Origin: an uncultured Deefgea sp.
GTDB taxonomy: Bacteria; Pseudomonadota; Gammaproteobacteria; Burkholderiales; Chitinibacteraceae
Reading direction: 5' to 3'
DNA: 57,317 nt
Assembly: GCF_947072475.1 (NCBI RefSeq)
Contig: NZ_CAMTIA010000018.1
Coordinates: 1 to 57,317 of the forward strand
Shown here: positions 1 to 57,317 of the stretch, piece after piece
Layout: each line of letters begins with the position of its first letter
How positions within the stretch are numbered: the stretch's first letter is position 1
Notes under the pieces: generated by a model
Seen by the model: the letters and a program-made list of their open reading frames with translations, nothing else
The model's database searches: none
Told to the model about the DNA's origin: nothing
Position numbers and translations under genes: made by a program

Positions 1-153
1 CCTTTGGTGTTGGATAAAAAAACCATTGGTTTATTTTACGGTGATAAACGTGAAGCCCAATCGTTGGTGATTACGCCTGAGCAATTAAATTTGTTAAAAA
101 CGCTGCGTAATCAAGCGGCATTGGCCATCAAACAAAAACAACACAGTGGCTAA
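1..153 (+). CDS. C-terminal end of a HDOD/GAF-type signalling protein (partial)
   Basis: Only the last 50 codons are present, read in frame from the first base to a TAA stop. The residues GLFYGD, then a 'LNLLKTLRNQAALAIKQ' helix, look like the closing strand and helix of the GAF domain that ends many betaproteobacterial HDOD proteins. That family is thought to act in signalling. The start and the defining HDOD motifs lie outside the window, so the assignment rests on a short tail and is tentative. A phasin gene follows about 95 bases downstream with its own ribosome-binding site. Confidence 0.5.
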   Translation, partial: PLVLDKKTIGLFYGDKREAQSLVITPEQLNLLKTLRNQAALAIKQKQHSG

Positions 154-247
154 TGTTGCACCGCACAAATAAAACTTGACATTCATCGGCCGCAAGCTAA
201 AAATGTCAATTGATGCAGTGCACAATTTAACCATTTGGAGAATCTAC

Positions 248-784
248 ATGTTTAATGCTCAACAACAGTTTGCTGAACTTGGCCAAGCTCAATTAGAAAA
301 ATCTTTACGTTTAACCAACATCGCTTTAAGTGGTGCTGAGCGTTTGTTTCAGTTGCAAATGGGTATCGCACGTGATTTGTTGACTGAAAACGCAAAAACT
401 GCACAAGCTTTGTCAGGTGTTAAGTCAATCCAAGATTTGGTTGAATTGCAAAAAGGCCTAGCGCAACCGAATGTTGAGAAAAGCATTGCCGTTGCGCGCA
501 CCGTGTATGAAGCCGCGAGCAGCACGCAAGCTGAATTGAATAAATTGGTTGAAGAGCAAGTGCTTGAGTTCAATAAAAACCTAGTGACTACTTTGGACAA
601 AGCTGTGGCACAAACGCCAGCAGCCAGCCCAGCGGTTGCTGCAATGAAAAAAGCGGTTGAAAGCGCAACTAGCGCTTACGATGCCATCAACAAAACCAGC
701 CAACGCATTGTGACTAACCTCACTGATGCCACGGTTGCTGCGGTAGAAACTAGCGCAAAAACTGTAGCTCACGCTGCGAAGTAG
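248..784 (+). CDS. Phasin family protein
   Basis: A 178-residue, Ala/Lys/Glu-rich, almost wholly helical protein with no signal peptide. The N-terminus (MFNAQQQFAELGQAQLE) and the 'LEKSLRLTNIALSGAERLFQLQ' segment are typical of the granule-associated phasins of betaproteobacteria, which coat polyhydroxyalkanoate granules and control their size and number. The ATG at 248 is preceded by a GGAG motif (236-239); the longer in-frame extension to 176 has no ribosome-binding site and does not look like the family. A strong hairpin terminator follows 14 bases after the stop, so the gene is probably monocistronic. No PHA synthase is visible nearby; the PHA role is inferred from the family. Confidence 0.88.
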   Translation: MFNAQQQFAELGQAQLEKSLRLTNIALSGAERLFQLQMGIARDLLTENAKTAQALSGVKSIQDLVELQKGLAQPNVEKSIAVARTVYEAASSTQAELNKLVEEQVLEFNKNLVTTLDKAVAQTPAASPAVAAMKKAVESATSAYDAINKTSQRIVTNLTDATVAAVETSAKTVAHAAK

Positions 785-798
785 TTTGTTTTAGGCAT

Positions 799-828
799 AA
801 AAAAATCGACCTTCGGGTCGATTTTTTT
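799..828. terminator. Symmetric intrinsic terminator after the phasin gene
   Basis: A 13-base stem rich in A/T at its base (ATCGACC paired with GGTCGAT) closes a TTCG loop and is flanked by A and T runs on both sides. It can therefore stop transcription from the phasin gene on the plus strand and from the bamC gene that ends 70 bases away on the minus strand. Confidence 0.9.
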
Positions 829-898
829 ATGCGGCTTTCTTCGGTGAAGTATTGGCAGCATGAGCACAATCGCCCGTACTGCCAACACGCCGAAATCT

Positions 899-2047
899 TT
901 ATTTCAATTGCTGTAGCAAATCTTGCAAGATTTGTTTGCTATTGGCATCGCTTTCACCACCATTCAGAGGCTTGGCGATGATGCGCGTGCGATCAAGCTC
1001 TTGTTTGAGTTGAACTTGATATTGCTGCATTGGGGTTTGTTTTGGATTTTCTTTGCTGCGCCAAAATGCCAAGCTACCTAAATAATCGCTTTCTTTTTCT
1101 TTCGAAATATTGGCGGCAGCGCGCTGCACAATAAATGTACCGTCGTTGCGATTACGATCTTCAACGGTGTAGCCAATTCGATCAAAAGCCAAGCCCACAC
1201 GGCGCCAAGCGCGATCATACGTGTCTTTTAATTCCAACTGATTGCCCGCTGAGTTTAGCGTGGCGCGTGATGGAATCGTCGTCGCCGTTTGCATCGCGGT
1301 GGCCGCTTGCTCTTTGCTCATGCCAAATTGCTGTAGCATCAACTTAAGCATTTCAGCATCTAACTCAGGATCAGATGGTCGTGGTGTCCAGATGGTTTTG
1401 CCACTGCCGCCAGCGGCCGAGACTTTAGCTTCTTCTGAACCATCGGCAAACACTTCACGCATACCACGATGCGTCACGTAGATTTCAACCGTGCCCGGCT
1501 CGATACCACGCTCAATGCGGGTACGGTAGCGATCAAGCTCACCAGTCGAGATAAAACCGTCGGCCACTTTACGTAACAAGTTGGTCACAAAGTCGCCCGG
1601 TAAAGCCGCACGATTTTCTAGCCAGTCGGTCTCCATAACGCCAGTTTGCTCATTGTCTTGTGTGAGCAAAAAGCCATGGCTAAGCCAAAATTCACGTAAT
1701 TCTGGCCAAACTTTAGCTGGGTCTCCTTTGACGACTAACCAGCGTGCACCATTGGCTTGCATGATTTTGGCGTTTTCATAGGTTGGTAAAACGCTAGCCG
1801 TATCGCTACTGGATTTTTGGGTTTGCGCTTCATTGGCCAGCACGGCGCTCTTCGGTACGACGTAGTTGTTATTCACATTTACCGCGGTTAAATCCGGCGG
1901 CACTTCGAGTGAATTTTTGGCTAAATTGTCGCTGCCACCCCGATAATCAACTTTGCTTTGCATTAGCAATTGATCGGTAGAGCAGCCCATTAGGCTGCCA
2001 ATCATGAATGCGCTTGATAGATATAAAGCTAATTTCTTTTGCTGCAT
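899..2047 (-). CDS. bamC: Outer membrane assembly lipoprotein BamC
   Basis: A 382-residue lipoprotein starting MQQKKLALYLSS. A hydrophobic signal sequence ends in the lipobox LMGC, with Cys22 as the predicted lipidated residue. After the lipobox comes a Bam-binding 'VDYRGG' segment and two helix-grip repeats, as in BamC/NlpB, an accessory part of the BAM complex that inserts beta-barrel proteins in the outer membrane. The ATG at 2047 gives a proper signal peptide; the longer open frame upstream adds 14 residues and is unlikely. dapA lies 31 bases upstream on the same strand, the same dapA-bamC order as in Escherichia coli, so the two are probably cotranscribed. Confidence 0.92.
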   Translation of the reverse strand: MQQKKLALYLSSAFMIGSLMGCSTDQLLMQSKVDYRGGSDNLAKNSLEVPPDLTAVNVNNNYVVPKSAVLANEAQTQKSSSDTASVLPTYENAKIMQANGARWLVVKGDPAKVWPELREFWLSHGFLLTQDNEQTGVMETDWLENRAALPGDFVTNLLRKVADGFISTGELDRYRTRIERGIEPGTVEIYVTHRGMREVFADGSEEAKVSAAGGSGKTIWTPRPSDPELDAEMLKLMLQQFGMSKEQAATAMQTATTIPSRATLNSAGNQLELKDTYDRAWRRVGLAFDRIGYTVEDRNRNDGTFIVQRAAANISKEKESDYLGSLAFWRSKENPKQTPMQQYQVQLKQELDRTRIIAKPLNGGESDANSKQILQDLLQQLK

Positions 2048-2078
2048 GTTTGTATCCGTATAGGTGGACGACACAAAG

Positions 2079-2954
2079 TTATAAAGCACCCGCCTGAATC
2101 AGCGCTTGGCGCACTATACCCTGAGCACTCTCTGTAAGGCGAGTTAATGGCAAACGAATCCCTTCTGGCACTCGCCCCATTGTTTCCAGCGCCCATTTGA
2201 CGGGGATTGGATTGGCTTCAACAAATAAATGTTTATGTAGACCTTGCAAGCGATCATTGATGTCTTTGGCGGTTTTAATGTCGCCGACTAATGCCGCCGC
2301 GCACAGCTCATGCATGGCTTTAGGCGCCACATTGGCAGTCACTGAAATGGTGCCGTGCCCACCGAGCAAAATAAACGGCAAGGTTGATGCGTCGTCGCCG
2401 CTATAAAAAGCAAAATCTTTTGGCGCGCGCAGCATTAAGTCAGCAGCGCGTTCCATATTGCCGGTCGCATCTTTAATGCCGACGATATTAGGTAACTGAG
2501 CCAATTGCAGTGCAGTATCGTTCGATAAGTCACACACGGTGCGCCCTGGCACGTTATACAGCAGGGTCGGCAAAGCGGTATTTTCTGCAATGGCTTTAAA
2601 GTGAAGATACAGCCCGTGCTGCGATGGTTTGTTGTAATAGGGGACGACACTTAAGCCGTAATTAGCACCTACTGACAACGCGCGTTGCGAGAGGTGAATG
2701 GCTTCGCGGGTTGAATTCGCTCCGGTGCCGGCAATGACTGGGACCCGGCCCGCCGCTTGCTCGACGACCACTTTAACAATCTCGATATGTTCATCCACTG
2801 AGACCGTGGGTGATTCTCCTGTGGTGCCAACGGCCACCAAACCGTCAGTGCCTTGTTCAATATGCCAATCGACCAGCTTTCTAAGCGCTGAAAAATTGAT
2901 TTGACCATCCGCATCCATCGGAGTGACTAATGCAACTAGGCTTCCTGTGAGCAT
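2079..2954 (-). CDS. dapA: 4-hydroxy-tetrahydrodipicolinate synthase
   Basis: A 291-residue class I aldolase of the DapA family, condensing pyruvate with aspartate semialdehyde in the first committed step of diaminopimelate and lysine synthesis. The Schiff-base lysine is Lys161 in 'GIKDATG', and the conserved Tyr133 is in LLYNVPGRT. The 'GTTGES' loop is present near residue 43. The start chosen is the ATG at 2954 ([13 protein letters not shown]), which matches the family; a TTG two codons upstream is possible but less likely. It heads an operon with bamC. The genes for two later steps, dapC and dapD, are about 30 kb away in this window. Confidence 0.96.
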
Positions 2955-3145
2955 GAGCAAATTTTACCAGTGAGCAAAAGGGGATCATTCTAACCGAAGC
3001 AATTCACTCACGAAACCGACTTATTCCATTCAAAGCATGAAATCTTGGTATTTTTGATGCGGATGGGATTTTATTTGCCGCAATTTACTGCTTTGTATGT
3101 AAGTATTTGTAACAAATGTTAAAGAAGTTGCAAATGCCATTGAGC

Positions 3146-3165
3146 TTGTTGAGCAAACTCAACAA
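3146..3165. promoter_or_regulatory. Perfect inverted repeat in the nagE leader
   Basis: TTGTTGAG and CTCAACAA flank a CAAA spacer: an 8-base perfect inverted repeat about 320 bases before nagE. It has no T tract, so it is more likely an operator or a small RNA hairpin than a terminator. No regulator can be named. Confidence 0.4.
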
Positions 3166-3423
3166 TATGGCAAAACTTGTAGCAGAGAATGTGTTTGGGT
3201 TTGGGTTGTTATGGAAAAAGTATCGACAAAGATCGAAACCATTCATGCGATCTACACCGAATCAAGAGCAGGGCGAGTCGTCGAATGTCAGGCCGTATTG
3301 GCATAAGCAGACTCAGTTTTCGATTGCAGTTGGCTCGGTGTGGTGTATTTTTCAGTCAATTTTTGAGTGGCAAATACATCGGCGCATGAATAAGTTCAGC
3401 TGTTTCTTCTACAAGCGAATAAC

Positions 3424-3462
3424 ACTGCATGCAGTTAAAGGTGCAGATCACCATTTTGGTGA
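3424..3462. promoter_or_regulatory. Two palindromes just upstream of the nagE ribosome-binding site
   Basis: ACTGCATGCAGT at 3424-3435 is a perfect 12-base palindrome. TCACC-ATTTT-GGTGA at 3448-3462 is a 5-base stem that ends 10 bases before the Shine-Dalgarno sequence. Their position fits operators for a sugar-responsive repressor or a translational hairpin. The regulator is unknown. Confidence 0.45.
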
Positions 3463-3485
3463 ACATGTAAAAAAGGGGATGCGTC

Positions 3486-4988
3486 GTGAATATTTTAGGT
3501 TATTTACAAAAAATCGGCCGTGCGCTGATGGTGCCGGTGGCCACTTTGCCAGCCGCTGCAATTATGATGGGTATTGGTTATTGGATTGACCCAACAGGTT
3601 GGGGTGCTGACAGTGCCACTGCCGCCTTCTTGATCAAGGCCGGCGCTGCAATTATCGACAATATGTCGATTCTATTTGCAGTCGGTGTTGCATACGGTAT
3701 GTCAAAAGATAAAGACGGTGCTGCGGCACTGGCCGGTTTGGTGGGCTATTACGTATTGACGACACTGTTGTCGCCAGGCGCGGTATCGCAAATTCAAGGC
3801 ATTGCACTGCAAGACGTGCCAGCTGCCTTTGGTAAAATCAACAACCAATTTGTCGGTATCTTGACCGGTGTGATCGCGGCTGAAATTTACAACCGCTTTA
3901 GCCAAGTTGAGTTGCACAAAACGCTGGCCTTCTTTAGTGGCCGCCGCTGTGTGCCAATCATTACCTCGTTTGCGATGATTGTTGTTGCCTTTGTCTTGAT
4001 GGCAGTTTGGCCAGTCATTTACAACGGCTTGGTTAACTTCGGGATGAGCATTAAAGATATGGGCCCGACAGGCGCTGGTATCTATGCCTTCTTTAACCGT
4101 TTATTGATTCCAGTTGGCTTGCATCACGCCCTGAACTCAGTATTTTGGTTTGACGTTGCCGGTATTAACGATATCCCTAACTTCTTGGGTGGCGCTAAAT
4201 CCATCGCTGAAGGTAAGGCGGTTCTCGGTGTGACGGGTATCTACCAAGCGGGTTTCTTCCCAATCATGATGTTTGGCTTGCCAGGCGCTGCATTGGCGAT
4301 TTACCACACTGCAAAACCTGAAAACAAAGCCCGCGTAGCATCCATCATGATCGCAGCTGGTTTTGCTTCATTCTTTACCGGTGTGACTGAACCGCTTGAA
4401 TTCTCATTCATGTTCGTAGCCCCAGTATTGTATGTATTGCACGCGTTCTTGACCGGTATCTCGGTTTATATCGCCGCCAGCATGCAATGGATTTCTGGTT
4501 TTGGCTTTAGTGCCGGTTTGGTGGATATGGTCTTGTCTTCGCGCAATCCATTGGCCAAAGACTGGTTCATGTTGATTGCTCAAGGCGCAGTCTTCTTTGC
4601 AGTGTATTACTTCGCTTTCCGCGCAGCGATCACAGCCATGAATCTGAAAACACCAGGTCGTGAAGACGACATCATCGAAGAAATCGCAACACCAGAATCT
4701 GCAGCTGCTTCTGCTGTCGCAGCTTCAGGTAGCACGGCCGAATTGGCCATGGCGTATGTGACTGTGGTTGGCGGTGCCAGCAATGTGACCAACGTTGATG
4801 CGTGTATCACTCGTTTGCGTTTGTCAGTGGTTGATGCTGATTTGGTGAACGAAGCGGCAGCAAAAAGCTTGGGTGCCAGTGGCGTGATCAAATTGAACAA
4901 ACAAAGTGTACAAATCATTGTTGGCCCTAAAGCTGAATTGATTGCTGACGCTTTGCGGATTCAGTTGGCGTCTTCAACAAAAAAGTAA
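3486..4988 (+). CDS. nagE: PTS N-acetylglucosamine permease, EIICB part (NagE-like)
   Basis: A 500-residue membrane protein. Residues 1 to about 390 form the EIIC channel domain of the glucose/N-acetylglucosamine family, and residues about 418-495 the EIIB domain, with phosphorylation Cys440 in 'NVDACITRLRL'. The start MNILGYLQKIGRAL and the GASGV-KLNKQ-VQIIVG block are very close to E. coli NagE, which imports and phosphorylates N-acetylglucosamine. Translation starts at a GTG behind AAGGGG. E. coli NagE is one EIICBA chain, but here the frame stops at TAA 4986-4988 directly after A-AAA-AAG, and EIIA continues in the -1 frame. Slippage would yield one chain of about 674 residues. Substrate is inferred from similarity. 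Confidence 0.9.
   Translation: MNILGYLQKIGRALMVPVATLPAAAIMMGIGYWIDPTGWGADSATAAFLIKAGAAIIDNMSILFAVGVAYGMSKDKDGAAALAGLVGYYVLTTLLSPGAVSQIQGIALQDVPAAFGKINNQFVGILTGVIAAEIYNRFSQVELHKTLAFFSGRRCVPIITSFAMIVVAFVLMAVWPVIYNGLVNFGMSIKDMGPTGAGIYAFFNRLLIPVGLHHALNSVFWFDVAGINDIPNFLGGAKSIAEGKAVLGVTGIYQAGFFPIMMFGLPGAALAIYHTAKPENKARVASIMIAAGFASFFTGVTEPLEFSFMFVAPVLYVLHAFLTGISVYIAASMQWISGFGFSAGLVDMVLSSRNPLAKDWFMLIAQGAVFFAVYYFAFRAAITAMNLKTPGREDDIIEEIATPESAAASAVAASGSTAELAMAYVTVVGGASNVTNVDACITRLRLSVVDADLVNEAAAKSLGASGVIKLNKQSVQIIVGPKAELIADALRIQLASSTKK
4979..4985 (+). promoter_or_regulatory. A-AAA-AAG slippery heptamer (possible programmed -1 frameshift)
   Basis: In the EIICB frame the last codons read ACA AAA AAG TAA, so the heptamer A-AAA-AAG sits in the X-XXY-YYZ phase, the same slippery sequence as in E. 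coli dnaX. A -1 slip leads directly into the EIIA frame at GTA 4985-4987 and bypasses the stop. A hairpin lies 17 bases further on. A base missing from the six-A run in the assembly would give the same picture, so the event is not proven. Confidence 0.55.
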
Positions 4989-5509
4989 CGGAAGTTGCGC
5001 CTGCTGCTGCACCCGCAGCGGCGAGCGTAGCACCCGTAGTAAATCGCAATGAAACGATCCTATTAGCACCGATGAGTGGTGAAGTGATTGCGATCGAAGC
5101 AGTACCTGATGCGGCATTTGCCAGTAAAGCGGTGGGTGAAGGTGTTGCCATTCGCCCGACCGGCAATATCGTCGTAGCGCCTTGTGATGGTGAATTGGTC
5201 AAGATTTTTAATACCAATCACGCCTTTGCTTTGGTGACGGACTCAGGCGCTGAATTGATCGTGCATATTGGGATCGAAACAGTGAAGTTAGGCGGGCAAG
5301 GTTTTACCCGTCTCGCACAGGAAGGCGCACGTGTTAAAGCGGGCGATCCTGTTTTGGAATTGGACCTTGATTACTTGGCCACTCACGCCGCGTCGATCAT
5401 TAGTCCAGTGATTTTGTCCAACGCCGATCAGTTCCAAGCACTAGAAAGTGTGGCGAGCGGTTCGGTTGAGGCAGGCAAAACTGTGCTGTACACCTTCAAA
5501 GCCAAGTAA
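4985..5509 (+). CDS. nagE: PTS EIIA domain of NagE, in the -1 frame
   Basis: The frame is open from the slippery heptamer: an Ala/Pro-rich linker of about 24 residues followed by a complete EIIA-Glc type domain. Counted from the internal ATG at 5072, the two active-site histidines are His50 ('NHAF') and His65 ('IVHIG'), spaced 15 as in the family. His65 accepts phosphate from HPr. No ATG, GTG or TTG lies between 4985 and 5072. The ATG at 5072 falls inside the first beta strand of EIIA (LLAPMSGEV) and lacks a ribosome-binding site, so independent translation would give a clipped domain of 145 residues. This supports synthesis as a frameshift fusion, or an assembly indel. Confidence 0.8.
   Translation, partial: VTEVAPAAAPAAASVAPVVNRNETILLAPMSGEVIAIEAVPDAAFASKAVGEGVAIRPTGNIVVAPCDGELVKIFNTNHAFALVTDSGAELIVHIGIETVKLGGQGFTRLAQEGARVKAGDPVLELDLDYLATHAASIISPVILSNADQFQALESVASGSVEAGKTVLYTFKAK
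5003..5022 (+). promoter_or_regulatory. Hairpin downstream of the slippery heptamer
   Basis: GCUGCUGC pairs with GCAGCGGC around an ACCC loop: eight consecutive pairs, one of them G-U. It starts 17 bases after the slippery site, further than the usual 5-9 base spacer, so it may or may not act as a frameshift stimulator. It also encodes part of the Ala/Pro linker, which is naturally GC-rich. Confidence 0.4.
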
Positions 5510-5523
5510 TTCATTGGCACTTT

Positions 5524-5554
5524 AAAAAGCCACGAGCTAGCTCGTGGCTTTTTT
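5524..5554 (+). terminator. Intrinsic terminator after nagE
   Basis: AAGCCACGAGC pairs with GCTCGTGGCTT in a long self-complementary stem followed by a run of six T. It lies 14 bases after the EIIA stop codon and ends the nagE transcript. Confidence 0.93.
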
Positions 5555-5612
5555 GCGTTGAAAGCTAGCGCCATTGGCGTATATTGACGCGCTTCTCGTT
5601 AAGTTGCTGCCT

Positions 5613-7643
5613 ATGCCACACTCAGATCCTTTTGTTTTTCTTGAAAACCACGATCAAGCGCAAAGCTGGATTGCGGCGCAAAATCAACGCTGCCGTGCGG
5701 CCATTGATGCCGATCCAAGATTTACTGTCATGACTGAGCAAATCTTGCAGTTGAGTCAAAGCCAACAACAAATCCCATATTTTGCCCAGCATGGCGACTG
5801 GCTGTATCATTTTTACCAAGGCAGCACGCAACCGCGCGGGGTTTATCGTCGAACCACATTGGCGTCGTACCAAAGTGCCGATCCGCAATGGCATATTGTG
5901 TTTGACCTAGACCAATTGGCGGCGCATGAAGGGGTTGAATGGCAGTTGGCAGGGATTTCGCATTGCATCTTACAAGCCAATCTATGCCTCATTAGCTTGA
6001 GCATCAGCGGCTCAGACGGGCATGTTTGCCGTGAGTACGATGTTGAGCAGCAAGGTTTTGTTGCCAACGGCTTTCAATTGCCCTTTGGTAAAAATGTCAT
6101 CCATTGGCGCGACGCCAATAGCGTTTTTGTTGCGCCAGCTTGGGACGAGAGTCAGCTGACGCAAGCGGGCTTGCCGTGTGAAGTGTGGCTATTGCAGCGC
6201 GGGCAAGCTTGGGATGACGCAGACAATTTGGTGGTGCTGCCAGAAACAGCGCTCAGGGCGCAGGCGTGGCGTTTTTTAGATGGCGACCTCACGGTGTTTG
6301 ATGTGATAGAAGCCGCGCACAGCCTTGATCAAAAAGCCTATTACCACCTGGATGATGACTTGCAATTGCAGCATTTGCCACTGCCTTTGCGTTGCGAAAT
6401 TTTGGCGTATAGCCATGGTGATCTCATCGTTAAATTAGCCAGCAATTGGTCGCGACAAGGGCAGGTTTACCCGGCTGGCGCATTGTTGGCGGTGGCGTGC
6501 AATGCAAAAACCGCGCAATTGGGGCGAATTAAGCTGCTCATTGCGCCAACAGCACAGCAAAGCATTCAAACCATTGAGGCTACATTTAACGGCCTAGTGG
6601 TGCTGATGCTCGATTGCGTTAAAAGTCGGGTGCTTGGCTTTGTTTGGCAACAAGGGGGGTGGCAGCAGCAACCCAATTTATTGCCTGAGGGTGGCGTGAT
6701 CGAATTTGTTGATCAGCCTTGGCAAACTGATATTTTGTATTTTAACTACAGCGATTTTTTACACCCAGCCTCGCTGTATCGTTACGACTTAATGCGCCCG
6801 CAAGCGCCAGAATTATTGCGCCAACAATGCCCCGCATTTGATGCTCAGCCTTTCGTGCAGCAACAGCGCTTTGCCCGCGCCAAAGACGGCACGCCAATTC
6901 CTTATTTTGTCGTGCATCATCAGTCCATCGTCTTGAATGGGCAGACGCCAACCTTGCTGTATGGTTACGGCGGATTTGCTCAATCTTTGTTGCCGTATTA
7001 CGTTGACCATCTGGGGCCGCAATGGTTGGCTAAAGGCGGGGCGTTTGTCGTGGCCAATATTCGCGGCGGCGGCGAGTTTGGCCCAGCTTGGCATCAAGTG
7101 GCGCAAGGCGCTGCGCGGCAAGTGAGTTTTGATGACTTTATTACCATCGCTGAAGACCTCATTGCACAAGGATTGACCGCCCCGCGCAGATTGGCGATTC
7201 AAGGCGGTAGTCATGGCGGCTTATTGGTCGGGGCCTGCATGACGCAACGTCCAGAATTATTTCAAGCCGTTGTTTGCGAAGCGCCGTTGCTGGATATGTT
7301 GCGCTATACCGAGCTGGGGGCGGGCGCCAGTTGGTTGGCCGAATATGGCGACCCAACGGTTACTGAGGAGCGGGCTGTTTTAGCGGCGTATTCGCCATAC
7401 CAGCAGGTCGCACCCGCCAGCTTACAGCGTTACCCCGCCGTATTGTTGACTTGCGCCAGTCATGACGATCGAGTGCATCCGGCGCACGCGAGAAAAATGG
7501 CGGCAAAACTGATTGATCAAGGTCATCAGGTGCTGTTTTTTGAGAAAGCGCAGGGTGGCCATCAGCATGGTTATTCGGCGCTCGAAACAGCGCAAGAGCT
7601 CAGTCGGGCTTTGATTTTTTTGCAGCAACAATTGATGGATTGA
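5613..7643 (+). CDS. Prolyl oligopeptidase family serine peptidase (S9)
   Basis: A 676-residue cytosolic-looking protein without a signal peptide. The N-terminal two thirds form the divergent beta-propeller, and the C-terminal third is the alpha/beta hydrolase domain. The nucleophile is Ser533 in GGSHGG; the acid is in 'ASHDDRVHP' and the histidine in 'GGHQHGY' near the end, giving a complete Ser-Asp-His triad. Family members cleave short peptides after proline. The ATG at 5613 starts the typical 'DPF-FLE' opening; a longer open frame begins at TTG 5574 but has no support. The ribosome-binding site is weak. An A/T-rich inverted repeat follows the stop. Confidence 0.88.
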   Translation: MPHSDPFVFLENHDQAQSWIAAQNQRCRAAIDADPRFTVMTEQILQLSQSQQQIPYFAQHGDWLYHFYQGSTQPRGVYRRTTLASYQSADPQWHIVFDLDQLAAHEGVEWQLAGISHCILQANLCLISLSISGSDGHVCREYDVEQQGFVANGFQLPFGKNVIHWRDANSVFVAPAWDESQLTQAGLPCEVWLLQRGQAWDDADNLVVLPETALRAQAWRFLDGDLTVFDVIEAAHSLDQKAYYHLDDDLQLQHLPLPLRCEILAYSHGDLIVKLASNWSRQGQVYPAGALLAVACNAKTAQLGRIKLLIAPTAQQSIQTIEATFNGLVVLMLDCVKSRVLGFVWQQGGWQQQPNLLPEGGVIEFVDQPWQTDILYFNYSDFLHPASLYRYDLMRPQAPELLRQQCPAFDAQPFVQQQRFARAKDGTPIPYFVVHHQSIVLNGQTPTLLYGYGGFAQSLLPYYVDHLGPQWLAKGGAFVVANIRGGGEFGPAWHQVAQGAARQVSFDDFITIAEDLIAQGLTAPRRLAIQGGSHGGLLVGACMTQRPELFQAVVCEAPLLDMLRYTELGAGASWLAEYGDPTVTEERAVLAAYSPYQQVAPASLQRYPAVLLTCASHDDRVHPAHARKMAAKLIDQGHQVLFFEKAQGGHQHGYSALETAQELSRALIFLQQQLMD

Positions 7644-7660
7644 AATCAAGAGTTGCATTG

Positions 7661-7709
7661 GGGTATCTTGATCTAGCCTTTATTAAATAAAAGCTAGATT
7701 GATATACCC
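7661..7709. terminator. A/T-rich inverted repeat between convergent genes
   Basis: GGGTAT...ATCTAGC on the left pairs with GCTAGAT...ATACCC on the right around an A/T-rich loop. It sits between the convergent peptidase and DUF2164 genes and may end both transcripts, though it lacks a clean T tract. Similar GGGTATAT/ATATACCC ends recur at 43228-43276. Confidence 0.5.
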
Positions 7710-7710
7710 A

Positions 7711-7971
7711 TTAGCGTTGGGTTTTTTTGTTCCAATATCCTGAGGCGATTTCAAAGCAGTGCTCCGGGAGCGTTTCCACTTGTTGCGCTAGATGATTCTG
7801 CGCGTCGCGAATCGCTTGGTTGTAGATATGTGGACCAATTTCACGCAGTACAAAATCCAGCACCAAAGTCGCTTGCAGCTCGCCAATATCGGCATCAAGC
7901 TCTTCTCGGCAATAGCGTTGAATGGCTTGCTGTAATTGTGGGTGTAGCGATTTGTCGATTTTAATGCTCAT
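7711..7971 (-). CDS. DUF2164 family protein
   Basis: An 86-residue soluble protein. The core 'REELDADIGELQATLVLDFVLREIGPHIYNQAIRDAQ' region matches the small conserved DUF2164 family, whose function is unknown. Starts at ATG 7971. It is on the same strand as the M23 peptidase and anmK genes upstream of it and lies 55 bases after the anmK stop, so it may be the last gene of that transcript. Confidence 0.85.
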   Translation of the reverse strand: MSIKIDKSLHPQLQQAIQRYCREELDADIGELQATLVLDFVLREIGPHIYNQAIRDAQNHLAQQVETLPEHCFEIASGYWNKKTQR

Positions 7972-8026
7972 AGGCTGTGGTGTATTTGAGTTGATTGGTG
8001 GTGTCAGTGCTTTGATTTTGCTGAAT

Positions 8027-9121
8027 TTAGTTTGGCCAGATGGCCCCTAAAATACGAGGGCCTTGCGCGCCGGTGACTGCTGGCAAATTGGCGCTCTGCC
8101 CGTTAATGCAACGTTCGGCCAGCCATGCAAAAGCAAAAGCTTCAACCCAATCGGGGTGGATGCCAACGCTGGCGGTGCTGCTGACCGGGCAGGGGAGTTG
8201 CTCGGCCAGTAAACGCATTAGTTGCTGATTGTGCGCGCCGCCACCACACACCAATGTTTCATCGGGCTGACCTTGGCTTAAGATAGCTTGGCTGATGCTG
8301 TTGGCGGTCAATGCACATAAAGTCGCTTGCACGTCAGCAGGCTTGTCGTTTCGACCTGCCAAATACTGACCCAACCAGGCTTGATGAAATAAGTCGCGGC
8401 CGGTGCTTTTAGGCGCGCTAAGGGCAAAAAATGGTTCGTTAAGCATGCGCGTCAGTAAATCGGGCAAGATTTGACCGCTGGCGGCCCAAGCACCATCGGC
8501 ATCGTAATGCGCGCCGCCATGCTGATGAATCCACAAATCCATTAATACATTGCCCGGGCCACTATCAAAGCCAGTGATGTGCTGGTTTGGACCTAGCCAA
8601 CTTAAATTGGCAATGCCACCAATATTGAGGATCACTCGATTGTGGTCTGGACTGGCAAATAAAGCGTGATGAAAAGCCGGCACCAACGGCGCACCTTGCC
8701 CGCCCGCAGCGACATCGCGAGATCGAAAATCACCGACCACGGTGATGCCAGTATGTTCCGCCAGCAAAGCATGGTTGCCGATTTGTAGCGTATACCCCAA
8801 CTCGGGTCGATGACGAATGGTTTGTCCGTGATTGCCAATCGCCCGAATGTCACTGGCTTGGTACGGTGTAGTTTGCAGTAAAGCTTTGACCACCTCGGCA
8901 CACGCTAAGCTGTGCGCGTTGGCGGCCAGTTGCGCCAAATGAATTTCATCGTGCGCAGGACTTTGCAATTGCAATAATTGCGCCCGCAGTGCCGAGGGCA
9001 ATGGCGCACCCAAACTAGCCAACAGTTGCGGTGGGCTGGACGCCATATCCACTAAGACGGCATCAATGCCGTCCAAGCTGGTTCCTGTCATAAGCCCAAT
9101 GTAAAGGTGACGCTGCGCCAT
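8027..9121 (-). CDS. anmK: Anhydro-N-acetylmuramic acid kinase
   Basis: A 364-residue sugar kinase of the AnmK family. The N-terminal 'IGLMTGTSLDGIDAV' is the hallmark nucleotide-binding and substrate region, followed by 'GDFRSRDVAAGGQGAPLVPAFH' and 'CGGGAHN' near residue 293. It converts 1,6-anhydro-N-acetylmuramic acid, a peptidoglycan turnover product, to MurNAc-6-phosphate. It starts 16 bases after the M23 endopeptidase gene, and the pair makes sense as a wall remodelling and recycling unit. Confidence 0.95.
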   Translation of the reverse strand: MAQRHLYIGLMTGTSLDGIDAVLVDMASSPPQLLASLGAPLPSALRAQLLQLQSPAHDEIHLAQLAANAHSLACAEVVKALLQTTPYQASDIRAIGNHGQTIRHRPELGYTLQIGNHALLAEHTGITVVGDFRSRDVAAGGQGAPLVPAFHHALFASPDHNRVILNIGGIANLSWLGPNQHITGFDSGPGNVLMDLWIHQHGGAHYDADGAWAASGQILPDLLTRMLNEPFFALSAPKSTGRDLFHQAWLGQYLAGRNDKPADVQATLCALTANSISQAILSQGQPDETLVCGGGAHNQQLMRLLAEQLPCPVSSTASVGIHPDWVEAFAFAWLAERCINGQSANLPAVTGAQGPRILGAIWPN

Positions 9122-9137
9122 TGCTATTTCCTGTCAA

Positions 9138-10472
9138 TTAATCCAATTTGGCCAATTCTACCTTGCTCAGTAGCGCCAGTTGTTGCTTTGTGCGCAAGAC
9201 ATGCGGTTTAAATTGGGCCAATTGCGTGGCATTGAGGGGTTTGCTATTGGGTAGTTTTAAGGTTAATGGATTGACCTGCGTGCCTTTGACCTTGAATTCA
9301 TAATGCAAATGCGGCCCCGTTACGCGGCCAGTGCGGCCCACTGCGCCAATTACGTCGCCTTTTTTAATGCTTTGTCCGGCTTTTAAACCTTTGGCAAAAG
9401 CCGATAAATGCGCGTACAGCGTACTGTATTGGTCGCCATGCTTGATTTCAATAAACTTGCCGTAACCACCGTCTTGTGTGACTCGACTCACTACACCATC
9501 GGCCGCGCTATACACCGGGGTACCTGTCGGCGCGGCGTAATCAACGCCTTTGTGCGACTTCCATTTAAATAATACTGGATGAAAGCGACGGGAGAATCCT
9601 GAGCTAATACGAGAAAACTTGACTGGGTTGGCTAAAAAACTTTGTCCCGAAGTTTCGCCATTTTGATCAAAATAAGCGCCTTCAATGCCCGCGCCCGCAA
9701 ACCAAAAGACCTCGTGCGTTTGGCCGTTATTGGTAAATTGCGCGGCTAAAATTCGACCGGTGCGTAAATCTTCGCCGCCGCTTTTTTCAACCTCATAAAT
9801 GACCGAAAAATGATCGCCAGCTTTCAGGTTGTTGTGAAAGTCAACTTTTTGATCGAAAGCCTCAATCAGTTGCTGCGCAATTTCATCGGGCAAGCCAATG
9901 GCATCGGTCGCCCCGTAAAAAGAGCTGCTGATGGTGCCAGATTTTTGCTGCGTATATTTCTCTGCCACTGCCGGTGCAATTTGAGTGCGCAGTTGCTCGC
10001 CATCTCGAATCACTTGGATTAATTCACCGGCTTTGTTGAGATAACTCATTTGCACCAAGCGCCCGTCGGGCGTGGTTTGGGCGCGAATTAAGCGGCCAGC
10101 CGACAATTCATACAGCACGCGGGCGGCGGGGTCGGTGCGGATAAAATCCCAAGCTTGGCTGTCGCTAATCGATAGTTTGTTGAATAACTTGCCTAGCCCG
10201 TCACCGGTCTGAATGATTTCTTCGCGCCAAAATGGCGTATCGCTCTGTACTGAAATGATGTTGGGAGTAATTAGTTGTTGCGTGACTTGGCGCACATTGA
10301 CCGGCTCGCTTGGGCCGTATTCAACCACGCCGTAGGCGGTCACCATCAAGCTAAGGGGTAAAAACACGGCTGCTGTCAACCATGCTAAATGTCTTTTTTG
10401 CCAAGATGCTTGCGTCGAAAGCGCACTAGTGGCGCGCACCTTGGTGAATGATTGCGGTAAAATCCGTTGCAT
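9138..10472 (-). CDS. M23 family murein endopeptidase (MepM-like)
   Basis: A 444-residue envelope protein. One N-terminal membrane segment (about residues 30-48) anchors it. A central OapA/LysM-like region around residues 75-200 precedes a C-terminal M23 peptidase domain with zinc ligands in 'SHKGVDYAAPTGTPV' and 'HLHYEF'. Such enzymes cut peptide cross-links in peptidoglycan to allow growth. It heads the M23-anmK pair on the minus strand; tyrS lies further upstream, an arrangement frequent in betaproteobacteria. Conserved metal residues are intact, so it should be active. Confidence 0.9.
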   Translation of the reverse strand: MQRILPQSFTKVRATSALSTQASWQKRHLAWLTAAVFLPLSLMVTAYGVVEYGPSEPVNVRQVTQQLITPNIISVQSDTPFWREEIIQTGDGLGKLFNKLSISDSQAWDFIRTDPAARVLYELSAGRLIRAQTTPDGRLVQMSYLNKAGELIQVIRDGEQLRTQIAPAVAEKYTQQKSGTISSSFYGATDAIGLPDEIAQQLIEAFDQKVDFHNNLKAGDHFSVIYEVEKSGGEDLRTGRILAAQFTNNGQTHEVFWFAGAGIEGAYFDQNGETSGQSFLANPVKFSRISSGFSRRFHPVLFKWKSHKGVDYAAPTGTPVYSAADGVVSRVTQDGGYGKFIEIKHGDQYSTLYAHLSAFAKGLKAGQSIKKGDVIGAVGRTGRVTGPHLHYEFKVKGTQVNPLTLKLPNSKPLNATQLAQFKPHVLRTKQQLALLSKVELAKLD

Positions 10473-10795
10473 AAAATTCCTAATCCAAACCGCATGCGGG
10501 TTAAAACACGCCGATCATGATTGAAGTAACACGGTGTTGCGCCACAAGGCGCAAGCCAGAATGGGTCGCGATTGACGGTGATTTTTAATCCAAAAAACCA
10601 CAGCACCAAATAGACCATGAGGTCAATTTTTAGTTCGCTACTGTAGCATTGAAACCCATTGCGGCCATTGGCACTTCTTGCGAGTGTAAATAGTCACGCG
10701 GGCACTTGAACTGAGTTGATATGTATCTGACGCAACTGGGCAAAAACCCTTGCTGCTAGCGCAATACCCAAAGAATTACTTAGATAGGATTTAAG
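10473..10795. promoter_or_regulatory. Noncoding gap between divergent M23 peptidase and methyltransferase genes
   Basis: About 320 bases without a supported gene. It must contain the promoters of both divergent neighbours. No clear operator, RNA gene or repeat was seen. The plus-strand gene is preceded by a weak TAGGAT ribosome-binding site. Confidence 0.4.
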
Positions 10796-11620
10796 ATGAA
10801 CGTCATTCCAGAAATTCGCGCCGGCCAATCGATTGAGCTGTTAAAAGCACTGCATATTCTCACGCGCGATGGCAAACTAAACCAAGATAGTCGACGTAAG
10901 CTCAAACAGGTTTACCACTTGTTTAACTTTATTGAGCCCTTGCTCAAATCCACACTGGCCGACCATGAAAATGTCACCTTGGTTGATCATGGTGCGGGTA
11001 AGTCTTACTTAGGCTTTATTATTTATGATTTGTTTTTTAAAGATAAACCGGCCGGGCATATTTACGGCACCGAGTTTCGGGCTGAATTAGTGCAAAAATC
11101 GCGTGAACTAGCCACGCTCTGTGGTTTTGAGCGCATGACTTTTTTGGATATGTTGGTTGAAGACGCCGCCAGCGCCAAAGAAATGCCAGCACAAATCGAT
11201 ATCGTGACGGCGCTACACGCTTGCGATACCGCTACCGACGACGCCATCAAGTTCGGCCTAGAAAAAAACGCCCGTCACATGGTGCTGGTGCCTTGTTGCC
11301 AAGCCGAAGTCGCCAGCGTGTTACGCAAGCACAAAAGCAAAGCCTTGGCCAGCACGCCACTGGCGGAAATGTGGCGTCACCCCATCCATACTCGCGAATT
11401 TGGCAGCCAGCTAACCAATGTACTGCGCTGTCTGCAGCTACAAGCCAACGGCTATCAAGTCACCGTCACCGAGCTGGTCGGCTGGGAGCACTCGATGAAA
11501 AACGAGCTGATCATCGCCAGCCAAAGCAAAGACGCCCCGCGCAAACCAGCCCGTGAAAAAATCGCACAGATTTTGGCCGAAACCAACTTGGGTGATATGA
11601 CGGGGCGGTTTTTGTACTAA
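10796..11620 (+). CDS. Class I SAM-dependent methyltransferase (Methyltransf_32 type)
   Basis: A 274-residue cytoplasmic protein. The SAM-binding motif I is 'LVDHGAGKSYLGFIIYDLF' near residue 62, followed by an acidic strand end 'IYGTEF' and the unusual 'VTALHACDTATDDAI' motif at about residues 138-152, which is characteristic of the Methyltransf_32 group also seen in METTL25 and GSTCD proteins. 'VPCCQAEV' follows. Substrate unknown; relatives are usually proposed to act on RNA or protein. It appears to stand alone between two noncoding regions. Confidence 0.75.
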   Translation: MNVIPEIRAGQSIELLKALHILTRDGKLNQDSRRKLKQVYHLFNFIEPLLKSTLADHENVTLVDHGAGKSYLGFIIYDLFFKDKPAGHIYGTEFRAELVQKSRELATLCGFERMTFLDMLVEDAASAKEMPAQIDIVTALHACDTATDDAIKFGLEKNARHMVLVPCCQAEVASVLRKHKSKALASTPLAEMWRHPIHTREFGSQLTNVLRCLQLQANGYQVTVTELVGWEHSMKNELIIASQSKDAPRKPAREKIAQILAETNLGDMTGRFLY

Positions 11621-11651
11621 GGTGTGGCGCAACGCTGTTTAATGACGATGG

Positions 11652-11727
11652 ACTGAGCGAGTGAGTCGCAGTCGCTCAGTAGCCCGAGCTCAGTCGATGG
11701 GCCGCACCTTTTGCGGCGCAGCCCATC
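11652..11727. repeat. Two GC-rich hairpins between methyltransferase genes
   Basis: ACTGAGCGA/TCGCTCAGT (11652-11680) and GATGGGC/GCCCATC (11696-11727) form two consecutive hairpins with no T tract. They could be a processed RNA structure, a REP-like element or a weak terminator. No closer identification is possible. Confidence 0.4.
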
Positions 11728-11766
11728 ATCCCGAACCGCAAAGTCCCGTACCGAAAAGGGCGCTCA

Positions 11767-12426
11767 ATGCTTGATTTAATTCGATTTTTATACACCCAAC
11801 GTATCACTGGCTTCGCTGTACCCAGCTCACCCCATTTTGATAGCGATGCATCCAGCGCATGGTTTGAGCAAAAATTAATCGCCGCCACGCATTATCTAGA
11901 GTTTGGCTCGGGTGGCTCGACGTACTTGGCCGCCAAGCTAAATAAATCCTTTGTGTGTATCGACTCGGATCGGTTTTTTCTTAAAGCAGTTCTGCAAAAA
12001 ATCACTGCAGATGGCTGGTTCAATCCTGCTAAGCAGGCTTATTTGCCGAGGCCAATTGGCTTTAGTCGCGAGTGGAGTCAGCCGGTGCTGTGGCGCGGCA
12101 TCGGCAGGGCGCGCCAAGCGCAATTTGCTCGATATTCTGATTTTCCAATTGAATCACTCAGCAATCATCGTCAGCCGGATTTGATTTTGATCGACGGGCG
12201 ATTTCGTGCGGCCTGCGCACTCAAAGCGATTCGAGCTTTACCGGCGCAATCAAACTGGACTTTGGTGGTCGATGACTACGTTGGTCGACCTGAATATGAA
12301 GTGATTGCAGAATTTGCCGAGTTAGATTGCCTAGTGGGGCGAATGGCGGTGTTTTGCTCAAAAACTACAGGCACGGCAGCGCAATTAGAGCTTGCGATTC
12401 AAACTTATGAGCTTGATTTTAGATAA
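11767..12426 (+). CDS. SAM-dependent methyltransferase-like protein of unknown substrate
   Basis: A 219-residue protein. 'YLEFGSGGSTYLAAKL' around residues 42-57 has the shape of SAM-binding motif I, 'VCIDSDR' the motif II acidic end, and 'DLILIDGRFRAACALKAIRAL' the motif IV and following helix. It therefore looks like a Rossmann-fold methyltransferase, but no substrate-specific motif is recognised. Translation from ATG 11767 is not preceded by a strong ribosome-binding site. It follows another methyltransferase gene by about 145 bases of hairpin-rich DNA, and ends at a long perfect inverted repeat. Confidence 0.6.
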   Translation: MLDLIRFLYTQRITGFAVPSSPHFDSDASSAWFEQKLIAATHYLEFGSGGSTYLAAKLNKSFVCIDSDRFFLKAVLQKITADGWFNPAKQAYLPRPIGFSREWSQPVLWRGIGRARQAQFARYSDFPIESLSNHRQPDLILIDGRFRAACALKAIRALPAQSNWTLVVDDYVGRPEYEVIAEFAELDCLVGRMAVFCSKTTGTAAQLELAIQTYELDFR

Positions 12427-12431
12427 ACACT

Positions 12432-12458
12432 GGCGTGCAATGCACAGCATTGCACGCC
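12432..12458. terminator. 12-base perfect inverted repeat, probable terminator
   Basis: GGCGTGCAATGC and GCATTGCACGCC flank an ACA loop five bases after the methyltransferase stop. The stem is very strong, but no T run follows, so termination is likely but not certain. Confidence 0.6.
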
Positions 12459-12682
12459 CTAACTAGCAAAAATATTACGCCTTGAGTCGCCGCGAATAGC
12501 GCGTGAGCCGCGACGAAAAACCAAGCGTCAACAGACCCAAGGTAGGCTCATTCTCACGCTGACTTCAGCGCAAAATCCGCGCATTTAAACTGCGCATCTT
12601 TGTAATCAGGCAGTCAATCTGTATTGTCATGTATTGCCATGTAGCGCTTGTAAAATATCGCCTGCATGGCAATACCCAGCAA

Positions 12683-13957
12683 TTACAGCCAAATCACCAG
12701 TGCATGGTTTTTCTTGCCACGACGAAGTAGGGTGTAGCGGCCGAATTTGTAGTCGGCCTCGGTAATGGTTGCGGTTAAGTCAGTGATTTTCGCGCCATTG
12801 ACAATCGCTGCGCCGCTTTCGATGAAGCCACGAGCTTGGCTTTTTGATGTGGCGAGCTCAGTCGATGCCAAGACATCAATCAAGCCATTGGCGTCCCGCG
12901 CTAGCTCGAATGTTGGCAAGCCATCGAGCGCCAGCTGTTCAAAATCTTGCTCGGTCAAACCGTTTTGGTCTTCAGCAAATAGCGATTGGCTAATGCGCTC
13001 GGCGGCGATGACGGCGTCTTTGCCGTGCACCAGTTCAGTCACTTGCTCGGCCAAAATACGCTGCCCTTCTGGTTTTTTGCCGGACGCCAAGTCGGCCGCT
13101 TCAATCGCCGCGATGTCATCCACGCTCAAGAAAGTGAAGTAGCGTAGGAATTTATAAACGTCGGCATCGGCCGTCGACAGCCAGAATTGGTAGAACTTGT
13201 ACGGTGAGGTTTTTTTGCGATCTAGCCAAATGGTGCCGCTTTCGGTCTTGCCAAATTTGGTGCCGTCTGACTTGGTGACCAAAGGCATGGTCAAGCCATG
13301 CACCGATTGCTGACGCATGCGGCGAGTTAAGTCCGTACCGGCGGTGATATTGCCCCATTGATCCGAGCCGCCGATTTGCAATTGGCAACCGTATTGCTCG
13401 TTGAGCACCACAAAATCGTAGCCCTGCAGCAGGCTGTAAGTGAATTCGGTAAACGAAATGCCGTCGCCGTCGCGGTTAATGCGTTGCTTTACCGATTCTT
13501 TGTTAATCATATTGTTAACGGAAAAATGCTTACCGATATCGCGCAAGAAAGCCAAGATGTCCATCTTGGCGTACCAGTCATGGTTGTTGGCCATGATGGC
13601 GGCATTGTCGCCTTCAAAGCTTAAAAACGGTGACACTTGGGCGCGGATTTTGCCGACCCAGCCTTCAATTACATCCAGCGTATTGAGTTTGCGCTCGGCC
13701 GCCTTAAATGATGGGTCACCAATCATGCCGGTGGCGCCGCCAACTAGGGCGATGGGCTTGTGGCCGGCTTGTTGAAAGCGCTTTAGTACCAAAATCGGCA
13801 CCAGACTGCCGATGTGCAGACTGTCTGCCGTTGGGTCAAAACCACAATACAAAGTGATTTTGTTTTCTGCCATTAGTTTGCCCAGTGCGACGGCATCAGT
13901 TTGTTGGGCGATCAGGCCGCGCTGTTCTAAGTCAGCCAATAGGTTAAATTGAGTCAT
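12683..13957 (-). CDS. tyrS: Tyrosyl-tRNA synthetase
   Basis: A 424-residue class I synthetase that charges tRNA-Tyr. The N-terminal '[15 protein letters not shown]' carries the HIGH-like motif and 'KFGKTESG' the KMSKS-like loop; the tyrosine pocket sequence 'YSLLQGYDF' is intact. The last about 60 residues form an S4 RNA-binding domain. Length and motifs match the standard bacterial enzyme. It starts at ATG 13957. The sequence after its stop (12459-12682) holds no gene I can support. Confidence 0.97.
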
Positions 13958-14021
13958 TTGGTTTCCTTCTTAATCACAATAATAATGGGTATGTGCTGCT
14001 GGGGCATGTTTTAAGCTATGG

Positions 14022-14696
14022 CTAGCTCAATACCCCAAAATCTAAACGCAGCGCGCGATCGCAGCGCGCGGCCAAATCGGTGTCATGCGTCACAATCACA
14101 AAGCCGGTGCCGCTATCTCGGGCTAGCTCCAGCATTAAGTCAAATACCACGCCGGCGTTTTTACGATCCAAATTACCGGTCGGCTCATCCGCCAACACGC
14201 AGGCTGGATTGGTGACCAGTGCCCGCGCAATGGCAGCGCGTTGGCGCTCGCCACCCGATAATTCGCTCGGCTTATGGTGGCCACGATGGCCAAGGCCGAC
14301 TTTGTCGAGCATGGCTTGCGCTTGCGCTAGCGCGGCAGCTTTATTCATTCGGCGAATCAGTAGCGGCATCGCTACGTTTTCGGCGGCGGTAAACTCGGGC
14401 AATAAATGGTGAAACTGATACACAAAGCCCAATTGATGGTTGCGCAATAAACCGCGTTCGGTTTCGTTGAGCAAGAATGGATCTTGCTCTAGTAGGCGAA
14501 CTTCGCCACTGGTGGGTGAGTCAAGCGCGCCAAGGCAGTGTAATAGGGTGGATTTGCCCGAGCCCGAAGCGCCAACAATCGCCACGATTTCGCCGCGACT
14601 GAGCTCGAAATTCACCGCACTTAATACCGGCGTTTGCAGTTGGCCAGACAGATAGGTTTTGCTGAGGTTTTTTGCTGAAAGAATAAGCTTACTCAT
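14022..14696 (-). CDS. lolD: Lipoprotein-releasing ABC transporter, ATP-binding subunit LolD
   Basis: A 224-residue ABC ATPase. Walker A is 'GASGSGKST', the signature 'LSGGERQR' and Walker B '[11 protein letters not shown]'. In LolCDE it powers release of outer-membrane lipoproteins from the inner membrane to LolA. The ATG at 14696 overlaps the end of lolC by 8 bases, so translation is likely coupled. A longer open frame upstream runs into lolC and is not used. Together with bamC and nlpD, it shows an ordinary lipoprotein pathway. Confidence 0.94.
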
Positions 14697-15924
14697 AGCG
14701 TAGTGCCTCCGCCGGATTAACGCGCGATGCACGCCAGCTTGGGTAAAGCGTTGCCAATAGCGCCAGTAATAATGAAATAACACCGATGCTGATCACATCG
14801 TTGGCGATGATTTTGGATGGCAACTCGGTAATTAAGTACACATCGGCCGACAGAATCTGCGCGCCAATGATTTTTTCAATAAAGGGGACGATGGTGCCAA
14901 TATTGGCGGCGACCAACACCCCACCGGCGACGCCCGCCGCAGTGCCAATAAAGCCCGAAATCGCACCGTTGACCAAAAATATTTTCATAATCGAAGCAGG
15001 GGACGCGCCCAGTGTTCGCAAGATGGCAATGTCCGCTTGTTTGTCGGTGACCAGCATCACCAAGGTCGATACGAGGTTAAACGCGGCAACGGCGACAATC
15101 AGCGTCAAGATAATAAACATCATGCGTTTTTCGATTTCGACTGCGCGAAAATACGTTGGGTTTTCTTGGCTCCAATCAGCAACAATCAGCTCAGGTAATG
15201 TGCGATTGATTTCTCGAGCGACTTCGCGGGCTTTAAATAAATCGTCGATTTTAAGGCGCACGCCGCTCACTGCTTCGCCAGTGCGATACAGTTTTTGTGC
15301 GTCGACCAGATGAATCATCGCCAGATTGGCGTCGTAAGGGTAGTAGTCAGCTTTGAAAATGCCGCCAACGGTAAATTGCCGCATGCGCGGGAGTAAGCCT
15401 GCGGGAGTGACTTGTCCTTGCGGGGTAATCAGGGTGACTTTGTCGCCCACGCCCACGCCAAGCTCTTGTGCTAAGGCCCAGCCTAATACCACATTAAACT
15501 TCCCTTGTTGTAAGGTATCTAGTCGGCCGCTAACGATTTTGTCGGCTAACTCGCTCACTTTAGGTTCAAGCTCGGGGTTGATGCCGCGTACCAAGACGCC
15601 TTTGACTTGGCTGCCATTGGTAAATAAGCCTTGTCCCATCACATAGGGCGCAGCGCCTTTAACTTGCGGATTTTGCGCGCTGATTTGTGCTGCGGCATGC
15701 CAGTCTTGTAGGTTGTTGTCGGGGCTAGAAATCGTAATGTGCGAAGTCATGCCGAGCATGCGATTACGGACTTCTTCTTGGAATCCATTCATGACCGACA
15801 ACACAATAATCAGCGCCGCAACGCCAAGGGCAATCCCCAGGATTGAAACCAAAGAAATAAACGAAATAAAGCCATTGCGCCGCTTAGCGCGGGTGTAGCG
15901 AAGGCCAATTAATAATTCATACAT
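14689..15924 (-). CDS. lolC: Lipoprotein-releasing ABC transporter permease LolC/LolE
   Basis: A 411-residue inner-membrane protein: one N-terminal membrane helix ('[19 protein letters not shown]'), a large periplasmic domain and three C-terminal helices with the FtsX fold, as in LolC and LolE. The N-terminus [20 protein letters not shown] matches the family well. The ATG at 15924 is chosen over a TTG two codons upstream. Only one permease gene is present beside lolD; organisms with a single LolF-like permease use a homodimer, which could apply here. The gene starts the lolC-lolD operon. Confidence 0.92.
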
Positions 15925-15991
15925 GCACAAGCGACCGGTTTTTTGGTGTGGGTGGGCAGTTTACCATGTGGACGTACAATCCTCCGACAGC

Positions 15992-16017
15992 AAAAAGCCC
16001 GCTTTTGCGGGCTTTTT
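15992..16017. terminator. Intrinsic terminator after adhE
   Basis: AAAAAGCCCGC, a TTTT loop, then GCGGGCTTTTT: a near-perfect hairpin with A/T runs on both sides. It lies 22 bases after the stop codon of the leftward adhE gene and separates it from lolC. Confidence 0.93.
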
Positions 16018-16038
16018 AAGGTTAAATCGAGTTATTTC

Positions 16039-18675
16039 TTATTTGCTAGCTTTGACTTCAGCGACTACGCCGTAAGTTTCTTTGTAGGCACGGCCGTAGT
16101 AGCTATCGATAAGCACTTGTTTAAGTTCGCTAATCAATGGGAAGCGTGGGTTAGCACCGGTACATTGGTCATCAAACGCTTCTTCGGCAATACGGTCAAC
16201 GCGGGCCATAAAGTCAGCTTCATTAACACCGGCGTCTTTGATCGACATTGGAATGTTCAATACTTGTTTGAGTTCATCCACCCAAGCAATCAAGCTTTCC
16301 ATTTTTTGGTCGTCATTTTTGCCAGCCAGACCCAAATGCTCAGCGATATCAGCATAACGGCACTTGGCTTGTGGACGATCGTATTGGCTAAATGCAGTTT
16401 GTTTAGTTGGAATGTCCACCGCATTGTAACGAATCACGTTGCTGATCAATAGGGCGTTGGCTAAGCCGTGCGCCAGATGGAATTCAGCACCCAATTTATG
16501 CGCCATTGAGTGACAAACACCCAAGAATGCATTGGCAAACGACATGCCGGCGATCGTTGCTGCATTGTGAACTTGTTCACGTGCCTTAGGGTCGTTCGCG
16601 CCATTGATGTATGACGATGGCAGGTATTGCTTGAGCAATTTGAGCGCTTGCAGAGCATGCGGATCAGAGAACTCATTGGCCAATACCGATACATACGCCT
16701 CAAGTGCATGGGTAACCGCATCAATCCCACCAAAAGCAGTCAACGATTTTGGCATGTTCATGACCAAGTTTGAATCGATGATGGCCATGTTTGGCGTGAG
16801 TTCGTAATCGGCGATTGGGTATTTCATGCCAGTGACTTCATCCGTCACCACGGCAAATGGCGTAACTTCTGAGCCAGTACCTGAAGTGGTTGGGATGGCA
16901 ATCAATTCAGCTTTAATGCCCATTTTTGGGAAGGTGTAGATGCGTTTACGGATGTCCATAAAGCGCAGCGCCAAATCTTCAAAATGAACTTCTGGGTGCT
17001 CGTACATTACCCACATGATTTTTGCTGCATCCATTGGCGAGCCGCCACCGAGCGCAATAATGACATCCGGTTTGAAGTTGTTGAGCATCGCCACACCTTT
17101 GCGAACAACGGCCAAGGTTGGGTCGGCTTCAACTTCGTGGAATACTTCAACTTCTAAGCCTTGTTGTTTTAGAACGCGGATGGTTTCGTCACACATGCCG
17201 TTATTGAACAAGAAATGATCGGTAACGATCGCTGCGCGTTTTTTGCTGCCGCCCAATTCTTTAAGCGCAATCGACAAGCTACCACGACGGAAGTAAATGC
17301 TTTTTGGAAGTTTGTGCCACAACATATTTTCAGCTCGCTTCGCAACAGTTTTCTTGTTGAGTAAGTGTTTTGGGCCTACGTTTTCAGAAATCGAATTGCC
17401 GCCCCATGAACCACAACCCAAAGTGAGCGATGGCGCTAATTTAAAGTTGTACAAGTCACCAATACCGCCTTGTGAAGAAGGGGTGTTGATCAAAATACGC
17501 GCGGTTTTCATTTTGTCGCCAAAGTAGGCGATGCGTTCGGCTTGCAAATCTTGGTCGGTGTAGAGTGACGAAGTGTGGCCAATGCCGCCCAAAGCGACCA
17601 AGGCTTCGGCTTTAGTTACTGCATCAAAGAAGTCTTTAGCGCGATACATTGCCAAGGTAGGGGAGAGCTTCTCGTGAGCGAATTCTTCTTCTTCGCCAAC
17701 CGAAGTTACTTCACCGATCAATACTTTGGTGTAAACCGGTACTTTAATACCGGCCATATCGGCAATTTTGATTGCGGATTGACCCACGATATTGGCGTTT
17801 AAGCCGCCATTCACCAAGATGACTTTACGCACCGCTTCGGTTTCTTTTTTGCTTAAGATGTAGCCGCCGTTTTGGTTAAAGCGCTCTTTAACTTGCTCGT
17901 AGATGCTATCCACCACGATGACAGACTGTTCTGAAGCGCAAACCACGCCATTGTCGAATGTTTTTGACATTAAGATTGAAGCGACTGCGCGTTTAATATC
18001 GGCAGTTTCATCAATAACCACTGGGGTATTGCCCGCACCAACACCAATAGCAGGCTTGCCAGAGCTATACGCCGCTTTAACCATACCTGGGCCGCCAGTA
18101 GCCAAGATTAAGTTCAAATCTGGGTGTTTCATTAAGTGGTTTGACAACTCAACCGTTGGCTCGTCGATCCAGCCAATAATGTCGCGTGGCGCACCAGCGG
18201 CAACAGCCGCTTCTAGGACGATGCGTGCCGCAGCGCAAGTTGATTTGCGAGCACGTGGATGTGGGCTAAATACGATACCGTTGCGAGTTTTCAAAGAAAT
18301 CAAAGCTTTGAAAATCGCGGTAGACGTTGGATTGGTCGTTGGTACGATGCCACAGATAATCCCGATTGGCTCGGCAATTGTCATGGTGCCGAAAGCATCA
18401 TCGGTAGACAAAATACCACAAGTCTTTTCGTCTTTGTAAGCATTGTAGATGTATTCAGAAGCAAAGTGATTTTTGATGACTTTGTCTTCAACAATCCCCA
18501 TGCCGGTTTCGGCAACGGCCATTTTAGACAATGGCAAGCGCGCATCGGCGGCGGCTAAGGCAGCAACACGGAAGATTTCATCGACTTGTTCTTGCGAATA
18601 AGTGGCAAACAATTGCTGCGCTTTTTTAACCCGAGCGACCAGTGCATCAAGTTCTTGTACATTAGTAACAGTCAT
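16039..18675 (-). CDS. adhE: Bifunctional acetaldehyde-CoA/alcohol dehydrogenase AdhE
   Basis: An 878-residue fusion close in length to the E. coli enzyme. The first about 440 residues are the aldehyde dehydrogenase, with the catalytic cysteine in 'DNGVVCASEQS'. After a linker the iron-dependent alcohol dehydrogenase follows, with 'GGGSPMDAAK' and the histidine-containing iron-binding segments ('HALEAYVS', 'CHSMAHKLGAEFHLAHG'). It reduces acetyl-CoA to ethanol during fermentation. The ATG at 18675 has a GGAG ribosome-binding site; the longer frame adds 20 unlike residues. It lies about 230 bases from the dif/prophage junction, and that gap should hold its promoter. No FNR or Rex box is clearly visible. 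Confidence 0.96.
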   Translation of the reverse strand: MTVTNVQELDALVARVKKAQQLFATYSQEQVDEIFRVAALAAADARLPLSKMAVAETGMGIVEDKVIKNHFASEYIYNAYKDEKTCGILSTDDAFGTMTIAEPIGIICGIVPTTNPTSTAIFKALISLKTRNGIVFSPHPRARKSTCAAARIVLEAAVAAGAPRDIIGWIDEPTVELSNHLMKHPDLNLILATGGPGMVKAAYSSGKPAIGVGAGNTPVVIDETADIKRAVASILMSKTFDNGVVCASEQSVIVVDSIYEQVKERFNQNGGYILSKKETEAVRKVILVNGGLNANIVGQSAIKIADMAGIKVPVYTKVLIGEVTSVGEEEEFAHEKLSPTLAMYRAKDFFDAVTKAEALVALGGIGHTSSLYTDQDLQAERIAYFGDKMKTARILINTPSSQGGIGDLYNFKLAPSLTLGCGSWGGNSISENVGPKHLLNKKTVAKRAENMLWHKLPKSIYFRRGSLSIALKELGGSKKRAAIVTDHFLFNNGMCDETIRVLKQQGLEVEVFHEVEADPTLAVVRKGVAMLNNFKPDVIIALGGGSPMDAAKIMWVMYEHPEVHFEDLALRFMDIRKRIYTFPKMGIKAELIAIPTTSGTGSEVTPFAVVTDEVTGMKYPIADYELTPNMAIIDSNLVMNMPKSLTAFGGIDAVTHALEAYVSVLANEFSDPHALQALKLLKQYLPSSYINGANDPKAREQVHNAATIAGMSFANAFLGVCHSMAHKLGAEFHLAHGLANALLISNVIRYNAVDIPTKQTAFSQYDRPQAKCRYADIAEHLGLAGKNDDQKMESLIAWVDELKQVLNIPMSIKDAGVNEADFMARVDRIAEEAFDDQCTGANPRFPLISELKQVLIDSYYGRAYKETYGVVAEVKASK

Positions 18676-18876
18676 TAGGATCTCCGTATATTTCAGTGAG
18701 TGTTGGTGTTTCTGTAAATTATGCACTGATTTCAATTACCAGGCAGTAAAGTATTGTCATGTCTGTTTTGCCATTAGTAGGCTACGGCTTAATTGCGCAA
18801 TACCTCTAAGTGGTTACGACATGAATCTCTATGTCGCTAGAGTAAACGGCAATTGAGTGGTGTTATTTGATATTTG

Positions 18877-19371
18877 TCATGTTTTTAACAGAGTAGCTAC
18901 TGATGTTCGCATAATGTATATTATGTAAAGTAAAGTAACCATCCAGCCAAAAACACCCCAAAATACACCCCCCACACTTGTGAGCACGGTTTTTGAAGCG
19001 TAAATCAGCGGGTTTAGACCGTTTTCGGCAACTGCATGTAAGCTTTGAGGGGCGATTGTTCCCCACATCCCGCCAATGAGCACTAGCACCACAATCAGCT
19101 TTTTGAAGTGCTCATTATAAAAATTTTGCCAGAAGTTCCTTTTGGCTTCGTTCTTCTCGCGCTCAAGTTCTGAGATTGCGATTACTTCCATTGGATTCAT
19201 TCCCAAGATCGTCGCCACCTTGCAGGCGCACCAGTTGTCCATCTGGCGTTTTCCTGTCCGGTAGTGACTAACTGCGGCGGTTGACGTTTCCAACGCCTTT
19301 GCTAATGCGTAATCGCTTTCAATGCCTAGTGCAGCTTTGCACTTCTGCATCAGCGTTTGCGTTGTTTCCAT
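18877..19371 (-). CDS. Membrane-anchored HTH phage repressor spanning the left att site
   Basis: A 164-residue protein. Residues about 10-65 form a helix-turn-helix ('YALAKALETSTAAVSHYRTGKRQM') of the Cro/C1 or DUF3693 type. Two hydrophobic segments follow (about 92-108 and 130-152). The position, divergent from the early phage genes over three palindromic operator sites, makes it the prophage repressor by inference. The dif-like core 18904-18931 encodes 'LYIIYIMRT', so the last residues come from host DNA. In the circular phage the frame would read on from 'LLYI' into a different 19-residue tail, MVLMYRTLAKVVYKPKPCI. The repressor tail is therefore predicted to change on integration. Confidence 0.75.
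   Translation of the reverse strand: METTQTLMQKCKAALGIESDYALAKALETSTAAVSHYRTGKRQMDNWCACKVATILGMNPMEVIAISELEREKNEAKRNFWQNFYNEHFKKLIVVLVLIGGMWGTIAPQSLHAVAENGLNPLIYASKTVLTSVGGVFWGVFGWMVTLLYIIYIMRTSVATLLKT
18904..18931. other. dif-like XerC/XerD site, left prophage junction (attL)
   Basis: XerC arm TGTTCGCATAA, centre TGTATA, XerD arm TTATGTAAAGT. The GCATAATGTATATTATGT core is identical to the E. coli dif core. dif resolves chromosome dimers and marks the terminus region. The site is repeated in diverged form at 26635-26662, which delimits the prophage. It also lies inside the 3' end of the repressor gene. Confidence 0.85.
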
Positions 19372-19382
19372 ATTTATTCTCA

Positions 19383-19485
19383 GTGTTAGATTTTTGTTTT
19401 GTTTAGTTTAACCGTCTATCCAGTGCTTGACATTGACTAACAGATGTTACATAGTCGCCCCAATAGCTAACAAGTGTTAGCTATT
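19383..19485. promoter_or_regulatory. Operator array CTAACA-N2-TGTTAG
   Basis: Two full copies, CTAACA-GA-TGTTAC (19437-19450) and CTAACA-AG-TGTTAG (19466-19479), and one half site GTGTTAG (19383-19389). The second copy is the centre of a perfect 24-base palindrome at 19462-19485. They lie between the divergent repressor gene and early genes, as expected for the repressor's own binding sites. Confidence 0.65.
19427..19455 (+). promoter_or_regulatory. Early phage promoter
   Basis: A perfect -35 TTGACA (19427-19432) and, 17 bases later, a -10 CATAGT (19450-19455) point rightward to the early genes. A TAACA-GA-TGTTA palindrome (19438-19449) fills the spacer, and a larger one lies over the start point, so repressor binding would block RNA polymerase. 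Confidence 0.65.
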
Positions 19486-19551
19486 TCTAGCAGATTTTCC
19501 AATTTAGATCAGAAGCTTTTAATGGCACGTATCACACAAGGAAAAATTTAA

Positions 19552-19773
19552 ATGTTAATGAATAACATGCTTACTATCGGAAAAGTTAAAGAAATGCGTA
19601 TGGATTCTGATGATGAATGCAATGTATTTCTTGATTGCGGCCTGCCCTTCGCTTGCCGCTCGCTGCATTTAATTTTGGCTGATGGCTCAATGGCCACGAT
19701 CACTTTTCATTTAAGTAATGAAGAATCCCTTAATCTTTGGAATCAGCGTCAATCAAAAGAGGCTGCCAAATGA
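19552..19773 (+). CDS. Early phage protein of unknown function
   Basis: A 73-residue soluble protein starting at ATG 19552 behind an AAGGAAAAA ribosome-binding site. It contains three cysteines and an acidic stretch (DSDDECNVFLDCG). It is the first gene of the early operon and overlaps the next gene by 4 bases (ATGA), so translation is likely coupled. No family recognised. Confidence 0.6.
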   Translation: MLMNNMLTIGKVKEMRMDSDDECNVFLDCGLPFACRSLHLILADGSMATITFHLSNEESLNLWNQRQSKEAAK

Positions 19774-20087
19774 TTTCAGAACTTCGCGCCTTTGTTTCTG
19801 CGGCAAATCACCGCGCCATTGCTAATTGTGTAACTGCTCAAGCTGGCGGCTCTTTACGGATTTACGAAAAGGGCAAATTGAATTCATTGCGTTTTAATTT
19901 AAGTGCAGTTAATCCAGATTTATTGCAGGTGACAATGATTTTTCATGAGCCTGTCTCTATTTATTCCCATGCAGTGGACGCTTTTACTTCTCGCGTTTCT
20001 CACGCCTTTCCAGATGACACCCACGGTTTAGCGATTGCACAAGAGATTCAATCTCAATTTTTCGCCACACAACCCAAATTAATTTAA
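19770..20087 (+). CDS. Early phage protein of unknown function
   Basis: A 105-residue soluble protein. Its ATG at 19770 overlaps the stop of the upstream gene. The start of the open frame lies upstream, but this ATG gives the tight ATGA coupling typical of phages. No membrane segment, no recognised motif. It belongs to the early block before Rep and could take part in replication. Confidence 0.6.
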   Translation: MISELRAFVSAANHRAIANCVTAQAGGSLRIYEKGKLNSLRFNLSAVNPDLLQVTMIFHEPVSIYSHAVDAFTSRVSHAFPDDTHGLAIAQEIQSQFFATQPKLI

Positions 20088-20100
20088 GGAAAAAATTCAA

Positions 20101-20427
20101 ATGCTAATGATGGTAACTGGTGCACGCCGTGGCTATGGCACTTCTAAAGCTGGCAAGCCTTTCGATATGAGCCAGATTTTTGTGCAAACGGCGCTGGCTG
20201 ATGCTGATTATGCGACCTCAAAACAAGAGGGCTTTGGTTTTGAGCAAACAGCTTTAGATTGCGTTCAATCTTTGCTGCAAAAAATGAAGCTGGCACAGCT
20301 CAAATTGCCGGCATTGCTAGAGCTTGAAATTGGCCACGAATTGCGGTTCGGCAAAATGCAAAGTCTTGTTGTTGATTACAAGTTAGTTGCAAATCCATCT
20401 ACTGGCGAGCTTCACGCTAAAAATTAA
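20101..20427 (+). CDS. Probable phage single-stranded DNA-binding protein (position-based)
   Basis: A 108-residue soluble protein, ATG 20101 behind an AAGGA ribosome-binding site. The place next to Rep and the size match the gene V type single-stranded DNA-binding protein that coats filamentous phage genomes. The 'TGARRGYGTSKAGKPFDMSQIFV' start with basic and aromatic residues and the repeated beta-prone pattern are compatible with an OB-like fold. No direct family match could be made by eye, so the function is inference. Confidence 0.5.
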   Translation: MLMMVTGARRGYGTSKAGKPFDMSQIFVQTALADADYATSKQEGFGFEQTALDCVQSLLQKMKLAQLKLPALLELEIGHELRFGKMQSLVVDYKLVANPSTGELHAKN

Positions 20428-20443
20428 GGCGGCATGTCACACA

Positions 20444-21589
20444 ATGATTGATTGGCTAACCCTCAAACTCGATAGATCGCTTGTACCGCAAGCGGTTTAT
20501 GACCGAGCGAAGAATCAAAACGGAATGGTGATGTGTATTACCCCTATTCCGCTGGATTCGCCTTGGTTGGACGGCGAAACGCTCGTTCATTCTGATGGTT
20601 CGTTAGACACGTCAACTTCTACGTACTCGGCGAATCACCGCACTGTGGTTAATGGTGACGGTGTGGTGATTTTTCGCGGCGTTGTGACTTGGGAAAAAAT
20701 CAGCAGGGAGTCGATTGGCTCGGATAGTCATCGGCTGGTTGTTGAGCCTGCCCCGCATGCGCTTTGGATCTACGGCAGCCCTGCCCGTGTATCTGAATTA
20801 AATAACGTTTTTGGCAAAGAATGTATTCGAGAGTGTGCGCTGGACATGATTAAGTTTGCAGCAAAACATCTCGAATGTATTTTACCTACGCGCCTTGAAT
20901 CTTGGGACGTAACCCGCGCCGACATTACGCAAAATTACGATTTAGGCTCTGCCGCTGAAGTCCGGCAAGCGCTGTCTTATCTTCGCCAGTCTGAAGGCGG
21001 ACGACTTCAAGTTAACACCAAAAGCGAAACGATTTATTGGGGTGCAAATTCAAGCCTACGCAAACTGAAGGCGTATCACAAAGGCCCTCATCTACAGAAG
21101 CAAGTTAAAAAAAATGAGGCTCAAGCTTCGCACGAAGAATTAGAGCTATCAAATCGACTACTACGCCTAGAACTCACACTGGCCAACCAATTTTGGCGCG
21201 AACGCTCAGCAAAGCCTTGGTTCGATTATGAACCGCACGAATTAGAGCAAATGCACCAGCACTATTTTGGTCAGGTTATCGGCAAAATGGAGATTACCGA
21301 AATGGAAGACATCCGCACGCCATTGATTGAAGCCGCTAACCGATTGGGCTTTTCCGATGGTCTTGGCCTTGCTGCTTATCGCACTTGGTGCCTGATTAAG
21401 TCCATGGGCTTTCGAGAGGCCGAAGATACATTGAGCCGCTCAACACTGACCCGCCATAAGGCGATCATGTTTGAAGCTGGCTTTACTTATGCCGACTTCC
21501 ACGCGCAAAACATTATCCCGTTCCGTCGTCGCACGATTGAATTGGGCTCGGCTGTGACTTCATGGGATGACATGAGACAGGCTGCATGA
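20444..21589 (+). CDS. Phage replication initiation protein, gene II/X family
   Basis: A 381-residue rolling-circle Rep. The start 'MIDWLTLKLD' and the central 'RLESWDVTRADITQNYDLGSAAEVRQAL' with 'LLRLELTLANQFWRERSAKPW' downstream match the gene II/X family of filamentous phages, in which a catalytic tyrosine nicks the plus strand origin. The nick site should lie in the noncoding region 26044-26634. ATG 20444 is used; AAGG about 15 bases upstream is a poor ribosome-binding site. Internal initiation could give an X-like C-terminal product. It overlaps the next gene by 4 bases. Confidence 0.85.
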   Translation: MIDWLTLKLDRSLVPQAVYDRAKNQNGMVMCITPIPLDSPWLDGETLVHSDGSLDTSTSTYSANHRTVVNGDGVVIFRGVVTWEKISRESIGSDSHRLVVEPAPHALWIYGSPARVSELNNVFGKECIRECALDMIKFAAKHLECILPTRLESWDVTRADITQNYDLGSAAEVRQALSYLRQSEGGRLQVNTKSETIYWGANSSLRKLKAYHKGPHLQKQVKKNEAQASHEELELSNRLLRLELTLANQFWRERSAKPWFDYEPHELEQMHQHYFGQVIGKMEITEMEDIRTPLIEAANRLGFSDGLGLAAYRTWCLIKSMGFREAEDTLSRSTLTRHKAIMFEAGFTYADFHAQNIIPFRRRTIELGSAVTSWDDMRQAA

Positions 21590-21828
21590 GTGAAGAAGTC
21601 ACGCAAGCCGAACTGGACGCCATTACCGACGATGAAATCAGGGTCTGGCTATATGCCGTAACCAAGATCACTGACGAAACTCGCCCAACAGTTCGCGAAG
21701 GCTACATCCGCAACTGGAACGTTAGGCAAAAAATTGTATGTGCCAAGCGTACCGGATTGTTTCAGGAGTTAGCGAAAAAGATTAAATGGATTATTTCTAT
21801 TTCGGATAGTTTGAAAACGGTTATTTAA
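21586..21828 (+). CDS. Phage protein of unknown function
   Basis: An 80-residue soluble protein starting in an ATGA overlap with the Rep stop. It has an acidic first half (EEVTQAELDAITDDEIRVW) and a basic second half with no membrane segment. No family recognised. It lies between Rep and the coat genes. Confidence 0.55.
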   Translation: MSEEVTQAELDAITDDEIRVWLYAVTKITDETRPTVREGYIRNWNVRQKIVCAKRTGLFQELAKKIKWIISISDSLKTVI

Positions 21829-21838
21829 GGAATGAATT

Positions 21839-22006
21839 ATGAATGCCTCAGCAGTTGACCCGTTTACCCCTGCTGATTGGGTATTAATTGGAATAGACCC
21901 GCAAACAATTGCATTGGTATTTGCTTGGGGTTTTGCTTCTGTCGTCTCGTTTTGGGCGATGGGTTATGTAATCGGTGTAGCAATTCAGCTTATCCGCAAA
22001 CTTTAA
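21839..22006 (+). CDS. Small hydrophobic phage protein, pVII/pIX-like
   Basis: A 55-residue protein starting at ATG 21839 behind AAGGA. Residues about 21-50 form one long hydrophobic segment ending in Arg-Lys, and the N-terminal half is short and polar. This size and shape fit the minor coat proteins pVII/pIX that cap the virion end assembled first. It lies directly before the major coat gene, as expected. Similarity to a named protein was not seen. Confidence 0.6.
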   Translation: MNASAVDPFTPADWVLIGIDPQTIALVFAWGFASVVSFWAMGYVIGVAIQLIRKL

Positions 22007-22024
22007 TCTCTAGGAGAGATAATC

Positions 22025-22243
22025 ATGAAATTTTTAAATCAAGCTAAACGTTTTGGCGCTGTTGTTGCTCTTGGTGCTTTAGCTACTCCAGCTTTTGCTG
22101 CTGGTGGTATTGGTGATATTTTTGCCGCTGTTGATCTTACAACCGTTGCCGCTTTTGTTATTGCAACAGGCGTTCTAATTGTCGGCGTTGCAATGGCCTT
22201 TAAAGGCATTGATCTGTCTAAACGCGCTGTTCGTAAAGCTTAA
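22025..22243 (+). CDS. Major coat protein (pVIII-like)
   Basis: A 72-residue precursor. A signal peptide (MKFLNQAKRFGAVVALGALATPAFA) ends in an AFA cleavage site and leaves a mature protein of about 47 residues: a short amphipathic N-terminus, one membrane helix (VAAFVIATGVLIVGVAMAF) and a basic C-terminus (KRAVRKA) to contact DNA. This is the classic pVIII architecture. A strong AGGAGAG ribosome-binding site fits high expression. Confidence 0.9.
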   Translation: MKFLNQAKRFGAVVALGALATPAFAAGGIGDIFAAVDLTTVAAFVIATGVLIVGVAMAFKGIDLSKRAVRKA

Positions 22244-22252
22244 GGTTTAGAC

Positions 22253-22345
22253 ATGATTACAAGCGCATTAGTAGCCCTTTTTTATTCTTCCGTTGCACTA
22301 ATCGGGGCTATTAGTGCGTTTGTGTTTGTTGGGTCTATAAAATGA
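22253..22345 (+). CDS. Tiny hydrophobic phage protein, pIX/pVII-like
   Basis: A 30-residue peptide (MITSALVALFYSSVALIG... to SIK) that is one membrane helix. ATG 22253; its TGA overlaps the start of the adsorption protein gene in an ATGA. Position and size suit a minor coat protein or a small assembly factor. The ribosome-binding site is weak (AAGGTTTAG), so the call rests on the overlap and context. Confidence 0.5.
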   Translation: MITSALVALFYSSVALIGAISAFVFVGSIK

Positions 22346-23625
22346 AGTTATTACTTGGTATATTTTTCTGTTTTACATCTTTTTATATTTCTCAAGCGCA
22401 GGCTAGACCTTTATCTTATACCTACTTTTCTGGCAGCATTAAAGTTTCTGATTATATTGCTTTTTCATTAGATGCCTGTAGAACATCATTAAATAACTGT
22501 GTAATTTCTGCTGATAGTTGTCCTTCTCGATTACCCTTAATTGGTCAAACTACTTATTGTCAAGTAAATACCAAGGGCAATTCAAAATCACCGCCTAATT
22601 CTTTATTAAATGGCCCTATATCAAATTTTTCTATTAAAGCTTCTGAAGCCCCACCTGATGATAAGTGTTTGGAAAAGGCTCAGCAGCCCGCTGGTAATAT
22701 TTATTCACAGGTTCACGGCGCACGTGATGAAAGTTTAACTCAACATGACCCGACTATCTTAGATAAAGAGGCCATGAAAAAACAACGTTCAGAATTAAAT
22801 TACACTTCTTGCATCAATGAATGTAAAGCCGTTGCGACTGGCGGCCCGATTCGTGAGGGTGGCTCTTTAACTTTTGGTTTTGAGGGTACGCATCAAGTAT
22901 ACGTATTAATTCCTGCAATTTATTCTGGTCAACAATGTGCTGAGTCCGACAGCAAAGAACCTTCTGCCGGAGGAACAAAGCCTTCTGATCCCAAAACATC
23001 AGCAAAACCACAATCACAGAATGATTGCCCTTCTGGCTCTACATTCGGCACAGTGAATGAAATCCCTTCTTGTGTAAAAAATGCCCCTAAGCCGGATACT
23101 GAGCCCTCTAAAGATGATGGGAAGCTTTGCATTTATAATTGTGATAAATGGGGCATTCCTTCTACTGACAAGCCTACCGATGGCGGCAATGGCAATCCTG
23201 ATTCGAAACCTTCGGGCGGCGGCGTGACGGGTGACGGTCAGCAAGATAAACCCATGACGGGTGGCGGCACGGCTGGCGAAAAAGTCGAAGCCAAGGATGA
23301 AGAAGGTAATGACGTTTCGGGTGATAACGCAGGCTTTGCCGATATTGAGCAAGATTCAATATATAAGTCAAAATATAAAGACGTTTCTTTCGGCAAGATT
23401 TGGACTGATAAAAAAGACGCCTTATTGCAAACGGGTTTTATTGCAGGCATTACCGAGTCATTCCCTACTTTTCAGAAAGGGGGCTCTATTCCGAGTTATT
23501 CCATTGATTTTTCTGCCCTTGGTCTCGGTCGCTCTAATCTTGAAATAGATCCACGCGTTTGGTTGTTTATTAAAGCCTGCATTATCTTAACCGCCTGCTT
23601 TACAGCTCGCAAAATCATTTGGTGA
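22342..23625 (+). CDS. pIII-like minor coat / adsorption protein
   Basis: A 427-residue exported protein. A signal peptide ends near 'SQAQA'. The first about 200 residues have many cysteines, likely a disulfide-rich receptor-binding domain. Residues about 205-330 are low-complexity Gly/Pro/Ser/Lys/Asp linkers (PSGGG, TGGGT). A membrane segment near the end (WLFIKACIILTACFTARKIIW) anchors it. This build and the place between coat genes and the pVI-like gene identify the pIII role; it somewhat resembles the TspB family of Neisseria filamentous phages. Confidence 0.8.
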   Translation: MKLLLGIFFCFTSFYISQAQARPLSYTYFSGSIKVSDYIAFSLDACRTSLNNCVISADSCPSRLPLIGQTTYCQVNTKGNSKSPPNSLLNGPISNFSIKASEAPPDDKCLEKAQQPAGNIYSQVHGARDESLTQHDPTILDKEAMKKQRSELNYTSCINECKAVATGGPIREGGSLTFGFEGTHQVYVLIPAIYSGQQCAESDSKEPSAGGTKPSDPKTSAKPQSQNDCPSGSTFGTVNEIPSCVKNAPKPDTEPSKDDGKLCIYNCDKWGIPSTDKPTDGGNGNPDSKPSGGGVTGDGQQDKPMTGGGTAGEKVEAKDEEGNDVSGDNAGFADIEQDSIYKSKYKDVSFGKIWTDKKDALLQTGFIAGITESFPTFQKGGSIPSYSIDFSALGLGRSNLEIDPRVWLFIKACIILTACFTARKIIW

Positions 23626-23629
23626 TTAA

Positions 23630-23977
23630 ATGGCAGCGCTTTTAATTCCGTTTTTGGTTGCCATTCTTGCAAAGTTTGTTGCGTTTGCTGGCTGGATTGC
23701 CGTATTGGCTACGATTGTTTTTGCTTGTTTTTGGCTGCTCGGCACCGACTTTGCTAAATGGGCTTTTGAGCAAATGCTGGATTTGCTTATTTTCATTTTA
23801 AAAGATGTTGAGATTGATTTTAAATTTCTCGATCCAAATCAATATGTAACGATTCCTCCCGAAGTAATGAATTTTATTGGTCTTTGTGGTTTGGATTCGG
23901 CAATGGCAATTATTTTAAGTGCAATCATTATTAAGATCACACTTCAATTAATACCGTTTACTCGTCTTGGTTCTTAA
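23630..23977 (+). CDS. DUF2523 family, pVI-like minor coat protein
   Basis: A 115-residue membrane protein with two or three hydrophobic helices (residues about 3-38 and 83-108) around a short polar loop. Size, topology and place between the adsorption protein and Zot match DUF2523 proteins, the usual pVI equivalents of inoviruses. It starts at ATG 23630, four bases after the previous stop. Confidence 0.8.
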   Translation: MAALLIPFLVAILAKFVAFAGWIAVLATIVFACFWLLGTDFAKWAFEQMLDLLIFILKDVEIDFKFLDPNQYVTIPPEVMNFIGLCGLDSAMAIILSAIIIKITLQLIPFTRLGS

Positions 23978-23997
23978 TTTTATAAAGGATTTATTTT

Positions 23998-24144
23998 ATG
24001 GCTATGGAATTGTTGGCTGATTTAGAAATTGCCTGTGAAGAAGGCGACCTTGAAACCGCTGAATTTATTTTAGAACAACTCGAAGAGCATGATGATTTAG
24101 ATATTGGTCACTGCATGTTTCAAGAAGCATTCCCACAAGGTTAA
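23998..24144 (+). CDS. Small acidic phage protein of unknown function
   Basis: A 48-residue, strongly acidic peptide (14 Glu/Asp in the first 39 residues) with no membrane segment. ATG 23998 has a good AAGGA ribosome-binding site, and the stop lies 3 bases before zot. Such a gene is not part of the standard inovirus set. It might regulate the adjacent Zot ATPase, but that is only a guess. Confidence 0.55.
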   Translation: MAMELLADLEIACEEGDLETAEFILEQLEEHDDLDIGHCMFQEAFPQG

Positions 24145-24147
24145 AAA

Positions 24148-25293
24148 ATGTTAAACATGATTTTAGGTCAGCCAGGTGGCGGCAAGAGTTATGAAGCCGT
24201 GGCTTTTCATATTCTGCCAACGCTAGAAGATGGCCGAAAAGTCATTACAAACCTTCCTTTAAATCTTGAAGCTTTTTATGGTGCGGTGCCCGAATCTCGC
24301 AAGCTCTTAGAAATTCGTACTAAAACCAAAGCAGAGAAAGGCCATTGCTTTGCTGTTCGCGCTGATTTTGAGGACGATTGGCGCTGTCCTGAAACTGGTC
24401 GCGGCGCTTTATTTGTCATTGATGAATGCCACAAGATGTTCCCGCGTATCGGTTGCGATAAAGACGTACTAGAATTTTTTGCTGAACACCGTCACGCGGG
24501 GATTGATATTATTTTGGTGACTCAAGCTTATGGCAAGATTCATAGCGATATCCGCGACATGGTGCAAATGGTCTACCGCGTTAAAAAGATGATGGCCTTT
24601 GGCAAGTCAGATCGCTACATCAGAAAAGTACAAGATGGCATTCGCGGTGAAGTTATGAGCACTAGCGAACGTGATTATGAATCTAAGTATTTTCAGTTTT
24701 ATAAAAGTCATACCGCTTCGGCCACTGCGGTGATTGAGTCCGACGCAAAAGATATTAACCCAGCATTTAAAAAATGGTTTATTGGCTCCATTGCTTTTAT
24801 CGTTCTGCCGTTGCTGTTTATTGGGTATAAAGCTTACGCCATGTATTCAAACGATACGGCGGTAACTCAGTCAGATGGGGAGGGGCCCCCGCTTGCGGGG
24901 AGGGCTCCCGATTTGACTTATGTTACGCCGCCCTATGTTCCGTCCGCATCTTCTGTCGTTGCTGAGTTGTCACCAGAAGAACCTGCTAAGCCAGAAGCAG
25001 AGATAGCAAGCGAACCCAAAGACCACCCTTTTAAAAGCCTTAATTTACATTTGCAAGGTGTTATGACCTCCGGTGCGCGTACTTTAATGACTTTTATAGT
25101 TACACAAAATGAACGCCCGATTAATCAAATTTCTAGCGACGAATTGATTAAAGCCGGTTATCAAGTTACCTATGTTTCTGATTGTGTCGCTAAGCTGCAA
25201 TATGAAGGCATTGACCCGTTTTTCGTCGTATGTAGCTTGCCCAGTGCTGCCCCAGTCCCTCGAAACGACTCTTTAGGACAATCCCGTGTTTAA
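24148..25293 (+). CDS. zot: Zot-family phage morphogenesis ATPase (pI-like)
   Basis: A 381-residue protein. The N-terminal ATPase has Walker A 'GQPGGGKS' and a Walker B-like 'ALFVIDECHKMFP'; one membrane segment follows at about residues 210-228 and a periplasmic domain completes it. Zot/pI proteins drive extrusion of filamentous virions through the envelope. With no pIV secretin in the prophage, a host secretin must form the outer pore. The periplasmic linker contains a short GC-rich insert (24877-24909) that stands out from the A/T-rich surroundings. It overlaps the next gene by 8 bases. Confidence 0.9.
   Translation: MLNMILGQPGGGKSYEAVAFHILPTLEDGRKVITNLPLNLEAFYGAVPESRKLLEIRTKTKAEKGHCFAVRADFEDDWRCPETGRGALFVIDECHKMFPRIGCDKDVLEFFAEHRHAGIDIILVTQAYGKIHSDIRDMVQMVYRVKKMMAFGKSDRYIRKVQDGIRGEVMSTSERDYESKYFQFYKSHTASATAVIESDAKDINPAFKKWFIGSIAFIVLPLLFIGYKAYAMYSNDTAVTQSDGEGPPLAGRAPDLTYVTPPYVPSASSVVAELSPEEPAKPEAEIASEPKDHPFKSLNLHLQGVMTSGARTLMTFIVTQNERPINQISSDELIKAGYQVTYVSDCVAKLQYEGIDPFFVVCSLPSAAPVPRNDSLGQSRV
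24877..24909. repeat. GC-rich hairpin inside zot
   Basis: CCCCGC-TT-GCGGGG (24887-24900) is enclosed by GGGAG/CTCCC. It encodes part of the linker after the membrane helix ('GEGPPLAGRAP'). In an A/T-rich gene this compact, very stable hairpin suggests an inserted sequence or a structural element of single-stranded phage DNA. Its role is unknown. Confidence 0.45.
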
Positions 25294-25495
25294 GATTATC
25301 AATTTTATTTTTGGTTTAATGCTTGGCGGCCTAGCTGCTTTTTCTCATGCTAGTGATTCACAATATTGCAGCGATGTGAATCGGCAAATTGAGTCCGTCC
25401 AGAATCAGCAACGGGCTAAATCTACGCAATATCTGCGCGACGAATACAAGCGGCTCTCTGATCTGAAATATAAATATTGTATGAAAGGTTATTAA
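25286..25495 (+). CDS. Small secreted phage accessory protein
   Basis: A 69-residue protein starting at GTG 25286, overlapping the zot end by 8 bases. An N-terminal hydrophobic signal (INFIFGLMLGGLAAFSHA) precedes a 45-residue mature part rich in charged and Gln residues, with two cysteines ('YCSDVNRQIESVQNQQ' and 'YKYCMKGY'). The mature part resembles the C-terminal end of the chromosomal protein at 26778-27500, sharing 'STQYLRD-Y-RLS'. Likely periplasmic. Function unknown. Confidence 0.7.
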   Translation: MFKIINFIFGLMLGGLAAFSHASDSQYCSDVNRQIESVQNQQRAKSTQYLRDEYKRLSDLKYKYCMKGY

Positions 25496-25559
25496 TTAAC
25501 CTTTTCTTGGTCGCTTAAATTTACGTAAACTGCGTCAATCTATTTTTAGGTTGATGCAG

Positions 25560-25997
25560 ATGAACTACGATATGGATTCGGCGCTTTACCGTCCTGCCCC
25601 TCGCTCTAAATTCATCCCCGCCCTTTTAGTTGTTTGCTTGCTCTGTTCTTCGTTGCTGCTTTGGGCTTACTTTTCCGGTCGATTGCCGCATTACACAATA
25701 ATGGTTCGAGGCAACACCCTTGAGCTTGTTCGTGACGACCCTGCGCATTTGTCTGCCACTCTGCCCGCTCCTGTAGTTGCTGATGACCCTCAGGATTTAT
25801 TTGTCTCGTCGCACCCTGAAGAGACTTATATTGAACGGGATGCCACGCTTTCATTTAAAGGTTTGCCAGCTCAAGAAGTTAAGGCCCCAAACCCAAACCA
25901 GATTTATAAATGCAAAACGGCTGCTGGCTCTGTTGTGTATCAGCAGCAAGACTGCATTTCGACAGGTCATTCTCTTGTTGAGGTTTTATTTAATTGA
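25560..25997 (+). CDS. Membrane-anchored DUF4124-like phage accessory protein
   Basis: A 145-residue protein with one N-terminal membrane helix (about residues 18-38), then a periplasmic part ending in 'IYKCKTAAGSVVYQQQDC', a pattern typical of DUF4124 modules. The start MNYDMDS and 'GRLPHYTIMVRGNTLELVRDD' resemble the chromosomal protein at 26778-27500 (MNYTDD, 'GVLPHYTFLIDDNKIEFIRDD'). ATG 25560 is chosen because it matches that homologue and has an AGG nine bases upstream. Not a standard inovirus gene; probably cargo. Confidence 0.7.
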   Translation: MNYDMDSALYRPAPRSKFIPALLVVCLLCSSLLLWAYFSGRLPHYTIMVRGNTLELVRDDPAHLSATLPAPVVADDPQDLFVSSHPEETYIERDATLSFKGLPAQEVKAPNPNQIYKCKTAAGSVVYQQQDCISTGHSLVEVLFN

Positions 25998-26004
25998 TTT
26001 TGAT

Positions 26005-26043
26005 TTAGCCAGGCACAACATTGTCATTTTCGTGCCCGGCTAA
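26005..26043 (+). terminator. Inverted repeat after the last phage gene
   Basis: TTAGCC-A-GGCAC pairs imperfectly with GTGCC-C-GGCTAA over a 15-base loop, eight bases after the stop of the last rightward gene. It probably ends the phage transcript. Confidence 0.6.
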
Positions 26044-26634
26044 TTTATTGCAGTTGTCGCAGCAAGGCGAAGCCGCCGCGATCGCGACGGTTTTGCTTTT
26101 GACGTTGCTTTTGAATTTGGAAGCCAAGAAGAATTAACGACGTTTAAAGGGCCGCACTGCATGGTGTTCGGCCTATGAAAAACGAATCTGTCCGCGCTGG
26201 TCTCGCCGGAGACCAGTAGCAACCACCACCCTGTAAAAAAAGAACGCCACGTAAAGCAACAAAAATGCCCCTCTGCGTTCGCTGCCCTCACCGCTTCGCA
26301 AATGATTACCGCACCCTAAAAACCGGTTTTAACTCTGTCTGAGTCCTCCTTGTTTGTCTTTGATTCTTACAAAACCAAGCGAGAAAGGTTTTAGAAAGAA
26401 TCTGTATAAAATCACAAATCTCAAAAAGAACTCCGAAATGTGGGGGTGTGCAGTAATACCCCCACTTTGGCTCATGGGTGAGCCACGACCCCAATTTATG
26501 TCCACAATGGCTCACGGGTTTTTACCAATTCTTACAGACTGTGCTTTAATACCACTTCACCGCTGATTTAATGGGTATATTTCCACAAGCCTTTAAATAC
26601 AAGGCTTTGGCTTGTACACCACTTTGGCTAGCGT
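26044..26634. other. Hairpin-rich noncoding region, probable phage origin and packaging signal
   Basis: About 590 bases with no supportable gene. Hairpins include CTGGTCTC/GAGACCAG (26196-26215), AAAACC/GGTTTT (26319-26330), GTGGGGGT/ACCCCCAC (26440-26465) and TGGCTCA/TGAGCCA (26468-26485), followed by a second GGCTCACGGG. In filamentous phages the region after gene I holds the plus and minus strand origins and the packaging hairpin, so those roles are inferred here. Confidence 0.6.
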
Positions 26635-26662
26635 CCTGTACATAAGAACCATTATGTAAAGT
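26635..26662. other. dif-like site, right prophage junction (attR)
   Basis: Arms CCTGTACATAA and TTATGTAAAGT around GAACCA. The right arm is identical to that of the left dif site, and the identity extends outward for several more bases: 26651-26670 matches 18920-18939 at 19 of 20 positions. The left arm is less dif-like and presumably comes from the phage. Confidence 0.78.
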
Positions 26663-26777
26663 AAAATAACTGTATTGACTCAAGCCGGTGCCAGTATTGG
26701 GTTTGCTGTGTTTTGGCGTGTATTCCTTTGTTGGTATGTCCCGAGGTCTCGCTCACTCAATCCCCTGCTCGTGCAAA

Positions 26778-27500
26778 TTAAGCATTAAAACAATCGTCAT
26801 GCCAGATTTTGCTGAGTCGATTGTATTGGTCGCGCAAATATTGGGTTGAGTTCACTCGTTGCTGCACGCGGATGCGCTCACGTTCGGATTCAATGTTTTT
26901 GCAGTACGGCGAGTCGCGCTTGGATTCGTTGTTGATTCGTGCAATCGCCGGGCTGTAGGTTTCTGGCGATGAGCTGACTGCGTTGGTTTGGAATGCGTCG
27001 GCTCTAGAATGCTGCAATTCAGGTTGGCTTAAGACCTTGACCGGCGTTAGGCCGTTGTCTACACAATGACTGGTTTGATAAACAACCCGGCCTTCGGCGG
27101 AAAGGCATTTCACTATTTGAGTTGAGTTTGCTGTTTCTGACTGGTAGCCGTTGGTCACTATTGTGTGATCAGATGGATCCGCGTGCTGAATTTCCAATGT
27201 CGAGCCTGAGTCTGGTGTATTTTCAGCATAAGCGTTTAAGGCTTGGCGATTGGCGGCGATGACTTTACGGTTGGCGTCATCAATTGCTTCTCCCTTTTGC
27301 GCTTGCTCGGCCAAATATTTGACGTCGTCACGAATGAACTCAATCTTATTGTCGTCGATTAAGAAAGTGTAATGCGGTAAAACGCCCGCGCGATAGGCGC
27401 CAAAAAGCGCAGCGCTCAATATGCAGAAAAACACAACCATCGGTAAGATTCGATTGGGTTTGACTGGCTCATTACCCATTCTGTCGTCGGTGTAGTTCAT
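26778..27500 (-). CDS. Membrane-anchored protein combining both phage accessory modules
   Basis: A 240-residue protein lying just outside the right prophage end. After MNYTDD and a membrane helix (about 20-40) come 'LPHYTFLIDDNKIEFIRDD', a linker, a DUF4124-like 'IVKCLSAEGRVVYQTSHC' and a C-terminal 'YCKNIESERERIRVQQRVNSTQYLRDQYNRLS'. The first two blocks resemble the phage protein at 25560-25997 and the last one that at 25286-25495. It may be a host gene copied by the phage, or a remnant of an earlier phage. Function unknown; periplasmic by topology. Confidence 0.75.
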   Translation of the reverse strand: MNYTDDRMGNEPVKPNRILPMVVFFCILSAALFGAYRAGVLPHYTFLIDDNKIEFIRDDVKYLAEQAQKGEAIDDANRKVIAANRQALNAYAENTPDSGSTLEIQHADPSDHTIVTNGYQSETANSTQIVKCLSAEGRVVYQTSHCVDNGLTPVKVLSQPELQHSRADAFQTNAVSSSPETYSPAIARINNESKRDSPYCKNIESERERIRVQQRVNSTQYLRDQYNRLSKIWHDDCFNA

Positions 27501-27681
27501 GCTTTGGCTGGCCTGTAGGAGTTTGATTTGAGTATAGGCTTACATAAATACGCGAGTGTGGCCACCGCCAGCCAAGGGGTTGGCCTGCGATTGCGCGGCG
27601 ATGCGGCGGGTTTGGTGTTGAGCTGTTAGAATTGCGCCTCGAACAAGATCGCTCGATCTGTAGCTTTATAAAGAAAATTTG

Positions 27682-28764
27682 ATGTCCGCTGATTTACTGC
27701 CCTCTGCGCCGTTTGCTGCGCTTAATTTGCAACGCTATCCCGTTAAACATGCCAAAGATTTGCAGGCCTGGGATGCTGCAGATGCGTATTTAGCCAGTTT
27801 TATCCGCAAAGACGCTACGTTTGTTTTGCTCAATGATAGTTTCGGCGCTTTGCATGCAATGGCAATTCAATGTGGCGCTGCCGCCGTCTTTCATATTAAT
27901 GATTCGTGGTGTTCACGGCATGCGATCGAACAAAATACGCGCGCAGATTGGATTGATTACGTCGATCAAAGCGTGACTTGCGCCATGGTGAAGTTGCCCA
28001 AGTCGCTGTCCATGCTTGAGGCGCAGCTACTTCAGTTGGCTAGTGGGGTAACGACACCCGTCGAAGTGTATTTTTCGGGCATGCAAAAGCACGTGAGTAA
28101 TGGACATTTGGCGTTAATCAAGCAGTATTGTGATGATGTTGAGTACCTTCCAACACAGCGCAAAGCCAGAATGTACCGTGCTAATTTGCGGCCGAATCAG
28201 CAGCGTATGCTGCCCTACTGTCAGTCAGTGCCTGAGCTTGGTTTGACATTGCAAAATGTGGCTGGGGTTTTTGCTGAGCAAAAAATGGACATCGGGTCAC
28301 GTTTTTTTATCGAGCATTTTTCGCAGTTACCTTCGGCAAAAACGGTAGCCGACGTGGGTTGCGGTAATGGCTTACTGTCTTTGGCTTATCATCAGCGCCA
28401 TCCTGATGCGGCTTTGTATTTGTATGACGAATCAAAGGTGGCGGTTGAATCGGCGCAACTCAGTTTTGCGGCCAATTACCCGCAGGCGGCGGTAGAGATT
28501 TTGCATCGTGATGGATTGGTGGATGTGGCCCAGCAGTTTGATTTGATTTTGATTAACCCACCATTTCATCAGCAAAACACCATCACCACCGACATCGCCA
28601 GCAGTATGTTTACGCAAGCCAAGCGATGCATGCATGCCGAGAGTGAATTGTGGGTGGTTGCGAATCGCCACTTGGATTATCAGGCGGATTTAAAAAAGCA
28701 ATTTCGTCGAGTCCATGTCGTAGCGCAAAATGCCAAGTTTGTGGTTTTAAAAGTCATGCGTTAA
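27682..28764 (+). CDS. rlmG: 23S rRNA (guanine-N2) methyltransferase RlmG-like
   Basis: A 360-residue protein with a degenerate N-terminal Rossmann domain and a C-terminal catalytic one, the RlmG/RsmC build. The SAM motif is 'VADVGCGNGLLSLAY' near residue 222 and the N2-guanine motif IV is 'LILINPPFH'. RlmG methylates G1835 of 23S rRNA in E. coli. ATG 27682 follows a weak ribosome-binding site. RsmC is a close relative, so the exact target is less certain than the fold. Confidence 0.85.
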   Translation: MSADLLPSAPFAALNLQRYPVKHAKDLQAWDAADAYLASFIRKDATFVLLNDSFGALHAMAIQCGAAAVFHINDSWCSRHAIEQNTRADWIDYVDQSVTCAMVKLPKSLSMLEAQLLQLASGVTTPVEVYFSGMQKHVSNGHLALIKQYCDDVEYLPTQRKARMYRANLRPNQQRMLPYCQSVPELGLTLQNVAGVFAEQKMDIGSRFFIEHFSQLPSAKTVADVGCGNGLLSLAYHQRHPDAALYLYDESKVAVESAQLSFAANYPQAAVEILHRDGLVDVAQQFDLILINPPFHQQNTITTDIASSMFTQAKRCMHAESELWVVANRHLDYQADLKKQFRRVHVVAQNAKFVVLKVMR

Positions 28765-28832
28765 CTGCGCACGCGGCGCTTTAAGTGTGGGTGGTAATTG
28801 TTTGCTTAAAGCCAATCTAAGGTCGTTGCCTA

Positions 28833-28861
28833 TTGTCTGAATGCGCGTTCTGCAGGATAAT
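28833..28861 (+). promoter_or_regulatory. Promoter with LexA-type box before the YbfE-like gene
   Basis: TTGTCT (28833-28838), 17 bases, GATAAT (28856-28861). GAAT-GCGC-GTTC (28839-28850) lies in the spacer directly after the -35, close to where the better GAAC-N4-GTTC box sits in the lexA promoter. The match has one mismatch, so it is a candidate SOS box. Confidence 0.45.
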
Positions 28862-28892
28862 AGAGCGCCATAAATTCGCGACATGTCACACT

Positions 28893-29186
28893 ATGAAGCA
28901 CCCTAGCGATCAGCATACGCTTGAACTCCCTGAAATCCCCTTATTAAAGAAGCGCGGTCGTCCAGCAATCCATGGCAAACCGATGAGTGCTGCCGAGCGC
29001 AAGCGCCGCTCGCGCTCGATGCAGGTCGGTCGCGCGACGCGCGATCACAATCAACGGCTGCCTAAGGCGCTCTCAGTTGAAATTGACGCGAGTTTACATC
29101 AACGCCTAAAGCGCTATTGCGAAGCTAATGGCATGACGCAGATCGAAGCTTTAGAGCAGTTAATTCAAACTTTGCCGGAGACTTAG
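28893..29186 (+). CDS. YbfE-like small DNA-binding protein (probable SOS gene)
   Basis: A 97-residue basic protein. 'RGRPAIHGKPMSAAERKRRSRS' in the first half and a ribbon-helix-helix-like second half ('LSVEIDASLHQRLKRYCEANGMTQIEALEQLI') parallel E. coli YbfE, a LexA-regulated CopG-type protein (there 'TLDLFAHERRPGRP', here 'TLELPEIPLLKKRGRP'). ATG 28893 is chosen; upstream residues look unlike the family. Its stop overlaps the stop of the convergent dusC gene by three bases. Confidence 0.7.
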   Translation: MKHPSDQHTLELPEIPLLKKRGRPAIHGKPMSAAERKRRSRSMQVGRATRDHNQRLPKALSVEIDASLHQRLKRYCEANGMTQIEALEQLIQTLPET

Positions 29187-30124
29187 TCGGCAACTCGCAC
29201 GAATGCTGGGTACGCTTGTTCGATTTCTTCGGGTAAATTCAAGGTTCGAATTTGCTGGAATAAAGTCTCTGCCTCGGGGTAGTGTTTGCGTAGATAGTTA
29301 TGCCACTGCTTTACCCTGCCCGCTTGATGTTTTGGATAGCAATGCGTTAAAACTTGCTGCCAGAACACAAAAAACAACGGTTGCAACTCTGGCCAGCTGA
29401 GTGCTCGCCCCAGTTTGGCTTCTAAAGCCAGGCCTGGATTGGCAACAATGCCGCGCCCCAACATAATGTCATCGCAGCCTGAGATTTGTTGGCAACGTTT
29501 AAAATCGGCCAAAGTCCAGATTTCGCCATTGGCCACCACCGGGATGCTGATATTTGATTTTATTTCTGCAATCCATTCCCAGTAGGCAGGTGGCTTATAG
29601 CCATCGGTTTTTGTGCGGGCGTGAACCACTACCTCGGCGGCACCGGCACTGGCAATCGCTTGAGCACAATCAATCGCCTGGGAGGTATCTTCATAGCCAA
29701 GGCGCATTTTGGCGGTTACCGGGATATGCCCCGGGGTGGCTTGACGAACCGCGCTGACAATCTGATAAATTACTTCGGGCTCTTTGAGTAAAATCGCCCC
29801 GCCGCGATGCCGGTTGACGGTTTTGGCTGGGCAGCCAAAGTTTAAATCAATACCAAAGGGGTTGAGCTCAGCCAGCTTGGCGGCATTCTGTGCCAAGCAC
29901 TGCGCGTCTGAGCCCAAAAGTTGTACACGTACCGGTACGCCATTGTGGGTATGACTCCGAGTGTTGAGTTCGGGGGCAATTCTTTGGAAGGTGCGGTGCG
30001 GCAGTACGCTACCACTAACGCGAACAAACTCGGTAACGCAGAGATCGACCCCGCCAGCACGGGTCAAAACGTCGCGTAGTACGCAGTCCAACAGCCCTTC
30101 CATGGGCGCTAATAAAATCCGCAC
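29183..30124 (-). CDS. dusC: tRNA-dihydrouridine(16) synthase DusC
   Basis: A 313-residue TIM-barrel flavoenzyme. The start 'MRILLAPMEGLLDCVLRD' (read from GTG 30124), 'CVTEFVRVSGSVLP', 'DLNFGCPAKTVN' with the catalytic cysteine, and 'VVANGEIW' align well with E. coli DusC (315 residues). It reduces U16 of tRNA to dihydrouridine using FMN and NADPH. The frame stays open upstream for another 60 codons, but those residues are unlike the family. The gene is divergent from lexA, which has its promoter in that upstream stretch. Confidence 0.9.
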   Translation of the reverse strand: MRILLAPMEGLLDCVLRDVLTRAGGVDLCVTEFVRVSGSVLPHRTFQRIAPELNTRSHTHNGVPVRVQLLGSDAQCLAQNAAKLAELNPFGIDLNFGCPAKTVNRHRGGAILLKEPEVIYQIVSAVRQATPGHIPVTAKMRLGYEDTSQAIDCAQAIASAGAAEVVVHARTKTDGYKPPAYWEWIAEIKSNISIPVVANGEIWTLADFKRCQQISGCDDIMLGRGIVANPGLALEAKLGRALSWPELQPLFFVFWQQVLTHCYPKHQAGRVKQWHNYLRKHYPEAETLFQQIRTLNLPEEIEQAYPAFVRVAD

Positions 30125-30206
30125 GGCAAACTCAAGCAATAAAATAAAGTGCCATTGTAATCGACTGCCGCCCTGCTTGTGTACGCTAGTTACACGCCCT
30201 GCTGGC

Positions 30207-30235
30207 TTGACATTAGAACGAACGTTCAATACGCT
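30207..30235 (+). promoter_or_regulatory. lexA promoter with GAAC-N4-GTTC box
   Basis: A perfect TTGACA (30207-30212) is followed 17 bases later by a weak TACGCT. GAAC-GAAC-GTTC (30216-30227) lies in the spacer, which would allow LexA to repress its own gene. This box resembles the Gram-positive SOS box rather than the CTGT-N8-ACAG of E. coli. Confidence 0.55.
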
Positions 30236-30266
30236 ATAGGGATATATCGAAACTACGAGGTGCCCG

Positions 30267-30854
30267 ATGGCCAACCCCAATCGTGATGCAGAATATCTGG
30301 GCAAACTGCAAGACTACTACGCGGATTACCGCAACATCCCCTCGTACTCGGCCATTGGCGAACTATTAGGCATGGCCTCAAAATCGGCAGTGTCCGCACT
30401 GGTTAAGCGCCTAACGTTGGCGGGCTTTATTGAGGTCACACCAGATAAGCGCTTGGCGCCCACTAAACGTTTTTTTGAGCGCGAATTGGCTGATTTTAAC
30501 TTACCTGCTGGCTTGCCAGCAGCGGCCAATGATGCGATGAGTGAAGCTATCTCGCTGGATGAGTTTTTGATGCCACGACCGGCGTCGTCGATTTTGGTGA
30601 AAATCAAAGGCGACTCAATGATGGAAGCCGGCATTTTTGATGGTGATATTGCCGTGGTCGAAAAGCGCCATGCCGCCTTGGTTGGTGATATTGTCGTGGC
30701 GATTGTGGATAACGAATACACACTAAAAGAGCTAGGCAAAGACAAGTCGGGTTACTTCTTGATCCCGCACAATGCCGACTACAGCATTATTCGCCCAGAG
30801 GCGAGTTTGGAAATTTTTGGCGTTATGGTGGGTTTGGTGCGTAAATACCGATAA
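30267..30854 (+). CDS. lexA: LexA-like SOS repressor
   Basis: A 195-residue protein. Residues about 10-65 form a winged helix ('NIPSYSAIGELLGMASKSAVSALVKRLTLAGFIE'). The S24 peptidase half contains the Ala81-Gly82 cleavage bond, Ser117 in 'GDSMMEAG' and Lys154 in 'YTLKEL', positions close to E. coli Ala84-Gly85, Ser119 and Lys156. It should cleave itself when RecA is activated by DNA damage. The recognition helix differs from the E. coli one, which fits the different operator seen upstream. The gene is followed by queF after 58 bases. Confidence 0.9.
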   Translation: MANPNRDAEYLGKLQDYYADYRNIPSYSAIGELLGMASKSAVSALVKRLTLAGFIEVTPDKRLAPTKRFFERELADFNLPAGLPAAANDAMSEAISLDEFLMPRPASSILVKIKGDSMMEAGIFDGDIAVVEKRHAALVGDIVVAIVDNEYTLKELGKDKSGYFLIPHNADYSIIRPEASLEIFGVMVGLVRKYR

Positions 30855-30912
30855 AATGCAGTTGATTATTGCCCACGGTTATAGCCGTTAAACGATTTAT
30901 GGATGCCAAGCA

Positions 30913-31740
30913 ATGAGTGAAGTTGAGTTTTCGCCGCTAGGAAAAACGAGCGAATATATTACAGAATATGACCCTAGTTTATTGTTTCCTATTGCCCGCG
31001 AGCAAAAGCGGCTAGAAATTGGGGTTAGTGAAAATCTGCCTTTTTTTGGGGTGGATATCTGGAATGCCTATGAGCTTTCTTGGTTGAATACCAAGGGTAA
31101 GCCGCAGGTGGCGATTGCAAGCTTTCATATCCCAGCCAATAGCCCAAACATTATTGAATCCAAGTCGTTTAAATTGTATTTAAATAGCTTCAATCAAACC
31201 AAGGTTGATGGCTTTGCTCAGCTGGGCGAGTTGCTGCAAAAAGATATTTCGGCGGGTGTAGGCGCAACCGTTCAAGTGAAGTTGACTGAGCCAGCCTTAT
31301 TTGCACAACAGCAAATGGCCGAGCTCAGTGGCTACAATATTGATAATTTAGATATTGATGTTGATCTGTATTCGCCTAAATCCGGTATTTTGCGTTGTGA
31401 AAACACTGAGGCGACCACAACTGAGACGCTGACTTCGGATTTATTAAAGTCTAACTGCCTCGTTACAGGTCAACCCGATTGGGCGAGTGTACAAATTCAA
31501 TACACCGGCACAGCAATTAATCGTGAGAGTTTGCTGCGTTATTTAATCTCGTTCCGCAATCACAACGAATTTCACGAGCAGTGTGTTGAGCGGATTTTTG
31601 TTGATATTATGCGCGATTGCGCGCCGCTGAAATTGGCAGTTTATGCCCGCTATACGCGACGTGGCGGTTTGGATATCAATCCATTTAGAACCAATTTTAA
31701 TGCCGCTCAACCCAGTAATGCGAGAACGGCGCGTCAATAA
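30913..31740 (+). CDS. queF: NADPH-dependent 7-cyano-7-deazaguanine reductase QueF
   Basis: A 275-residue tunnelling-fold enzyme of the long (YqcD/E. coli) class. The QueF motif '[15 protein letters not shown]' is near residue 92, and the catalytic cysteine is in '[14 protein letters not shown]' near residue 182. It reduces preQ0 to preQ1 for queuosine in tRNA. ATG 30913; msrA follows after 9 bases, so the two are probably cotranscribed. Confidence 0.95.
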
Positions 31741-31749
31741 GGAGCGGTT

Positions 31750-32274
31750 ATGCGTGAAACAATCACTTTGGCTGGCGGGTGCTTTTGGTGTTTAGAAGCC
31801 GTGTTCCAGCAAGTGCGCGGTGTTGAATCTGTCGTTTCGGGTTATATGGGGGGGTATGTCGATCAGCCTGAATATGGGCAGGTCTGTGAGGGCCATACTG
31901 GTCATGCCGAGGTGGTGCAGATTGTGTTCGATTCGAGTGTGATTACCGCCGCCCAATTGCTCGACATCTTTTTTGCCATCCATGACCCGCACACGCTTAA
32001 TCGGCAAGGTAATGATGTCGGCACCCAGTACCGATCGGCTATTTTTGCGAGCAGCCCAGAGCAACTGATTACAGCAGAAAACAAAATTGCGGCGCTTGCA
32101 CAGCAAAGTGCTGACGCTATTGTGACGCAGGTCCTGATGGCTGCTGAATTTTGGCCTGCCGAGGTAGATCACCATAATTATTATCGCTTGCACTCGAACC
32201 AGCCGTATTGTCGGGCAATTATCGAGCCCAAGCTAAAGAAATTTATGCGCGATTTTGTAGAGAAAGTGCGCTAA
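31750..32274 (+). CDS. msrA: Peptide-methionine (S)-S-oxide reductase MsrA
   Basis: A 174-residue enzyme with the catalytic 'GGCFWCLEAVF' motif at residues 9-19, plus 'GYMGG' and 'FDSSVITAAQLLDIFFAIHDP' family blocks. It reduces methionine-S-sulfoxide in damaged proteins. It starts at ATG 31750 behind AAGGAG, close after queF. Confidence 0.95.
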   Translation: MRETITLAGGCFWCLEAVFQQVRGVESVVSGYMGGYVDQPEYGQVCEGHTGHAEVVQIVFDSSVITAAQLLDIFFAIHDPHTLNRQGNDVGTQYRSAIFASSPEQLITAENKIAALAQQSADAIVTQVLMAAEFWPAEVDHHNYYRLHSNQPYCRAIIEPKLKKFMRDFVEKVR

Positions 32275-32361
32275 GCCTTGCTTTTACTGCTTCTTGCGTG
32301 GCGCAGGCGCGGCGTAAGAGGTTATAATTGCCGTCTTCCCTAACTGCCTAAGAGCCGCGCA

Positions 32362-33564
32362 ATGTCGCCGCGACTAAACTTACTTCAGCCCTACCCTTTC
32401 CAAAAATTACGCCAACGCTTTGCTGCTTTGACGCCAAATCAGGATTTAAAGCCGATTAATTTGTCGATTGGTGAGCCTAAACATGCCGCGCCAGAATTGA
32501 TTAAAACGGCGCTGATTGACAATCTGTCGGGTCTGTCGAGCTACCCAGCGACCTTGGGCTCAGACGATTTGCGCAGCAGTATCAGTGAGTGGCTTGCGCG
32601 TCGATATGATATCGCTGCGCCCAATCCGCTGACAGAGATTTTACCGGTCAATGGCAGTCGTGAGGCATTGTTTGCTTTTGTTCAGGCCGTTATTGATCCT
32701 ACGCGTGAGCGCCCGGTGGTGTTGTCGCCTAATCCGTTTTATCAAATTTACGAAGGCGCCGCATTATTGGCTGGCGCTGAACCTTGGTTTGTCAATTGCA
32801 CGGCGTCGCAGCGATTTCAGCCTGATTGGGGTAGTGTTCCTGAGGCGGTTTGGGCTCGAACGCAGGTGGCATTTACGTGCTCTCCAGGTAATCCTACCGG
32901 TGCGGTGGCATCGCTGAATGATTGGCGGGATTTGTTTGCTTTGTCCGATCAATATGGTTTTGTGATTGCCTCTGACGAATGCTATTCAGAGATTTATTTT
33001 GGCGATAACAAGCCGCTAGGCGGACTTGAAGCCGCGCGTCTACTGGGCCGAGATTACACGCGGCTCGTCGTTTTTTCTTCATTATCCAAACGCTCAAATG
33101 TGCCCGGCATGCGCTCAGGTTTTGTTGCGGGCGACGCGCAGATTCTGGCAAAATTCTTGCTGTATCGAACGTATCACGGCTGCGCCATGAGTCCTATGGT
33201 CATGGCCGCCAGTGCCGCCGCGTGGCGCGATGAAACGCATGTGATCGAAAATCGTCAACTGTATGCCGAAAAATTTGCCGCTGTAACGGGTGTTTTGCAA
33301 ACCGTACTCGACCTTACCTTGCCGGATGCGGCCTTCTACTTATGGGCTAAGGTGCCAATGGATGATGAGGCTTTTGCTGCCGGTTTATATGAGCAGCAGC
33401 ATGTAACTGTTTTGCCGGGCTCTTATTTGGCGCGTGAAGCGCATGGCGTGAATCCGGGGCTCGGTTACATTCGAATTGCACTGGTCGCCCCGCTAGCTGA
33501 GTGCATAACTGCGGCGAATCGTATTGTGAATTACTGTAAGACATTAAAGCAATCTACGCCCTGA
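32362..33564 (+). CDS. dapC: Succinyldiaminopimelate transaminase DapC
   Basis: A 400-residue class I PLP aminotransferase. 'INLSIGEPKHAAP' at the start, 'VNGSREALF', and the Schiff-base lysine in 'SSLSKRSNVPGMRSGF' mark the DapC group. It makes N-succinyl-LL-diaminopimelate in lysine and peptidoglycan synthesis, using the product chain fed by dapD. dapD lies 78 bases downstream on the same strand. Confidence 0.93.
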   Translation: MSPRLNLLQPYPFQKLRQRFAALTPNQDLKPINLSIGEPKHAAPELIKTALIDNLSGLSSYPATLGSDDLRSSISEWLARRYDIAAPNPLTEILPVNGSREALFAFVQAVIDPTRERPVVLSPNPFYQIYEGAALLAGAEPWFVNCTASQRFQPDWGSVPEAVWARTQVAFTCSPGNPTGAVASLNDWRDLFALSDQYGFVIASDECYSEIYFGDNKPLGGLEAARLLGRDYTRLVVFSSLSKRSNVPGMRSGFVAGDAQILAKFLLYRTYHGCAMSPMVMAASAAAWRDETHVIENRQLYAEKFAAVTGVLQTVLDLTLPDAAFYLWAKVPMDDEAFAAGLYEQQHVTVLPGSYLAREAHGVNPGLGYIRIALVAPLAECITAANRIVNYCKTLKQSTP

Positions 33565-33642
33565 TGCCTTTCGCTTGCTGGCATTTGTTGCGTAAATTTA
33601 AGATATATTTCTATTGATCTGCCAACCCGAGGAATACTCAAG

Positions 33643-34464
33643 ATGAATCATTTGCAAGCCATTATTGAAACTGCATTCGAAAACCGTGCGGATATTACGC
33701 CGAGCAATGTCTCTACTGATCTACGTGTTGCAGTCAATGAAGTGATCGCCGCTTTAGATCAAGGCCAGCTTCGTGTGGCAGAAAAAATTGATGGCCAATG
33801 GTTGACCCATCAGTGGCTTAAAAAAGCAGTTTTGCTTTCATTTCGCATCAACGACAACGTGGTTTTAGACGGTGGTTGCACGCAGTTTTTTGATAAGGTG
33901 CCGAGTAAATTTGCCGAGTACACCGAAGAAGATTTTCGTGCTGGCGGTTTTCGTGTGGTGCCAAATGCCATTGCCCGCAAAGGCGCTTACATTGGCAAAA
34001 ACGTTGTATTGATGCCGTCTTACGTCAATATTGGTGCTTTTGTTGACGAAGGTACCATGGTGGATACTTGGGCAACGGTGGGTTCGTGCGCGCAGATTGG
34101 TAAAAACGTTCATCTTTCTGGTGGCGTAGGTATTGGTGGTGTGCTTGAGCCATTGCAAGCTGGCCCGACTATTATCGAAGATAATTGCTTTATCGGTGCG
34201 CGCTCAGAGGTAGTTGAAGGCGTAATCGTTGAAGAAGGTTCGGTCATTTCAATGGGCGTTTACATTGGGCAATCAACGCGCATTTATGATCGTGAAACTG
34301 GCGAAGTCACTTATGGCCGCATCCCTGCGGGTTCGGTGGTGGTTTCGGGCAATTTACCGTCTGCCGATGGTAAGTACAGCTTGTATTGCGCGGTAATTGT
34401 GAAGAAAGTCGACGCCAAAACACGCTCAAAAGTAGGAATTAACGAGCTGTTGCGCGGCATCTAA
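33643..34464 (+). CDS. dapD: Tetrahydrodipicolinate N-succinyltransferase DapD
   Basis: A 273-residue left-handed beta-helix acyltransferase with hexapeptide repeats ('[21 protein letters not shown]', '[12 protein letters not shown]'). It succinylates tetrahydrodipicolinate, the step before DapC. Length matches the E. coli enzyme (274). ATG 33643 follows GAGGAA; a terminator follows 17 bases after the stop. Confidence 0.96.
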
Positions 34465-34481
34465 TTTGGTCTGTTGTGCAT

Positions 34482-34520
34482 AAAAATCCCCGATTCAGCA
34501 TTGCTGTTCGGGGATTTTTT
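34482..34520 (+). terminator. Intrinsic terminator after dapD
   Basis: AAAAATCCCCGA pairs with TCGGGGATTTTT over a loop that holds its own CAGCATTGCTG stem, followed by T. It ends the dapC-dapD transcript and, being symmetric, may also stop leftward rpoS transcription. Confidence 0.9.
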
Positions 34521-34587
34521 ATTGAACTGAACTGAATGTGGGGTATGGCTTGGATGGTTTGATTTGGTCTGACTTTGAAGTGATGAT

Positions 34588-35547
34588 TTAGAGAACCACG
34601 TCACGGGCTACGCCATAGCGGCGCAAAATACGGCGCAATTGATCGAGTGCTTCGATTTGAATTTGCCGAACACGCTCTCGCGTTAAGTTAAGATTGGCGG
34701 CCAAATCTTCTAAGGTACAGATTTCATAGCCATTGAGTCCATAGCGACGCTCGATCACCATCCGCTGCTTGTCATTGAGTTGCTTGAGCCACTCTTTGAC
34801 GTAACGCTCGACTTCGGCATTTTGCAAGATGGCTTCAGGCCCATCATGCTGCTCATCAGGGATCGATTCGCCGATCGAAAGCATGGGGTCGATATCCAGT
34901 GGCGCGTCTAATGAGGCAACACGTTCATTTAAACTCATGACACGGCGGACGTCTTCGACATTTTTGCCGACTAAATGCGCGATATCTTCAATGGCGGGTT
35001 CGTGACCTAAGCTGGCTTCAAGATGTCGCTGCGCACGTAGATAAACATTTAATTCTTTAATGACATGCACCGGCAGTCGAATGGTGCGGGATTGATTCAT
35101 GATCGAACGCTCGATACTCTGGCGAATCCACCATGTTGCGTAGGTAGAGAAACGAAATCCACGCTCTGGATCGAATTTTTCTAAAGCATGCATCAAGCCA
35201 ATATTGCCTTCCTCGATCAAGTCCAGCAAAGTCATGCCACGGTTGATGTAATGCTTGGCGATATTCACCACCAAGCGTAAGTTGTGTTCGATCATTTTCT
35301 GTCGCGCAGAAAAATCGCCCTGCACCACGCGGCGTGATAGCGCGCGTTCTTCGTCAGGGGTTAGTAATTTACTTTGCCCGATCTCGTTGAGATAGATTTG
35401 CGTTACATCACCCGTGCTTTCGGCGGTGTAACGGTCTGTTTCTTCTTTGGCTTCGGTATCGACTTCAGCATCATCGGAATCTGCCTCAATGAGTTCATCA
35501 TCTTCGTCAGCAAGATCTTCTTCTAAAATATCGATTTGATCGCTCAT
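34588..35547 (-). CDS. rpoS: RNA polymerase sigma factor RpoS
   Basis: A 319-residue sigma-70 family protein. After an acidic N-terminus come region 1.2 ('VTQIYLNEIGQSKLLTPDEE'), region 2 ('NLRLVVNIAKHYINRGMTLLDLIEEGNIGLMHALEKFDPERGFRFSTYATWWIRQ' in parts), region 3 and the region 4 HTH ('TLEDLAANLNLTRERVRQIQ'). It directs the general stress and stationary-phase response. It starts 7 bases after the nlpD stop, the classic nlpD-rpoS arrangement. Confidence 0.95.
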   Translation of the reverse strand: MSDQIDILEEDLADEDDELIEADSDDAEVDTEAKEETDRYTAESTGDVTQIYLNEIGQSKLLTPDEERALSRRVVQGDFSARQKMIEHNLRLVVNIAKHYINRGMTLLDLIEEGNIGLMHALEKFDPERGFRFSTYATWWIRQSIERSIMNQSRTIRLPVHVIKELNVYLRAQRHLEASLGHEPAIEDIAHLVGKNVEDVRRVMSLNERVASLDAPLDIDPMLSIGESIPDEQHDGPEAILQNAEVERYVKEWLKQLNDKQRMVIERRYGLNGYEICTLEDLAANLNLTRERVRQIQIEALDQLRRILRRYGVARDVVL

Positions 35548-35554
35548 ACAGCCT

Positions 35555-36532
35555 CTAATTCAACTTGATGTAGTTGCTCGGATCGACCGGCTTACCAAAC
35601 TTACGTAATTCGAAGTGCAGCTTGACCTGATCGCTATCGCTATTCCCCATTTCGGCGATTTTTTCGCCTTTTTTTACTAGATCATTTTCTTTGACGAGTA
35701 ATTTGCTGTTGTGCGCATAGGCAGACAGAAAACCATCACTATGCTGAATAATGAGCATTCTGCCATAGCCCTTTAATCCAGAGCCGGCGTAAACAACCTT
35801 ACCGCTGCCTGATGCAACTATAGATTGCCCCATTTGTCCTTTGATATCAATGCCTTTGCTTTCTGGGGTAAAGCTAGAGCTTACTTTGCCTGCCGTCGGC
35901 GGCGCCCAGATGCCGCTAATGGTGTTACTCTCGCTCGAATTTAAGTCCACTGTAGCGCCTGATTTCTCTACGTTTACTGCCTTAGAGGCCGACGCAGGTG
36001 CACTGGCTGGTTTACTGCTCGTTGATTTGCTGGGGCTTGAAATATTTTGTTGTTTTGCAACAACAGCTTGTCCTTCGGCGAGTGCGGCAATGCTACTTGC
36101 GGTTTGCTTAGAATAAGGCGCTTTAATCGCACGAGGGTATTGCTGGGTAGTGGCCGGTTGATTTGCTAAGGTGCTGGTCGTCGTGCCATCGGCGAGCAAC
36201 GGTCTAATTTCTACGCCCGATGTGGTGATGGTCGAATTGGCCGGGCCAAGACGCAAAACCTGACCAATTCTAAGGCCATTCACGTCTTCAATTTGATTCC
36301 AAGCGACTAGATCTTTATAACTAACGCCATTTGCAAGTGCGATGCGATAAAGACCATCACCCGCTTTGACTGTATAAGTGTTGATCGAGCTTGGGCTAGG
36401 TGTCACGGCAGAAGTTGGCACAGCAACTGGCGTATGACTGCGATCAACAATCGGCGCGGGTGGATTTGGCGTGCTAGAGCAGGCGCATAAGACGAGGGTT
36501 GAAAAAACAGCGCTAAATCGAATTGCACTCAC
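35555..36532 (-). CDS. nlpD: Murein hydrolase activator lipoprotein NlpD
   Basis: A 325-residue lipoprotein. The lipobox LCAC is at residues 15-18, a LysM domain ('YTVKAGDGLYRIALANG') at about 54-98, and a C-terminal LytM/M23 domain from about 210. The M23 zinc ligands are incomplete: the first site reads 'SKGIDI' instead of HxxxD, as in non-catalytic EnvC/NlpD activators of amidases. Translation starts at GTG 36532 behind AAGGAG. In E. coli the rpoS promoter lies inside nlpD, and the same may hold here. Confidence 0.93.
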   Translation of the reverse strand: MSAIRFSAVFSTLVLCACSSTPNPPAPIVDRSHTPVAVPTSAVTPSPSSINTYTVKAGDGLYRIALANGVSYKDLVAWNQIEDVNGLRIGQVLRLGPANSTITTSGVEIRPLLADGTTTSTLANQPATTQQYPRAIKAPYSKQTASSIAALAEGQAVVAKQQNISSPSKSTSSKPASAPASASKAVNVEKSGATVDLNSSESNTISGIWAPPTAGKVSSSFTPESKGIDIKGQMGQSIVASGSGKVVYAGSGLKGYGRMLIIQHSDGFLSAYAHNSKLLVKENDLVKKGEKIAEMGNSDSDQVKLHFELRKFGKPVDPSNYIKLN

Positions 36533-36571
36533 GCGCGTTCTCCTTTTGTTGGGGTAAATTTGGGCGATGGA

Positions 36572-37201
36572 TTACGAAATTCCGGATAGCAATGGGACGA
36601 ATTTAACTTTTTCCAGTCGAGTTTCTGTAAAACCTGCGTCGAGTCGCTCAATCATTCTTAATTCTTGATCTACATCGCCAACGGGGAACACTAAACGCCC
36701 CCCAATGTTGAGCTGATCCATGAGGTGCTCTGGCACAATGGGGGCTGCGGCAGTAATAATAATGGCGTCAAATGGCCCAAGTTCGGGCAGACCGTTACTG
36801 CCATCGGCGTGACGCAAACGCGCATTATGCACGCCTAACGTATTAAGTCGATCGCGGGTATTACGCACTAGGCCAGCAATTCGCTCAATGCTATGCACTG
36901 TTTTGAAGATTTTAGCCAAAATGGCCGTTTGATAACCGCAACCACTGCCGATTTCCAGTACTTTATTGTGCTCAGGCACGGCAAAAATGAGTTCTGACAT
37001 TCTGGCGACGATATAGGGCTGAGAAATCGTTTGGCCAAAGCCAATCGGCAAAGAGAAATCATCATAAGCTTTGTGTGCTAAGGCCTCATCGACAAAAGCG
37101 TGCCTCGGGATTTGTCCCATGATGGTGAGGATGCTTTCGTTGCAAATGCCTTGAGCACGAAGGCGCTCTATCATTCGTGTTCGGGTGCGGACGGAGGTCA
37201 T
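36572..37201 (-). CDS. pcm: Protein-L-isoaspartate O-methyltransferase
   Basis: A 209-residue SAM enzyme that repairs isoaspartyl residues. 'VDEALAHKAYDDFSLPIGFGQTISQPYIVA' and 'VLEIGSGCGYQTAIL' are hallmarks. The ATG at 37201 has AAGG seven bases upstream and gives the usual start MTSVRTRTRM. An alternative ATG at 37222 overlaps the surE stop (TAATG) and would add seven residues. Part of the surE-pcm-nlpD-rpoS cluster. Confidence 0.93.
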   Translation of the reverse strand: MTSVRTRTRMIERLRAQGICNESILTIMGQIPRHAFVDEALAHKAYDDFSLPIGFGQTISQPYIVARMSELIFAVPEHNKVLEIGSGCGYQTAILAKIFKTVHSIERIAGLVRNTRDRLNTLGVHNARLRHADGSNGLPELGPFDAIIITAAAPIVPEHLMDQLNIGGRLVFPVGDVDQELRMIERLDAGFTETRLEKVKFVPLLSGIS

Positions 37202-37221
37202 GCCACTACCTTGCTGCAGCA

Positions 37222-37965
37222 TTATGCATTTACCCACTGAGTCATAAAATCAATTTGTTGATGGGCGGTTAAGTCAATAGACAGCGGTGTAATCGATACA
37301 TAACCATTCGCAACAGCGTCAAAGTCAGTGCCGCTGCTGGCATCGGCGACTTTACCAATGGGGCCAACCCACCAAATCGGCTCACCGCGCGGGTTTTCAT
37401 CTCGGATGACCGGGGCCGATTTATGACGTCGACCTAATCGCGTGATTTTGGTGCCAGATAATGCCTCGTAAGCGACGTCTGGGACGTTCACATTGAGTAA
37501 TACCGCGCCACGAAATGGATTTCGAATAAAACGTTGCACTAAATCATTGGCCACTTGTGCCGCAGTTTCAAAATGCACTGGATTATGGGATGCCAATGAA
37601 ATTGCAATCGCAGGAATACCCAGCAAAAAACCTTCAGTGGCTGCGGCGACGGTGCCAGAATAAATCGTGTCGTCGCCCATATTCGGGCCGTGATTAATGC
37701 CAGCAACCACCATGTCCGGCAATTCAGGCATTAAGCCGGTTGCGGCCAAGTGTACGCAGTCGGTGGGCGTGCCATTAATATAAAAAAAGCCAGCAGCAGA
37801 CTGCTTGACCGACAGTGGTCGATCTAGTGTCAGTGAGTTGCTTGAACCACTTCGATCGCGCTCCGGCGCGCAGACAAAAGTGTCGCCCAGCCCACCTAAA
37901 GACATGGCTAAGGCTGCGAGCCCTGGAGAGAAATACCCATCATCATTACTGATTAAAAAACGCAT
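37222..37965 (-). CDS. surE: 5'/3'-nucleotidase SurE
   Basis: A 247-residue metal-dependent phosphatase starting '[15 protein letters not shown]', the SurE signature, with '[13 protein letters not shown]' and '[20 protein letters not shown]' metal and phosphate motifs. It removes phosphate from nucleotides under stress. ATG 37965 is the family start; the longer frame adds 15 residues. It heads the surE-pcm-nlpD-rpoS operon. Confidence 0.95.
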
Positions 37966-38022
37966 ATTTGACGCCCTTTGCCGGGGGATTAAGTACTTTT
38001 TAGTTTGCAAAAAACAACGATT

Positions 38023-38904
38023 TTATGATGAAGTTCGGCTTGATCTGGCGCCGATCCCTGCAAATACAATCATCAGCATGGCGACGATTGCGAGTGACGT
38101 AGGGGCGTCGCCCCAAACCATCCAACTGAGCAAGGTAGAAAATAGTACCGTTAAATACGACAAGCTAACCATCACCAAAGAGCGCCCTTTGCGATAAGCG
38201 CGTGTCATCGCTAATTGCGCGAGTGTGGCACAGCTACCCATACCCAAAACAATCAATCCATCGTGCACGCTGGGCCGAAGTAATGGTTCGGCTTGTAGTA
38301 GCATAAAAAAGCCAGCACCCAAGGTAGAAATCAATGAAAAGTAAAATACGGTTCGCCACTCTGGCTCGCCGATTTTCCCTAGCTCGCTGACGTTCATATA
38401 CGCCACGCTTGCCAGTAGGCCAGACAACAACCCCATTAATCCACCCAACCACTGCTCGGCAGCCATCGTAGGCTGTAATAAGCTGACAACGCCGACAAAT
38501 CCCAATGCAATACTGCCTAATAATTGCCAATGCGGCCATTGCTTTTGACGAATCATCGTGATTAATACAAAAAACAGCGGAGAAGTGTAATTGAGTGTTA
38601 CTGCCATGGGTAGTGTGAGCTGACTAATCGCATAAAAATACAGCATCAACGCAATAAATCCAGCCAGACTACGTGACAGATGCATTTTAAATGCCAGATA
38701 GCTCACTTTGAGTGTTTTGCCTTGCGGCAAAATCATTAAAGCAATAAAAATCAACCCTGCGGCGCAGCGATAAAAAACCAATTCCGCAGTACTAAAATGC
38801 GCTGAGCCCAGCTTAACGAATACACCCATGATGGCAAAAGAGAGGCTGGCCAGCAGCATCCAAAATGAGCCCGATTCACGACAGTAAGCAATTATTTGCT
38901 GCAT
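38023..38904 (-). CDS. EamA/DMT family transporter
   Basis: A 293-residue inner-membrane protein with about ten hydrophobic helices in two EamA repeats, typical of the drug/metabolite transporter superfamily. Conserved start 'GSFWMLLASLSFAIMGVFVKL' and mid 'LNYTSPLFFVL'. Substrate cannot be read from the sequence. It lies about 58 bases upstream of surE on the same strand and may be transcribed with it. Confidence 0.88.
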   Translation of the reverse strand: MQQIIAYCRESGSFWMLLASLSFAIMGVFVKLGSAHFSTAELVFYRCAAGLIFIALMILPQGKTLKVSYLAFKMHLSRSLAGFIALMLYFYAISQLTLPMAVTLNYTSPLFFVLITMIRQKQWPHWQLLGSIALGFVGVVSLLQPTMAAEQWLGGLMGLLSGLLASVAYMNVSELGKIGEPEWRTVFYFSLISTLGAGFFMLLQAEPLLRPSVHDGLIVLGMGSCATLAQLAMTRAYRKGRSLVMVSLSYLTVLFSTLLSWMVWGDAPTSLAIVAMLMIVFAGIGARSSRTSS

Positions 38905-39018
38905 AAATCCTTGGGTATGTCGATGTAAGCAATGATTTTAAAAGGCTGCCAAAGTATACAGCAGCTAAAATCAAAATACTGTTGAATAAAAACAAAGGCC
39001 GCCGAAGCAGCCTTGGGC

Positions 39019-40158
39019 TTATTTCGTATCGTGCGCTGGTATATATCCAGCGAGCTCACGCCGTAAAAATTGATGAAAATGTCGCATCCCATCTTCCATC
39101 GGGCTTTGATAAGGGCCGACTTCATTGCGCCCTTGTGCATACAGCGCCTGTCGCCCAGCTTCCATTCGATTGATAATTTCTACATCTTCGACCGCGGTCT
39201 CTGCGTAAGCCGCCTGCTCGGCTGCAATCAATTCAGGCTCAAAATACGCAACATCTTCTGGGTAATAAAACTCGACGACGTTTTTGTAACTACGCGGCCC
39301 AGTCGGAATAATGGTCGAAATCACCAAGGTATGCGGATACCATTCAACCGTAATATTGGGGTAATAAGTTAGCCAAATTGCACCATGTTTGGGTGTTTTG
39401 TCTTGTGAATACCGCTTAACCTGACGATGCCAATCTTGGTAAACCTTAGAGCCGGGCCTTGCCAAATCATGGTGCACGCCAACGGTTTGTACTGAGTACC
39501 AGTCGCCAAATTCCCACTTAAGTTGATTGCAGTCGACAAAACGCCCCAAGCCGGGATGAAACGGCACAACGTGATAGTCTTCGAGATACACCTCGATAAA
39601 GGTTTTCCAATTGCCTTGGTACTCGTCAATGGTCACGCTATGAAAAACATACTGTGAAAAATCCAGGTCTTCACGCACGCCTAGATTTTTTAAATCGCGT
39701 TCGATATCGCGCCCAGACTCAAATAACAGGCCATTCCATGATTGCAGCGCGGTCTCGGGTAAGTGCAAGCAGGGTTTTTCACTAAAGTGCGGCGCACCTA
39801 ATAATTGGCCGTGCTGATCATAAGTCCAGCGGTGCAAAGGGCAAACTGTATGTGCTGCATTGCCGCGACCTTCCAGCATGGTGGCTTGGCGATGGCGGCA
39901 AATATTGGAAAACAGTTTAACGCCCTCATCGGTACGTTTTAAATAACGCGCACCCTGACTTGACTCAAGAACATGGTAATCACCCGCCGCAGGCACCATC
40001 AGCGCATGGCCGATATAGCGTGGACCTGGATTGAAAAGTTGTTTGATTTCTTGCTGATAGAGTGCTTCATCAAAATAGGCCGCCACTGGTAGTGGTGTCG
40101 TTAAATCAAGCGCAGCATTGGATTCTTGTGGCGTGGTTACTGTAGCCAGATTGGACAT
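39019..40158 (-). CDS. Rieske non-heme iron oxygenase, alpha subunit
   Basis: A 379-residue protein. The Rieske [2Fe-2S] ligands are in 'CRHRQ' and 'CPLHRW' (about residues 87-110), and the mononuclear iron histidines in 'YLEDYHVVPFHPGL' near residue 200. ATG 40158 has AGGGGG nine bases upstream. Family members hydroxylate aromatic compounds or quaternary amines such as betaine and carnitine; the substrate cannot be told. No reductase gene is adjacent. Confidence 0.88.
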   Translation of the reverse strand: MSNLATVTTPQESNAALDLTTPLPVAAYFDEALYQQEIKQLFNPGPRYIGHALMVPAAGDYHVLESSQGARYLKRTDEGVKLFSNICRHRQATMLEGRGNAAHTVCPLHRWTYDQHGQLLGAPHFSEKPCLHLPETALQSWNGLLFESGRDIERDLKNLGVREDLDFSQYVFHSVTIDEYQGNWKTFIEVYLEDYHVVPFHPGLGRFVDCNQLKWEFGDWYSVQTVGVHHDLARPGSKVYQDWHRQVKRYSQDKTPKHGAIWLTYYPNITVEWYPHTLVISTIIPTGPRSYKNVVEFYYPEDVAYFEPELIAAEQAAYAETAVEDVEIINRMEAGRQALYAQGRNEVGPYQSPMEDGMRHFHQFLRRELAGYIPAHDTK

Positions 40159-40348
40159 GTCCAATACCCCCTGGGCTAGAAGGTCTTGCCACTTTGTTCG
40201 TCAAGATTACCGACGCCCGATGGGTGGGCAAGCCATCAAATGAAAAAAATCAAACCCATGAGTTTGATGCGAAAAAAGGCGCTAATTTTGCCCGACATTC
40301 AAACGCCAAGCAAGAAATAAACAGTGCGCAATGAAGCGCTTAGCAAAA

Positions 40349-40373
40349 AAAAGACCCGCAATGCGGGTCTTTT
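40349..40373. terminator. Intrinsic terminator after acnB
   Basis: AAAAGACCCGC and GCGGGTCTTTT flank an AAT loop, 14 bases past the stop of the leftward acnB gene. Confidence 0.92.
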
Positions 40374-40387
40374 GGCGTGTGGGCTAA

Positions 40388-42973
40388 TTAAACCTTAACT
40401 TGATCCGCCTCGGCTTGATACGACTCAATTTGATTGAAGTTGAGGTATTTATAAACTTCAGCTGATTTTGGCGCCAAAATAGCCACGTCCGCCATGTATT
40501 CAGCCACGGTTGGAATACGACCTAAACGCGATGCAATCGCCGCCAATTCAGCAGAAGATAAAAACACATTGGTGTTTTTGCCTAAGCGATTTGGGAAATT
40601 ACGCGTTGAGGTTGAAACCACCGTCGCCCCCTCGCGCACTTGGGCTTGATTACCCATGCACAATGAGCAACCTGGCATTTCAGTGCGCGCACCCGCCGCA
40701 CCAAAGGTGCCGTAGTAGCCTTCTTCAGTCAGCTGCTCTGCATCCATTTTGGTCGGTGGTGCAATCCACAGTTTGGTTGGCAAGTCGCGCTTGCCTTCCA
40801 GCAATTTACCTGCCGCGCGGAAGTGACCGATATTGGTCATGCAAGAGCCGATAAACACTTCATCAATCTTGGTGCCGGCCACTTCAGACAAAATCTTCAC
40901 ATCATCCGGATCATTCGGGCAAGCCAAGATCGGCTCTTTCACATCGGCCAAATCGATTTCGATGATCGCCGCATACTCGGCATCAGCATCCGGCTCGATC
41001 AAGCTTGGATTAGCCAACCAGCTTTCCATGCTCGCGACACGGCGTGCCAAGGTTTTTGCGTCGCCATAGCCGTTAGCAATCATCGACTTAAGCAATACGA
41101 TGTTGGATTTGAGGTATTCGATAATGGGTTCTTCGTTCAGACGAACCGAACAACCGGCAGCAGAACGTTCTGCTGATGCATCCGTCAACTCAAACGCTTG
41201 CTCAACCTTCAGATTTGGCAAGCCTTCAATCTCAAGAATGCGACCCGAGAAAATGTTTTTCTTGCCGGCTTTTGCTACGGTCAACAAACCGGCTTTGATG
41301 GCGTACAAAGGAATCGCATTCACCAGATCACGCAAAGTGATGCCCGGCTGCAACTCGCCTTTAAAACGAACCAATATCGATTCAGGCATATCCAGTGGCA
41401 TCACGCCAGTTGCTGCCGCAAACGCCACCAAGCCCGAGCCCGCTGGGAACGAAATACCGATTGGGAAACGGGTATGTGAATCGCCACCCGTACCGACGGT
41501 ATCAGGCAACAACATCCGGTTAAGCCAAGAGTGAATCACACCATCGCCCGGACGCAATGAAACGCCGCCGCGATTGCGAATAAATTCTGGCAAGGTGTGG
41601 TGAGTTTTAACGTCAACGGGCTTTGGATAGGCCGCAGTATGGCAGAACGATTGCATCACTAAATCGGCCGAGAAGCCCAAGCATGCTAAGTCTTTTAGCT
41701 CGTCACGCGTCATCGGTCCGGTGGTGTCTTGCGAGCCCACTGAGGTCATTTTTGGTTCGCAGTAAGTGCCAGGGCGAACGCCTTGACCTTCGGGCAAACC
41801 ACAGGCACGGCCAACCATTTTTTGTGCTTGCGTAAAGCCTTTGCTCGACGCGGCTGGATCTTGTGGCAAACGGAAAATCGTTGACGCAGGCAAGCCTAAT
41901 GCTTCACGCGCTTTTGACGTTAAGCCACGACCAATAATCAAGTTAATCCGGCCGCCGGCGCGAACTTCATCGAGCAATACGTCGGTTTTTAACGCAAAAG
42001 TGGTGATGACTTGGCCGTCTTTTTCGACTTTACCTTCAAAGGGGTAAATCGTGATGACGTCGCCCATATTCAAATTCGTGACATCAAATTCGATCGGGAG
42101 CGCGCCGGCATCTTCCATGGTGTTGAAGAAAATCGGAGCGATTTTTCCGCCGATGCAATAACCACCAAAGCGCTTATTCGGCACGAATGGAATGTCATCA
42201 CCGGTCCACCACAATACCGAATTCGTTGCTGATTTGCGGCTTGAGCCGGTGCCGACCACATCACCGACATAGGCAACAGGGTGACCTTTTTTTTGCAGCT
42301 CGACCAATTGCTTCATGGGGCCCACTGCGCCAGGTACGTCAGGATTGATGCCTTCGCGTGGGTTTTTTAGCATCGCCAAGGCGTGCAATGGGATGTCTGG
42401 GCGCGACCAAGCATCTGGCGCTGGCGACAAATCATCGGTATTGGTTTCGCCGGTGACTTTAAACACCGTCACCGTAACTTTGGCCGGCACTTCTGGACGG
42501 CTAGTGAACCATTCGGCATCGGCCCATGATTGCAGTACCGATTGGGCGTTGGCATTGCCGGCGTCGGCGAGTTCTTTAACATCATGAAAGTAGTCGAACA
42601 TCAGCAAGGTATTTTTTAGGCCTGCTGCGGCGATTTCGCCTACTTCAGCGTCGCCCAATAAATCAATTTGCGGTTTGATGTTAAAGCCGCCCAGCATGGT
42701 GGCCAGCAATTGCGTCGCTTTGGCGCGAGAAATTAAACGACAGCTGTCGCGACCTTGTGCGACCGCGGCTAAAAAAGCGGCTTTAATTTTGGCCGCGTCA
42801 TCCACCCCTGCAGGTACCCGATGTGTAATCAAATCCAGCAAAAAGGCTTCTTCGCCTGCGGGTGGGTTTTGTAGCAAAGCAATTAAATCGGCGGTTTGCT
42901 GAACAGACAATGGCAATGGCGCAATGCCTTGCGCGGCACGCTCAGCAACATGTTGACGGTAGGCTACTAGCAC
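40388..42973 (-). CDS. acnB: Aconitate hydratase B
   Basis: An 861-residue enzyme starting '[22 protein letters not shown]' from a GTG behind AAGG, the standard AcnB N-terminus with its HEAT-like domain. The swivel and [4Fe-4S] catalytic domains follow, with cluster cysteines in '[14 protein letters not shown]' and '[12 protein letters not shown]'. It interconverts citrate and isocitrate in the TCA cycle. Length equals the family norm of about 860. Confidence 0.97.
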
Positions 42974-43469
42974 GGCGATACCTTTTTTTGAATTTTAAGG
43001 GGAGGAAAACTTGATCAAAAACAAATCCGAATCATTTTACCTGTTGTCCTGCGTGCTGTGAACCAATCAGTAGCCCAATTGGGCCGACTACATTTACAGT
43101 GCAGCATTGCCCCGCTGATAAACATTTATAACTGAATGAAAATTTCGAGTAACACTTTGAATGGAATCAAAGAGATAGCGCATAGGTTTAGTGCAAAATT
43201 TCGCATAAAAATATAGCTTAATATTAGGGGTATATACAGCTAAACTTTGTATATTAAGCGCCACACGGATATACCCATCAAATATCATTTGATTTATAAA
43301 TAGGTGGCATTTAAACGGCTACTGGCAAAATAAAGCGTGCTTGGCAATTTTTGGGCTCAACAAGCAATGCGCCTCGGGATATTCCCCAATAAAACGATTT
43401 CTCATCAAGAAAGAAACACGCCAAGCATGATTTGTGACGTTTTCTCTCTTGAAACCACCGCCCAATGAC
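42974..43469. other. Noncoding gap between acnB and rmuC with nested inverted repeats
   Basis: About 500 A/T-rich bases without a supported gene; both flanking genes point left, so it holds the acnB promoter and the rmuC 3' end region. GCTTAATAT/ATATTAAGC (43216-43259) and GGGTATAT/ATATACCC (43228-43276) interlace. A short leftward frame at 43319-43561 overlaps rmuC and has no support. Confidence 0.5.
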
Positions 43470-44954
43470 TCACTCCGCCTCAACCGCAGCCAGCACGGGT
43501 GCGCCCTCGCCTTCAAGGCGTACTTGCTCAATATTGACAAACTGACGGGAAATTTTTTCACTGGTAATGCTCACTTCAAGCGCGTCTTCATGGGCTTGAC
43601 GAATGTGCGTGGCGAGGTTTTTCATCCGTTTATCAAAACGGCCAAACTCTTGCCCCAGCTTGCCCAGCGCGTCTTTGATGATGTGCACTTGTTTGCGCGT
43701 CTCAACGTCTTTAATCACCGCGCGCGCCGTATTGAGCACCGCCATTAGTGTGGTTGGCGACACAATCCACACCCGGCGCTTCATCGCATACTCGACTAAC
43801 TCGGGGTGGTAAGCGTGAATTTCGGCAAACACCGCCTCTGCCGGAATAAACATCACTGCGCCGTCGGCAGTCACATTCGGAATAATGTATTTATTGGCAA
43901 TGTCATCCACATGTTTTTTAACATCAGCTTTAAAAAACCGGGTTGCGGTTAGCTTATCCATATCACCACCAAACATTCGGTGATAGTTTTCTAAAGGAAA
44001 TTTCGAATCCACTGCAATGGTGCCGGTGGGTTCGGGTAGTTTTAATAGGCAATCCACTCGAACACCGCCCGGCAGTGTGGCTTGCAGCTCATACGTTTGT
44101 GCCGGCAGGACATTGCTGACTAAATGATCCAGTTGCACCTCACCAAAAGCGCCGCGCGAGCGTTTGTCACCCAGTAGTTCTTGCAAGCTCACTACATTGG
44201 TGGTCAAGCCATCGATTTTCTTTTGCGCTTCATCAATGGTGGCCAGGCGCGCCATCACATTGGCAAAAGTTTCATTGGTTTTTTTAAAGCCTTCATCCAG
44301 GCGCTCAGTGACTTTGCCGGAAATCTCAGCCAAGCGTAAATCGGTCGCCTTGGTGAGCTCTCCTACGCTGGCGGTCAGTGTTTGGCTCGATTGCAGTAAT
44401 GCCGCCTGTAATTGTTCCATTTCGCGTTTGGATTGTTCAGCCAGCATGGTGGACAATTTGAGCAGCATATCTTCGCGTAAGGCATCTTGTTTACCTTGCA
44501 ATGCCGCCGAAATATCACTGAGTTGCTTGAGCATTTGCTCACGAGACTCGCCAAGGCTGGCCACCAGCGTGAGTCGCAAGGTGGCCAGTGCTTCACTTTG
44601 CACCGTTTGCATTCGCACAATCGTTTCACGGCTGTCTTTCATTTCATGATTAACGCCGTTACGCAAACGCTCAAATGACTCACTCATGCTGTCACGTAAG
44701 CGCTCGCTAGTCCGATTGACAGTTTCATTAAGTAAGCTACCGTGCTGAATGAGTCCTTGCTGCATCGATTCGGTTTGTTTACTCATGCCCTGATGCAAAT
44801 CATTGAGCATCTCACGATGCTTACTCTCTAAATCTTGGCTTAAGGTGTCGAGTACCTCACGCTGGGCGTTTGCCAGTTGATGTAAGCGACTCACCACCAA
44901 GATACCCGCCAATAAAACCACCAGGGTTGTCACTCCAAACAACAGTTCTAGCAT
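43470..44954 (-). CDS. rmuC: DNA recombination protein RmuC
   Basis: A 494-residue protein with an N-terminal membrane helix ('LLFGVTTLVVLLAGILVV'), a long coiled coil (about 25-230), then a PD-(D/E)XK-like RmuC domain ('RGAFGEVQLDHLVSNVLP', 'VDSKFPLENYHRM'). RmuC limits DNA inversions and is linked to defence against foreign DNA. It is divergent from flgA across 72 bases. Confidence 0.93.
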   Translation of the reverse strand: MLELLFGVTTLVVLLAGILVVSRLHQLANAQREVLDTLSQDLESKHREMLNDLHQGMSKQTESMQQGLIQHGSLLNETVNRTSERLRDSMSESFERLRNGVNHEMKDSRETIVRMQTVQSEALATLRLTLVASLGESREQMLKQLSDISAALQGKQDALREDMLLKLSTMLAEQSKREMEQLQAALLQSSQTLTASVGELTKATDLRLAEISGKVTERLDEGFKKTNETFANVMARLATIDEAQKKIDGLTTNVVSLQELLGDKRSRGAFGEVQLDHLVSNVLPAQTYELQATLPGGVRVDCLLKLPEPTGTIAVDSKFPLENYHRMFGGDMDKLTATRFFKADVKKHVDDIANKYIIPNVTADGAVMFIPAEAVFAEIHAYHPELVEYAMKRRVWIVSPTTLMAVLNTARAVIKDVETRKQVHIIKDALGKLGQEFGRFDKRMKNLATHIRQAHEDALEVSITSEKISRQFVNIEQVRLEGEGAPVLAAVEAE

Positions 44955-45026
44955 AATGTGGCGCGTCCCAATCCCAAGAAAACGACGATTGTAGGCTAAG
45001 GCATACGATGCGACTATAATTTGCCA

Positions 45027-45722
45027 ATGCGAAAAATTTTAATCTCTAGTTTTACGGTGCTTTCGAGTCTGCTTACACCGCTCTTTGCGGCTACCAGCGG
45101 CCAAGATTTGAAAGTCATTACTCATGAAGTCAATCAATGGCTCAATGCTGAATTAGCCAATAGCCCCGGCATGGCTTCGTTTGAAGTCCGCCCAGTCGAT
45201 GCGCGGCTCAAATTGGCGGCATGCGAGCGCCGTGAGATCAGCCTGCCTGCGGGCTATCGCTTGCTGGGTAATACCATGCTGCGGGTTAAATGTGTAGATG
45301 GCGCCAATTGGAGCTTTAATTTACCAACCAAAATTAGCATTGCCGTCAGCTACGCAGTCGCGGCCCGACCTTTAGCGGCCAACCAAATCCTGGATGTCGG
45401 TGATATTGCGATGCAGCAAGGGGATCTTGGCGTGTTGCCGGGCTCGGTGTTTTTGGACCCAACGTCGATTTTAGGGCGAACACTCAATAGTCCGGTTTCA
45501 GCGGGACAAGCGCTGCGCCAAGAACAACTACGGGCCTCGATGGTTGTGTTGCAAAATCAAAAAGTAAAAATCATTTATCGGCAAGACGGTATTGAGATCA
45601 CCAATGAGGGTATTGCGATGAATGCGGCGGCTGAAGGGCAACCAGTGCGAGTACGTCTGGATAAAAACAAAATCATCAGCGGTACGGCGCAGCAAGGCGC
45701 AATCGTGATGATGGGCCAGTAA
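45027..45722 (+). CDS. flgA: Flagellar basal body P-ring formation chaperone FlgA
   Basis: A 231-residue periplasmic protein with a signal peptide cut near 'PLFA', an N-terminal domain with a cysteine pair, and a C-terminal SAF domain ('ARPLAANQILDVGDIAM', 'GRTLNSPVSAGQALRQEQLR'). It chaperones FlgI during P-ring assembly. No other flagellar gene is visible nearby. A TATAAT (45015-45020) ends only 6 bases before the ATG and there is no ribosome-binding site, so the transcript may be leaderless. Confidence 0.92.
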   Translation: MRKILISSFTVLSSLLTPLFAATSGQDLKVITHEVNQWLNAELANSPGMASFEVRPVDARLKLAACERREISLPAGYRLLGNTMLRVKCVDGANWSFNLPTKISIAVSYAVAARPLAANQILDVGDIAMQQGDLGVLPGSVFLDPTSILGRTLNSPVSAGQALRQEQLRASMVVLQNQKVKIIYRQDGIEITNEGIAMNAAAEGQPVRVRLDKNKIISGTAQQGAIVMMGQ

Positions 45723-45809
45723 GCCAAAGGTTATTCTGACAATTTTCACGCGAGGCGTTAGAATCTTAGGTTTGATGATTTGCCGCCTAGCGCGGCCACG
45801 ATACGCTCA

Positions 45810-46727
45810 ATGCATGTATTACGCGGCACTCCGCACACCCCACTTCCTCGTTCTGCACTCACGATTGGCAATTTTGACGGCCTGCATTGTGGACATAGTG
45901 CCATGTTGGCGCGGCTAAAAGCTGAGGCGCAAGCGCGCCATCTGGTGAGCGCCGTTATGACGTTCGAACCGCATCCGCGTGAATTATTTACACCGGACGC
46001 TGCGCCGGCGCGTTTAACCAGTTTGCGCGAAAAAATCGAGCTACTGCGCGAAGCAGGGATTGATTACCTGATTGTGCAGCATTTTAATCGCGGCTTTGCC
46101 AGTATCGACGCCCTCACCTTTCGTGACAGTATCGTTGCTCGACAGCTCAATGCACAAGTGGTGTTAGTGGGGGATGATTTTCAATTTGGCGCTAAACGCA
46201 GCGGCGATTTTAATTTACTCGCAGCGTCGAACGACTTTGAGACCTATAGCTTGCCAACGCTTAGGCAAGATGGCGAACGCGTGTCATCAACCGCAGTGCG
46301 TCGGGCACTCCAATCGGGAGACATGGCGCATGCCGCCAAACTGCTTGGTCGACCGTATTCGATTGCGGGCCGAGTGGTGGGCGGCGATCGTTTAGGTCGT
46401 GAATTTGGTTTTCCAACGGCCAATATCCAACTCAAGCACAATAAACCGCCATTGTTCGGTATTTTTATCGTTGAGGTTTTAGGCTTAGAGCGCACCTATC
46501 AAGGCGTTGCCAGCCTTGGATTTCGGCCAACGATTCATGGCGGTGATATCAAACCCAAACTAGAAGTCCATTTGTTTGACTTTGATCGCGATATTTATCG
46601 CCAGCATTTACGTGTTAACTTCCTTGCCAAATTGCGCGACGAAGAAAAATACCCTGATTTTGATACGCTGATCGCGCAGATTCAAAAAGATTGCGATCAA
46701 GCCCGCGCTTGGTTCGCCGCGCGTTAA
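45810..46727 (+). CDS. ribF: Bifunctional riboflavin kinase / FAD synthetase
   Basis: A 305-residue enzyme. The N-terminal nucleotidyltransferase has 'LTIGNFDGLHCGH' and 'SSTAVRRAL'; the C-terminal kinase has 'GDRLGREFGFPTANI'. It makes FMN and then FAD. ATG 45810 gives the family N-terminus; an upstream TTG is unlikely. First gene of the ribF-ileS-lspA-ispH cluster. Confidence 0.95.
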   Translation: MHVLRGTPHTPLPRSALTIGNFDGLHCGHSAMLARLKAEAQARHLVSAVMTFEPHPRELFTPDAAPARLTSLREKIELLREAGIDYLIVQHFNRGFASIDALTFRDSIVARQLNAQVVLVGDDFQFGAKRSGDFNLLAASNDFETYSLPTLRQDGERVSSTAVRRALQSGDMAHAAKLLGRPYSIAGRVVGGDRLGREFGFPTANIQLKHNKPPLFGIFIVEVLGLERTYQGVASLGFRPTIHGGDIKPKLEVHLFDFDRDIYRQHLRVNFLAKLRDEEKYPDFDTLIAQIQKDCDQARAWFAAR

Positions 46728-46751
46728 CCCATTGAGTACAAAGAGACGACT

Positions 46752-49631
46752 ATGAGCAATAAACCTGCTAACAAATATCCAGTTAATTTATTGGATACGC
46801 CGTTTCCAATGCGTGGCGATTTAGCTAAACGCGAACCCGGCTTTTTAAAGCAATGGCAAGATGCCAAGATCTACCAGCAACTGCGTTTAGTGGCCAAAGA
46901 ACAAAATCGCCCGAAATTTATTTTGCATGATGGCCCGCCTTACGCCAATGGCGACATTCATATTGGCCATGCAATGAATAAAATCTTAAAAGATATTATT
47001 TTAAAGTCTAAATCACTCAGCGGTTTTGATACGCCTTACGTCCCCGGCTGGGATTGTCATGGCATGCCAATTGAGCATCAAATTGAAAAATTGGTAAAGT
47101 CCGACAAAGATGCCATTAAAGCCAATCCGGCAATTCACGCGCAAATTGTGGCGTATCGTAAAGCCAATGGCTTGGATGAAAAAGAAATCCATTTACCAAG
47201 CTCGTTTATTCGCGAATTGTGCCGTGAATATGCGGCCATTCAAATTGAACGACAAAAAGTTGATTTTATTCGTTTGGGCGTACTCGCCGATTGGGAAAAC
47301 CCATACCTGACGATGAATTTCAAAACTGAAGCCGACATTGTGCGCACAATGGGCAAAATTCATCACAATGGTTATTTGGTTAAAGGCCAAAAGCCGGTGC
47401 ATTGGTGTGTCGACTGTGGCTCGGCTTTGGCTGAAGCTGAAGTTGAATATGAAGACAAAGTATCAGCAGCGATTGATGTGGCCTTCCAAGTGGTCGATAT
47501 GGCGGCCCTGTCTGCTGCCTTTGGTGGCGTCAATGTGGGCGAACAAACCGCGAGCGCGGTGATTTGGACCACTACGCCTTGGACTTTGCCTGCCAATCAA
47601 GCGGTTTCGGTACACCCAGAATTCACTTACGATCTGATTGCCACTGAAAAAGGCTTGCTGATCTTAGTGCGTGAGTTGGCTGAAGCGGCATTAAAACGTT
47701 ATGACATTGATGCCAATGAAGTGATTGCACAAGCCAAAGGTGAAGCGCTCAATGGTTTGTTATTACAGCATCCATTCTTAGCCCGCCAAGTACCGATCAT
47801 CTGCGGCGAGCATGTAACTGCGGATGCCGGTACCGGCTTAGTGCACACTGCGCCAGCGCATGGACTAGAAGACTATCAAGTCGGTCTTAAATATAAATTA
47901 GCGGTTGATAATCCGGTGGCTAACGATGGTCGTTACATCTCTACGGCGGAATTTTTTGCCGGTGAAACCGTTTGGAAAGCCAACCCGAAGGTGGTTGCCT
48001 TACTGGAAGAGCGCGGTGCTCTGCTGGCTAACAAAAAACTAGAACATAGCTATCCGCATTGCTGGCGTCACAAAACACCGCTGATTTTCCGTGCCACGAC
48101 GCAATGGTTTATTGGCATGGATAAAAAAGTCGGCAATGAAACCTTACGCGACAAAGCCAATCGTGCGGTCGATGCCACCGAGTTCTTCCCTGCTTGGGGT
48201 CGAGCACGCCTCGAGGCAATGATTAAAAACAGCCCTGATTGGTGTGTATCACGTCAACGCACGTGGGGCGTGCCGATGACGTTCTTTATTCATAAAGAAA
48301 CCGCCGAACTGCATCCACGTTCGACTGAGTTGCTCGAAGAAGTTGCCAAACGCATTGAACAAGAAGGTATTGAAGCTTGGTTTAAGCTCGATGCGACCGA
48401 ATTGCTGGGTGATGATGCTGCGCATTATGAAAAACTTAAAGACACCATCGATGTTTGGTTTGACTCGGGCTCAACGCACTTTGCCGTCATTGAGCAACGT
48501 GAAGAGCTCAACCATGGCGACGCAAATCGCCCTGCTGCCGATTTGTATTTAGAGGGTTCAGATCAGCACCGAGGTTGGTTCCAATCGTCGCTAAAAACCG
48601 CTTGCGCCACAGTCGGGCACGCGCCGTACAAACAATTGTTAACGCATGGTTTTGTGGTCGATGGTAAAGGCATGAAAATGTCAAAATCCAAAGGTAACGT
48701 CGTTGCACCGCAGCAAGTGATTAATCAAATGGGCGCCGATATGTTGCGCCTGTGGACGGCGAGTACCGATTATTCCGGTGAGGTGTCGATTTCAGATGAG
48801 ATCTTAAAACGCACCACCGACTCATATCGCCGTGTTCGCAATACCTTGCGTTTCTTGTTGGCTAATTTATCTGACTTTACACCGCAAGATCGTTTGCCAG
48901 TCAGTGAACTACTGACATTAGATCGTTACGCTTTAGTTGAGTTGGCCAAATTCCAGCACAACTTAACGGCGTTTTATGACAAGTATGAGTTCCATCTGGG
49001 TGTGCAAGAAATTCATCGCTATTGCGCCGATGAATTGGGTGCTTTCTACCTCGATATTATTAAAGATCGACTGTATACGATGGCAGCCGGCTCACATGGC
49101 CGCCGTTCAGCACAAACCACCCTGTGGTATATCACACAAGCATTAGTACGTTTGCTCTCACCGATCTTGTCATTTACCGCTCATGAAGCTTGGGATGTAC
49201 TGAAAAACGAAGGTAATGTCTTTGTGGGTGAATGGTTAGCACTGCCAGAAATTCATGATGCCGACACGCTACAAGCAGCGTTTGCTTTGATTCGTGAAGT
49301 GCGTGCCAGCGCACAAAAAGACATCGAACTGCAGCGCGCTGAAGGCATTCTGGGTTCGAGCTTACAAGCGGAAGTGACCATTCATGCGCAAGGCGAAGTA
49401 TTTCAAGCGCTTGAATCTTTGGGCGATGAGCTGAAATTCATCATGATTACCTCGCAAGCCCACATCCTACCCGGCACCCCGGCGATTGAAGTGGCTGCGG
49501 CAACAGCAGAAAAATGTGAGCGTTGCTGGCACTACCATCCAAGCGTAGGCACGATTGCAGCACATCCAACGCTGTGTACTCGTTGCGATTGCAATTTGCA
49601 TGCTGCCGGAGAGACGCGTCAACATGCCTAA
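46752..49631 (+). CDS. ileS: Isoleucyl-tRNA synthetase
   Basis: A 959-residue class I synthetase. HIGH motif in '[14 protein letters not shown]', the CP1 editing domain, KMSKS in '[12 protein letters not shown]', and a C-terminal zinc finger from 'CERCWHYH' to 'CTRCDC'. Its stop lies 8 bases past the start of lspA, so they are coupled. Confidence 0.97.
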
Positions 49632-50106
49632 GCGTTTTGTGCAATTTATATTGTTGGCTTTGGTGGTTTTATCTTTAGATCAAATCACCAAACATGCTGC
49701 CGAGGCGGCGTTTCAGTACGCTGAAATTTTAACGGTGATTCCTGGCTTTTTTGACTTAACGCTGAGATATAACCCCGGTGCCGCTTTTTCATTTTTGGCG
49801 GATGCCGGCGGCTGGCAGCGCTACTTTTTTACCGGCTTAGCACTCATTGTGTCGGTGGTTTTGGTTTTTTTAATCAAAAAACATCATGCTGAAACCCGCT
49901 ATGCGCTGGCCTTGGCTTTAATTTTGGGCGGCGCTTTAGGCAATGCCATTGACCGTATGGTGTTTGGTCATGTGATTGATTTTTTGCTATTTCATTGGAA
50001 AAACCAGTGGTATTACCCCGCATTTAATCTCGCAGACGCTGCAATCTGCATCGGTGCAGTCTTAATGGTGATTGATAGCTTTAAAAAACCTGAGAAAACC
50101 TTATGA
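49624..50106 (+). CDS. lspA: Lipoprotein signal peptidase LspA
   Basis: A 160-residue inner-membrane aspartyl peptidase with four helices. The catalytic aspartates are in 'GNAIDRM' and 'FNLADAAI'. It removes signal peptides from lipid-modified proteins such as BamC and NlpD in this window. ATG 49624 overlaps ileS by 8 bases; the stop overlaps ispH by 4. Confidence 0.96.
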
Positions 50107-51032
50107 GTATGAATATCATTTTGGCGCAGCCACGTGGTTTTTGCGCTGGCGTTGATCGTGCGATTGCCATTGTTGAAAAAGCCTTAGAGAAATATGGTGC
50201 ACCGATTTATGTGCGCCATGAGGTGGTGCACAATAAATTTGTGATTGAAGATCTAAAAGCCAAAGGCGCGATTTTTATTGAAGATTTATGCGATGTACCG
50301 AGTGGCAACACGCTTATTTTTTCCGCGCATGGCGTTTCGCAAGCGGTGCGCGCTGAAGCGGCTGAGCGCGGTTTAACTATTTATGATGCCACCTGCCCTT
50401 TAGTGACCAAAGTGCATTTGGAAGTCAAACGTTTGCGCGAGCAAGGTTTTGAAATCGTGATGATTGGCCATAAAGGCCACCCAGAAGTGGAAGGGACAAT
50501 GGGCCAAGCCCAATCGGGGATGTATTTAGTCGAAGAACCTGGCGACGTGGCTCATTTACAAGTGAACGATGCCAGCAAGTTGGCCTATGTGACGCAAACC
50601 ACTTTGTCGGTGGATGATGCTCAAGTGGTGATTGCAGCATTGCGCACACGTTTTGCGGATATCGTCGGCCCTAAAAAAGACGATATTTGCTATGCAACAC
50701 AAAACCGCCAAGATGCAGTCAAACAACTGGCGCGTGATGTGGATATTTTAATTGTGGTTGGCTCGCCCAATAGCTCAAACTCGAATCGCTTGCGTGAAGT
50801 GGGCGCTAGTTTGGGGATTGATGCCTATATGGTGGACAATGAAACTGAACTCAATGCCGCTTGGTTTCAGCAAAAAAAGAAAGTCGGCATTACCGCTGGT
50901 GCCTCAGCGCCCGACGTTTTAGTACAACAGGTCATCGCTAAAATCAAAAGTTTTGGCGCGGATTCAGTCGTGGCAATGGATGGGATTGAGGAGAATGTGA
51001 TTTTCTCTTTGCCAAAAGGTTTGCTGTCTTAA
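50103..51032 (+). CDS. ispH: 4-hydroxy-3-methylbut-2-enyl diphosphate reductase IspH
   Basis: A 309-residue [4Fe-4S] enzyme of the MEP isoprenoid pathway. Conserved cysteines are in '[10 protein letters not shown]', 'DATCPLV' and '[11 protein letters not shown]', with 'HEVVHN' and 'SSNSNRL' substrate motifs. It starts in an ATGA overlap with lspA. The operon lacks the fkpB gene found between lspA and ispH in E. coli. Confidence 0.97.
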
Positions 51033-51055
51033 GCGGGATTTGCTACTTAAAATGC

Positions 51056-51082
51056 AAAACGCCGCGATTTTCGTGGCGTTTT
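51056..51082 (+). terminator. Intrinsic terminator after ispH
   Basis: AAAACGCCGCGA pairs with TCGTGGCGTTTT over a TTT loop, with one G-T pair, ending the ribF-ileS-lspA-ispH transcript. Confidence 0.88.
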
Positions 51083-51153
51083 GTTATTTAAGTTGTGGAG
51101 CATCACAATCGCTCAACTATAATGCCTTCACCTCTCGCGGCTAGAATCGACCA

Positions 51154-52923
51154 ATGACCAAGCTCACCAATCCGACTGAAATCGCCCGTGAAACGCTAAA
51201 GCAACTGGCTGTTCGGCGCATATTGCCTTCGCCAGATCACTACGAAGCGATTTATCACGAAATAGCGCAAACCCCAGACGATGCTCGCCTACACCCAGGA
51301 CTTAAAGAGTTAGTCGCTGCATTTGAGGCGCTACCGATTCAATCCCCGGCGTTAAGTCGGCAAATCAACCAAATTCGCACCTCAATTAGTACCGAAAAAT
51401 GGGGCGAGCTGCCAGAGCAAATATTTCGCATTATCAATAGCCAAAGTGGCCAAACCGAACTGACCAAAACATGGTCTGATTTGATTCGTGAATTGATTTT
51501 ACAGTGGGATTTACGCAATCCAAGCTATACGCCGAGTCGAAAAAAAGATGCACTTGAAAAAGTCTTGCTCAATTTCAAACAAGACAGCAATGTTTTGAAT
51601 GAAAAACTGAGTGGCTTAGTGAACTCTTGGGCGGAAACGGGCGTTGCGGGTATCGGCTCGATGATCGAACCAGCTACTAATGTAGAAAATACCGCCAGCA
51701 GCAGTTCCGACAACCCGGACATGCGTTGGCAAGAATGGCGCGATGCATTTACGCAAGCCTTAGAGTTCGGACTATCGGCACGCTTGCTACATAATCCAGA
51801 CTTACAAGCCGAAACCAGCGCCATCGCCCAAGAAGCCAAGGCGGTAGATAATCCTGCATCCATGGAAAAATGGCTGCCTCGGTTAAGAAAATTTTGGCTC
51901 AAACTTGAATTAGAAAACGATAATGAGCAACGTTTATGCGATGGGCTGATGGGTTTGCTCAGGCTACTGACTGATAATATCGCGTCAATTGTCATTGATG
52001 ATGATTGGGTGCGAGGGCAAATTGCCGTTGTGCAGCACATCATGGCCCAGCCTCTCGATATGCGGGTGATTTATGATGCCGAAATGGGGCTTAAAGAAGT
52101 TTTATTTAAACAAAGTCAGGTAAAGCACAGTTTAGTAGAAGCACAGACCGTACTCAAAACCATGCTGACTTCTTTTATTGATCGACTGGGTGTGATGTCA
52201 GAAAGTACCGACAAATATCACGACAAAATCAATCAATATGCTGAAAAAATTGACTCCGCAAATGATTTAACCAGCATTCGGCATGTCATGGAGGATCTGC
52301 TGCTGGATACTCGAAGCATGCAATTGGACGTACAGCGCTCAAGAGATGATTTATTTAATGCGCGAAAACAAGCCGATGAAGCCCACAGTCGAGTGATTGA
52401 ATTGGAGCAAGAACTCAGCTCGCTCAGCGACAAAGTGCGGTCAGATCAACTCACCGGGGCTTTAAATCGTCGTGGTTTAGAAGAGGCTTACGAAGTAGAG
52501 GCCGCCAGAGCAGTGCGTAATGCCTCTCCCTTGAGCATCGCACTATTAGATATCGACAATTTCAAAAAACTCAATGACACACAAGGCCATGCCGTCGGCG
52601 ATAGAGCCTTGGTGCATTTAGTCCAAGTGGTTAAAGATTTGGTGCGCCCGACCGATAGCGTGGCTCGGTATGGTGGCGAAGAATTTATTGTGCTGATGCC
52701 GGATACGGATTTAGAGGCGGGGGTGCAAGTCATGCAAAGGGTGCAGCGTGAATTGACTCGACGCTTTTTTACGCATAACAATGAAAAGGTATTGATTACC
52801 TTTAGTGCTGGCGTGGCGCTGTTTCATACAGAAGATACTCGTGATGCGGTGATTGAGCGCGCCGATCAAGCAATGTATATCGCAAAAAAATCAGGTAAAA
52901 ACCGGGTAGAAACGATGGACTAA
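51154..52923 (+). CDS. Diguanylate cyclase with GGEEF domain
   Basis: A 589-residue cytoplasmic protein. The first about 410 residues are a helical region of unknown function with coiled-coil segments near the end; the GGDEF domain fills about 425-588. The active site is GGEEF at residues 507-511. RPTD at 498-501, five residues before it, is an intact inhibitory I-site, so the enzyme should make c-di-GMP under product control. No membrane segment or known sensor was seen. It stands alone between two hairpins. Confidence 0.9.
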   Translation: MTKLTNPTEIARETLKQLAVRRILPSPDHYEAIYHEIAQTPDDARLHPGLKELVAAFEALPIQSPALSRQINQIRTSISTEKWGELPEQIFRIINSQSGQTELTKTWSDLIRELILQWDLRNPSYTPSRKKDALEKVLLNFKQDSNVLNEKLSGLVNSWAETGVAGIGSMIEPATNVENTASSSSDNPDMRWQEWRDAFTQALEFGLSARLLHNPDLQAETSAIAQEAKAVDNPASMEKWLPRLRKFWLKLELENDNEQRLCDGLMGLLRLLTDNIASIVIDDDWVRGQIAVVQHIMAQPLDMRVIYDAEMGLKEVLFKQSQVKHSLVEAQTVLKTMLTSFIDRLGVMSESTDKYHDKINQYAEKIDSANDLTSIRHVMEDLLLDTRSMQLDVQRSRDDLFNARKQADEAHSRVIELEQELSSLSDKVRSDQLTGALNRRGLEEAYEVEAARAVRNASPLSIALLDIDNFKKLNDTQGHAVGDRALVHLVQVVKDLVRPTDSVARYGGEEFIVLMPDTDLEAGVQVMQRVQRELTRRFFTHNNEKVLITFSAGVALFHTEDTRDAVIERADQAMYIAKKSGKNRVETMD

Positions 52924-52927
52924 ATAG

Positions 52928-52976
52928 AGGTATTGCTTGCAAGCACTTTAGGATTAAAGCATTGCAAGCAATACCT
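52928..52976. terminator. 15-base perfect inverted repeat between convergent genes
   Basis: AGGTATTGCTTGCAA and TTGCAAGCAATACCT flank a 19-base loop between the convergent cyclase and rfaE1 genes. No T run follows, but the strong stem and place suggest a bidirectional terminator or transcription barrier. Confidence 0.6.
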
Positions 52977-52984
52977 AGAGATAA

Positions 52985-53914
52985 CTAGCTAAATAGCTCT
53001 GCGTGCGTCGCGACGGCCGTTCCTAATTTGGCAACAACAATCCCTGCCGCACGATTTGACCAATCCATAGCTTCAGGTAAATCCAATCCTGCGGCCAACA
53101 TGAGTCCCATCGTAGCAATCACCGTGTCACCGGCACCCGAAACATCAAATACCTCTCGCGCTTGGGTTGGCTTATGCACCACTTGCCCCTCTCGAAATAA
53201 AGTCATCCCCTCTTCACTGCGCGTCACGAGCAAGGCATCTAAGTTAAATTTCGTTCTTAATTGATTCGCTTTGTCGATTAAATCCGCTTCATTACTCCAC
53301 TTACCAGCAACTTGTTTGAATTCACTACGGTTGGGTGTAAGTAGTGTTGCGCCACGATATGCCTCGTACTCATCCCCTTTGGGATCCACTAAGACCGGCT
53401 TATTCATCGCGCGTGCGGCCAAAATCATTTGTTGCACATGGATCAAACTGCCTTTGCCGTAGTCCGACAAAATAACCACATCGCAGTCAAGTAATGAAGC
53501 TTTAAAATCATCGAGTTTGGCCGCTAAAATTTCATGGCTAGGGGTGTTTTCAAAGTCGATACGGAGTAATTGCTGTTGTCTGGCCAATACCCGCAATTTT
53601 ACCGTGGTGGAGATTTCAGCATCCCGGTGCAATATAGTTTCAACTCCTTGCGCAATAAGTAGCCGCTCAAGGCTAGTGCCCGCTTCATCATCCCCAACGA
53701 CCGATAGTAATTTTGCTTTTCCACCTAATGCGACCACATTCCGTGCAACATTCGCCGCCCCCCCCGCACGCTCATCCGTTTTGGTGATCCGAGCGACAGG
53801 GACTGGTGCTTCTGGTGAAATTCGTTCGACATCACCAAACCAGTAACGGTCTAGCATTACATCGCCAACCACGAGCACCTTGGCATGTTTAATTCGTTCA
53901 ATCAACGTTTGCAT
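52985..53914 (-). CDS. rfaE1: D-glycero-beta-D-manno-heptose-7-phosphate kinase
   Basis: A 309-residue PfkB-family sugar kinase, the kinase half of HldE. 'GDVMLDRYWFGDVERISPEAPVPV' at the start and 'DVSGAGDTVIA' with the catalytic aspartate near the end. The adenylyltransferase half is absent, so a separate rfaE2/hldC gene is expected elsewhere. It supplies ADP-heptose for lipopolysaccharide core. Last gene of the leftward cluster. Confidence 0.93.
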   Translation of the reverse strand: MQTLIERIKHAKVLVVGDVMLDRYWFGDVERISPEAPVPVARITKTDERAGGAANVARNVVALGGKAKLLSVVGDDEAGTSLERLLIAQGVETILHRDAEISTTVKLRVLARQQQLLRIDFENTPSHEILAAKLDDFKASLLDCDVVILSDYGKGSLIHVQQMILAARAMNKPVLVDPKGDEYEAYRGATLLTPNRSEFKQVAGKWSNEADLIDKANQLRTKFNLDALLVTRSEEGMTLFREGQVVHKPTQAREVFDVSGAGDTVIATMGLMLAAGLDLPEAMDWSNRAAGIVVAKLGTAVATHAELFS

Positions 53915-53917
53915 GAC

Positions 53918-54610
53918 TTACACCAACTCTGCGTTAATTTGCTGCAAAGTTAAAATCGGATCGATACTTTGGGTGATTGGTCGGCCAATGACTAGATAAT
54001 CTGAGCCAGCTTGCATCGCTGATTTTGGTGTCATGATCCGTGTTTGGTCATTACTATCACTACCCACAGGACGTATGCCGGGCGTAATAAGCTTAAAGTC
54101 TGCGCCACAAATTTGCTTTAGTTGGCTGGCTTCTTGTGCCGAACAAACCACACCATCTAGACCACATGATTGTGCTAACTTAGCCAGTCGTTCAACTTGT
54201 ATTGCAGGCGCAGGCAAACCCATTTCAGCCAATTCTTCTGCACCCATGCTGGTTAAAACAGTGACGGCGATTAACAGCGGTCGATGTGGTAGCGCTTCAA
54301 GTGCATCTTTTGTCGTTTCTAGCATTTTACGACCACCAGATGCATGTACATTGACCATCCATACACCCAAACTTGCCGCAACTTTACACGCCTGAGCTAC
54401 TGTGTGTGGAATGTCGTGAAATTTCAAATCTAAAAATACATCAAACCCACGAGCAACCAGCTGCTCAACCAAGGCTGGCCCCGATGCGGTAAACAACTCT
54501 TTACCGACTTTTAGCCGGCATAAGCTTGGATTGACGCGATCAGCAAAAGCTAAGGCTGCAGCAGCACTTGAAAAATCGAGAGCGACAATAACGCGTGGAT
54601 CAAAATTCAT
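53918..54610 (-). CDS. pyrF: Orotidine-5'-phosphate decarboxylase
   Basis: A 230-residue TIM-barrel enzyme of the last step of UMP synthesis. The catalytic lysine is in '[15 protein letters not shown]', and 'TPGIRP' is the phosphate-binding loop. ATG 54610 gives [13 protein letters not shown]; the longer frame adds five residues only. It sits 3 bases before rfaE1 and 47 bases after lapB. Confidence 0.96.
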
Positions 54611-54657
54611 AATTATTCCTATCAAGCTATATATCTAATAAGTATTACTGCCATCAA

Positions 54658-55830
54658 TTACACCACTGAACGACTTTTCCCTCGAACGGGAGCATATGTT
54701 TCCCACTGGTTGCAGCCCGGACAATGCCAGAAAAATTGACGGGTTTTAAAACCACATTCACTGCAGTAATACATGCTGTAACTACGGGTATTGTCGTGCA
54801 GTAGCTTACCGATGACTTCCAGCTCAGACTTTTGATCCGCAGGCGCGACCAACAAATGAGCATCTAATAATTTTTTTAGCCCAGGCATACTTGGATGTTC
54901 ACGCAAGCGTTCGCGAACAAAATCATAGGCAGCATCAATGCCTGTAGTCGCTAATAATTGTTCATAGATCAGATCGACGACATCTAGTTCTGGATACTGC
55001 TGAACATAGCGAATTAATAATGCAATGCCATCATCAAGTTGATTTTTGCTGTGATAGGCTGAAATAAGATGTCTTGCTGCGAGCGCTAAATAATGAATAT
55101 CTTGGGCTGGCATTTTAAGCCAATGCTCAATTGCATCATCTGGCCGCGCTTCTGATAGCGCAATTTCACCCAACATTAAGCGCGCACGAGCGCTATGTCG
55201 ATGCTCTTTCAATGCAAGATTGAGCTCGTTAATCGCTTTCTCATTTTGATTTCGAATTAAGCTTTCTGTTGCCAGTTCACAATAAAATTGGGCAATTTCA
55301 TGCTGAAAACTATTACTTTCATCTCGGAGTAACTCCGCTGTTGCAATGGCTTTTTGCCACTCATGCTCTTGCTGATAAATCGCTAATAATTCTATCCGTG
55401 CTAAACGCGCAGAATCTGTATTTGATAAGTCATGTAGGATTTTTTCTGCCCGATCAAATAATCCAGATTTAATAAAATCAATCGCTAAATCAAGTTGCGA
55501 TTGCTGTCTTTGTGATGCACTTAAATCGCGACGAGATAATATTTTTTGGTGCATGCGAATTGCACGCTCAAGCTCCCCTCGACGACGAAATAACTGCCCT
55601 AATGTAACTTGGAGTTCAATTGTTTCTGAATGATTCTTTGCTATCTCTATATAGATATCAATTGCTTTATTCATTTCTCCTGCTAATAAATGATTAACCG
55701 CTTTGAAATAAGCGATCGGCAAAGAATGACTTTCGGCAATAACGTGCTTAATGTCGACGCGAGCGGCCAACCAACCCGCACCAAAGAAAATAGGTAGGAT
55801 GGCTAGCCACCAGAATTGGATTTCAATCAT
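54658..55830 (-). CDS. lapB: Lipopolysaccharide assembly protein LapB (YciM)
   Basis: A 390-residue inner-membrane protein: one N-terminal helix, about nine tetratricopeptide repeats, and a C-terminal rubredoxin-like zinc site ('CSECG' and 'CPGC'). LapB helps FtsH degrade LpxC and so sets lipopolysaccharide levels. It follows lapA by 18 bases. The pairing with rfaE1 and lapA gives a lipopolysaccharide theme. Confidence 0.94.
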   Translation of the reverse strand: MIEIQFWWLAILPIFFGAGWLAARVDIKHVIAESHSLPIAYFKAVNHLLAGEMNKAIDIYIEIAKNHSETIELQVTLGQLFRRRGELERAIRMHQKILSRRDLSASQRQQSQLDLAIDFIKSGLFDRAEKILHDLSNTDSARLARIELLAIYQQEHEWQKAIATAELLRDESNSFQHEIAQFYCELATESLIRNQNEKAINELNLALKEHRHSARARLMLGEIALSEARPDDAIEHWLKMPAQDIHYLALAARHLISAYHSKNQLDDGIALLIRYVQQYPELDVVDLIYEQLLATTGIDAAYDFVRERLREHPSMPGLKKLLDAHLLVAPADQKSELEVIGKLLHDNTRSYSMYYCSECGFKTRQFFWHCPGCNQWETYAPVRGKSRSVV

Positions 55831-55848
55831 TTATAAACGCTTTAAAAA

Positions 55849-56154
55849 TTAAAGGGCATCACGTGGAGGTTCAATTGCAACTGAAGGAGCTACGGCAGCA
55901 ATATCATTAATGGGTTGGCGTTTTTCTTTACGCAAAGCAACTAACTCGCGTCGTAACCGAACAACCTGACCTAGGCTGGCTAAAAGACCAATTGCAGCGC
56001 CAGAAACAAAAAAAACCAATAAAATCAATGCCAGTGGCGCATGCCAAGTATAATTAAAGAAAAAATTCAATGTCACTGGATTTGCATTATGCATTGCAAA
56101 ACCAAATAGCATAACAAAGGCTGTAAATTTAACTGCCCAAAATAAATATCGCAT
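55849..56154 (-). CDS. lapA: Lipopolysaccharide assembly protein LapA domain protein
   Basis: A 101-residue protein with two membrane helices (about 6-22 and 38-60) and a cytoplasmic tail with a basic coiled segment ('RLRRELVALRKEKR'). It is the usual partner encoded next to LapB. Confidence 0.9.
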   Translation of the reverse strand: MRYLFWAVKFTAFVMLFGFAMHNANPVTLNFFFNYTWHAPLALILLVFFVSGAAIGLLASLGQVVRLRRELVALRKEKRQPINDIAAVAPSVAIEPPRDAL

Positions 56155-56223
56155 TATATTAAACCTCCAGTTTTTGATATTGTAGCTTAATTACGCTTTG
56201 TTTTTTTGGTTTAAGTACCTAAC

Positions 56224-56256
56224 AAAAAGGCGACACTCGAAAGTGTCGCCTTTTTT
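56224..56256 (-). terminator. Intrinsic terminator after ihfB
   Basis: A 14-base stem (GGCGACACT with AGTGTCGCC inside A/T runs) that reads as a UUCG tetraloop on the minus strand, 21 bases after the ihfB stop. lapA must therefore have its own promoter or read through. Confidence 0.92.
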
Positions 56257-56276
56257 AGGTCGCAATGAATTAGGAA

Positions 56277-56561
56277 TTACGCATCAATATCAACACGTTC
56301 TCGTAATTCTTTGCCCGCTTTAAAGTGTGGAACAAATTTTTCCGGAACGGACACTTTGGTGCCCGACTTTGGATTTCGTCCAGTCCTTGGCGGGCGATAG
56401 TTCAGGTCAAAGCTGCCAAATCCACGAATTTCGATACGTTGGCCTTGCGAAAGGCTGCGTGCCATCGCATCAAGTATCGTTTTTACGGCTAACTCTGCGT
56501 CTTTTGCTACCAACTGCGGATAACGAGCAGCAAGTTTCGCAATGAGTTCTGATTTGGTCAT
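56277..56561 (-). CDS. ihfB: Integration host factor beta subunit
   Basis: A 94-residue HU/IHF-family protein. '[25 protein letters not shown]' is the DNA-bending arm with its proline. It forms IHF with the alpha subunit and bends DNA. It lies 14 bases after rpsA, the common rpsA-ihfB order. Confidence 0.96.
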
Positions 56562-56575
56562 TCTAGCAAATACCC

Positions 56576-57317
56576 TTACTCAGCAGAGCCTGACAATTTT
56601 GCTTTCAACAATGCGCCAAGACTCGTCATGCCGGCACTGTCATCAGCTGCCGAAATTTTGCTCATTGCTTCGCTTTGCTCGGCTTGATCTTTCGCTTTGA
56701 TCGACAAGTTGATCGAACGGTTTTTGCGGTCAACATTAATGATGACAGCTTCAACTTCGTCGCCTTCTTTTAGAACAGTGCGGATATCTTCAACACGGTC
56801 ACGCGAAACTTCAGTCGAGCGCAAGTAGCCTTCTACATCATCCGACAAGGCAATTGTTGCGCCTTTAGCGTCGAGTGATTTAACAGTGCCCTTAACGATC
56901 GCGCCTTTGTCAGACGTAGAAACGTAGTTGTTGAATGGATCACCTTCCATTTGTTTGATGCCGAGGCTGATGCGCTCTTTTTCAACATCAATAGAAAGAA
57001 CCATTGCTTCAACTTCGTCGCCTTTCTTGAAGTTGCGAACTGCTTCTTCACCAGCAACGTGCCAAGACAAGTCAGACAAGTGAACCAGACCGTCGATACC
57101 GCCAGCCAAGCCAACAAACACACCGAAGTCAGTGATCGATTTGATCGCGCCTTTGAGTTTGTCGCCTTTCTTGAAGTTTTCTGCGAAATCATCCCATGGA
57201 TTAGCCATGCATTGTTTCATGCCGAGGCTGATACGACGTTTGTCTTCGTCGATATCCAAGATCATCACTTCAACTTCATCACCTAAAGAAACAACTTTAG
57301 ATGGGTGAACGTTCTTG
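56576..57317 (-). CDS. rpsA: 30S ribosomal protein S1 (C-terminal part, cut by window end)
   Basis: About 247 residues of the C-terminal S1 repeats; the frame is open to the end of the window. Repeats such as '[30 protein letters not shown]' and '[22 protein letters not shown]' are typical. S1 binds mRNA on the small ribosomal subunit. The start lies outside. Confidence 0.97.

Follow-up and report, generated by a model that had tools for sequence, protein, structure and literature searches.

A phage whose attachment site lies inside the coding sequence of its own repressor raises the question of what becomes of this protein when the phage passes from the free circle to the host chromosome. 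The question is posed here by a filamentous prophage of an uncultured Deefgea sp., found in the 57,317-nucleotide stretch of DNA that was analysed (the window), which is one complete contig (C18) of a 3.45 Mb genome. How filamentous phages settle on chronic production or on silent lysogeny is known for few systems, and a repressor whose end reports integration would amount to a switch without any additional protein, operating through the site at which the host resolves chromosome dimers.

The prophage is integrated at dif, is flanked by an aldehyde/alcohol dehydrogenase gene and a methyltransferase gene, and contains an inovirus gene set, with Phage_CRI and Zot domains and inovirus PHROGs (Table 1). 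Six other genomes of the genus were compared, and in five of them (G001-G005) the left and right flanks are adjacent, with an uninterrupted dif between them, and an assembly artefact at the left junction is ruled out given that the same dif is uninterrupted in these sister genomes. In G006, the sixth, a dif borders the left flank but the right flank matches 42 kb away, so that this genome does not count as an empty site. Tyrosine recombinases (PF00589) were found at ten places genome-wide and at none on the prophage contig. A prophage at the host dif with no tyrosine recombinase of its own by this search fits the class of dif-integrating inoviruses, and lends support to the proposal of an initial annotation of this DNA that the recombinases are probably the host XerC/XerD.

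The host gene beside dif on the right side (26778-27500, minus strand) is related to the last gene of the prophage (25551-25997, plus strand; 29% identity, E 1e-20). This host gene also adjoins dif in G001 and G002, and partly in G003, all of which lack this prophage, and it may be what is left of an earlier inovirus inserted at this dif.

Table 1. Features of the prophage and of its junctions in the window (positions of the whole stretch).
Feature	Position	Strand	Support
Repressor gene, prophage form, 164 aa, last part host-coded	18877..19371	-	PHROG 4441 E 1.5e-24, PHROG 638 E 2.4e-20
Left junction, full dif: XerC arm 18904-18914, spacer TGTATA 18915-18920, XerD arm 18921-18931	18904..18931	+	uninterrupted in sister genomes
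XerD arm common to both junctions	18921..18931	+	
Promoter-like hexamers TTGACA and CATAGT, pointing to replication genes	19427..19455	+	
Two operator-like palindromes CTAACA-NN-TGTTA: 19437-19449 (between the promoter-like hexamers) and 19467-19480	19437..19480	.	
Rolling-circle replication protein	20387..21589	+	Phage_CRI E 8.6e-24
Zot-type assembly protein	24148..25293	+	Zot E 2.8e-32
Free-phage repressor tail (26596-26662) and stop (26593-26595), coding once the circle closes	26593..26662	-	
Right junction: XerC-like arm 26635-26645, spacer GAACCA 26646-26651, XerD arm 26652-26662	26635..26662	+	

The left junction lies inside the 3' end of the repressor gene and codes for LYIIYIMRT in the repressor frame, as the initial annotation had stated, and its reading of the site as dif is likewise confirmed. 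That annotation had also taken the whole 28-base dif as the core, but the sole sequence common to the left and right junctions is ATTATGTAAAGTAAA[G/A]TAAC (18920-18939 versus 26651-26670; 95%). The common core is thus the XerD arm and a few bases, while the spacer and the XerC arm of the left junction are host DNA. Given that the right junction has only this much in common with the left, the crossover is placed at or within the XerD arm, and we infer a XerD-mediated exchange, as for TLCphi. The position of the crossover matches a XerD-first strand exchange, but the two spacers differ and may have drifted. Both are six bases long and, therefore, the frame is unchanged even if the right spacer has drifted.

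The integrated reading frame has the C-terminus GWMVTLLYIIYIMRTSVATLLKT and ends LLYIIYIMRTSVATLLKT, with the residues past the XerD arm coded by the host. When the right phage end is joined on through the XerD arm, the protein of the free form ends LLYIMVLMYRTLAKVVYKPKPCI; the frame stays open through the free junction MVTLLYIMVLMYRTLAKVVYKPKPCI, and the predicted attP reading of the free circle is LYIMVLMYRTLAKVVYKPKPCI. Joining the window at the XerD arm gives MVT, while joining it at the far end of the repeat gives MVI. The free protein has 169 residues, so that the integrated form is only 5 residues shorter, and a tail of 18 residues with a net charge of +4 is exchanged for one of 13 residues with a net charge of +2. 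The swap is modest in this phage. The open frame across the circular join, the exact tail and the different ends of the two forms had all been predicted, and each is borne out by the sequence. Nonetheless, the three frames past the XerD arm run open for 7, 34 and 18 codons, the last being that of the repressor; since other frames also run open, the open free frame of the window alone is weak evidence, and the weight rests on the relatives.

The gene is oriented away from the phage operon, and a DNA-binding N-terminus is predicted through PHROG 4441 and PHROG 638. Hydrophobic segments lie at residues 92-108 and 135-151. The window repressor has no Pfam match at E<=1, DUF3693 included, while 5 of the 12 members of the alignment A1 match DUF3693 at E<=0.1. 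The palindrome CTAACA-NN-TGTTA has seven matches with at most one mismatch on both strands of the window, against 0.65 expected, and its exact copies occur only between the repressor and the phage operon, which fits their being the putative operators of this repressor. The promoter-like match (one, versus a shuffle mean of 2.1) is not above chance alone. Overall, the gene is probably the lysogeny repressor of a dif-integrating filamentous phage.

A search of related prophages for the same overlap, as the initial annotation had proposed, was strongly positive. Of 100 related genomes searched at the protein level 24 had matches, the own genome counted and one match (L025) falling by chance on a large membrane protein. 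With profiles, matches came from 41 genomes among 399 at the order level and from 8 among 369 at the class level, again with the own genome counted. The relatives include Silvimonas, Andreprevotia and Chitinimonas. Viral-contig scans (A3, and the window repressor itself) and a phage-record search (L115) gave nothing useful. The 60 distinct homologues, among them the window, Cf1c, one fragment and a number of copies from two arrays, include 34 in which the 3' end contains a strong dif core, versus 4 of 2531 other open reading frames in the stretches scanned. The core score covers 17 positions, one of which always counts, and a score of 15 means that no fewer than 14 of the 16 informative bases match; with 13 as the threshold the counts become 38/60 and 18/2531. 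The profile was made from A1, whose C-terminal columns include core residues, and matches bearing the overlap are therefore mildly favoured. Two further overlaps lie outside the core scan, one with the other half of the site (L126) and one with the core 148 bases before the stop (L127). The difference between 34/60 and 4/2531 rules out a chance overlap. Nonetheless, 7 of the 60 homologues end before a core that lies at most 60 bases downstream, so that the overlap is not required by every such phage.

The core is read towards the XerD arm in most homologues and towards the XerC arm in Cf1c, L126 and L132; L106 and the plus-strand repressors of L098 and L114 enter by the XerD arm, like the window. 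Both strands of the core are used, and on the commonest strand all three frames, the coded residues being of the YIM, VYYVK and CILC types, which rules out selection on the residues coded by dif. In L098 (G033) two opposite-strand repressor genes end tail to tail in one dif core (about 8945-8962), and an opposite-strand pair likewise ends within one dif core in L114 (G007, about 9727-9744).

Core residues that are not conserved in frame or strand, together with the homologues that stop just before the core, are what would be expected if the repressor were simply the end gene of a compact genome whose stop fell by chance beyond att, leaving a tail with no role. The free tails argue against this. 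For these, 28 sequences were compiled from 8 phage records (Cf1c, phiXv2, two phiLf, SHP2, SMA6, SMA7 and Cf2; SMA6 and SMA7 are entered there as proviral genomes, and one of the phiLf entries is marked unverified) and from 20 reconstructed junctions, namely the window and 19 relatives in which a second junction was usable, the remaining prophages having none on their stretch. L083 was dropped given that its far end is masked with N, and the plus-strand repressor of L098, which is the second case with only the XerD arm common to the junctions, is not among the 28. All 28 tails extend 14-36 residues past the core with a positive net charge, and in total they contain 143 basic versus 9 acidic residues in 686. 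Read in its other frames, this DNA is less basic (Wilcoxon, 6e-6 for the two other forward frames and 2e-5 for the reverse ones), and when one tail per cluster is taken, 20 of 21 are more basic than the other forward frames on average (p 1e-4).

In four groups the frame of the core differs and the repressor still joins a homologous tail: SMA6 versus SHP2/SMA7, L103 versus L104, L105 versus L114, and phiLf from Taiwan versus Cf1c/phiXv2. Synonymous divergence exceeds non-synonymous divergence (pS > pN) in six of seven tail pairs of at least nine codons and the reverse holds in one, as a plain tally over short pairs. This suggests that the tail of the free virus is kept by selection. Tails that are open, basic and homologous despite differing core frames, and phage arms that avoid the in-frame stop of host arms (see below), make a neutral overlap very improbable. 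Conversely, it is highly probable, as judged from these sequences, that both frames and the arrangement in the relatives are as described and that selection acts on the free tail. A common amphipathic helix or degron in the tails was rejected: only 7 of the 28 tails have a helix moment above shuffles at 0.1, and no common degron or C-terminal tag was found among them, 9 ending in Ala, of which three are homologous.

Two phiLf records (L139 from Taiwan and L140 from the UK) have near-identical repressors whose tails diverge at the att core, one being Cf1c-like and the other Cf2-like. Their sequences suggest an exchange of tails between phages at attP.

On the integrated side, the frame ends in the core or in host sequence. 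No residue follows the core in 10 of 20 cases, the zero-length tails being assigned by hand from the core readings, and 2 to 43 residues follow it in the other 10. The mean net charge past the core is 0.45 for the integrated forms versus 5.15 for the free ones (p 2e-4), while per residue the difference for the 10 non-empty host tails is not clear-cut (p 0.08). In the YIM frame a TGTAA in the XerD arm is a stop. It is absent from all seven phage-borne arms (0/7) and present in the host dif arms of 16 of the 19 genomes of the family with a match (24 were searched and 5 had none), as obtained with a pattern that left only four positions free (Fisher, p 2e-4; p 1e-3 when only the five phages of that family are taken). 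Given that the phage-borne arms lack TGTAA and the host arms mostly have it, the host site supplies the stop in the YIM-frame phages. In the VYYVK frame, the phage arm does carry TGTAA in 4 of 9. For many relatives, a design in which a stop in the common arm would leave the protein unchanged on integration had seemed plausible, but it failed, given that the phage-borne arm in these cases has no stop.

Taken together, the arrangement can be read as follows. With attP positioned within the 3' end of the repressor gene, the repressor of the free circle would be translated across attP and end in a short basic tail whose codons lie at the opposite end of the phage map. Integration at dif by the host Xer recombinases would remove this tail and replace it, in many relatives by a stop in or just after the host arm and otherwise by an unrelated host-coded tail, as in the window. 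The DNA-binding part and most of the membrane parts would be the same in both forms. The basic tail would weaken repression by the free form, through degradation or a changed placement in the membrane, so that replication can start, and integration would produce the repressor of the lysogen. We favour such a switch, in which the repressor reports integration in the manner of BPs, as the whole explanation with somewhat better than even confidence.

The main rival places the effect in the operon rather than in the tail: integration would separate a second small gene from the repressor promoter, leaving one at each end of the prophage, and the tail would serve to preserve the operon. In seven of the eight free-phage records the next annotated gene overlaps the repressor stop or starts at most 3 bases away, the eighth being unannotated, and on the same strand of the circle this second gene is ORF112 (DUF3653-like) in the Xanthomonas group and codes for an HTH-like protein in Chitinibacteraceae relatives, where it lies behind the repressor in ten reconstructed circles. 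The Xanthomonas group and ten related prophages thus show the arrangement, but the window does not: only short open reading frames with no assignment lie behind its free tail. Moreover, in most of the ten circles the next start is tens of bases off, and the coupling leaves the basic charge of the tail unexplained. As an account of the pattern, it is considered unlikely.

The HTH-like protein, coded at the phage end away from the repressor, carries a motif like RDFYKxQCGLEARxGLML at its C-terminus (L105, L114, L081, L098, L103, L115, L111, L120, L127 and L108). Pfam gave weak matches only for that of L105 and none for three others tested.

Returning to the switch reported by the repressor end, the polarity of the effect is its less certain part. 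That the free tail makes for weaker repression is deduced from the behaviour of BPs and from the reported immunity of the phiRSS0 lysogen, and we hold this direction only tentatively, at slightly less than an even chance. The reverse would have the full-length free form as the better repressor or copy-number controller, weakened by integration; a basic tail could aid binding to DNA or to the membrane, and the free form is the one selected. Nonetheless, the short prophage form of BPs is described as active (PMC4557955) and the phiRSS0 lysogen is reported as immune with the cut form (PMC3816273), and this reverse polarity is regarded as improbable, even more so than the operon explanation.

In the tandem array of L098, the reverse-strand repressors end at 3118 and 10950, and the inner copy keeps a phage-coded tail while the outer one stops in the core; a tandem lysogen may, therefore, make both forms of the repressor. 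If the repressor does sense integration, tandem prophages would yield both forms, and phages would trade tails when they recombine at attP. It is possible, though with the balance just against it, that many of the inoviruses that integrate at dif in beta- and gammaproteobacteria use their repressor to sense integration, the basic tail signalling the unintegrated state and the host XerD arm often supplying the stop. Given that its tail swap is modest, the window is one member of this pattern and not its best example.

The overlap itself is already published for two inoviruses. In phiRSS0 of Ralstonia, dif lies in the 3' end of ORF13, which changes from 156 to 130 aa on integration, and Yamada proposed functionally distinct forms, with a similar direction of effect (PMC3816273); Ahmad and colleagues placed attP inside ORF12 of XacF1 (PMC4076744). 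The window resembles phiRSS0 as described in PMC3816273 and PMC4471427 in being a dif-integrating inovirus with attP/dif at the 3' end of a reverse repressor-like gene whose C-terminus changes, and differs from it in that 26 residues are truncated there while here a host tail of 13 residues takes the place of one of 18. With Cf1c, XacF1, phiXv2, phiLf and Cf2 of Xanthomonas (PMC4076744) it has in common an HTH regulator divergent from the replication genes, attP in its 3' end and a basic free tail. Like phiRSS0 and Cf1c, it has the core in the 3' end of an HTH regulator gene and predicted C-termini that differ between the free and integrated forms. However, in Cf1c, phiXv2 and phiLf the reading frame passes from the spacer to the XerC arm, and in the window it runs inwards from the XerD arm. 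ORF112, directly behind the repressor in the Cf1c/phiLf subgroup, is absent from the window, which places it outside that subgroup; nor does the window repressor match DUF3693, another trait of the subgroup.

The crossover at the XerD side of dif is shared with TLCphi, in whose class Cf1c and phiLf are listed (PMC4246890). According to this source, however, the attP of TLCphi retains its XerC arm along with the spacer, its XerD arm being degenerate, while the right junction of the window keeps the XerD arm with another spacer, and this arm is all that it shares with the host site.

The precedent offered by the initial annotation was BPs. The parallel of an attP within the repressor reading frame, with C-termini that differ between free phage and prophage, stands, but phiRSS0 ORF13 and XacF1 ORF12 had been missed and the nearest precedents are inoviruses. 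BPs is the model in which such a switch has been put to the test, and the long free form of its gp33 is described as degraded, with an ssrA-like tag (PMC4557955). BPs is a tailed mycobacteriophage that uses its own integrase and loses 33 residues with that tag, while the prophage of the window would rely on host Xer and has no recognised tag; the phage integrase next to the BPs repressor has no counterpart here by the PF00589 search.

A literature search, with most subscription journals outside its scope, found no published survey of the spread of the overlap, of selection on the tail or of stops in host XerD arms. With the present survey, two short tails and one promoter are enough to put the published idea to a direct test. 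The comparison suggests that such repressors arose both in single-stranded DNA phages that use host recombinases and in tailed phages with integrases. The window is one case of this wider, partly known pattern, and its own variant is defined by entry through the XerD arm, by the sharing of only that arm between the junctions and by the lack of a partner gene behind the repressor.
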